This document shows positions 1 to 25,855 of a stretch of DNA of 25,855 bases, in pieces. A program made the position numbers and the translations under genes. The first letter of the stretch is position 1, and each line of letters starts with the position of its first letter. This stretch comes from a virus. The stretch covers positions 1 to 25,855 of the IMG/VR virus record IMGVR_UViG_3300044491_002568. One strand, given 5' to 3'. The notes beneath the pieces are model-generated. The model was given only the letters and a program-made list of their open reading frames with translations. It ran no database searches and was not told the DNA's origin.

Positions 1-98
1 ATTGTAAGGAATGTATTAACGATGTTTGTTATGATTGTCAATGTGAATTATCCCATGTAGGAACATTTGATATTCCCGAATCGTTTTTAAAAGATTAA
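1..98 (+). CDS. C-terminal fragment of a cysteine-rich protein
   Basis: The window opens inside a gene read from base 3 that stops with TAA at 96-98. The visible 31 residues contain two cysteine clusters, CKEC and CYDCQC, followed by a polar tail. That spacing suggests a zinc-ribbon or other metal site. The start and most of the protein lie outside the window, so no family can be assigned. The next gene begins 4 nt after its stop, consistent with one operon. Confidence 0.55.
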   Translation, partial: CKECINDVCYDCQCELSHVGTFDIPESFLKD

Positions 99-101
99 AA
101 T

Positions 102-887
102 ATGTTAACAATTGAAGATTATCTTGCTGAAAAAATGATGGCAGGCCAAAGAGGCTTAGATTATGAATTAAAAATTTATAATGCTATCAAACAATCAAGT
201 GTCAAATATTTTACACCTGGTGATAAACCAGCCGCCGGTTTTTCAAATCAAGGTGCTGGTGACATTGAAGGTAAGTTGCACGGCAAACCATTTAACATTG
301 AAGTAAAGTTATCTGCTGATGATCAAATGGGAGGAACGTCTTTTAGATATGATTACAAAACTAAAAAGTTTTCTGCCGTTAACACAATAGACCCTGATAC
401 AGAACAATTGCTTATGGATGCAGCTCAACAAAAATCAAGAGCTCTTGATGCTTATATTGACGCGGCTAGAAAATTAGAACCTGTACAATATCATAAAGAT
501 ATTTCGGGCGTTCCTATCAAAGTATCAAAAGCTGGACGTGACGAGTTAAAGACAAAGGGTCTACTCAAAGCCATAAACACTAAAATTATTACTGATGCTT
601 CTTACATTGGTAAACACTATAATAAAAAAGGTGTATACTATATTCAGATTGGAGGAGCTGGTCTTTTCTATATGGGTAGAAACATTTTTGATCTTCCCGT
701 TCCTAAACTTTCTGGTGAAATTCAAATCGAAGTAAGACTTGGTTTTTCTGGATCAAAGACAAAGTTGCCAGATGGAACAGAAGCAAGGTCAGCTGGCTTG
801 AGACTTATTGGAAGACTTAAAACAAAAGGTAAATCTCCTCACACTATTGATACCATAGAAGGTATTGAAAAACTTTTTACAAAATAA
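102..887 (+). CDS. PD-(D/E)xK-type nuclease-like conserved phage protein
   Basis: This 261-residue protein looks like the restriction-endonuclease-like fold. There is a Glu in the first helix (E22 in LDYELKIYNAI), then GAGDIEG with D54, then NIEVKLS with E67 and K69, matching the E...D...ExK metal site. The middle is helical and Lys/Ala-rich. The C-terminal half carries the conserved-looking string HYNKKGVYYIQIGGAGLFYMG. From memory, proteins of this kind are common conserved hypotheticals in marine T4-like phages. The N-terminus MLTIEDYLAEK aligns without gaps to the T4 capsid-targeting peptide MKTYQEFIAEA, ending in an LxE site at residues 8-10. It has no clear Shine-Dalgarno sequence and starts 4 nt after the preceding stop. 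Nuclease activity and packaging are inferences. Confidence 0.6.
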   Translation: MLTIEDYLAEKMMAGQRGLDYELKIYNAIKQSSVKYFTPGDKPAAGFSNQGAGDIEGKLHGKPFNIEVKLSADDQMGGTSFRYDYKTKKFSAVNTIDPDTEQLLMDAAQQKSRALDAYIDAARKLEPVQYHKDISGVPIKVSKAGRDELKTKGLLKAINTKIITDASYIGKHYNKKGVYYIQIGGAGLFYMGRNIFDLPVPKLSGEIQIEVRLGFSGSKTKLPDGTEARSAGLRLIGRLKTKGKSPHTIDTIEGIEKLFTK

Positions 888-894
888 AAAAAAC

Positions 895-922
895 ATGACA
901 TCCTCTATAATATCTTTACAGT
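895..922 (+). promoter_or_regulatory. weak candidate promoter upstream of the SWIM gene
   Basis: The gap between the nuclease gene and the next gene holds ATGACA (895-900), close to the TTGACA -35 of the phage early promoters in this window. TACAGT follows at 917-922 with a 16-nt spacer, and a separate TATAAT lies at 906-911. Neither arrangement matches the 17-nt extended -10 architecture of the convincing early promoters, so this is tentative. Confidence 0.25.
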
Positions 923-938
923 AACGTAGGAGGTGTTT

Positions 939-1130
939 ATGTCTTTCAGTCATCAATCAGATATTATCAATACTAAAGGTCATCACCTTGTTGGTGTACA
1001 ATGGCCTGTTGCTGGCTCCAAAGGTAATGAATACAAAGTCGAAATGACTAACTGGGGTTTTGAGTGTAGTTGTCCTGCGTACAGAAAATGTAAACACATC
1101 AAATCAGTTGAAGAAAAATTTAACGATTAA
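939..1130 (+). CDS. small SWIM-type zinc-finger protein
   Basis: The protein has 63 residues. Its C-terminal half carries the SWIM signature CxC...CxH: C43-S-C45, then C51-K-H53 in FECSCPAYRKCKHI. SWIM domains bind zinc and usually mediate DNA or protein contact. Here the motif makes up most of the protein, so it is probably an accessory factor rather than an enzyme. The start is ATG 939 because a strong Shine-Dalgarno (TAGGAGGTG, 927-935) lies just upstream. A GTG at 933 would sit inside that site. Immediately downstream comes uvsX, which suggests but does not prove a recombination or repair role. Confidence 0.6.
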   Translation: MSFSHQSDIINTKGHHLVGVQWPVAGSKGNEYKVEMTNWGFECSCPAYRKCKHIKSVEEKFND

Positions 1131-1182
1131 ATATATAATGCAATCAGGTAGCACCTGTTAAGTAAAACAGCTAGGAGAAAAA

Positions 1183-2295
1183 ATGAGTGATCTATTAAGT
1201 AAGTTGAAGAAGACTTCAACTGTAAAACAGTCTGAGGTTCTGTCTAAATCTCAACTATTCAACAAAAAAGATATGTGTCCTACAGATGTTCCTATTCTGA
1301 ACGTAGCTCTGTCTGGTTCTGTAGACGGTGGGTTGACTTCAGGTCTTACAGTTATTGCTGGGCCATCTAAACACTTTAAATCTAATCTTGCTCTGCTTAT
1401 GGCAGGAGCTTATCTCAAGAAACACAGCGATGCTGTGTGTTTACTTTATGATACTGAGTTTGGTATTACACCTGAATATCTAAAGTCTATGAACGTAGAC
1501 CCAGAGCGAGTGCTACACACACCTGTAGAGCATGTCGAGCAGTTAAAATTTGATATCACTCGTCAGTTGGAGAACATTGAGAGAGGTGATAAAATTGTTA
1601 TTGTTATCGATTCAGTTGGTAACCTTGCATCTAAGAAAGAACTCGAAGATGCTCTTAACGAAAAGTCAGTAGCTGATATGTCAAGAGCCAAAGCTCTGAA
1701 ATCTTTATTCCGTATCTGTACTCCTTATCTTACTACTCGTGATATCCCCATGCTTGTTATTAACCATACATATCAAGAGATTGGATTATTTCCTAAAGAG
1801 ATTATGTCTGGTGGTACGGGTATCTATTATTCAGCTAATCAGATTTTCTTTATGGGTCGACAGCAAGAGAAAGATGGTAAAGAAATCTCTGGTTACAACT
1901 TTATGGTCGGTGTTGACAAGTCACGTTTTGTACGAGAAAAGACTCGTCTTCCTCTCTCAATTAGTTGGGAAGGTGGTATCAACAAATGGTCTGGTTTACT
2001 TGATGTAGGTATTGAGATTGGCTGGATTCAAAAACCTGCTAATGGTTGGTTTGAAGCTATTAATCCTAGTACTGGCGAAGTGATTAGTGAAAAAAAACGT
2101 CGTAAAGATACTGACACGGCAGATTTTTGGTTACCTGTGTTGAAAGCAGGCTTTGCTGATGCAATTAAAAAACGTTTTTGTATTAGCGAAGTAAGAGCTG
2201 TAATTGAAGAGCCAGAAGAAGAACCACTTGTTGATGTAGATGCTTTTAACAACAAAACACAAAAGCATGAAGAGGAGATAGATGATGAAGCCTAA
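1183..2295 (+). CDS. uvsX: UvsX-type RecA/Rad51 family recombinase
   Basis: This is the phage strand-exchange recombinase, which coats ssDNA and drives recombination-dependent replication and repair. Walker A is GPSKHFKSN at residues 60-68, close to T4 UvsX GPSKSFKSN. Walker B is IVIVID ending at D143, followed by the SVGNL loop. The string LVINHTYQEIG and the MSGGTG region match the RecA core that includes the DNA-binding loops. Its 370 residues compare with 391 in T4, and it ends in an acidic Glu/Asp-rich tail typical of UvsX. The start is ATG 1183 behind TAGGAGAAAAA. The next ORF overlaps its last codons. A CAGGT-AGC-ACCTG mini-hairpin (1145-1157) and a TATAAT (1134-1139) lie upstream, but no convincing promoter was found. 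Confidence 0.95.
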   Translation: MSDLLSKLKKTSTVKQSEVLSKSQLFNKKDMCPTDVPILNVALSGSVDGGLTSGLTVIAGPSKHFKSNLALLMAGAYLKKHSDAVCLLYDTEFGITPEYLKSMNVDPERVLHTPVEHVEQLKFDITRQLENIERGDKIVIVIDSVGNLASKKELEDALNEKSVADMSRAKALKSLFRICTPYLTTRDIPMLVINHTYQEIGLFPKEIMSGGTGIYYSANQIFFMGRQQEKDGKEISGYNFMVGVDKSRFVREKTRLPLSISWEGGINKWSGLLDVGIEIGWIQKPANGWFEAINPSTGEVISEKKRRKDTDTADFWLPVLKAGFADAIKKRFCISEVRAVIEEPEEEPLVDVDAFNNKTQKHEEEIDDEA

Positions 2296-2578
2296 CCCAA
2301 AAAACTTCGAAGCATTTATTGATCCTGAAGGAGGCGAATGGATTAAGATTAAAAATGGTAAATTTAAAGATATTGTTTGGCGGCCTGTTGACATGAAGAT
2401 GGAAACAGATGATCAAATGGTTTTTTCTACAGAATTTTTAGGACCTGTACCAGAAGATATTAATACTTTTGAAAGGCTATCAGGTTCAATTATTAAAGAA
2501 ATTTTAATTAGTTATACTAATGATCTAAAGGAAGAATTTGTAGATGAAAATAGCGATAGTAATTCCAGCAAGGATTGA
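2282..2578 (+). CDS. small conserved hypothetical protein between uvsX and kdsB
   Basis: The gene encodes 98 residues (97 if it starts at ATG 2285, which is better spaced from GAGGAG at 2272-2277). The N-terminal half is a beta-rich stretch, EWIKIKNGKFKDIVWRPVD. The second half is acidic and helical, ending in a Ser/Asp/Asn-rich tail. No catalytic motif, membrane segment or signal peptide is visible. It overlaps the end of uvsX by 14 nt and the start of kdsB by 35 nt, so the three genes are translationally coupled. T4 has gene 40 between uvsX and 41, but I see no clear resemblance and leave the function open. Confidence 0.75.
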   Translation: MMKPNPKNFEAFIDPEGGEWIKIKNGKFKDIVWRPVDMKMETDDQMVFSTEFLGPVPEDINTFERLSGSIIKEILISYTNDLKEEFVDENSDSNSSKD

Positions 2579-3230
2579 ATCAACCCGTTATCCTGAAAAA
2601 ATGCTAGCACAGGTAACAAAAGAACATTGCTTGATTCAGCGTGTTCACCACTGGTGTTGTTGCTGGCATCCACAGGAAGATGTATACGTAGCTACTGATA
2701 GTAAACGCATTGCCTCATTGTTCCCTAAAGGTAAAGCAATTATGACTTCACCTGAATGTAGCAACGGAACAGAAAGAGTTGCTGAAGCTGCTGATCATCC
2801 TTTGTTGGATGGGTATGATGCAATTATTAATGTACAAGGTGACATGATTGATGTCCCTCCAGTTATAGAGGATCTAAAAAATGGGCTTCAAAATTATCCA
2901 GTTGTTACTGTGTGGAGCGATATTAGCGATGATGATAGATTTAATCCTAATAGTGTTAAAGTCATCAGATCACCCTCGCATGCAATCTGGTTTGGCCGCG
3001 GTCATACTGGGTATGGGGATCACCACTATGGTATATATGCTTACACTAAGTGGGCGTTAGCAGCTTATAGAAAACTTCCTGTTTATGATGGAGAATTAGA
3101 AGAAAGTTTAGAACAATTGCGATGGATTTATAATAATATAGAGATAGGGATGGTCTATACAGATCAACCAGCTGCAGAAATTAACTCACCTGAGGATTTA
3201 GAAAATTGGCAATTGACTCACCAGAATTAA
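2544..3230 (+). CDS. kdsB: CMP-Kdo synthetase (3-deoxy-manno-octulosonate cytidylyltransferase)
   Basis: The N-terminus IAIVIPARIESTRYPEKML is the KdsB nucleotide-binding signature (IPARxxSxRxPxK). Further family landmarks are VYVATDS, NGTERVAEA, the metal-binding INVQGD, HHYGIYAYTKWAL and the C-terminal EQLRWIYNNIEIGMV. At 228 residues it is slightly shorter than bacterial KdsB (about 250). The family joins CTP and Kdo to give CMP-Kdo, the donor for lipopolysaccharide inner core. In a phage it may alter host LPS or feed glycosylation of a virion protein, which is inference. It sits between uvsX and helicase 41, an unexpected place for a sugar-nucleotide gene, with 35-nt and 25-nt overlaps. 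A Shine-Dalgarno AAGGAAG lies upstream. Confidence 0.88.
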   Translation: MKIAIVIPARIESTRYPEKMLAQVTKEHCLIQRVHHWCCCWHPQEDVYVATDSKRIASLFPKGKAIMTSPECSNGTERVAEAADHPLLDGYDAIINVQGDMIDVPPVIEDLKNGLQNYPVVTVWSDISDDDRFNPNSVKVIRSPSHAIWFGRGHTGYGDHHYGIYAYTKWALAAYRKLPVYDGELEESLEQLRWIYNNIEIGMVYTDQPAAEINSPEDLENWQLTHQN

Positions 3231-4579
3231 GGAAAGGTATTTTATATAATCTACTTAAAAGTGATGAGTACTGTCAAAAGGTTCTACCTTTTATTACAAA
3301 AGAATACTTTCAAGATAAACACGAAAGTATTATATTTGAAGAGATATACAAGTATTATACAAAATACAATAGCTCCCCTAAACAATCAGCGATCAAGATT
3401 GAAGTTGAGTCTCGCAACGACTTAACTGAACCTGTCTATAATGAGACTATGAAGATTTTGAATGCTGAAGTTGAGCCTATTTCAAAAGTTGACTTCCTAG
3501 TTAATAAGACTGAACAATGGTGTCAAGAAAGAGCTATTGTTAATGCTGTGTATCAAGCTGTTAATGTAATTGGTGGTGAAGACAAAAAGACACCTATGTC
3601 TGCTTTACCTGAGTTGTTGACACAAGCTATTTCTACTTCGTTTGACAAGTCTGTAGGACATGATTACATTAACGATGCTGATGATCGTTGGGAATTCTAT
3701 AATAAGAAGGAAGAAAAGATTCCTTCTGGCTTAGAACATTTCGATCATATTATGAGAGGTGGTTTTCCTTCAAAGACTCTAGGTGTTATTATGGCTGGCA
3801 CAGGCGTAGGAAAGTCATTGTTTATGTGTTCAATGTCTTCAAATCTTGTAGAGTCAGGTTACAATGTTCTTTACATCACTATGGAGATGGCTGAAGAGAA
3901 GATTGCTCAACGAATAGATCAGAATTTGCTAAACTTAAATAACGAAGAACTAGAAGTTATTGCAAAGGAGTCCTTTATCAAGCGGTTTGATAACCTTAAA
4001 ATGAAGACCAAAGGCCAGCTAGTTGTAAAGGAATATCCTACAAAGTCAGCTCACGCTGGACACTTTAGAGCTTTACTTAAAGAGCTTAAACAGAAAAAAG
4101 ACTTTGAGCCTGATGTTGTGTGTATTGATTATATCAATATATGTCAGAGCATGTCAGCTGGTAAGAACGCTAACTCATATGAACAAATTAAGTCTACCGC
4201 AGAGGAACTAAGAGCATTAGCTATGGAGTTCAATGTACCTGTTCTCACAGCTACACAAACCAATCGTACAGGTTTCTCTGATGCTGATGTGGATATGACT
4301 TCTGTGTCAGAATCTTTTGGTCTACCTATGACAGCAGATTATTTGTTTGCAATGACAACAAATGATAAGCTCAGAGACGAAGGTCTTATTAGATTTACAC
4401 AACTAAAGAATCGTTATGGTGACCCTGCTGAAAGACGTAATTGGTTACTAAACGTAGATTATTCGAAAATGAGGGTATTAGATCTAGACCATCAACCTGA
4501 ATCTATTGAAGCTCAAAATGATGCTTTGATGAAACCTCAAACAAACACAAAACCAATTATGGATATAAATTGGGAATAA
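3206..4579 (+). CDS. 41: DnaB-like replicative helicase (T4 gp41 type)
   Basis: This is the hexameric 5'-3' helicase of the T4-type replisome, which moves on the lagging strand and partners the primase. Residues 1-150 form the helical N-terminal domain. The RecA core carries Walker A GTGVGKS (198-204), the ITMEMAEEKI motif after it, Walker B VVCIDYI (D308) and the polar sensor TATQTNR (Q351), followed by LKNRYGDPAERR. Its 457 residues match gp41 (475). No ATG lies near the expected start. The frame opens at TTG 3206 (MAIDSPELRKG after initiation), 25 nt inside kdsB and behind GAGGATTT. Either TTG is used or another weak codon is. Confidence 0.93.
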   Translation: MAIDSPELRKGILYNLLKSDEYCQKVLPFITKEYFQDKHESIIFEEIYKYYTKYNSSPKQSAIKIEVESRNDLTEPVYNETMKILNAEVEPISKVDFLVNKTEQWCQERAIVNAVYQAVNVIGGEDKKTPMSALPELLTQAISTSFDKSVGHDYINDADDRWEFYNKKEEKIPSGLEHFDHIMRGGFPSKTLGVIMAGTGVGKSLFMCSMSSNLVESGYNVLYITMEMAEEKIAQRIDQNLLNLNNEELEVIAKESFIKRFDNLKMKTKGQLVVKEYPTKSAHAGHFRALLKELKQKKDFEPDVVCIDYINICQSMSAGKNANSYEQIKSTAEELRALAMEFNVPVLTATQTNRTGFSDADVDMTSVSESFGLPMTADYLFAMTTNDKLRDEGLIRFTQLKNRYGDPAERRNWLLNVDYSKMRVLDLDHQPESIEAQNDALMKPQTNTKPIMDINWE

Positions 4580-5178
4580 TGGACCAAAAAGATTATGATA
4601 ATGAGTTTTACAATCTATCAGCTGATGAGCTGTGGGTTTATAACAAATTACAATTATCGACTATGATGGGTTATAATTGTGGTCCAGCTGGTGTCAATGT
4701 CAAGAAACCTGGTAATTATATTGTAAGACCTTCGATTAATTTTATTGGTTTAGGTATGGATGTGCATTTTATGTATATTGAAGACAGTACAGATCATTTG
4801 CCTCCAGGTCATTTTTGGTGTGAAATTTTTAAAGGTAAACATTATTCAGTAGATTTCGAACACAGTAAACGAGTCAGGACAACAGAAGGTATTCATGGTG
4901 ATTTGATTTATCGTTGGAGTAAGTGGATTACTGTTAAAAAAGACTTTCCTTTTCCAAGTGTATTATATGGTTTCAGAGACAAACCTAATATTAATTGTGA
5001 GTTTATTGGAAACAAACTAATAGAAGTTCATATTAGAAAAAATCCAGATTTTTGTTATAATAATACTGTCTTTATTCCAGTGTGGGAAGAAGATGTTGTT
5101 AATCCACCAATTGGTCACACATATATAGAATGTCCAGATGTAAATGGACGTATTGGAGCTTACATTGATATTACTTGA
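4579..5178 (+). CDS. conserved hypothetical protein between helicase and rnh
   Basis: The protein has 199 residues from ATG 4579, which overlaps the helicase stop (TAATG). A TTG at 4570 in the same frame is less likely. The string CGPAGVNVKKPGNYIVRPSI is followed by NFIGLGMDVHFMYIED, LPPGHFWCEIFKGKHYSVDFE and near the end FIPVWEEDV. The Lys-Pro-x3-Ile-x-Arg-Pro stretch and terminal acidic residues recall ATP-grasp proteins, but a glycine-rich loop is not clear and I do not assign the fold. It has no signal peptide or membrane helix. Its place in the replication operon suggests a nucleic-acid or nucleotide role. Confidence 0.7.
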   Translation: MDQKDYDNEFYNLSADELWVYNKLQLSTMMGYNCGPAGVNVKKPGNYIVRPSINFIGLGMDVHFMYIEDSTDHLPPGHFWCEIFKGKHYSVDFEHSKRVRTTEGIHGDLIYRWSKWITVKKDFPFPSVLYGFRDKPNINCEFIGNKLIEVHIRKNPDFCYNNTVFIPVWEEDVVNPPIGHTYIECPDVNGRIGAYIDIT

Positions 5179-6010
5179 TTATTCTTCTGTCGCACTTTCA
5201 TCTATCATGGTTCGTATTGATGATTATACGGACGAACCTGGATTAGTACGTCATCAGATTCTAAACACTATTCGCATGTACAATGCACAGTTTAGAGATG
5301 AATATGGTACAATGGTGATCTGTATGGATCATACAAACAACTGGCGTAAAAAGGTATTTCCAGAATACAAAGCAAATCGTAAGAAAGCTAGATATGATTC
5401 AAAACATGATTGGTCTAAGATCTTTGAAACACTTAATGAGGTACGTGAAGAGATTGTCAACCAAACACCATACAAATGTGTACGTGTAGAAGGTTGTGAA
5501 GCTGATGATGTTATTGCTACAATTGTAGAGAATAAAGGTCCAGAACAGATTCTTATTGTGTCACCTGACCACGACTTTATTCAGTTACAAAAGTATCCAG
5601 GTGTGAAGCAATATTCAAATCTCAAGAAAAAATGGGTTGAGCCAACTGTTGATCCTATTACTGATCTTGAGATTAAAGTTCTCAAAGGTGATACAGGTGA
5701 TGGTGTACCTAATGTGATGTCAGAAGATAATGTATTGGTAGAAGAAAACTCTCGTCAAACACCGCTACGTAAGTCAAAGATAGACATGTTAATGGAAGAT
5801 CCTGAAGCTTTGGGTACAACTGTAGCTCGTAGGATTATACGTAACCGTGACATGATTGACCTAAGTCGTACTCCTTCTGAACTCAAGACTCAAATTATTG
5901 AGCAGTTTAATCAAACACCTAAAGGTTCTATGATGTCTCTTATGACACTCTTTACTAAGCATCAATTGTCTATGTTAATGGGTTCTCTTCAAGAGTTCGA
6001 AGTTAGATAA
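5144..6010 (+). CDS. rnh: T4 RNase H-type 5'-3' exonuclease (FEN family)
   Basis: In T4 this enzyme removes RNA primers and adjacent DNA from Okazaki fragments. Matches to T4 Rnh run along the length: ILLDYSSVALSSIMVR (T4 ICLIDFSQIALST), NWRKKVFPEYKANRKKAR (T4 WRRDFAYYYKKNRGKAR), EGCEADDVIA, ILIVSPDHDFIQLQKYPGVKQYS, the helix-hairpin-helix region VLKGDTGDGVPN, and RQTPLRKSKI. These contain the conserved Asp residues of the two-metal site. The 288 residues compare with 305 in T4. The frame opens at ATG 5144 inside the preceding gene with no good ribosome site. TTG 5165, six bases after GGAG (5155-5158), would give MILLDYSS and is a fair alternative start. Confidence 0.9.
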   Translation: MDVLELTLILLDYSSVALSSIMVRIDDYTDEPGLVRHQILNTIRMYNAQFRDEYGTMVICMDHTNNWRKKVFPEYKANRKKARYDSKHDWSKIFETLNEVREEIVNQTPYKCVRVEGCEADDVIATIVENKGPEQILIVSPDHDFIQLQKYPGVKQYSNLKKKWVEPTVDPITDLEIKVLKGDTGDGVPNVMSEDNVLVEENSRQTPLRKSKIDMLMEDPEALGTTVARRIIRNRDMIDLSRTPSELKTQIIEQFNQTPKGSMMSLMTLFTKHQLSMLMGSLQEFEVR

Positions 6011-6013
6011 ATA
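6006..6013 (+). promoter_or_regulatory. T4-type late promoter GATAAATA
   Basis: GATAAATA overlaps the stop codon of the rnh gene and lies 29 nt upstream of the next ATG (6043), with AAGGAG (6031-6036) between them. It differs from the T4 late consensus TATAAATA by one base. In T4 this octamer alone, with sigma gp55 and gp33, directs late transcription. The gene downstream looks structural, which fits late expression. Confidence 0.6.
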
Positions 6014-6042
6014 ATAAGTTATAACAATTAAAGGAGATCCTT

Positions 6043-6339
6043 ATGACTTATGTAAGACCTGATGCTTCTGGAACTAACGACCAGACAGCTATTGACGGAA
6101 AAGGTGTGGCATTTGGTGCAGCTGTACAAGCTTCTGCGGCAGGTTTCGGTGTAACTGGTACTGATGGTACTAACACACATGAAATCCTAGATGCATTACC
6201 AATGAATAGAGCTGCAACACAAAATTCAATCGAAGCAGCATCAACTGTTGATTTTTCTACACAAGATTTATTGACTAGTGTTGAAATTGCTGCATTAGCG
6301 GATAGTGGAGCTCACGCACCAACATCTGATTTGACATAA
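6043..6339 (+). CDS. small Ala/Gly/Thr-rich protein, probably virion-associated
   Basis: This 98-residue protein is rich in Ala, Gly, Thr, Ser and Asp. It has a tandem GFGVTGTDGTNTHEIL stretch and no Cys, charged clusters or membrane helix. The composition resembles small head or tail decoration proteins rather than enzymes, but no family is recognised. A GATAAATA late promoter and a strong AAGGAGATCC ribosome site precede it, so it is probably made late in infection. The next gene starts 2 nt after its stop. A structural role is an inference. Confidence 0.65.
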   Translation: MTYVRPDASGTNDQTAIDGKGVAFGAAVQASAAGFGVTGTDGTNTHEILDALPMNRAATQNSIEAASTVDFSTQDLLTSVEIAALADSGAHAPTSDLT

Positions 6340-6340
6340 T

Positions 6341-6934
6341 ATGTCTAAAGCAGTTTTTACATTTGGTAGGATGAACCCTCCTACCATAGGACATGAAAAA
6401 CTGGTTAATAAAGTGAGAGCGGTTGCCCGTATGCATAAAGGTGACCCTCTCATCTATCTTTCTCATACACACAAAATTCCAAAAGACCCAATAGAATACC
6501 AAGACAAGGTAAAACTAGCAAAAAGAGCTTTTGGTAATATAGTGAAAATATCTAAAGCTAATACTATAATTAAAGTGATGCAAGAGCTTGAGAAAAAGTA
6601 TGATGAAGTTGTTTTAGTTGTTGGTTCAGATAGAGTTGAAGACTTTAAACAACTTTTGAGAAAATACAACGGCAAGGACTATTCGTTTGATACAATCGAT
6701 GTTGTATCAGCTGGTGAGCGTGACCCAGATGCAGATGATGTTTCAGGAATGTCAGCATCTAAAATGAGAGAATTAGCGTCTAATGAAGACTTAAAAGCAT
6801 TTAAGGAAGGTCTTCCTAGAAACCTGCAAAGAGATGCAGAAAATATTATGAAAATGGTAAGAAAAGGACTAAATTATGAACAATATAAAAGCGCGGGATA
6901 TGCAAGTATTCGAGATCCTGAGAGAGATCAGTGA
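6341..6934 (+). CDS. NMNAT/cytidylyltransferase-fold nucleotidyltransferase
   Basis: The N-terminus AVFTFGRMNPPTIGHEKLV has the [HT]xGH signature (T15-I-G-H18) of the HIGH-type nucleotidyltransferase fold. VVLVVGSDRVEDF follows at 90-102, and SGMSASKMRE (136-145) is the ISSTxxR-like phosphate-binding motif. Such enzymes transfer a nucleotidyl group to a phosphate, as in NAD, CoA or glycerol-phosphate metabolism. The substrate cannot be read from the sequence. Its 197 residues are typical for phage members. It lies downstream of the 6006 late promoter and overlaps the next gene by 59 nt. Confidence 0.8.
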   Translation: MSKAVFTFGRMNPPTIGHEKLVNKVRAVARMHKGDPLIYLSHTHKIPKDPIEYQDKVKLAKRAFGNIVKISKANTIIKVMQELEKKYDEVVLVVGSDRVEDFKQLLRKYNGKDYSFDTIDVVSAGERDPDADDVSGMSASKMRELASNEDLKAFKEGLPRNLQRDAENIMKMVRKGLNYEQYKSAGYASIRDPERDQ

Positions 6935-7475
6935 ACTAGAAGATACTAGTCAAAAAATTAAAACAATTCGAGAAAAGTATTATGATCATACACCTCTTCA
7001 TAGGGTGTTGAAGATGAATTATTGTGATTCAATCGTTCCGATGGTTCCGGAAGGCATGCCACCAATCAATTCAAATAACAATCCTGATGGACCTAACCAC
7101 TCGTCGTTATGGGAATATATTAGAGTTTTTCCTGTTATTGTAAAATCAGCTCAATCAGTTAAAATGAAGCCTCTGCAAATCGAAAGAATGTTTATTGAGA
7201 TGTTAGAAGCTATTGATCCTAACGAAGCTGAGATTCTTTGTCTGGCTAAAGATAAAAATCTAGAAGATCAGTTTGATATTAGTATTAATATTGTTAAGGA
7301 AGCTCTACCTTCATTGAATATTCAAAGAGAAGGACAAAGAGTAGTTAAAATCAAAACTCCTGAAGAACAAGCCGAACAAATGTTGGACGAAGCTAAAGCT
7401 AAAAAGGTCCGGGCTAAAGTATTAAACAATGAAGCAGCTGAGTTGATTAAAAAAGCTAAAGCTTTAACGGTTTAA
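6876..7475 (+). CDS. conserved T4-like phage protein, possibly DUF6433
   Basis: The protein has 199 residues. The first 150 are mainly helical, with the conserved-looking blocks FEILREISE, YDHTPLHRVLKMNYC, HSSLWEYIRVFP and QIERMFIEMLEAIDPNEAEILCLAKDK. Residues 160-199 form a charged Lys/Glu/Ala helix, probably a coiled coil. I recall similar proteins in marine T4-like phages under a domain of unknown function (DUF6433, number not certain). The frame opens at ATG 6876 after AAAAGGA. ATG 6900 (MQVFEILRE) is an alternative start. It lies between a nucleotidyltransferase and a superoxide dismutase-like gene. No function is proposed. Confidence 0.75.
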   Translation: MNNIKARDMQVFEILREISELEDTSQKIKTIREKYYDHTPLHRVLKMNYCDSIVPMVPEGMPPINSNNNPDGPNHSSLWEYIRVFPVIVKSAQSVKMKPLQIERMFIEMLEAIDPNEAEILCLAKDKNLEDQFDISINIVKEALPSLNIQREGQRVVKIKTPEEQAEQMLDEAKAKKVRAKVLNNEAAELIKKAKALTV

Positions 7476-7479
7476 TGAC

Positions 7480-8004
7480 ATGAAAGCACTGGAAATGACA
7501 CTCATAGGGTTTGATGTTTCAAAACTAAAACCTGTGATTAGTGAACAAGCATTTAATCTACATTATAATCACATTTACAAAGATCATGTAGACAGATATA
7601 ATAAAGGTATCGGAGACTTTGCTTTTGATAAGGCAGGTGCATTTTTACATAGTCTTTATTTCGAGAATATAAGAGAGTTAAGACAAAACAATCTACCTAT
7701 CGGCAAGTCATTGAATACTATTAACATGAGATACGGTTCGTTTGAAAGATTTGTGACAACAATTTTAGACAAGTCACGTTCATTACAAGGTAATGGATGG
7801 ATTTTTATGAACACGAGTGGTTATGTAAACCTTATTCCTAATAATAGAATTGTTGATAATGTTGCAATGGTTATTGATTGTTGGGAACATGCATATATGT
7901 TTAATTTCGGAAATGATATTGAATCATATATTAAGTCACAATTATCAATTATCAATTGGGATTGTGTAAACGAGAGAATGCTTAAAAAACCAGAGAAACT
8001 ATAA
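7480..8004 (+). CDS. Fe/Mn superoxide dismutase-like protein
   Basis: The 174-residue protein has the four metal ligands of Fe/Mn superoxide dismutases in order. H28 is in NLHYNHIYKDHV (family EYHYGKHHQTYV), H57 in AFLHSLYFE (family VWNHTFYW), and D133 and H137 in IDCWEHAY, the family hallmark DVWEHAY. GNGWIFM matches the GSGWAWL strand. The second-sphere Tyr34 gateway position appears to be His36, and the protein is about 20 residues short of E. coli SodB. The fold and metal site are well supported, but dismutase activity is less certain. No signal peptide is present. The gene starts 4 nt after the previous stop and its end overlaps a late promoter. Confidence 0.8.
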   Translation: MKALEMTLIGFDVSKLKPVISEQAFNLHYNHIYKDHVDRYNKGIGDFAFDKAGAFLHSLYFENIRELRQNNLPIGKSLNTINMRYGSFERFVTTILDKSRSLQGNGWIFMNTSGYVNLIPNNRIVDNVAMVIDCWEHAYMFNFGNDIESYIKSQLSIINWDCVNERMLKKPEKL

Positions 8005-8007
8005 ATA
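8000..8007 (+). promoter_or_regulatory. T4-type late promoter TATAAATA
   Basis: This is a perfect T4 late consensus octamer lying over the stop codon of the SOD-like gene and only 4 nt before the ATG at 8012. The expected transcription start, about 5-7 nt after the octamer, falls on or just past that ATG. The mRNA could therefore be leaderless, or the gene could be read from upstream transcripts. The downstream gene pair looks like late capsid cargo. Confidence 0.6.
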
Positions 8008-8011
8008 CATC

Positions 8012-9244
8012 ATGTTAGATTTCAAATCCTTTATTGTAGAAGCAGCTGACGCGAAGCAAAATCTACATCTTACTCATGCTGACGAAGATTTATTCGAGCG
8101 AGGAGATGCTGGTGCTGAAGCTGCTATCGAATACATTACTGATTTTGCTCAGACTGTGGGTAAAGGCGAGGTTCAACTAACAGTTAAATGGGACGGTGCT
8201 CCAGCTATTTTTGCTGGATGGGATCCATTAGATGGTAAGTTTTTTGTTGGAACAAAGTCAGTGTTCAACGCATCTCCAAAAATTTATAAAACTCAAAAAG
8301 ACATTACTGATAATGAATCTGGTGGTAAGGCTACAAAGCTCAAAGTAGCATTGGAAGAATTACCAAAAGTAGGTATTCCTAAAAATACAGTTCTCCAGGG
8401 TGATATGATGTTTACCAAAGGGGATCAAAAGTATGAAACAATTGACAACCAAAGATTTATTACAGTACACCCAAACACAATAGTTTATGCTTGGCCTGTT
8501 GAGAGTGACATCGGCAAAAAAATCCGTAATGCTAACATGGGTATCATATGGCATACAACATATACTGGTAGAGGAAGTCTCCAAGATTACAGAGCTCGTT
8601 TCGGTGTAGATGTTTCAAAAATGAAACAAACAAGAACTTGTTGGATGGATGATGCTTATTTTAAAGGTGTAGATATTGCGTTCAGTGAATCAGAATACAG
8701 AGATCTTTTTTCCTTAACAATGAAAGCAAAGAAAAAAATTGGTGACTTTGATAAGATAGTTACAGTAATGAATTCTATTCCATCAAATGCAGTAGGCTCA
8801 GGTATTAAAACTTATATTAACTCTAAAATAAGAACCGGTAACTTGCCTGACCCAGCTATAGCATACAATGAATATATGGAATATGTTAAAAATTACTGGG
8901 AAGATAAAGTTATTGCAAAATTAAAGACAGATAAATCAAAGGAAGCAAAAAGAGCGGCGTTAAAACAATTAGTGTCGGATATTAATAATGTATCTCATGA
9001 GCTTAAAAACGCTTTTGAGTATGTTGATTTAATTACCAAAGCTAAGATGATTTTAATCACAAAGCTTAACTTAATAAATAACCAAAGAGCGTTTGTTCTT
9101 ACTTCAAAAGGTTTTAAGGTTACAGACCCTGAAGGTTATGTAGCTATTAATAGTAAAAAAGGTGAGGCTGTTAAATTTGTTGATAGATTGAATTTTTCTC
9201 ATTTTAACTTCTCCCAGGAATATATTAAAGGTTGGCAACGATGA
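8012..9244 (+). CDS. ligase-fold nucleotidyltransferase-like protein with capsid-targeting N-terminus
   Basis: The protein has 410 residues. The N-terminus MLDFKSFIVEA matches the T4 internal-protein capsid-targeting peptide MKTYQEFIAEA, with an IxE site before A11 for the prohead protease. Downstream are the motifs of covalent nucleotidyltransferases (DNA/RNA ligases, capping enzymes) in order: motif I KWDG (K59), a motif III-like LQGD (128-131) after KFFVGTK, motif IV EGYV (374-377), and motif V KFV (K388). Between them a helical insert spans about 190-350. I recall related marine-phage proteins as DUF6267 (number uncertain) with no assigned function. It has no good Shine-Dalgarno, a late promoter abuts its start, and its stop overlaps the next ATG (ATGA). 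A lysine-AMP intermediate and injection into the host are inferences. Confidence 0.75.
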   Translation: MLDFKSFIVEAADAKQNLHLTHADEDLFERGDAGAEAAIEYITDFAQTVGKGEVQLTVKWDGAPAIFAGWDPLDGKFFVGTKSVFNASPKIYKTQKDITDNESGGKATKLKVALEELPKVGIPKNTVLQGDMMFTKGDQKYETIDNQRFITVHPNTIVYAWPVESDIGKKIRNANMGIIWHTTYTGRGSLQDYRARFGVDVSKMKQTRTCWMDDAYFKGVDIAFSESEYRDLFSLTMKAKKKIGDFDKIVTVMNSIPSNAVGSGIKTYINSKIRTGNLPDPAIAYNEYMEYVKNYWEDKVIAKLKTDKSKEAKRAALKQLVSDINNVSHELKNAFEYVDLITKAKMILITKLNLINNQRAFVLTSKGFKVTDPEGYVAINSKKGEAVKFVDRLNFSHFNFSQEYIKGWQR

Positions 9245-11046
9245 CTACAGAATTTTATGCAGATTATATTAAAAAAACTACCTTCGACAAGGAATCACAT
9301 TCTGTAAAAGGTAAGTTTGACACTCCTTCAACTGAGCAAATAACAGAAGCAGCCACTGATGTAAAAAAGAAGCCAGCATCAAAGACTCCTAAGATGGAAG
9401 TTCCTGCTACTGAAATTCCCGAAGAAGATCTTGATGAAAAGGGTAAGGGTCTCTGGGCTAATATTCATGCTAAGCGCGCCCGTGGCGAAAAGCCTAACCC
9501 TCCTGGCCATCCTGATAGACCTTCAGCCGCTGATCTTAAAAGATCACAAAGCGAGGAGCTTCATGGTGATCAACAACACGGTGCTGTAGAAGAAAAGAAA
9601 TCACTGGCTTCGCTTAAAAACTCTAGTATGTTAGATGGCAAAGATAGAATCAAAAACATGGTTCAAAAAGTTAAAAAACCAAAACCTGTAGAGAAACAAG
9701 AAGAAGGTATTCTTGATGCAGTATCAAAAGTAGCTAGTAAAGCAGTGTCTGGTGTTAAGAATATGGCAGCAAAAAGAACTGCTACGCTAACAGGCAAAAA
9801 ACCTTCATATTCCGAAGAAACAGAAGACTCAATCACAGAGGCTACATTCAAAGTTGATGTTGATGGACTTCCAACTATGTATATTGATGGTTCATCTGCT
9901 GGTTCAATTAAAGCTCAGCTTCGCAAAAAGTTTAAAGATCCTAAAGCTGTTGTAAATGTAGAAAGAATTACATCTACTGAAAAGAAACAGGAGCTTCGTG
10001 CTAAAATGTCAGAAGACCAAGCAGCTATTGATGCTTATCTTAAAAAAGGTGGTACTATTAAAAAATTACCTCCCGCGCATGCTCGTAGTAGTTCAGACTT
10101 AGAAAAAGGTATTTCAGGTAGAGTTAGTACTGATACATTAAAGACTAAAGGCAAAGTCAAGTCTATGGAAGATGTAGAACAGGTAGATGAGATTTCATCA
10201 GAACTAGCTGGGAGAGCTCATAGTTCGGCAAGAAAACAAGTTGACTATAAAAAAACTACTCCTACTACAGCTAAAAAAAGTGATCAAGGTACAAAAGCAT
10301 TAGCTTATCATCAAAGAAAAGCTGTGAATCCTTCTCATACGGGTACATCATACAAAGGTTCACCTGGAGGTACAGATGTAGCTGCTGCTTATAAGTCTTC
10401 TTCAGAACCAGCAAGAAAGACCTCTGGCAAATATATCGATAAACTTAAAAAACAAGGAATAGATGTATCTGAAGAAGATAGAGTTGATGAAATTTCTAAT
10501 GCTTCAAAAAGATCATATGTAAGAGTTGCGGCAAGAGATGTAGCTCATCAAGGTGCTAAGGCTGAAAGAGGTGTTGCAAACAACGATCGAGAAGCTATTC
10601 GTGCTGCTGATAGAAAAAGAGATAATAGACTTAAAGGTATAGACAGAGCTACAAGTGGAATGCGTAACGAAGATGCTGAATCTGTAGATGAATTGAGTCG
10701 TGATACTCTTGGAAGTTATATCTCAAAAGCATCTGATGCATCAAAGTATAAAGGTATACCTATAAAGAAAGTTGATAACAGATATTCAGGTGTATATAAA
10801 GCTTCTAAAAAAATTGATAAAATGCGCGGTCACGTGGAAGAAGGTCAAGTGGAAGAATCACATGAAGATCAAAGAAGACATCTTAAAAAAGTTGGTAAAG
10901 GTGGATCTGTATCATACAGTGTATCAGGTAAAACTATGACTGGTGAATATGGAGGGTTGAAGAACAAAGGCGGCCGTTCTTATGCCATGGTTCATCATAA
11001 CACACATTCAGCCATGGTTCCATTACCTAATATCAAACACAAATAA
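9241..11046 (+). CDS. large lysine-rich repeat protein, probable internal head or structural protein
   Basis: The start is ATG 9241, overlapping the previous stop as ATGA. A TTG at 9232 in frame is less likely. The product is 601 residues, very rich in Lys, Ser, Ala and Glu, mostly disordered or helical, with no enzyme motif. It contains a module GLWANIHAKRARGEKPNPPG (about residues 70-90) that I recall from other marine phage proteins. Three related units follow, each opening with VDEIS or VDELS (about 315, 415 and 482) and running into short basic helices such as RDTLGSYISKAS. ITEA occurs at about 34-37 and 198-201, both good T4 gp21-type (L/I)xE cleavage sites. Composition, late context and cleavage sites suggest a capsid internal protein. 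Confidence 0.7.
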   Translation: MTTEFYADYIKKTTFDKESHSVKGKFDTPSTEQITEAATDVKKKPASKTPKMEVPATEIPEEDLDEKGKGLWANIHAKRARGEKPNPPGHPDRPSAADLKRSQSEELHGDQQHGAVEEKKSLASLKNSSMLDGKDRIKNMVQKVKKPKPVEKQEEGILDAVSKVASKAVSGVKNMAAKRTATLTGKKPSYSEETEDSITEATFKVDVDGLPTMYIDGSSAGSIKAQLRKKFKDPKAVVNVERITSTEKKQELRAKMSEDQAAIDAYLKKGGTIKKLPPAHARSSSDLEKGISGRVSTDTLKTKGKVKSMEDVEQVDEISSELAGRAHSSARKQVDYKKTTPTTAKKSDQGTKALAYHQRKAVNPSHTGTSYKGSPGGTDVAAAYKSSSEPARKTSGKYIDKLKKQGIDVSEEDRVDEISNASKRSYVRVAARDVAHQGAKAERGVANNDREAIRAADRKRDNRLKGIDRATSGMRNEDAESVDELSRDTLGSYISKASDASKYKGIPIKKVDNRYSGVYKASKKIDKMRGHVEEGQVEESHEDQRRHLKKVGKGGSVSYSVSGKTMTGEYGGLKNKGGRSYAMVHHNTHSAMVPLPNIKHK

Positions 11047-11069
11047 TAATAATAAAATACAACTAACTG

Positions 11070-11105
11070 AAAGTGCAGGATTTATTTCTGCACTTTTTTT
11101 GTTTT
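11070..11105 (+). terminator. intrinsic terminator after the late block
   Basis: A perfect 9-bp stem, AAAGTGCAG (11070-11078) with CTGCACTTT (11088-11096), has a 9-nt loop and runs into TTTTGTTTTT. It lies 24 nt after the stop of the 601-residue protein and before the next promoter. It cleanly separates the late block from the early operon. Confidence 0.85.
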
Positions 11106-11120
11106 TCTGGTAATTAGCTG

Positions 11121-11149
11121 TTGACATTGTACGTATAATATGTGATGAT
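11121..11149 (+). promoter_or_regulatory. early promoter, extended -10 type
   Basis: TTGACA (11121-11126), a 17-nt spacer, and GATGAT (11144-11149) preceded by TGT form an extended -10 sigma-70 promoter. The upstream AATTAGCTG and downstream AGTTAGAAAACAGGAG match the other early promoters near 20.77, 21.06, 25.09 and 25.38 kb. It probably drives the zincin to dsbA to queuosine-type operon. Confidence 0.8.
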
Positions 11150-11180
11150 CTATATAAAGTTAGAAAACAGGAGAAAAAAT

Positions 11181-11198
11181 ATGAAGGTTTTTGTGTAA
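11181..11198 (+). CDS. five-codon leader ORF (MKVFV)
   Basis: An ATG with a very good ribosome site (CAGGAGAAAAAAT, 11169-11180) opens a five-codon frame that ends in TAA at 11196-11198. The last A of that stop is the first base of the next ATG (TAATG). The downstream gene has no ribosome site of its own, so this mini-ORF probably delivers ribosomes by stop-start coupling. It may be a leader peptide or the remnant of a gene whose start was captured. Confidence 0.45.
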   Translation: MKVFV

Positions 11199-11398
11199 TG
11201 TTAAAAGCTGTAATTGTAGCATGTGTCATAAGTCAGCCTGGTGTTTGTACAGAATTTCATGACACTATGGGTCCTTATTTTTCAGAACGCCAATGTGAAC
11301 AACGAGTAGTGAACATGAGTAAAGATGTTTACAAATATATGAAAGGTTACAAAACTGTGTCATACACTTGTAACAAGCTTGAAAAGGGAAAACTTTAA
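11198..11398 (+). CDS. small cysteine-containing hypothetical protein
   Basis: The protein has 66 residues. The N-terminus MLKAVIVACVISQPGVC is hydrophobic but short, followed by TEFHDTMGPYFSERQCEQRV and a Lys-rich tail with another Cys. The four cysteines and the hydrophobic start could indicate export or membrane association, but no clear cleavage site is seen. The ACVISQPGVC opening resembles small hypotheticals of alphaproteobacteria and their phages that I recall, without known function. It is translated by coupling from the five-codon leader and ends in TAATG with the zincin gene. Confidence 0.65.
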   Translation: MLKAVIVACVISQPGVCTEFHDTMGPYFSERQCEQRVVNMSKDVYKYMKGYKTVSYTCNKLEKGKL

Positions 11399-11814
11399 TG
11401 ATTGTGTGTTTAGATATTGTTGGTATTAATAATGAAAAGCAAGGTATTTTAATCAAAAACGTGATTGAAAGCGCTTTACAAACATTAGTTCCAAAACGAA
11501 GAAATCCAATTTTCATTGATGTTCAGATTGCAAGAGATGAAGACATGGATGAAGCAGAGGCATTAATTCATCAAGAAGAAGATGGTTTCTTTTTTCTAGC
11601 TTTGAACGAAACAATGCTTGATAAGTCAGAAGATGATCTTATTACGTGTCTTATACATGAAATGGTTCATGTTCGACAGTATCTTCGTAAAGAAATTAAT
11701 GAGAACAATCACTATAATAACTTCGAAGAGTATATGAATCAACCACACGAAATCGAAGCTTATCGTCTACAAGAGGAGTTGTTAGATGAAGTCAAAGAAA
11801 AAGCAATCCGCTAG
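11398..11814 (+). CDS. HExxH zincin-like metalloprotease
   Basis: The 138-residue protein carries H87-E-M-V-H91 in CLIHEMVHVRQYLR, the zinc and catalytic signature of zincins. The downstream helix EYMNQPHEIEAYRLQEE supplies candidate third ligands (E118 or E120). The N-terminal 70 residues form an alpha/beta region without recognised motifs. There is no signal peptide, so it acts in the cytoplasm. Single-domain zincins of this type are common in phages and may process or degrade a host or phage protein, but the target is unknown. It overlaps the stop of the preceding gene by one base and the next gene by 29 nt. Confidence 0.75.
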   Translation: MIVCLDIVGINNEKQGILIKNVIESALQTLVPKRRNPIFIDVQIARDEDMDEAEALIHQEEDGFFFLALNETMLDKSEDDLITCLIHEMVHVRQYLRKEINENNHYNNFEEYMNQPHEIEAYRLQEELLDEVKEKAIR

Positions 11815-12130
11815 TTATCTAAAAGCTAAAGCTAAACATGACGCGTGGCTGTACAAGATGGGCGTTCACCCTGATCAAATAAAGCAAAATCTCCCTTACA
11901 ATGCTAAAGGTAAAAGGCTTGGTATCACTACTATGCCTGATTACAAATCGCATCAGGGTGAACGCACAGCACAAACTTCTGATGTTGTTAAAGGTAACAC
12001 ATCAAAAAAGAGTGGTAACGTCTACACAGGTGATTTTATTGTAGGTGTTGCTACTATGCACAAGTCTAATCTTGTGCCTGTTAATAAAAACCAAGATGCA
12101 AAAGAATATGCAACAATGCGAAGGAGCTAA
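11786..12130 (+). CDS. conserved phage hypothetical protein, basic
   Basis: The 114-residue protein is basic, with a Lys-rich start (MKSKKKQSASYLKAKAKHDAWLYKMG). The blocks VHPDQIK, TTMPDYKSHQGE, YTGDFIVGVATMHKSNLVPV and DAKEYATMRRS are patterns I recall from many tailed-phage genomes, always of unknown function. GIATMHKSN-type strings may mark a small folded core after a disordered, nucleic-acid-binding-like N-terminus. It overlaps the zincin gene and stops just before dsbA. Only conservation, not function, is supported. Confidence 0.75.
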   Translation: MKSKKKQSASYLKAKAKHDAWLYKMGVHPDQIKQNLPYNAKGKRLGITTMPDYKSHQGERTAQTSDVVKGNTSKKSGNVYTGDFIVGVATMHKSNLVPVNKNQDAKEYATMRRS

Positions 12131-12131
12131 A

Positions 12132-12380
12132 ATGGAATTGACTATTGATGAGAAGAAAATTGTTAAGAAAGCCTTAAACGAAATGTGTGATTCAATGACT
12201 CGTATTGAGGCAGAACGAGACCTAATGAAGAATATTGTAGGTACAGTTAAAGAAAACACAAATATCACACCTAAAGTGTTTCGGAAAATTGCCCGTACAG
12301 CATTCAAAGACAATATCGATGAAGAACGTGAGACGTTTGCTGAATTTGATAGTGTCTTTGAGGAACTCAAAAATGTTTGA
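12132..12380 (+). CDS. dsbA: DsbA-like double-stranded DNA-binding protein
   Basis: The protein has 82 residues from ATG 12132 behind AAGGAG. It aligns along its length with T4 DsbA (89 aa): a helix with KALNEMCDSMTRIEAERDLMKN, then NITPKVFRKIARTAFKDN (T4 GVDGKMFNRLLALYHKDN), then EERETFAEFDSVFEEL (T4 VFEAETEEVVELYDTVF). T4 DsbA is a small helical protein that binds dsDNA near late promoters. The likely role here is DNA binding during the early to late switch. Its end overlaps the nuclease gene by 8 nt. A longer frame reaching back to 12045 lies inside the previous gene and is not needed. Confidence 0.75.
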   Translation: MELTIDEKKIVKKALNEMCDSMTRIEAERDLMKNIVGTVKENTNITPKVFRKIARTAFKDNIDEERETFAEFDSVFEELKNV

Positions 12381-12783
12381 ATACAGATGTAAGGTGGTGC
12401 ACATTGTTGATGGTGATACTGTTGATGTTAATATTGATCTTGGATTCGGAGTATGGTTATATGACGAGCGGGTTCGACTCTATGGAATTGATACTCCAGA
12501 GTCTCGTACAAGGGATTTAGAAGAAAAGAAATACGGTCTGATGGCAAAAGAATTTGTAGTTAATTTTTGTAATGATGAATGGATGACATTAAAGACTGAA
12601 AAATATGATTCTAAAGGTAAGTTTGGTCGTATTATGGGTAAGTTGTATCGTACTACAAATTATTCTGATAAATCACTAAATGAATATCTTGTTGAAAAGC
12701 ATCATGCAGTTCCATACTATGGACAGTCAAAGGATGACATTAAAGATGCTCATCTTGCTAACAGGAAACTATTGGAGACATAG
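12373..12783 (+). CDS. staphylococcal-type (SNase/TNase) nuclease
   Basis: The protein has 136 residues from ATG 12373 behind GAGGAA. The fold's signatures are clear: VVHIVDGDTVDVNIDLG at the start, then RVRLYGIDTPESR with R35, D40 and E43, then GKFGRIMG with R86. These correspond to catalytic Arg35, Asp40, Glu43 and Arg87 of micrococcal nuclease, at nearly identical positions. There is no signal peptide, so it acts in the infected cell. Such phage enzymes may degrade host DNA or RNA or trim nucleic-acid ends. It sits directly between dsbA and a small helical protein. Confidence 0.88.
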   Translation: MFEYRCKVVHIVDGDTVDVNIDLGFGVWLYDERVRLYGIDTPESRTRDLEEKKYGLMAKEFVVNFCNDEWMTLKTEKYDSKGKFGRIMGKLYRTTNYSDKSLNEYLVEKHHAVPYYGQSKDDIKDAHLANRKLLET

Positions 12784-13005
12784 ATGTCAGATGATGATCA
12801 GATCACATTAAACTTGGATTCAGGTATGAGTAGCTCAGCTATGACTCAAGCCCGTTCTCTTTTTGATGAGATTATAAACATTAACACAAAAATTACTATA
12901 ATGAAAATGTTAAGGGCGCCTGCAGAAGAAATATCTGAGATGAGGCGTATTAGAAAATATATGAAGGACCGTATGGAATTCTATCAATCAGGAGGTAACC
13001 CGTGA
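12784..13005 (+). CDS. small helical hypothetical protein
   Basis: The protein has 73 residues. The acidic N-terminus (MSDDDQITLNLDSGMSSS) is followed by two predicted helices with heptad-like spacing (ARSLFDEIININTKITIMKM, then EEISEMRRIRKYMKDRMEFY). It may be an oligomeric adaptor. The start directly follows the nuclease stop, with GGAG at 12775. Its TGA overlaps the GTG start of the next gene (GTGA). No family is recognised. Confidence 0.7.
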   Translation: MSDDDQITLNLDSGMSSSAMTQARSLFDEIININTKITIMKMLRAPAEEISEMRRIRKYMKDRMEFYQSGGNP

Positions 13006-13562
13006 ACATTTTTGTATTAGATCGTAACCCTAAAAAAGCAGCTCAGCTTATGTGTGACAAGCATGTCGTTAAAATGATTGTAGAAAGCTGCCAGATTTTA
13101 TCTGCTGTGTTGGATAACAATTATGATCCAAATCTTAACAAATATGGTATCAAGCCGTCGGAACAGTTTGGAACAGCTGGTTATCCAAAAGCTCATTTTA
13201 AGCATCCATGTACTATGTGGGCAATGGAATCAGAAGGTAACTACAAGTGGCTTGTTAAACATTTGAGAGGTCTTTGTCTTGCATACAGCGATCGTTATAA
13301 TAAAGTTCATTCTATGGAAAGTCAACTAATGATTTTTGATAGCCAGTTACAATTTCTCAAGTTTGAAAAGAAACAACTAACTGAATTTGTTCAAGCAATG
13401 CCTGACAAATATAAAGATAAAGATGTGACAAAAGCTTATCAAAATTATTATAATATGGATAAGTTTACTTTTGCTAAATGGAAAAACGGAAAAGTACCTA
13501 CATGGTTTGTAGGTGCACCTCAATATAATATTGAATTGGAAGGAACGTATGCCACATTATAG
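13002..13562 (+). CDS. pyrimidine-dimer DNA glycosylase-like phage protein
   Basis: The 186-residue protein starts at GTG 13002 behind a strong CAGGAGGTAA. Conserved blocks are MNIFVLDRNPKKAAQLMCDKHVVKMIVE, FKHPCTMWAMES, NYKWLVKHLRGLCLAYSDRYNKVH and KWKNGKVPTWF near the end. I recall phage proteins with this opening annotated as pyrimidine-dimer glycosylase/endonuclease V-like, and the C-terminal PTWF parallels the PTWY of T4 DenV. The overall similarity to DenV is weak by eye, so the repair role is tentative. It is upstream of queD and overlaps it by 14 nt. Confidence 0.6.
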   Translation: MNIFVLDRNPKKAAQLMCDKHVVKMIVESCQILSAVLDNNYDPNLNKYGIKPSEQFGTAGYPKAHFKHPCTMWAMESEGNYKWLVKHLRGLCLAYSDRYNKVHSMESQLMIFDSQLQFLKFEKKQLTEFVQAMPDKYKDKDVTKAYQNYYNMDKFTFAKWKNGKVPTWFVGAPQYNIELEGTYATL

Positions 13563-13998
13563 TACTAAAACATATGGACATAACATTGGCTTATCAGCAG
13601 TGTTTCGTCAACCAAATGCAGACCATAGTCACTGTCACTTGTTACATGGTTACAGCTTAGGCTTTAAGTTTACATTTGGTTGTTCAGATCTTGACGACAA
13701 GAACTGGGCAGTTGACTTTGGTGGTCTAAAGCCACTGAAAGCTTGGTTAGAGGATAATTTTGATCATAAACTAGCACTAGATATTAATGATCCTTATCTT
13801 AAAACATTTCAAGAGCTTGAAGATTTAGATTTAGCTGAAATTAGAATATTTGACGGGGTAGGTGCTGAGATGTTTGCTTACCATGCTTGGGTGTATGCTG
13901 ATGAACTTATTCGTTCACACACAAATGGCCGTTGCTGGTGTGTGTCAGTTGAATGCTCAGAGCATGGAGCTAACAGCGCAATCTATACATCTGAATAG
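13549..13998 (+). CDS. queD: 6-carboxytetrahydropterin synthase QueD
   Basis: The enzyme converts dihydroneopterin triphosphate to 6-carboxy-5,6,7,8-tetrahydropterin, the second step to 7-deazaguanines. From ATG 13549 (behind GGAAGGAA) the protein has 149 residues. The tunnelling-fold landmarks are HSHCHLLHGYSL (residues 26-37), holding the zinc histidines and likely catalytic C29, then WAVDFGGLKPLKAWLEDNFDHKLALD with the catalytic DH, and VECSEHGANSAIY with substrate-binding E135. This is the first of five 7-deazaguanine-pathway genes in the window. The gene overlaps the preceding one and is followed by a coiled-coil gene before queE. Confidence 0.88.
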   Translation: MPHYSTKTYGHNIGLSAVFRQPNADHSHCHLLHGYSLGFKFTFGCSDLDDKNWAVDFGGLKPLKAWLEDNFDHKLALDINDPYLKTFQELEDLDLAEIRIFDGVGAEMFAYHAWVYADELIRSHTNGRCWCVSVECSEHGANSAIYTSE

Positions 13999-13999
13999 T

Positions 14000-14254
14000 A
14001 TGCAAGATAACAAAGTTATTGTCCTCAGTGAACTTATTGAGCAGAGGCTACGAAAAGAAAAAGAAATTGAATACTATCAAAATCAATTGATAGAATTTCA
14101 AAACAAGATTACACATTTACAAAAAGATGTGGATCTTACAAAGATTATCATTGATATCATACAATCTGAAAATATTATTGATATTCAAGATAAAGTAATT
14201 AAATCCATTCCTATAATAGGAGACAGTAAAGATGGAAGCCAAAGATCCAAGTAA
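14000..14254 (+). CDS. small coiled-coil protein
   Basis: The protein has 84 residues from ATG 14000, two bases after the queD stop. Residues 10-45 (ELIEQRLRKEKEIEYYQNQL onward) form a strong Lys/Glu/Gln coiled coil. An Ile/Asp-rich segment and a short polar tail follow. No Shine-Dalgarno is visible, so translation is probably coupled to queD. The C-terminus overlaps the small membrane protein gene by 23 nt. Function is unknown. Earlier in-frame starts lie inside queD and are unlikely. Confidence 0.65.
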   Translation: MQDNKVIVLSELIEQRLRKEKEIEYYQNQLIEFQNKITHLQKDVDLTKIIIDIIQSENIIDIQDKVIKSIPIIGDSKDGSQRSK

Positions 14255-14390
14255 GAGACACTTTTATATTAGTCTGGTAAAAAGTGTTATTAGAATTTTT
14301 GCAGGTGCAAGCTTAGCTTATGGAATGTTTCTTCCTGCAGGAGCCCTTTTCATTGCAGCAGAATTGTTTGGTATTGCCGAGGAGTTATAA
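14232..14390 (+). CDS. small membrane protein (52 aa)
   Basis: This short gene begins at ATG 14232 behind TAGGAGACAG and ends in TAA at 14388-14390, directly before the queE ATG. The product starts with a basic segment (MEAKDPSKRHFYISLVKSVIR) followed by one or two hydrophobic stretches, IFAGASLAYGMFLPAGALFIAAELFG. It is likely an inner-membrane protein with a cytoplasmic basic N-terminus. Good ribosome site, exact fit between neighbours and overlap coupling support it as a real gene. Function is unknown. Confidence 0.7.
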   Translation: MEAKDPSKRHFYISLVKSVIRIFAGASLAYGMFLPAGALFIAAELFGIAEEL

Positions 14391-15341
14391 ATGACAACTG
14401 ATAAAAAATACTACTATTCGGAAGTATTCAACTCTATTCAAGGAGAAGGATTGTATACTGGTGTTCACACACTATGGTTACGTTTCTTCCTTTGTAATCT
14501 ACAATGTGATGGCTTTGGCCAGATTGATCCTACAAATCCCGATACATATGAATTACCATATGCTGATTTTGATGCTTCGACTGTGAATAGAGTTGAAGAC
14601 TTACCAGTGTGGAATAAAGGTTGTGATAGTTCATACACATGGTCTAAGAAGTTTAAACATTTGATGGGTCATAAGACTGCTGAAGAGATTGTTGAAGTTA
14701 TTAGAGATGCTGCACGGACTGATTCTAATCCAGAAGGTTTGTTTAAACATCCTGTGTCTGGGCAAACTGCTCATATGTGTTTTACAGGTGGTGAGCCACT
14801 TATGAAGCATGCACAGAATGCATTTAGAGAGATCTATTGGTGGATGAGACATCATGAAAATGAAGCTTCATGTATTACATTTGAGACTAATGGTACACAA
14901 GCCTTTGCAGATGATCACAGAGAGTGGTTATTGAACAGAGGTACTTATAATACACCTATCTTTTTCTCAGTGAGTCCTAAGTTATGGACAGTAGCTGGTG
15001 AACAAGCAGACAAAGCTATCAAGCCAGATGTTATCAGCGACTATTGGCGAGTTGGCGAGTCTATTAATGTTAACCATCAAGGTCGTCCTAGTGGCCAACT
15101 CAAATTTGTAGTTGGAAATAAAGAAGAGCAGTGGGAAGAGATGGAAGAAGTTGTTGCTAAGATTAGAGAGCAGGTTGAATATGATAGATTCAACTGGCCT
15201 ATCTACATCATGCCAGTTGGTGCTACAGAAGAAGAGCAAACAGCTACAGCAGGTGAAGTTGCAGAAAAAGCTTTTAAAAGAGGCTATAATGTAAGTGCAA
15301 GAGTACATGTATATCTGTTTGGGAATAAGATTGGTACATGA
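14391..15341 (+). CDS. queE: 7-carboxy-7-deazaguanine synthase QueE (radical SAM)
   Basis: QueE rearranges 6-carboxytetrahydropterin to 7-carboxy-7-deazaguanine using S-adenosylmethionine and a 4Fe-4S cluster. YYSEVFNSIQGEGLYTG is the family start, followed by LRFFLCNLQC with C35 and C39. The third cluster cysteine, normally three residues on, is C78 in GCDSSYTW, matching E. coli CDTKHTW. A 38-residue insert thus splits the CxxxCxxC motif. CFTGGEPL is the SAM-binding GGEP motif, and FETNGTQ and FSVSPKL are further hallmarks. Its 316 residues exceed the usual 210-240 because of this and other insertions. I recall the split motif from other marine phages. It starts right after the small membrane protein and overlaps the next gene by 4 nt. 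Confidence 0.9.
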   Translation: MTTDKKYYYSEVFNSIQGEGLYTGVHTLWLRFFLCNLQCDGFGQIDPTNPDTYELPYADFDASTVNRVEDLPVWNKGCDSSYTWSKKFKHLMGHKTAEEIVEVIRDAARTDSNPEGLFKHPVSGQTAHMCFTGGEPLMKHAQNAFREIYWWMRHHENEASCITFETNGTQAFADDHREWLLNRGTYNTPIFFSVSPKLWTVAGEQADKAIKPDVISDYWRVGESINVNHQGRPSGQLKFVVGNKEEQWEEMEEVVAKIREQVEYDRFNWPIYIMPVGATEEEQTATAGEVAEKAFKRGYNVSARVHVYLFGNKIGT

Positions 15342-15766
15342 AACTAAAGTCAAAAATATACTTCGATTATAATGACATCCTTACTATGTGTCATAACTTA
15401 GAAGACAAAGTATCAGAGATGCGTCCTGACTTAATTGTTGGTGTGGTAAGAGGTGGATTGCTTCCTGCAGTTCACCTCTCACATGCACTCTCAGTACCTA
15501 TGATATGTTTACAATGGCAAACAAGAGATGGTGAAGTTAAACAAGATATTAAAGAGATAAAAGATGCTATAAGATCAAACAAAACTATTGTGTTTGTTGA
15601 TGATATTAATGACAGTGGTAGAACATTTGAAGAACTTAGGGGTGAGTATCAAGAAGGTAAGTTTGTTAGTTTGGTAGAAAGAGCATCATCAACTTTTATC
15701 ACAGATTCAACTTCGTTACGAATAGATGACCAAAGGTGGATTGTGTTCCCATGGGAAAAAGATTAA
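15338..15766 (+). CDS. type I phosphoribosyltransferase
   Basis: The 142-residue protein has the PRPP-binding signature VFVDDINDSGRTFEEL and an upstream LIVGVVRGGLLPAVHLSHAL, the pyrophosphate-binding loop region of purine phosphoribosyltransferases (Gpt/Hpt group). Such enzymes attach a base to PRPP to form a nucleotide. The base specificity hood cannot be read here. It starts at the ATGA overlap with queE and sits in the 7-deazaguanine cluster, so salvage of guanine or a deazapurine is possible but unproven. Its 3' end overlaps the lipoprotein gene by 16 nt. Confidence 0.8.
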   Translation: MKLKSKIYFDYNDILTMCHNLEDKVSEMRPDLIVGVVRGGLLPAVHLSHALSVPMICLQWQTRDGEVKQDIKEIKDAIRSNKTIVFVDDINDSGRTFEELRGEYQEGKFVSLVERASSTFITDSTSLRIDDQRWIVFPWEKD

Positions 15767-15909
15767 TAATAAATTTTCTATTAGTTTTTAGTTTGAGTGG
15801 ATGTGTTACATCTGTTGAATTGGTAGCTGAAATGTATAAAGAATGTTTAATTAGAGATGGAGAAACTTCATGCGATTCATTAAAAAAAGCTTTTTCACAC
15901 TTGTCTTAA
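15751..15909 (+). CDS. small lipoprotein (52 aa)
   Basis: From ATG 15751 to TAA 15907-15909 the frame encodes MGKRLIINFLLVFSLSGC and then 34 more residues. This is a textbook lipoprotein signal: Lys/Arg start, hydrophobic core and lipobox LSGC with C18 as the lipidated residue. The mature part has two further cysteines and is mostly helical. It overlaps the phosphoribosyltransferase gene by 16 nt and the next exported-protein gene by 40 nt. The nested arrangement of a small lipoprotein with another exported protein recalls spanin pairs, but the second protein has no inner-membrane anchor plus coiled coil, so I do not call it a spanin. Confidence 0.7.
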   Translation: MGKRLIINFLLVFSLSGCVTSVELVAEMYKECLIRDGETSCDSLKKAFSHLS

Positions 15910-16199
15910 TCAGCTTATCAAGTTATGCCTTTGCATCTGAAGGTCAGAATTGTATCTACACAAACCATATTACTTATAACAATAACGGTGATGTTATAGA
16001 CTCTAGACAAATCTATAATTGTTATACACCAATCCCAGATATAGTGATTGAATCAGTACATAAGGAAGATGTTATTTTATTAGAAAATAATGACAATCCT
16101 TCCTATAATAATAATGTCCAACAAACTTCCCCTGCAGGAGACTTTGTTGGAATGGCTCTGTTGTGGGGTCTCTTAACTGCAGGAAATGGCAATAGGTAA
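15870..16199 (+). CDS. secreted/periplasmic protein with signal peptide
   Basis: The 109-residue product opens with a Sec signal peptide: MRFIKKSFFTLVLISLSSYAFA, cleavage likely after A22 before SEG. The mature part has C28 and C51, which could form a disulphide, around NHITYNNNGDVIDSRQIYNC. An Asn-rich linker follows, then a hydrophobic C-terminal stretch DFVGMALLWGLLTAG. No family is recognised. It is the middle gene of three consecutive exported proteins, overlapping the lipoprotein gene and followed after 11 nt by the LPP20-like gene. It probably acts in the periplasm or at the outer membrane. Confidence 0.7.
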   Translation: MRFIKKSFFTLVLISLSSYAFASEGQNCIYTNHITYNNNGDVIDSRQIYNCYTPIPDIVIESVHKEDVILLENNDNPSYNNNVQQTSPAGDFVGMALLWGLLTAGNGNR

Positions 16200-16210
16200 G
16201 GAGCCTAATA

Positions 16211-16846
16211 ATGAAAAACTTTGTAATTATCGCAGCAAGTACATTTGTACTTGGTGCTTGTTCTAGTAACCAACCAACTAAGATGATGTTAACTGATCCA
16301 GTACAGTATAACACTTTAAAAGTTGAGACACAGGTAGATCTTATTCCTAAATGGTATCTTAATCATCCTAAGACAGATAATACTATCTATTCATCTGGTA
16401 CATCAGTGACACCTGATATGCAGCTAGCTGTAGACATTGCTATCTTAAATGCTAAGACTACTCTTGCAGATCGAATCAACGGACGACTGTCTTCGAAGAC
16501 TAAAAACTTTGTTACACGTATTGGATCAAATGATCTTGACGCGGCTGTAGCTATGGACATTCAGAAAGTAACAGTTAACCTCATCGCTGATGTTGATGTA
16601 GCTGGATATGCAGTAGAGAATACGAAAATTGTACAGGACGGACCTCAGTATAGAGCATATGTATTGTTAGGTTATTCAGACGAAGAAGCAAATAAAATTA
16701 TTATTAATCGTCTACGTAAAGATAATATGCTTTTGGATAAAATTAAGGCGACAACAGCTTATAAAGATCTAGAGGAAAGTGTTGCTGTTAAGAAAGAGCA
16801 AGATCTTAACGAAATGGAAATTATTGTGAAAGGATTGGGACAATAG
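16211..16846 (+). CDS. LPP20-like lipoprotein
   Basis: The 211-residue protein begins MKNFVIIAASTFVLGACSS, a lipoprotein signal with lipobox LGAC and lipidated C17. The segment IPKWYLNHP...IYSSGTSVTPDMQLAVDIAILNAKTTLADRI fits the LPP20 pattern (P-x-W, then a glycine strand, then an Ala-rich helix with A...A...La). A beta-strand, DGPQYRAYVLLGYS, and a helical tail follow. LPP20-type lipoproteins are bacterial envelope proteins of poorly known function. AAGGAG precedes the start, and folE follows 1 nt after the stop. As a phage gene it may remodel the host envelope, for example superinfection exclusion or lysis, which is speculative. Confidence 0.75.
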   Translation: MKNFVIIAASTFVLGACSSNQPTKMMLTDPVQYNTLKVETQVDLIPKWYLNHPKTDNTIYSSGTSVTPDMQLAVDIAILNAKTTLADRINGRLSSKTKNFVTRIGSNDLDAAVAMDIQKVTVNLIADVDVAGYAVENTKIVQDGPQYRAYVLLGYSDEEANKIIINRLRKDNMLLDKIKATTAYKDLEESVAVKKEQDLNEMEIIVKGLGQ

Positions 16847-16847
16847 T

Positions 16848-17549
16848 ATGAGTAAAGATATTAAGGTATCTGAGAAGATTATCGAAAAGCTTAGGAAAGA
16901 TGGAACTCGCTTCTGGGCTGGTGACAACATTCATACATATGTGAATGATGATACCAAGAATGCTTTAATTGATGAAGCTACGTCGGCATTCGAAGGTGTA
17001 CTTGATGCCTTACTTGTTGACAGAGAGAACGATCCTAATAGTATGGACACAGCTCGTCGTATCGCTAAGATGTATTATAACGAGATCTTTGCAGGCCGAT
17101 ATGAGGCTCCTCCTAAGGTGACAGCGTTTCCTAATGATGATCCTTCACAGCGGTTTGCTGGTCTTATGAATGTAAGAGCTGAACTACGTTCTATGTGTTC
17201 ACATCACCATCAACCAGTAAAAGCTATTGCGTTTATTGGTATTATCCCTTCTACTCGAGTGATTGGCTTATCTAAGTATGCTCGTATTGCTCAGTGGTGT
17301 GCACGTCGAGGTACTCTACAAGAGGAGCTTACACGAGACATTGCAGCTGAGATCATGAAGCATACTGGTACAGAAGATGTAGCTGTATATGTTCAGGGTA
17401 CGCATGGTTGTATGGAGAACAGAGGTGTCTGTGCACATTCATCTCTTACACAGACTTCTGTACTACATGGTCAGTTCTATAATCCTTCAGTTAAGAATGA
17501 ATGGATGTCACAAGTTAAGTTGCAATTTGATTCAGTAGGAGGATTCTAA
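16848..17549 (+). CDS. folE: GTP cyclohydrolase I
   Basis: FolE opens GTP to dihydroneopterin triphosphate, the first step toward 7-deazaguanine. The 233-residue protein carries the zinc ligands C117 and H120 in MCSHHHQPVK (E. coli CEHHFV) and C188 in THGCMENRGV (E. coli VHYCVKARG). VIGLSKYARIAQWCARR matches the VIGLSKINRIVQFFAQR block, and LQEELTRDIA and the SSLTQTS region complete the core. The N-terminus carries the helical YVNDDTKNALIDEATSAFEG region. The gene joins its downstream neighbour by a one-base overlap (TAATG). Order in this cluster is queD, queE, folE, a PTPS-like gene and dpdA. Confidence 0.93.
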   Translation: MSKDIKVSEKIIEKLRKDGTRFWAGDNIHTYVNDDTKNALIDEATSAFEGVLDALLVDRENDPNSMDTARRIAKMYYNEIFAGRYEAPPKVTAFPNDDPSQRFAGLMNVRAELRSMCSHHHQPVKAIAFIGIIPSTRVIGLSKYARIAQWCARRGTLQEELTRDIAAEIMKHTGTEDVAVYVQGTHGCMENRGVCAHSSLTQTSVLHGQFYNPSVKNEWMSQVKLQFDSVGGF

Positions 17550-17992
17550 TGGGTTATGCAAGTGATATGGCAGCTGATGCTAAAGATGATAACAATAAAC
17601 GTATTAGAAATAATATGCTAAGCAATGCTGTTAAAACTATTTGGGTTACGTTCCAGCGTGAAGGTATTCACAAATACCCAGCTGCTCTTGATGATCCTAA
17701 ACTAGCTGAAGTTAGTTTTTTAGGTTATCCTCATCGCCATATGTTTCATTTCAAAGTAGAGATTGAGGTGTTTCATGATGATAGAGATATTGAGTTTATT
17801 TTGTTTAAGCGGTGGTTGGAATCATTGTATGCAGGTGATGTTTTGCAACTTGATTACAAGTCATGTGAAATGATTTCTGATGACTTAGCAGCACACATTA
17901 CTAATCAATATCCTGGGCGCTCTATGACTATTACAGTGTCTGAAGATGGAGAGAATGGTGCAACTGCTCAATATACATGGAAGGATGTCTAA
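17549..17992 (+). CDS. QueD/PTPS-like tunnelling-fold paralogue
   Basis: The 147-residue protein has the outline of 6-pyruvoyl-tetrahydropterin synthases but with altered motifs. FLGYPHRHMFHFKVEIEV stands where QueD has HxHGHNYxVxV, HDDRDIEFILFKRWLE where it has GMVxDFxxLK, and YKSCEMISDDLAAHI where it has PTxENLAxWI. SEDGENGATAQY matches the closing VxET...AxY strand. The usual catalytic cysteine before the histidines is not obvious, so it may be non-catalytic or have another substrate. It is fused in translation to both neighbours (TAATG on each side), between folE and dpdA, which ties it to deazaguanine DNA modification. I recall homologues in other phages without assigned function. Confidence 0.65.
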   Translation: MGYASDMAADAKDDNNKRIRNNMLSNAVKTIWVTFQREGIHKYPAALDDPKLAEVSFLGYPHRHMFHFKVEIEVFHDDRDIEFILFKRWLESLYAGDVLQLDYKSCEMISDDLAAHITNQYPGRSMTITVSEDGENGATAQYTWKDV

Positions 17993-18843
17993 TGCATTTT
18001 TGTCATATTATTCCTACACCTCATTTAGATATGGTTAGTGGTCGTCCTACACATCTAGTTCTTGCTCACTTGATTGAGGAAGATGATGAGTATGTAAACT
18101 ATTATATCGAACAGAAAGAGAAGTACGGATGTACTATCATCATGGATAACTCTGCTTTTGAAATGTATAAGCAAGGCAGAGATATGTATGATCCTGATAA
18201 ACTAATGGACATGGGTAAGAAAGTTAAAGCAGATTATATTGTGATGACTGACTATCCTGGTCAAGAGGCTTCTGAGACTATTGCTAAAGCTTTTGAACAA
18301 GCTCCTGTGTTTAAGGAAGCAGGGTTTGGAACATTCTTCGTACCTCAATCTTTGATTGGCAACATTGAAGAACTGACATTGTGTTTTGATTGGGCTGCAA
18401 GACATCCTGAGATTGTAGATTACATTGGTGTATCTATTCTTGCTATTCCTAATGGTTATGGTGTTGAGAAAAACAACAAGCTACAAAGGTTTCTGTCTCG
18501 CTGGAAGTTTATGGGTGAGCTCAAAGAACGTGGTATTCTTGACATGATTAACGCTAATGGTCAGAAAGTACACTTCTTAGGTATGGTTGATGGTCCTAAT
18601 GAAATTAGTCTTCTAAAGGAGTATAATGCTTATATCGATACATGGGATTCGTCAGCTGCATCTTGGTTAGGGTTACATGCTGGCGAAGGCTTTGACGGAT
18701 CACCTACAGGCCGCGTGGCAGGTAAGTATGAAGAAGAAGTAGATTTCAATTTTGTTACTGAAAATGTTAACAACATTGAACTCGCAATTATGAATATGGA
18801 TTACATTGATGATCTAGTGGAGAAGTATTATGGCAGATATTAA
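17992..18843 (+). CDS. dpdA: DpdA-like 7-deazaguanine DNA transglycosylase
   Basis: The 283-residue protein is a member of the tRNA-guanine transglycosylase superfamily. MDNSAFEMY holds D52, the general-base Asp position (TGT DSGGFQ). MTDYPGQE (D87), FFVPQS, IGVS (146-149), HFLGMVDGP (194-202, TGT HYLMGVG) and the nucleophile region DTWDSSAASWLG (D217, D219) follow along a TIM barrel. Phage DpdA enzymes replace guanine in DNA with a 7-deazaguanine base, protecting it from restriction. The start is ATG 17992 at TAATG, and an upstream ATG at 17977 is inside the preceding gene. It completes the modification cluster with folE, queD and queE. Confidence 0.85.
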   Translation: MHFCHIIPTPHLDMVSGRPTHLVLAHLIEEDDEYVNYYIEQKEKYGCTIIMDNSAFEMYKQGRDMYDPDKLMDMGKKVKADYIVMTDYPGQEASETIAKAFEQAPVFKEAGFGTFFVPQSLIGNIEELTLCFDWAARHPEIVDYIGVSILAIPNGYGVEKNNKLQRFLSRWKFMGELKERGILDMINANGQKVHFLGMVDGPNEISLLKEYNAYIDTWDSSAASWLGLHAGEGFDGSPTGRVAGKYEEEVDFNFVTENVNNIELAIMNMDYIDDLVEKYYGRY

Positions 18844-19099
18844 TTATCAACGTAACGAAGGTAAGATTCTCGAAGAGATCAAAAATTATATTGACTCTAC
18901 ATACTCAGCTCATTACGAATCTGGTTCAGGTCGTAATGTGTGTGACGATTGGGATGACATGGGTATTGCAAAGGAAGCATACATGTCTAACATTGTAAAG
19001 TATGTTAAGCGATTTGGTAAAAAAGAAGGTGAGAATCCTAAAGACATTATGAAGATTATTCACTATAGTATATTTCTATTGAATGAGGTGCGCAAATGA
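18830..19099 (+). CDS. DUF3310/SaV-like conserved phage protein
   Basis: The 89-residue protein has a charged helical start (NEGKILEEIKNYIDSTYSAHY) and the block NIVKYVKRFGKKEGENPKDIMKIIHYSIFLLNE. That block resembles the KYxxRxGKK...DLxKxxHY core of DUF3310 (SaV-like, sometimes called nucleotide kinase-like) proteins found in many phages. No P-loop is present, so kinase activity is not supported. It overlaps the end of dpdA by 14 nt behind GTGGAG and meets the next gene at ATGA. Confidence 0.65.
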   Translation: MADINYQRNEGKILEEIKNYIDSTYSAHYESGSGRNVCDDWDDMGIAKEAYMSNIVKYVKRFGKKEGENPKDIMKIIHYSIFLLNEVRK

Positions 19100-19344
19100 G
19101 TTATAATTTTCCAAGACATCACAAGATTGAAGAAAATGTCGAACGTGACATTGTTGAAACAGTCAGCGAACAGGTATGTGAATACTTTGGAGTTGATGAT
19201 GTCACAGAGCTAACAAAAGAACAGATTGATGAGGTTGTTTTGTTTAAAGACGACTTAAATGAATATAGTGTATTACAGTGGGGGTATTCGTGGGTAGTAC
19301 AGACATGGGATGATCATCAGTTTGATATGGAGAATGAAGAATGA
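19096..19344 (+). CDS. small acidic hypothetical protein
   Basis: The protein has 82 residues, is acidic and starts at ATG 19096 in an ATGA overlap behind GAGGTG. Helical segments EENVERDIVETVSEQVCEYFG and ELTKEQIDEVVLF precede an aromatic strip, SVLQWGYSWVVQTW. Acidic, aromatic-rich proteins of this size in phages often bind host proteins or mimic DNA, but nothing here proves it. It ends at another ATGA overlap with the dUTPase-like gene. Confidence 0.7.
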   Translation: MSYNFPRHHKIEENVERDIVETVSEQVCEYFGVDDVTELTKEQIDEVVLFKDDLNEYSVLQWGYSWVVQTWDDHQFDMENEE

Positions 19345-19847
19345 GTATGAAGAATATTGCTAGTACAAAGTCTAGTTCTTTTCTGTCTATGGTATCAGAT
19401 AGTCAAGTACAGCCTAATGCTGTAGATATTAAGATAGATAAGTTGTTTCAAATTAATCACGGTAATGAATTTGTTATTGACGAAGAAAAGAAACAGCACA
19501 GAGGTTCAGTAGAGATACCACCTGATGCTAAAGGGTATTATTATATCGAAGCTAATACCTCATATGAGTTTCTAGCAGAAGGAGAGATTTCAGTAGGACC
19601 AGACGAAGCTGGATGGGTTATTACTCGATCTACACTTAACCGTAATGGTATCTTTCTTACTTCAGGTTTATATGATTCAGGTTACCATGGCGTTATGGCT
19701 GGTGTCATTCATAATAACTCAGGTCCTGCTTGGATTGCAAAAGGTACTCGTGTAGGTCAATTCTTATTGTATGATGCAGAAGCACTTTCATCATATGATG
19801 GTGATTATGGTAAAGGCAAAGCTGACGACGTTTTGTATAAAAAATAA
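19341..19847 (+). CDS. dUTPase/dCTP deaminase superfamily protein
   Basis: The 168-residue protein shows the trimeric dUTPase-fold motifs in order: motif 1 PNAVDI (25-30), motif 2 RSTLNRNG (96-103), motif 3 GLYDSGYHG (109-117) and motif 4 KGTRVGQF (134-141). A divergent glycine-rich motif 5, YDGDYGKG, lies near 152-159. GLxDSGYxG fits dUTPase better than dCTP deaminase, while the RSTLxRNG form is Dcd-like, so the exact reaction is unsettled. Either would lower dUTP or supply dUMP for thymidylate. It lies at ATGA and TAATG overlaps in the operon downstream of the modification genes. Confidence 0.8.
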   Translation: MSMKNIASTKSSSFLSMVSDSQVQPNAVDIKIDKLFQINHGNEFVIDEEKKQHRGSVEIPPDAKGYYYIEANTSYEFLAEGEISVGPDEAGWVITRSTLNRNGIFLTSGLYDSGYHGVMAGVIHNNSGPAWIAKGTRVGQFLLYDAEALSSYDGDYGKGKADDVLYKK

Positions 19848-20443
19848 TGGATGGTAGGTATATTCAAATTTATGAAAATACATTGACACCTGACTTTTGT
19901 CAGGAGCTTATTGATATGTTTGAATCACACAAACACTTATATAATGTTTTTGATATGCCAAGCTATGATTCCAGAACTTATTTTAATCAGATCGATATAT
20001 CATCAGCTGCTTTAACTAGTGACAAATTTAAAGAGTATCATGATACCTTAGTAGATGTCGGTAGTAAAATTATTAAAGACTATATAGAAATTCTTCCTTC
20101 ACCGGTTCATCCTCATTATTATGATACATGGGAAAATTTTAGAATAAAAAGATATATGCCTGGAGGTTATGAAGGATTTGGTTTACATGCAGATTCTACT
20201 ATGCACACAACTAACACAAGATGGCTAGCGTTCTTTTGGTATTTAAATACAGTTGAAGAAGGAGGTAGTACTACTTTCCTTTATCACGAAGAAGATGTTA
20301 TAGGATCAGTTGAAGCAAAGCAAGGAAGATGTCTTGTATTTCCTCCAACTTGGACATATCCACATAAAGGTGATGCTCCTATATCGTCACCAAAATACAT
20401 TGTAGGGTCTTACCTACACATAAAAGGAGACAATGATGGGTAA
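19847..20443 (+). CDS. 2-oxoglutarate/Fe(II) oxygenase, HxD type
   Basis: The 198-residue protein fits the prolyl-4-hydroxylase-like dioxygenases. FRIKRYMPGGYEGFGLHADS gives the iron ligands H114-A-D116. WLAFFWYLNTVEEGGSTTF is the typical strand after it, and VFPPTWTYPHKGDAP supplies H173. SPKYIVGSYLH contains K183, the likely 2-oxoglutarate anchor. The enzyme would hydroxylate a protein or small substrate, target unknown. A second, more divergent oxygenase lies at 21760. Start is TAATG after the dUTPase-like gene. Confidence 0.85.
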   Translation: MDGRYIQIYENTLTPDFCQELIDMFESHKHLYNVFDMPSYDSRTYFNQIDISSAALTSDKFKEYHDTLVDVGSKIIKDYIEILPSPVHPHYYDTWENFRIKRYMPGGYEGFGLHADSTMHTTNTRWLAFFWYLNTVEEGGSTTFLYHEEDVIGSVEAKQGRCLVFPPTWTYPHKGDAPISSPKYIVGSYLHIKGDNDG

Positions 20444-20630
20444 AGGTAAGTATAATTCAGCTGAAGCTAAAATGGTTGGTACAGTATCAAACAAACTTAA
20501 AGCTATGTCTGAAAAAGATAGAGTTAAACGTCGTATTACTAGATTAAACCAATGTACTGACAACGAAAAACGTATAATGGCAAAATATGGTAAGAGTTGG
20601 GAACAACAAGTACGTGACACTTACAGATAA
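20436..20630 (+). CDS. small basic hypothetical protein
   Basis: The protein has 64 residues, basic and helical (MGKGKYNSAEAKMVG, then KAMSEKDRVKRRITRLNQC). AAGGAG (20424-20429) is spaced six bases from ATG 20436 and only three from ATG 20433, so the second is preferred. It overlaps the oxygenase gene by 8 nt and its end overlaps the next small gene. A nucleic-acid-binding role is possible from charge alone. No family is recognised. Confidence 0.65.
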   Translation: MGKGKYNSAEAKMVGTVSNKLKAMSEKDRVKRRITRLNQCTDNEKRIMAKYGKSWEQQVRDTYR

Positions 20631-20757
20631 ACAAATAAGAAAGATGGTAGAGTATTTTGGTGGTGAAGACAAATTACCAGATCCTACCATCTATCCCAAG
20701 TCATTTAAATATTATGTAGACATGTATATTTTTTTGAAAAAAATTAAAAAAATGTAG
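20614..20757 (+). CDS. small conserved-looking protein (47 aa), GTG start
   Basis: A frame from GTG 20614 to TAG 20757 encodes VTLTDKQIRKMVEYFGG (Met at position 1 after initiation), then DKLPDPTIYPKSFKYYVDMY and a Lys-rich tail. The TLTxxQIxKM opening and the NPxxYPxxFxYYVxxY-like block recall small proteins I know from marine phages. ATG 20644 is an alternative start but would lose the TLTDKQ helix. It overlaps the preceding gene by 17 nt and is the last gene before the next early promoter. Function is unknown. Confidence 0.6.
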   Translation: MTLTDKQIRKMVEYFGGEDKLPDPTIYPKSFKYYVDMYIFLKKIKKM

Positions 20758-20765
20758 ATTAGCTG

Positions 20766-20794
20766 TTGACTTTTTCTCCATTAATGGTGATATT
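20766..20794 (+). promoter_or_regulatory. early promoter
   Basis: TTGACT (20766-20771), a 17-nt spacer and GATATT (20789-20794) are preceded upstream by GATTAGCTG. The leader holds TAGAGTTAATAAGGAG before ATG 20824. It is the same layout as the other early promoters, although the TGT just before the -10 is GGT here. Confidence 0.75.
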
Positions 20795-20823
20795 AATACT
20801 ATAGAGTTAATAAGGAGTAAAAA

Positions 20824-21048
20824 ATGACTAATTTAAATTTGAATGTTACTGGTTTTGTTGTTGATGTGTTAGATGACATCGAAATTGATGATATCGATAT
20901 GAACGATTATCCTGATTTTTGTGATGCATACATATCTTCAGCTACATATAAAGGTGTAGAGTTAACTGATGATCAGTTAGATGAGCTTAATGATTTAGAT
21001 GAAACTAAATCATGGGTTAATGCTAATGCATTTAAATATGCTAGGTAA
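20824..21048 (+). CDS. small acidic early protein
   Basis: The protein has 74 residues and is very acidic, with an Asp/Ile-rich stretch DDIEIDDIDMNDYPDFCDAYISSA followed by GVELTDDQLDELNDL. I recall small phage proteins with YPDFxDAYIxSA and LTxxxLDELN of unknown role. Strong AAGGAG and a dedicated early promoter predict high early expression. Acidic early phage proteins often inhibit host DNA-binding proteins by mimicry, but that is only a hypothesis here. It ends just before another early promoter. Confidence 0.75.
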   Translation: MTNLNLNVTGFVVDVLDDIEIDDIDMNDYPDFCDAYISSATYKGVELTDDQLDELNDLDETKSWVNANAFKYAR

Positions 21049-21055
21049 TTAACTG

Positions 21056-21084
21056 TTGCCTTTGTCATAAAAATATGTGATACT
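21056..21084 (+). promoter_or_regulatory. early promoter, extended -10 type
   Basis: TTGCCT (21056-21061), a 17-nt spacer ending in ATATGT, and GATACT (21079-21084) form an extended -10 promoter. AATTAACTG lies upstream, and the leader AATTATAGTTAGAAATGAGGAG matches the other early units. It drives the gene at 21114. Confidence 0.8.
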
Positions 21085-21113
21085 TAATTATAGTTAGAAA
21101 TGAGGAGATGAAA

Positions 21114-21317
21114 ATGGGTAAAGTTAAATCAATGTTGATGGACATGGAAGAGAAATTCTTGGATGAAGCTCAGGTAGCTGTTATTGGTTGCGAAGATGTC
21201 GGTGAATTTGCTGAAAATCTTCAACATGCTCGTAACTTAATGCCTCATCTGTCAGATAATGAGTATGTAGATTATCTTTCAGAACTTTGGGGTGAGCATT
21301 GGAGCAATTATGTCTGA
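21114..21317 (+). CDS. small acidic early protein of phage type
   Basis: The protein has 67 residues from ATG 21114. An ATG at 21108 directly abuts the GAGGAG ribosome site and is too close. MGKVKSMLMDMEEKFLDEAQ is a helix, followed by GCEDVGEFAENL and a C-terminal aromatic cluster, YVDYLSELWGEHWSNYV. The MGKVKxxxMxMEE opening is frequent in small phage proteins I recall, with no known function. It has its own early promoter and overlaps the next gene by 8 nt. Confidence 0.75.
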   Translation: MGKVKSMLMDMEEKFLDEAQVAVIGCEDVGEFAENLQHARNLMPHLSDNEYVDYLSELWGEHWSNYV

Positions 21318-21627
21318 TTTTGATTATGATTCATTTAGTGGAGGTGTAGAGATGTTTGGTTCAGCAAAAGGATTTAATTTGTCATTAACTCCTATCAGCA
21401 ATCGTTGGATGTATAGTCAGATTCGATATGATGTTCTCCCTATGCATGGTTCCCCTCAAGATCGAGGTTCTGCTGATCGTTATTATGGTCGTCCTTATTC
21501 TCCTCATTTTTGGCCTGAAGGTACAAGTCACGGTACTATGGTCAGAAGTTTTGAAATGTCTGATACTGAAATTGCTGCATACAAATATGGGTGGGATAAT
21601 GAAGACGATCGTAAAGATTGGGGTTGA
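21310..21627 (+). CDS. conserved phage protein with DRGSADxYYGRPxxPH motif
   Basis: The protein has 105 residues from ATG 21310, five bases after GGAG. GTG 21292 in frame lacks a ribosome site. The core PQDRGSADRYYGRPYSPHFWP, followed by EGTSHG, is a pattern I recall from many phage and some bacterial small proteins. It ends EIAAYKYGWDNEDDRKDWG. No catalytic residues or membrane segments are evident. It overlaps the genes on both sides. The function is unknown, although the conservation suggests a widespread early role. Confidence 0.75.
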   Translation: MSDFDYDSFSGGVEMFGSAKGFNLSLTPISNRWMYSQIRYDVLPMHGSPQDRGSADRYYGRPYSPHFWPEGTSHGTMVRSFEMSDTEIAAYKYGWDNEDDRKDWG

Positions 21628-21763
21628 TAGGTCAGTTCTAGAAAAAAGGTTAGATAATTTAGAAGAGTGGCGAACAACTTCTATTTCTAATGGTAATGAA
21701 TGGGCTGCTAATCAGGCTATGAAACATTGGATTGTTTTATGGCGGAGACTTTCGAGACTATGA
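21599..21763 (+). CDS. small helical protein (about 54 aa), start uncertain
   Basis: The frame ends at TGA 21763 and encodes VDRSVLEKRLDNLEEWRTTS, then NGNEWAANQAMKHWIVLWRR. That is a regular helical hairpin resembling small phage proteins I have seen. The first ATG that keeps this region without a long read into the previous gene is 21599, giving 54 residues and a 29-nt overlap. Its ribosome site is poor, and a start nearer 21623 with a non-standard codon is possible. The stop overlaps the next ATG (ATGA). Confidence 0.5.
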   Translation: MKTIVKIGVDRSVLEKRLDNLEEWRTTSISNGNEWAANQAMKHWIVLWRRLSRL

Positions 21764-22374
21764 CAAATCCTAAGATACAAAAATATAACCCTGAACATCA
21801 CATTGGATTATATCAGATTCCTCATGAAGTGGTCGATGGGTTGAATTTGTTTTATGATGAAAGTCCTAACAAAACTAGTGGTGAATCTTCTAATGTGTCT
21901 AAGGAGTCTTCTGCTAAGAAGTCCAAAAAGTCAACTGATGTAACGGTTCTCAAAACAGATGTTAATGATCCAAGGATTATTGCTTATATTAATTGTCTTT
22001 CACAAACTATAAAAGATTATATGAAAATGTTTCCATCTATTGGTCCTGGTGGATGGGAACTTGCTTTAGCAGAAGATTTTAACATCCAAAGATACAAGCC
22101 TGGTGAAGGTTTTTATGAATGGCATTATGAACGTAATCCATTTCCTCCTGCATCTCAGAGAGTCTTGGTGTTTATGACTTATCTTAATGATGCTGAAGAG
22201 GCTGGCACTAGTTTTATGTATCAGAACCTTACAACAGAATGTAAAAAGGGTCTTACGTGTATCTGGCCAGCTGATTGGACATATACTCATAAAGGACAAA
22301 TTTCGAAAGAACACGAGAAAACTATTATAACGGGATGGATAAGTTACACAGGTAAGGTGAATGAGTTATCTTGA
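21760..22374 (+). CDS. 2-oxoglutarate/Fe(II) oxygenase-like protein, HxE variant
   Basis: The protein has 204 residues from ATG 21760 at an ATGA overlap. ATG 21739 in frame is possible. NIQRYKPGEGFYEWHYERNPF gives H122-Y-E124 where the family normally has HxD. RVLVFMTYLNDAEEAGTSFMY is the following strand pair. IWPADWTYTHKGQ gives H177, and EKTIITGWISY contains K187 for 2-oxoglutarate. A Ser/Lys-rich insert lies at 38-60. WHxE is, from memory, a feature of a phage subgroup of these oxygenases, so activity is still plausible. The target is unknown. Confidence 0.75.
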   Translation: MTNPKIQKYNPEHHIGLYQIPHEVVDGLNLFYDESPNKTSGESSNVSKESSAKKSKKSTDVTVLKTDVNDPRIIAYINCLSQTIKDYMKMFPSIGPGGWELALAEDFNIQRYKPGEGFYEWHYERNPFPPASQRVLVFMTYLNDAEEAGTSFMYQNLTTECKKGLTCIWPADWTYTHKGQISKEHEKTIITGWISYTGKVNELS

Positions 22375-22798
22375 GACCATACAAGTTATTAACGAGCTAG
22401 CATTAGAGGTTCGTAACTTTGAGCGTAGCAAAGACAATACCAAATGGAAATGGTCTTGTCTTGTTTGTGGTGATTCTAAAAAAGATCAACGCAAGGCTAG
22501 GTTTGGTGTTTCTCGTAAGAAGAATGAGTTTGTGTGTCATTGTTTCAATTGTGGTTACAGTGCACACTTCAATTATTATTTGAAGGAATATCATCCTCAT
22601 CTTAGTTCTAAGCTATCTGTGTCTATCATTAAAGAATCTATGCCATCTCTATACAGTCAAGATGATTTGATCAGTCAGCTCCCAACAGAAATTTTAAAGC
22701 ATATATTTTATAATGGTAATGTAGAAAAGTTACGTGATATAAAATTAAATATTACGTTAGCTAATCAAGAGAAACTGAAGGAAGCATTTAATGATTAA
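22361..22798 (+). CDS. stand-alone primase-type zinc-ribbon protein (gp61 N-terminal domain-like)
   Basis: The 145-residue protein matches the N-terminal zinc domain of T4-type primase. WSCLVCGDSKKDQRKARFGV has C33 and C36, and FVCHCFNCGYSAHFNYYLKE has C61 and C64, in the layout CxxCGDS...F.CxxC.YS..F..FL. T4 gp61 is 342 residues with a TOPRIM catalytic domain after this, but here a stop follows about 65 residues later and the next frame is an unrelated membrane protein. It could be a separately encoded subunit, a truncated primase, or a DNA-binding regulator. It overlaps both neighbours (14 nt and 8 nt). Confidence 0.75.
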   Translation: MSYLETIQVINELALEVRNFERSKDNTKWKWSCLVCGDSKKDQRKARFGVSRKKNEFVCHCFNCGYSAHFNYYLKEYHPHLSSKLSVSIIKESMPSLYSQDDLISQLPTEILKHIFYNGNVEKLRDIKLNITLANQEKLKEAFND

Positions 22799-22991
22799 GA
22801 ATTTTAAAGATATAGTAGTATTATTAATAACAAGTGGTGTTTTGTTACTGCTTGGTGTCATTATTATTGGTGACTATTGGGTAGCCTTAGAAGAGAACAG
22901 GCCTGTCGATGAGAGCGTAATTACTCTTATGAAGATGTCAGTAACAGGATTGATTGGAGTTATTGGTGGATACATTGGAGGCTCCAAATGA
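22791..22991 (+). CDS. small two-helix membrane protein
   Basis: The 66-residue protein has a hydrophobic helix at about 8-27 (DIVVLLITSGVLLLLGVIII), a polar loop ENRPVDESVITL, and a second helix KMSVTGLIGVIGGYIGGSK. Two short membrane spans with a basic end could suit a holin-like or other inner-membrane role, but no lysis genes are adjacent. I recall similar proteins in marine phages. It meets the next gene at ATGA. Confidence 0.75.
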   Translation: MIKNFKDIVVLLITSGVLLLLGVIIIGDYWVALEENRPVDESVITLMKMSVTGLIGVIGGYIGGSK

Positions 22992-23248
22992 TTAGAGATG
23001 CAGAGTATGGCGTATACAAGATTTGTGACTCAGATGGTGTAATTGTTTATGTAGGTCATTCTTCTGACACTATTGACATTGTTGAGCTCAATCACAGATC
23101 ATCTAGTGATGTTCTTGCCAACGATCTAGGCGGCAAAGGAGTCAACTGGACATTCAGTTGGATGCTTGGTCCTAAGAGAACATCATCTGCGCAAATTGCT
23201 AAGTTGGCTACAGGTATTATTAATAAGAATTCTCCTCGTTACAATTAA
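22988..23248 (+). CDS. small GIY-YIG-like protein
   Basis: The 86-residue protein begins with GVYKICDSDGVIVYVGHSS, close to the GIY-x10-YIG core (G8-V-Y10 and Y21-V-G23). An Arg (R37 in ELNHRSSSD) follows in the expected helix. No DNA-binding domain is attached, and the conserved catalytic Glu is not obvious. The fold call is moderate and nuclease activity is uncertain. It could be a small repair or host-DNA nuclease. Its start overlaps the preceding stop (ATGA). Confidence 0.5.
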   Translation: MIRDAEYGVYKICDSDGVIVYVGHSSDTIDIVELNHRSSSDVLANDLGGKGVNWTFSWMLGPKRTSSAQIAKLATGIINKNSPRYN

Positions 23249-23262
23249 AAATAGGATATATT

Positions 23263-23718
23263 ATGGGTACGCGATTAACTGAGAAGTGGACAGACACTCT
23301 TGACGAGGCTTTTGGTGCAACTGGTACCAAAGGACGATTAGGTGAAGAGTTTCTGTTAAAGGTATTCGACAGCTGGGGTTGGGATTCTATTCATTATGAT
23401 AATGATTATCAGAAGCAGATTGATGGTATTGACATAGAGTTTAAGAAACCTGAATGGTTTAAGTATTACAGCTGTGATGTCAAGAACAACATGAATGAAT
23501 ATGGTACTATCTACGTTCATGAAAAGTGGTTATTCAAGATCAAGTCTGACAGAGTATTTCATGTCAATCCTGACACAGGATGGTTATGTTGGTATGGTGT
23601 CGACGCTATGAGAAATATCTACATCAACGACAATGCTAGAGATTACATGACAATCACAGCCAGTCAACCACAAAGCGCTCAATCACGTATTATCACCAGA
23701 ACAAAATATCGTGGCTAA
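23263..23718 (+). CDS. PD-(D/E)xK-type phage nuclease
   Basis: The 151-residue protein has the elements of a restriction-like nuclease: E28/E29 in RLGEEFLLKVF, D54 and D57 in KQIDGIDIEF, and D72-V-K74 in YSCDVKNN, giving E...D...DxK. An aromatic, beta-rich second half (IYVHEKWLFKIKSDRVFHV) and a basic tail follow. It is a different protein from the nuclease at 102. The likely substrate is DNA. AGGATAT precedes ATG 23263. Confidence 0.65.
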   Translation: MGTRLTEKWTDTLDEAFGATGTKGRLGEEFLLKVFDSWGWDSIHYDNDYQKQIDGIDIEFKKPEWFKYYSCDVKNNMNEYGTIYVHEKWLFKIKSDRVFHVNPDTGWLCWYGVDAMRNIYINDNARDYMTITASQPQSAQSRIITRTKYRG

Positions 23719-23771
23719 AATTACGAACAAAGCATTACATGCTCCTCTTCCTCCGTTAAAAGGATTAAAAA

Positions 23772-24503
23772 ATGTATGATGATTTTCACTTCTTATTTGA
23801 TGTAGACGGAACACTAACAGAGAGCCGTCAACTAATAGATCCTAACTTCAAGATATTCTTAATGACATTCTTTATAGAGAATAAATGCAGTATCGTCACT
23901 GGATCAGATTTCAGTAAGACAGAGGAGCAACTCGGTAGAGCGCTCATCAGCCAGTGTCAATATGTATTCAATTGCTCCGGAAACTCTATATACAACGGAT
24001 ATCAATCAGACTGGCTCCCACCACAATCTCTAACAGATTACCTACATAACTGTCTATCAACCAGTATGTTCAAAACCCGTACAGGAAATCACATAGAGAA
24101 AAGACCAGGAAGTATCAACTTCAGCGTAGTAGGACGAAACGCCACACAAGAACAACGAAAAGAATACAGTGTATATGACAGTAGAACATCAGAGAGAAAG
24201 AAACTAACAGCTGACGTCAACAGTACCTTCCCTGACATACAAGCCGTAGTAGGAGGAGAGACTGGTATAGATATATTCGAAAAAGGAAAAGATAAACGAC
24301 AAGTCCTACAATATATCTCAGAAAAGAACGTAATATTCTTCGGGGATAAGATGGAAAAAGACGGTAATGATAGACCCCTGCTAGACGAAATAAGAAGAAA
24401 TAACAGAGGAATAACATATAACGTAACAGACTGGCAGAACACATACGATATATTGTATTGGAATTGGTTTAATAAAAACACCGGAAAAAACATAGGGGCG
24501 TGA
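23772..24503 (+). CDS. eukaryotic-type phosphomannomutase (HAD superfamily)
   Basis: The 243-residue protein follows the HAD-IIB phosphomannomutase layout. FLFDVDGTLTESRQ is motif I with the phospho-acceptor Asp, CSIVTGSD is motif II, and the cap includes the sugar-binding RTGNHIEKRPGSINFSVVGR. GGETGIDIFEKGKDKRQVL (motif III) and IFFGDKMEKDGNDRPL (motif IV) close the site. Such enzymes interconvert mannose-6-phosphate and mannose-1-phosphate. Codon use differs from neighbours: third positions favour A and C (AAC, GAC, TAC, AGA, ATA), where flanking genes favour T. This points to recent acquisition. It could feed GDP-mannose for glycosylation, which is inference. Confidence 0.85.
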   Translation: MYDDFHFLFDVDGTLTESRQLIDPNFKIFLMTFFIENKCSIVTGSDFSKTEEQLGRALISQCQYVFNCSGNSIYNGYQSDWLPPQSLTDYLHNCLSTSMFKTRTGNHIEKRPGSINFSVVGRNATQEQRKEYSVYDSRTSERKKLTADVNSTFPDIQAVVGGETGIDIFEKGKDKRQVLQYISEKNVIFFGDKMEKDGNDRPLLDEIRRNNRGITYNVTDWQNTYDILYWNWFNKNTGKNIGA

Positions 24504-24687
24504 GGGAGAAGGTCATGACATATGGGTTAAAAAGGGGTTCATAGGCGTTTGAACGGTGTCAGAAACGTGTTGAGTTAAGTTGGGCTTAATCTGCAGTGCA
24601 AAGACGAAAAAAATACATTATACACTGAAAAAATACATACACAACCCTATAATAACTACATCTGAAACAAATGAAAGATTAACTGAC
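24504..24687 (+). other. 184-nt gap with weak hairpin and possible promoter
   Basis: No gene longer than nine codons is seen here. TTAAG-TTGGG-CTTAA (24575-24589) could form a small hairpin without a U tract. A TATAAT at 24649-24654 with TGAAAA 17 nt upstream (24626-24631) may be a weak promoter for the winged-helix gene. The first 90 bases are G-rich and unlike the flanking DNA, and may have arrived with the phosphomannomutase gene. Confidence 0.4.
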
Positions 24688-24927
24688 ATGAACAAATTTA
24701 CCCGCATTCTTAACTCTATGTATGCTAAGTCAAATGTGAAGTATCACATCATTAAGGAAGCTAAACAGTTTCCAGTATGTGCTGATTACCTCACTGAGCA
24801 GTATGGTGTATCATCTGTACAAACTCGTATCAGCGAGATTCAAGATGAGACTGGTTTTACCTTCATCAAGACCAAAGGCCGTGTAGCTGGGCGTAAATCT
24901 CCGGTAACATTCTACAGCCTTCCATAG
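24688..24927 (+). CDS. small winged-helix-like protein
   Basis: The protein has 79 residues from ATG 24688. YHIIKEAKQFPVCADYLTEQYGVSSVQTRISEIQDETGF is a helix-turn-helix with a recognition helix (VSSVQTRISEIQ). FIKTKGRVAGRKSPVTFYSL forms the wing strands. It is probably a DNA-binding regulator. A TTG-initiated extension back to 24580 would add 36 unconvincing residues. There is no strong ribosome site, so expression may be low. It is followed by a terminator. Confidence 0.65.
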   Translation: MNKFTRILNSMYAKSNVKYHIIKEAKQFPVCADYLTEQYGVSSVQTRISEIQDETGFTFIKTKGRVAGRKSPVTFYSLP

Positions 24928-24946
24928 TAGTCTCCTTAGCATAAAG

Positions 24947-24979
24947 AAGGAAGAAAGTTTCGGCTTTCTTCCTTTTCCC
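24947..24979 (+). terminator. strong hairpin terminator
   Basis: AAGGAAGAAAG (24947-24957) and CTTTCTTCCTT (24964-24974) form a perfect 11-bp stem around a TTTCGG loop, followed by TTCCC. The U tract is short. It lies 20 nt after the winged-helix gene and just before an early promoter, as expected for a terminator. Confidence 0.75.
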
Positions 24980-24981
24980 TG

Positions 24982-25010
24982 TTGCCTTTTGTTTAAAAAT
25001 ATGTGATAAT
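24982..25010 (+). promoter_or_regulatory. early promoter without an obvious gene
   Basis: TTGCCT (24982-24987), a 17-nt spacer ending ATATGT, and GATAAT (25005-25010) form a near-perfect member of the early promoter family. No ribosome site plus ATG follows before the next promoter at 25092. The 80 nt between may be the leader of a lost gene, a small RNA, or a longer transcript for the 25151 gene. Confidence 0.75.
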
Positions 25011-25091
25011 GAAGTAGCGATCTTTTTTTGCGGGTTTGCTATCCTATTGAAAACACAGGGAAAAAAACTTTGTTTTTATCGAAATTAAATG

Positions 25092-25120
25092 TTGCCTTTT
25101 GTCCGAATGTATCCGATAAT
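25092..25120 (+). promoter_or_regulatory. early promoter
   Basis: TTGCCT (25092-25097), a 17-nt spacer and GATAAT (25115-25120) are followed by GATTATAGTGAGAAACAGAGGAG, the conserved early leader. It drives the gene at 25151. Confidence 0.8.
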
Positions 25121-25150
25121 GATTATAGTGAGAAACAGAGGAGAGTTGAG

Positions 25151-25360
25151 ATGTTTACAGTTCAGGAAATGCTAATTGATTGTTCAGTCTTCCACTCAGG
25201 GGAAGAGTATTTGGTTAAGCTCTTTAACGGAGAGGTCATCAAGGCTACTGTATCAGATAGAGATGATTCATATGTAGGTGTTATCTACTCTGATGGTGCG
25301 GTTAAGTCTATGCCTGTAGAAGAGTTCAACGATTCTATTATAGCAGAAATTTTGATTTAA
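25151..25360 (+). CDS. small early protein (69 aa)
   Basis: From ATG 25151 behind AGAGGAGAG the protein reads MFTVQEMLIDCSVFHSGEEY, then LVKLFNGEVIKATVSDRDD and further strands ending FNDSIIAEILI. The middle looks like a small beta-barrel (alternating strands LVKLFNGEVIKATV, YVGVIYSDGAVKSM), SH3- or Sm-like in pattern only. A TTG-initiated frame reaching back to 25028 would run through the promoter and is rejected. It has a dedicated early promoter. No family is recognised. Confidence 0.75.
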   Translation: MFTVQEMLIDCSVFHSGEEYLVKLFNGEVIKATVSDRDDSYVGVIYSDGAVKSMPVEEFNDSIIAEILI

Positions 25361-25374
25361 TTTGAAATTAGCTG

Positions 25375-25403
25375 TTGCCTTTTTGTTAAAAGTATGCGAA
25401 GAT
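25375..25403 (+). promoter_or_regulatory. early promoter
   Basis: TTGCCT (25375-25380), a 17-nt spacer and GAAGAT (25398-25403) carry AATTAGCTG upstream and AATTATAGTGAAAAAGACAGG downstream. The -10 is weaker than in the other units. A GATAAT three bases further on would need a 20-nt spacer. Confidence 0.7.
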
Positions 25404-25432
25404 AATTATAGTGAAAAAGACAGGAGAGTCAA

Positions 25433-25708
25433 ATGTTGAAGTTAGTAAAAGTTTCTGAGGGTTTCTACAAGGCAACCAATATTGTTTCTGATCATGAGGC
25501 ATTTATCGATACAGATATGCTTGGCGACTTTCGTGGTACTGTAGAGATTAAGACTGAGGCTGGTTTTGATGCTGCTGAGTCTAATGGCTTTCCTACTATT
25601 GAGCAAGCTGCTCGTTGGATTGAGTGTCGTGTAGGTGAACAGGAAGTTGGTGGTACTCCAGTTATCATGTCTACTAGCTTTGATGGTTCTCCAATGATTG
25701 TCTCTTAA
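25433..25708 (+). CDS. small early protein (91 aa)
   Basis: The start is ATG 25433 behind CAGGAGAGTC. The protein has an N-terminal beta-rich part (LVKVSEGFYKATNIVSDHEAF) and TVEIKTEAGFDAAE, then FPTIEQAARWIECRVG, a helix, and a Gly/Ser-rich end. The FxTxxxAxxWI helix resembles short domains in phage early proteins, with no known function. Its stop codon is part of a long inverted repeat that follows. It has its own early promoter. Confidence 0.75.
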   Translation: MLKLVKVSEGFYKATNIVSDHEAFIDTDMLGDFRGTVEIKTEAGFDAAESNGFPTIEQAARWIECRVGEQEVGGTPVIMSTSFDGSPMIVS

Positions 25709-25813
25709 CTACTTACTAGATACGTCCGTGTAGAGGCGTTGATCAGCTAAAAGCACTATCTCGAAAGAGATGTTAGTTTATACTAGCTCGGGCGTATCTA
25801 GTAAGTAGTTAAG
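25704..25813 (+). repeat. long inverted repeat, probable structured RNA element
   Basis: A perfect 21-bp inverted repeat (25704-25724 with 25793-25813) is extended by four more pairs (25725-25728 with 25789-25792, one T-G). Inside, AGCTA (25745-25749) pairs with TAGCT (25784-25788), stacked directly on the outer stem and leaving 25729-25744 as a 16-nt bulge. ATCTC-GAAA-GAGAT (25758-25771) forms a GNRA-capped hairpin. The left arm overlaps the stop of the preceding gene, and no U tract follows. This could be an mRNA-stability or RNase III element, a small RNA, or a DNA cruciform site. Confidence 0.75.
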
Positions 25814-25844
25814 AATTAGGGGTTTATTAAGAGGAGATTGTATA

Positions 25845-25855
25845 ATGCCTATTCT
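25845..25855 (+). CDS. start of a gene cut by the window edge
   Basis: ATG 25845 follows GAGGAG (25831-25836) at a fair distance and opens a frame reading Met-Pro-Ile before the window ends. It probably belongs to the same series of small early genes. Nothing more can be said. Confidence 0.5.

What the first reader, a model, noticed from the sequence alone, without database searches (positions are those of the whole stretch)
8012..9244. Late-expressed ligase-fold protein with a T4 capsid-targeting peptide: candidate injected nucleotidyltransferase
Seen: N-terminus MLDFKSFIVEA aligns residue for residue with the T4 internal-protein targeting peptide MKTYQEFIAEA and ends in an IxE-A site. Motifs KWDG (K59), LQGD (128), EGYV (374) and KFV (388) then occur in the order of ligase/capping-enzyme motifs I, III, IV and V. 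A perfect TATAAATA lies at the start. Known: T4 Alt and IPI-III carry this peptide, are cut by gp21 and are injected. Inference: the phage packages and injects a DNA/RNA ligase-like or other AMP/GMP-transferring enzyme.
Basis: partly seen in the sequence, partly recalled or inferred. Interest (0 to 1): 0.8.

Follow-up and report, generated by a model that had tools for sequence, protein, structure and literature searches.

The report
Capsid-targeted ligase-fold phage enzyme (DUF6267)
A widespread marine-phage protein of unknown function looks like an RNA-ligase-type enzyme carrying a short address tag that should pack it inside the virus head, so the phage may inject a ready-made nucleic-acid repair enzyme along with its DNA.

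Summary
The ORF at 8012-9244 (410 aa) is Pfam DUF6267 (E 1.5e-87), a family of unknown function found in 465 phage records, mostly T4-like cyanophages. Its AlphaFold2 model (pLDDT 90.6) re-aligns best to covalent nucleotidyltransferase ligases: 49 of the 50 PDB entries listed, led by RNA ligases (Naegleria Z 9.4; T4 Rnl1 7.7; Rnl2 7.5). K59, D61, G62, D131, E374, G375 and K388 are invariant in 84 homologs. A helical insert separates motifs III and IV.

The leader MLDFKSFIVE|A fits every determinant mapped in T4 IPIII (positions 4, 7, 8, 10). It is disordered in the model, yet E10 is at least 90% conserved. The same leader starts an unrelated HhaI-like nuclease in this window. In T4 the pattern picks only head or injected proteins. 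In S-CREM2, 5 of 7 leader-bearing proteins are in the published virion proteome (p 0.008).

Packaging and injection of this protein remain inferred: I found no virion proteome of a phage with a leader-bearing DUF6267, and a leaderless cyanophage version is absent from its virion list. The late-promoter claim is weak: TATAAATA is at chance frequency and its spacing puts the start site on the ATG.

New variant of a known kind.

The parts
8012..9244 (+). DUF6267 ORF, 410 aa, ligase-fold nucleotidyltransferase with capsid-targeting leader
   Evidence: Pfam PF19782 E 1.5e-87; model pLDDT 90.6; fold match
8012..8041 (+). Leader MLDFKSFIVE (residues 1-10); predicted cut after E10, before A11
   Evidence: Fits IPIII determinants; E10 at least 90% conserved; disordered in model
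8186..8197 (+). Motif I KWDG; K59 is the predicted AMP-accepting lysine
   Evidence: K59, D61, G62 invariant
8393..8404 (+). Motif III LQGD (128-131)
   Evidence: Q129, G130, D131 invariant; lies in strand 126-135
8687..9076 (+). All-helical insert between motifs III and IV (residues about 226-355)
   Evidence: Secondary structure of the model
9131..9142 (+). Motif IV EGYV (374-377)
   Evidence: E374, G375, V377 invariant
9173..9187 (+). Motif V KFVDR (388-392)
   Evidence: K388 and R392 invariant
8000..8007 (+). TATAAATA, late-promoter-like octamer, role doubtful
   Evidence: One site, about 1.7 expected per strand; conserved 4 nt before the ATG in close relatives
102..887 (+). Second leader-bearing ORF (MLTIEDYLAE), HhaI-like PD-(D/E)xK nuclease fold; candidate partner
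6341..6934 (+). NMNAT/cytidylyltransferase-like gene, conserved neighbour of DUF6267; no leader in this phage
   Evidence: PF01467 E 6.2e-6, phrog_3041 E 5.7e-66; proximity

Best explanation
The gene encodes a ligase-superfamily nucleotidyltransferase, closest in fold to ATP-dependent RNA ligases. Shown or strongly supported: the fold, the invariant catalytic-type residues, and a T4-type capsid-targeting leader. Inferred: the leader loads the protein into the prohead core, the gp21-type protease cuts after E10, and the mature enzyme (from A11) is held in the head and enters the cell with the DNA. There it would form a lysine-AMP adduct at K59 and seal or adenylate broken RNA (for example tRNA cut by host defence) or nicked DNA before phage genes are expressed. 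It probably acts beside a leader-bearing nuclease encoded in the same region. The confidence given is for 'packaged, active ligase-type nucleotidyltransferase', with the substrate left open.
For: VIA-align list is ligases in 49 of 50 entries, top Z 9.4; invariant motif I, III, IV and V residues in the right order, and IV-to-V spacing close to Rnl1; confident model with disordered leader; leader meets the mapped IPIII determinants and is conserved in 87 of 93 members; the same leader is on an unrelated nuclease family; T4 hits at annotated starts are all head or injected proteins; S-CREM2 virion enrichment 5 of 7, p 0.0076; leader-bearing cytidylyltransferases and kinase of S-SZBM1, S-SM1 and S-CRM01 are reported in virions while leaderless DUF6267 of S-SZBM1 is not.
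Against: I found no virion proteome of a phage with a leader-bearing DUF6267. Leaderless cyanophage members keep the catalytic residues, so packaging is not essential to the function. S-SZBM1 shows no general enrichment (1 of 5 leader hits detected). Foldseek alone and profile-profile comparison are not significant. Motif III has D rather than E, motif V lacks the second lysine, and there is no known ligase C-terminal domain. The window carries no prohead protease gene to examine.
Confidence: 0.6

Rival explanations
1. An active ligase-like enzyme that works only in the infected cell as an ordinary early or middle nucleic-acid repair enzyme; the leader resemblance is incidental or has another use.
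For: Leaderless cyanophage homologs; genes lie among replication genes; not in the S-SZBM1 virion list.
Against: Conserved E10 in a disordered tail; the same leader on unrelated proteins, several of them virion-detected.
Confidence: 0.2
2. A packaged nucleotidyltransferase whose target is not a nucleic-acid end: it transfers AMP (or uses NAD) onto a protein or small molecule, working with the NMNAT-like neighbour.
For: Frequent proximity to an NMNAT-like gene, and fusion to it in S-PM2; no nucleic-acid-binding C-terminal domain of known ligases; unusual helical insert.
Against: The best structural matches are all polynucleotide ligases.
Confidence: 0.13
3. A prohead-core or morphogenesis protein with a vestigial ligase fold, processed during head maturation.
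For: T4 precedents for core proteins with gp21 sites.
Against: Invariant catalytic-type residues; leaderless versions persist in cyanophages.
Confidence: 0.07

Closest known systems
DUF6267 (PF19782; PHROG 455; cyanophage cluster T4-GC 71)
   Same: Full-length member of this family
   Different: The family has no assigned function; the fold assignment and the leader are described here
ATP-dependent RNA ligases (Naegleria Rnl5-type, fungal tRNA ligase, T4 Rnl1 and Rnl2)
   Same: Fold of the nucleotidyltransferase domain; order of motifs I, III, IV, V; no OB domain is needed after motif V
   Different: No detectable sequence similarity; D in motif III; one lysine in motif V; about 130-residue helical insert between III and IV; no known ligase C-terminal domain
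T4 internal proteins IPII, IPIII and Alt (capsid-targeting sequence)
   Same: N-terminal ten-residue leader with aromatic or hydrophobic positions 4 and 7 and an (L/I)-x-E cut site
   Different: Unrelated mature protein; packaging and cleavage not shown
Cyanophage virion cytidylyltransferase / NMNAT-like protein (T4-GC 190)
   Same: Genomic neighbour or fusion partner; same kind of leader in S-SM1, S-SZBM1 and S-CREM2; found in virions (PMC3037559, PMC9146016, PMC10665884)
   Different: Unrelated fold (HIGH superfamily); its copy in this window (6341) has no leader

Membership tests
DUF6267 (PF19782) | Profile match above the curated cut-off (27 bits) over nearly the whole model | tested here: met
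   294.9 bits, model positions 1-374 of 376
Covalent nucleotidyltransferase (ligase/capping) superfamily | Nucleotidyltransferase fold | tested here: met
   Predicted model; 49 of 50 listed VIA-align entries are ligases, Z up to 9.4 over 187 residues; Foldseek alone weak
Covalent nucleotidyltransferase (ligase/capping) superfamily | Motif I KxDG with an invariant lysine | tested here: met
   K59-W-D61-G62 invariant in 84 members
Covalent nucleotidyltransferase (ligase/capping) superfamily | Motifs III, IV and V in order | tested here: met
   QGD131, E374-G-x-V, K388 invariant; D replaces E in III, one lysine only in V
Covalent nucleotidyltransferase (ligase/capping) superfamily | Lysine-NMP adduct and strand joining | not testable with these tools
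   Needs purified protein
T4 Rnl1 / Rnl2 families proper | Sequence-profile similarity to family members | tested here: not met
   hhalign probability under 2% against Rnl2 (31 sequences) and single-sequence Rnl1 and gp30; so not filed as an Rnl1 or Rnl2
T4-type capsid-targeted internal proteins | N-terminal leader with IPIII targeting positions 4 and 7 and processing positions 8 and 10 | tested here: met
   F4, F7, I8, E10, A11; conserved in relatives
T4-type capsid-targeted internal proteins | Presence in the virion and cleavage by the prohead protease | not testable with these tools
   No proteome found for a leader-bearing member; indirect support from other leader proteins
T4-type late promoter | TATAAATA above chance frequency and suitably upstream of the start codon | tested here: inconclusive
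   One site against about 1.7 expected; 4 nt from the ATG; conserved in close relatives

The most novel reading that the evidence does not exclude
Marine T4-like phages share a detachable ten-residue capsid-targeting leader that loads a modular enzyme payload into the head. The payload includes this ligase-fold DUF6267 enzyme, a HhaI-like nuclease, NMNAT-like proteins, protein kinase, SAM hydrolase and a Cas9-like nuclease, injected to cut, seal and reprogramme before gene expression. The leader predicts the cargo from sequence alone.
Probability: 0.45. Interest if true: 0.82.

Novelty: new variant of a known kind. Interest (0 to 1): 0.65.

Why it matters
It gives a fold and a testable mechanism to a family of unknown function that is widespread in marine T4-like phages. 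It suggests that the virion-associated enzymes repeatedly reported in cyanophage proteomes, and suspected there of being contaminants, are deliberately packaged through a T4-type leader. That makes the injected proteome of abundant ocean phages predictable from sequence.

Tried and rejected
Profile-profile comparison with T4 Rnl2 (31 sequences), Rnl1 and gp30: not significant. PDB sequence searches with the protein and with its alignment: no ligase, only chance hits. Foldseek against the PDB: no E under 0.001, although a nick-sealing RNA ligase ranked third. PADLOC: no defence family. NCBIfam: none for DUF6267. Idea that DUF6267 is itself the virion 'cytidylyltransferase' T4-GC190: rejected; in S-SM1 GC190 is the neighbouring gene and DUF6267 is GC71; fusion was seen only in S-PM2 among the loci examined. 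Idea that a HhaI-type methylase always accompanies the HhaI-like nuclease: rejected; a C5-methylase was found in 3 of 21 records, several of them fragments. TATAAATA as proof of late expression: rejected. Papers on DUF6267: none in the library; on capsid-targeting sequence plus cyanophage: only the T4 review.

Full report
WHAT IS THERE. The window is a complete IMG/VR viral record of 25,855 bases, a fragment of a T4-like phage (UvsX-like recombinase, RNase H-like exonuclease). The ORF at 8012-9244 encodes 410 residues. Pfam assigns residues 17-402 to DUF6267 at E 1.5e-87; PHROG 455 also matches, function unknown. tblastn finds the family in 465 phage records, mostly Synechococcus and Prochlorococcus myoviruses, with the closest named relative in Methylophilales phage Melnitz at 42% identity, and in hundreds of viral contigs.

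FOLD AND MOTIFS. In an alignment of 84 family members (34-71% identity to the window protein) the invariant columns include K59, D61, G62 and P64 (KWDGAP), Q129-G130-D131, E374, G375, V377, K388 and R392. An AlphaFold2 model from this alignment has mean pLDDT 90.6, with residues 1-12 disordered. Foldseek against the PDB gives no confident hit, although a nick-sealing RNA ligase ranks third. Re-alignment of Foldseek's top 1000 chains by VIA-align 2 puts ligases in 49 of the 50 entries listed: Naegleria RNA ligase Z 9.4 (187 residues, 3.8 A), fungal tRNA ligase 8.3, REL1 7.8, T4 Rnl1 7.7, Rnl2 7.5, then DNA ligases at 6 to 7; the only unrelated row is a helical match of 71 residues at 6.5. Sequence-profile comparison to T4 Rnl2, Rnl1 and gp30 is not significant, so the link rests on structure plus motif order and spacing. 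E374 to K388 is 14 residues; in T4 Rnl1 the EGYVAV to K-I-K gap is 13 (sequence printed). The protein differs from known ligases in an all-helical insert (about 226-355) between motifs III and IV, D instead of E in motif III, no second lysine in motif V, and no room for an OB domain after motif V. Residue-by-residue structural equivalence could not be read from the tool, so the motif assignment is by order and strand position.

LEADER. Work on T4 IPIII defines the capsid-targeting sequence as the first ten residues, with targeting mainly at positions 4 and 7, processing at 8 and 10, and the gp21 motif (L/I)-x-E (PMC9026906). The window protein has F4, F7, I8, E10 and A11. E10 is conserved in at least 90% of the alignment although the tail has no predicted structure. 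Of 93 members placed on a tree, 72 have the canonical leader, 15 a partial one (L/I-x-E kept) and 6 none; the fewest changes needed are 8 against 20.1 for shuffled labels. Five of the six leaderless members are from cyanophage isolates (S-PM2, S-SZBM1, S-CRM01, S-8S53, S-SM1).

DOES THE LEADER MEAN PACKAGING? A simple pattern was tested. In T4 (first 150 kb) its hits at annotated starts are IPII, IPIII, Alt, gp24 and gp2: internal proteins, a gp21-cleaved head protein and the protector of injected DNA ends (annotations). IPII, IPIII and Alt shaped the pattern, so only gp24 and gp2 are independent. In S-CREM2, whose virion proteome is published (PMC10665884), 7 of 214 proteins match and 5 are in the virion: SAM hydrolase, kinase, cytidylyltransferase, gp13 and gp136 (hypergeometric p 0.0076). 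The Cas9-like virion protein gp12 has FASFMAEAA about 18 residues in. In S-SZBM1 (PMC9146016) the cytidylyltransferase MRFRQFIIEA is in the virion list while the leaderless DUF6267 directly beside it is not, though over the whole phage only 1 of 5 leader hits was detected (p 0.53). S-SM1 virion protein T4-GC190 starts MKKFSAFLNEA (PMC3037559). The S-CRM01 kinase reported in virions (PMC10665884) starts MISFDQFLSE. The authors of the S-CREM2 paper left open whether such enzymes were packaged or co-purified.

A SECOND LEADER-BEARING GENE. ORF 102-887 of this window starts MLTIEDYLAE, and its relatives start MLTFKSYLSE, MKSFKQYLNE and the like. It has invariant E22, D54 and E67-x-K69, and its model (pLDDT 85) re-aligns best to HhaI endonuclease (Z 8.3, 177 residues; the next row is 4.0). 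Of 15 contigs with this gene, 11 also carry DUF6267, in several directly downstream of it. Two unrelated folds with one leader is what a targeting signal predicts.

PARTNERS. An NMNAT/cytidylyltransferase-like gene lies near DUF6267 in 111 of 145 loci with at least 2.5 kb of downstream sequence (the searched flanks extend both ways) and is fused to it in S-PM2 (591 aa). In this window that gene (6341-6934) lies upstream and has no leader.

PROMOTER. TATAAATA at 8000-8007 is the only copy on the plus strand, where about 1.7 are expected. It sits 4 nt before the ATG here and in close relatives. By T4 spacing (general knowledge) the start site would fall on the ATG, so late expression is unproven.

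MECHANISM. Most likely the protein is targeted to the prohead core by its leader, cut after E10, stored in the head, injected, and acts as an AMP-transferring, probably RNA-sealing enzyme at the very start of infection. My judgement of the steps: fold about 0.9, catalysis about 0.75, packaging about 0.75, RNA sealing as the job about 0.35. The overall confidence of 0.6 is for a packaged, active ligase-type nucleotidyltransferase, with its substrate open.

Noticed in passing
window 102-887: A 261-aa protein without a Pfam family has the same kind of capsid-targeting leader and a predicted fold closest to HhaI restriction endonuclease (Z 8.3); its relatives often sit directly upstream of DUF6267. 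A packaged restriction-type nuclease would be a finding in itself.
   Followed up: partly
S-CREM2 (L292, L294, L285) and S-CRM01 (L290): Virion-detected non-structural enzymes (SAM hydrolase, kinase, cytidylyltransferase, Cas9-like nuclease) start with M..F..FL.E-type leaders, which suggests true packaging rather than contamination.
   Followed up: partly
window 13513-17549: QueD-like, QueE-like and GTP cyclohydrolase genes, parts of a 7-deazaguanine pathway; the ORF at 17977-18843 resembles a DpdA-type transglycosylase by eye only. DNA modification could protect the phage from its own packaged nuclease (speculation).
   Followed up: partly
S-PM2 NC_006820 (L085) versus LN828717 (L248): DUF6267 plus cytidylyltransferase is one 591-aa ORF in LN828717 but split into two annotated genes in NC_006820, either a sequencing error or a real frameshift.
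   Followed up: partly
window 7480-8004: The gene just upstream matches the Fe/Mn superoxide dismutase C-terminal domain (E 1.2e-15; N-terminal domain weaker, 4.6e-5).
   Followed up: no
window 9232-11046: The 604-aa protein downstream is low in complexity, with repeated ITEA- and VDEIS-type stretches that resemble prohead-protease cut sites; possibly a core or precursor protein.
   Followed up: no
L082, Melnitz genes 5 and 15: Melnitz encodes an annotated HhaI-type methylase and, directly upstream of DUF6267, a leader-bearing protein (MQGFKTFLSEA) that is not detectably related in sequence to window ORF 102-887.
   Followed up: partly
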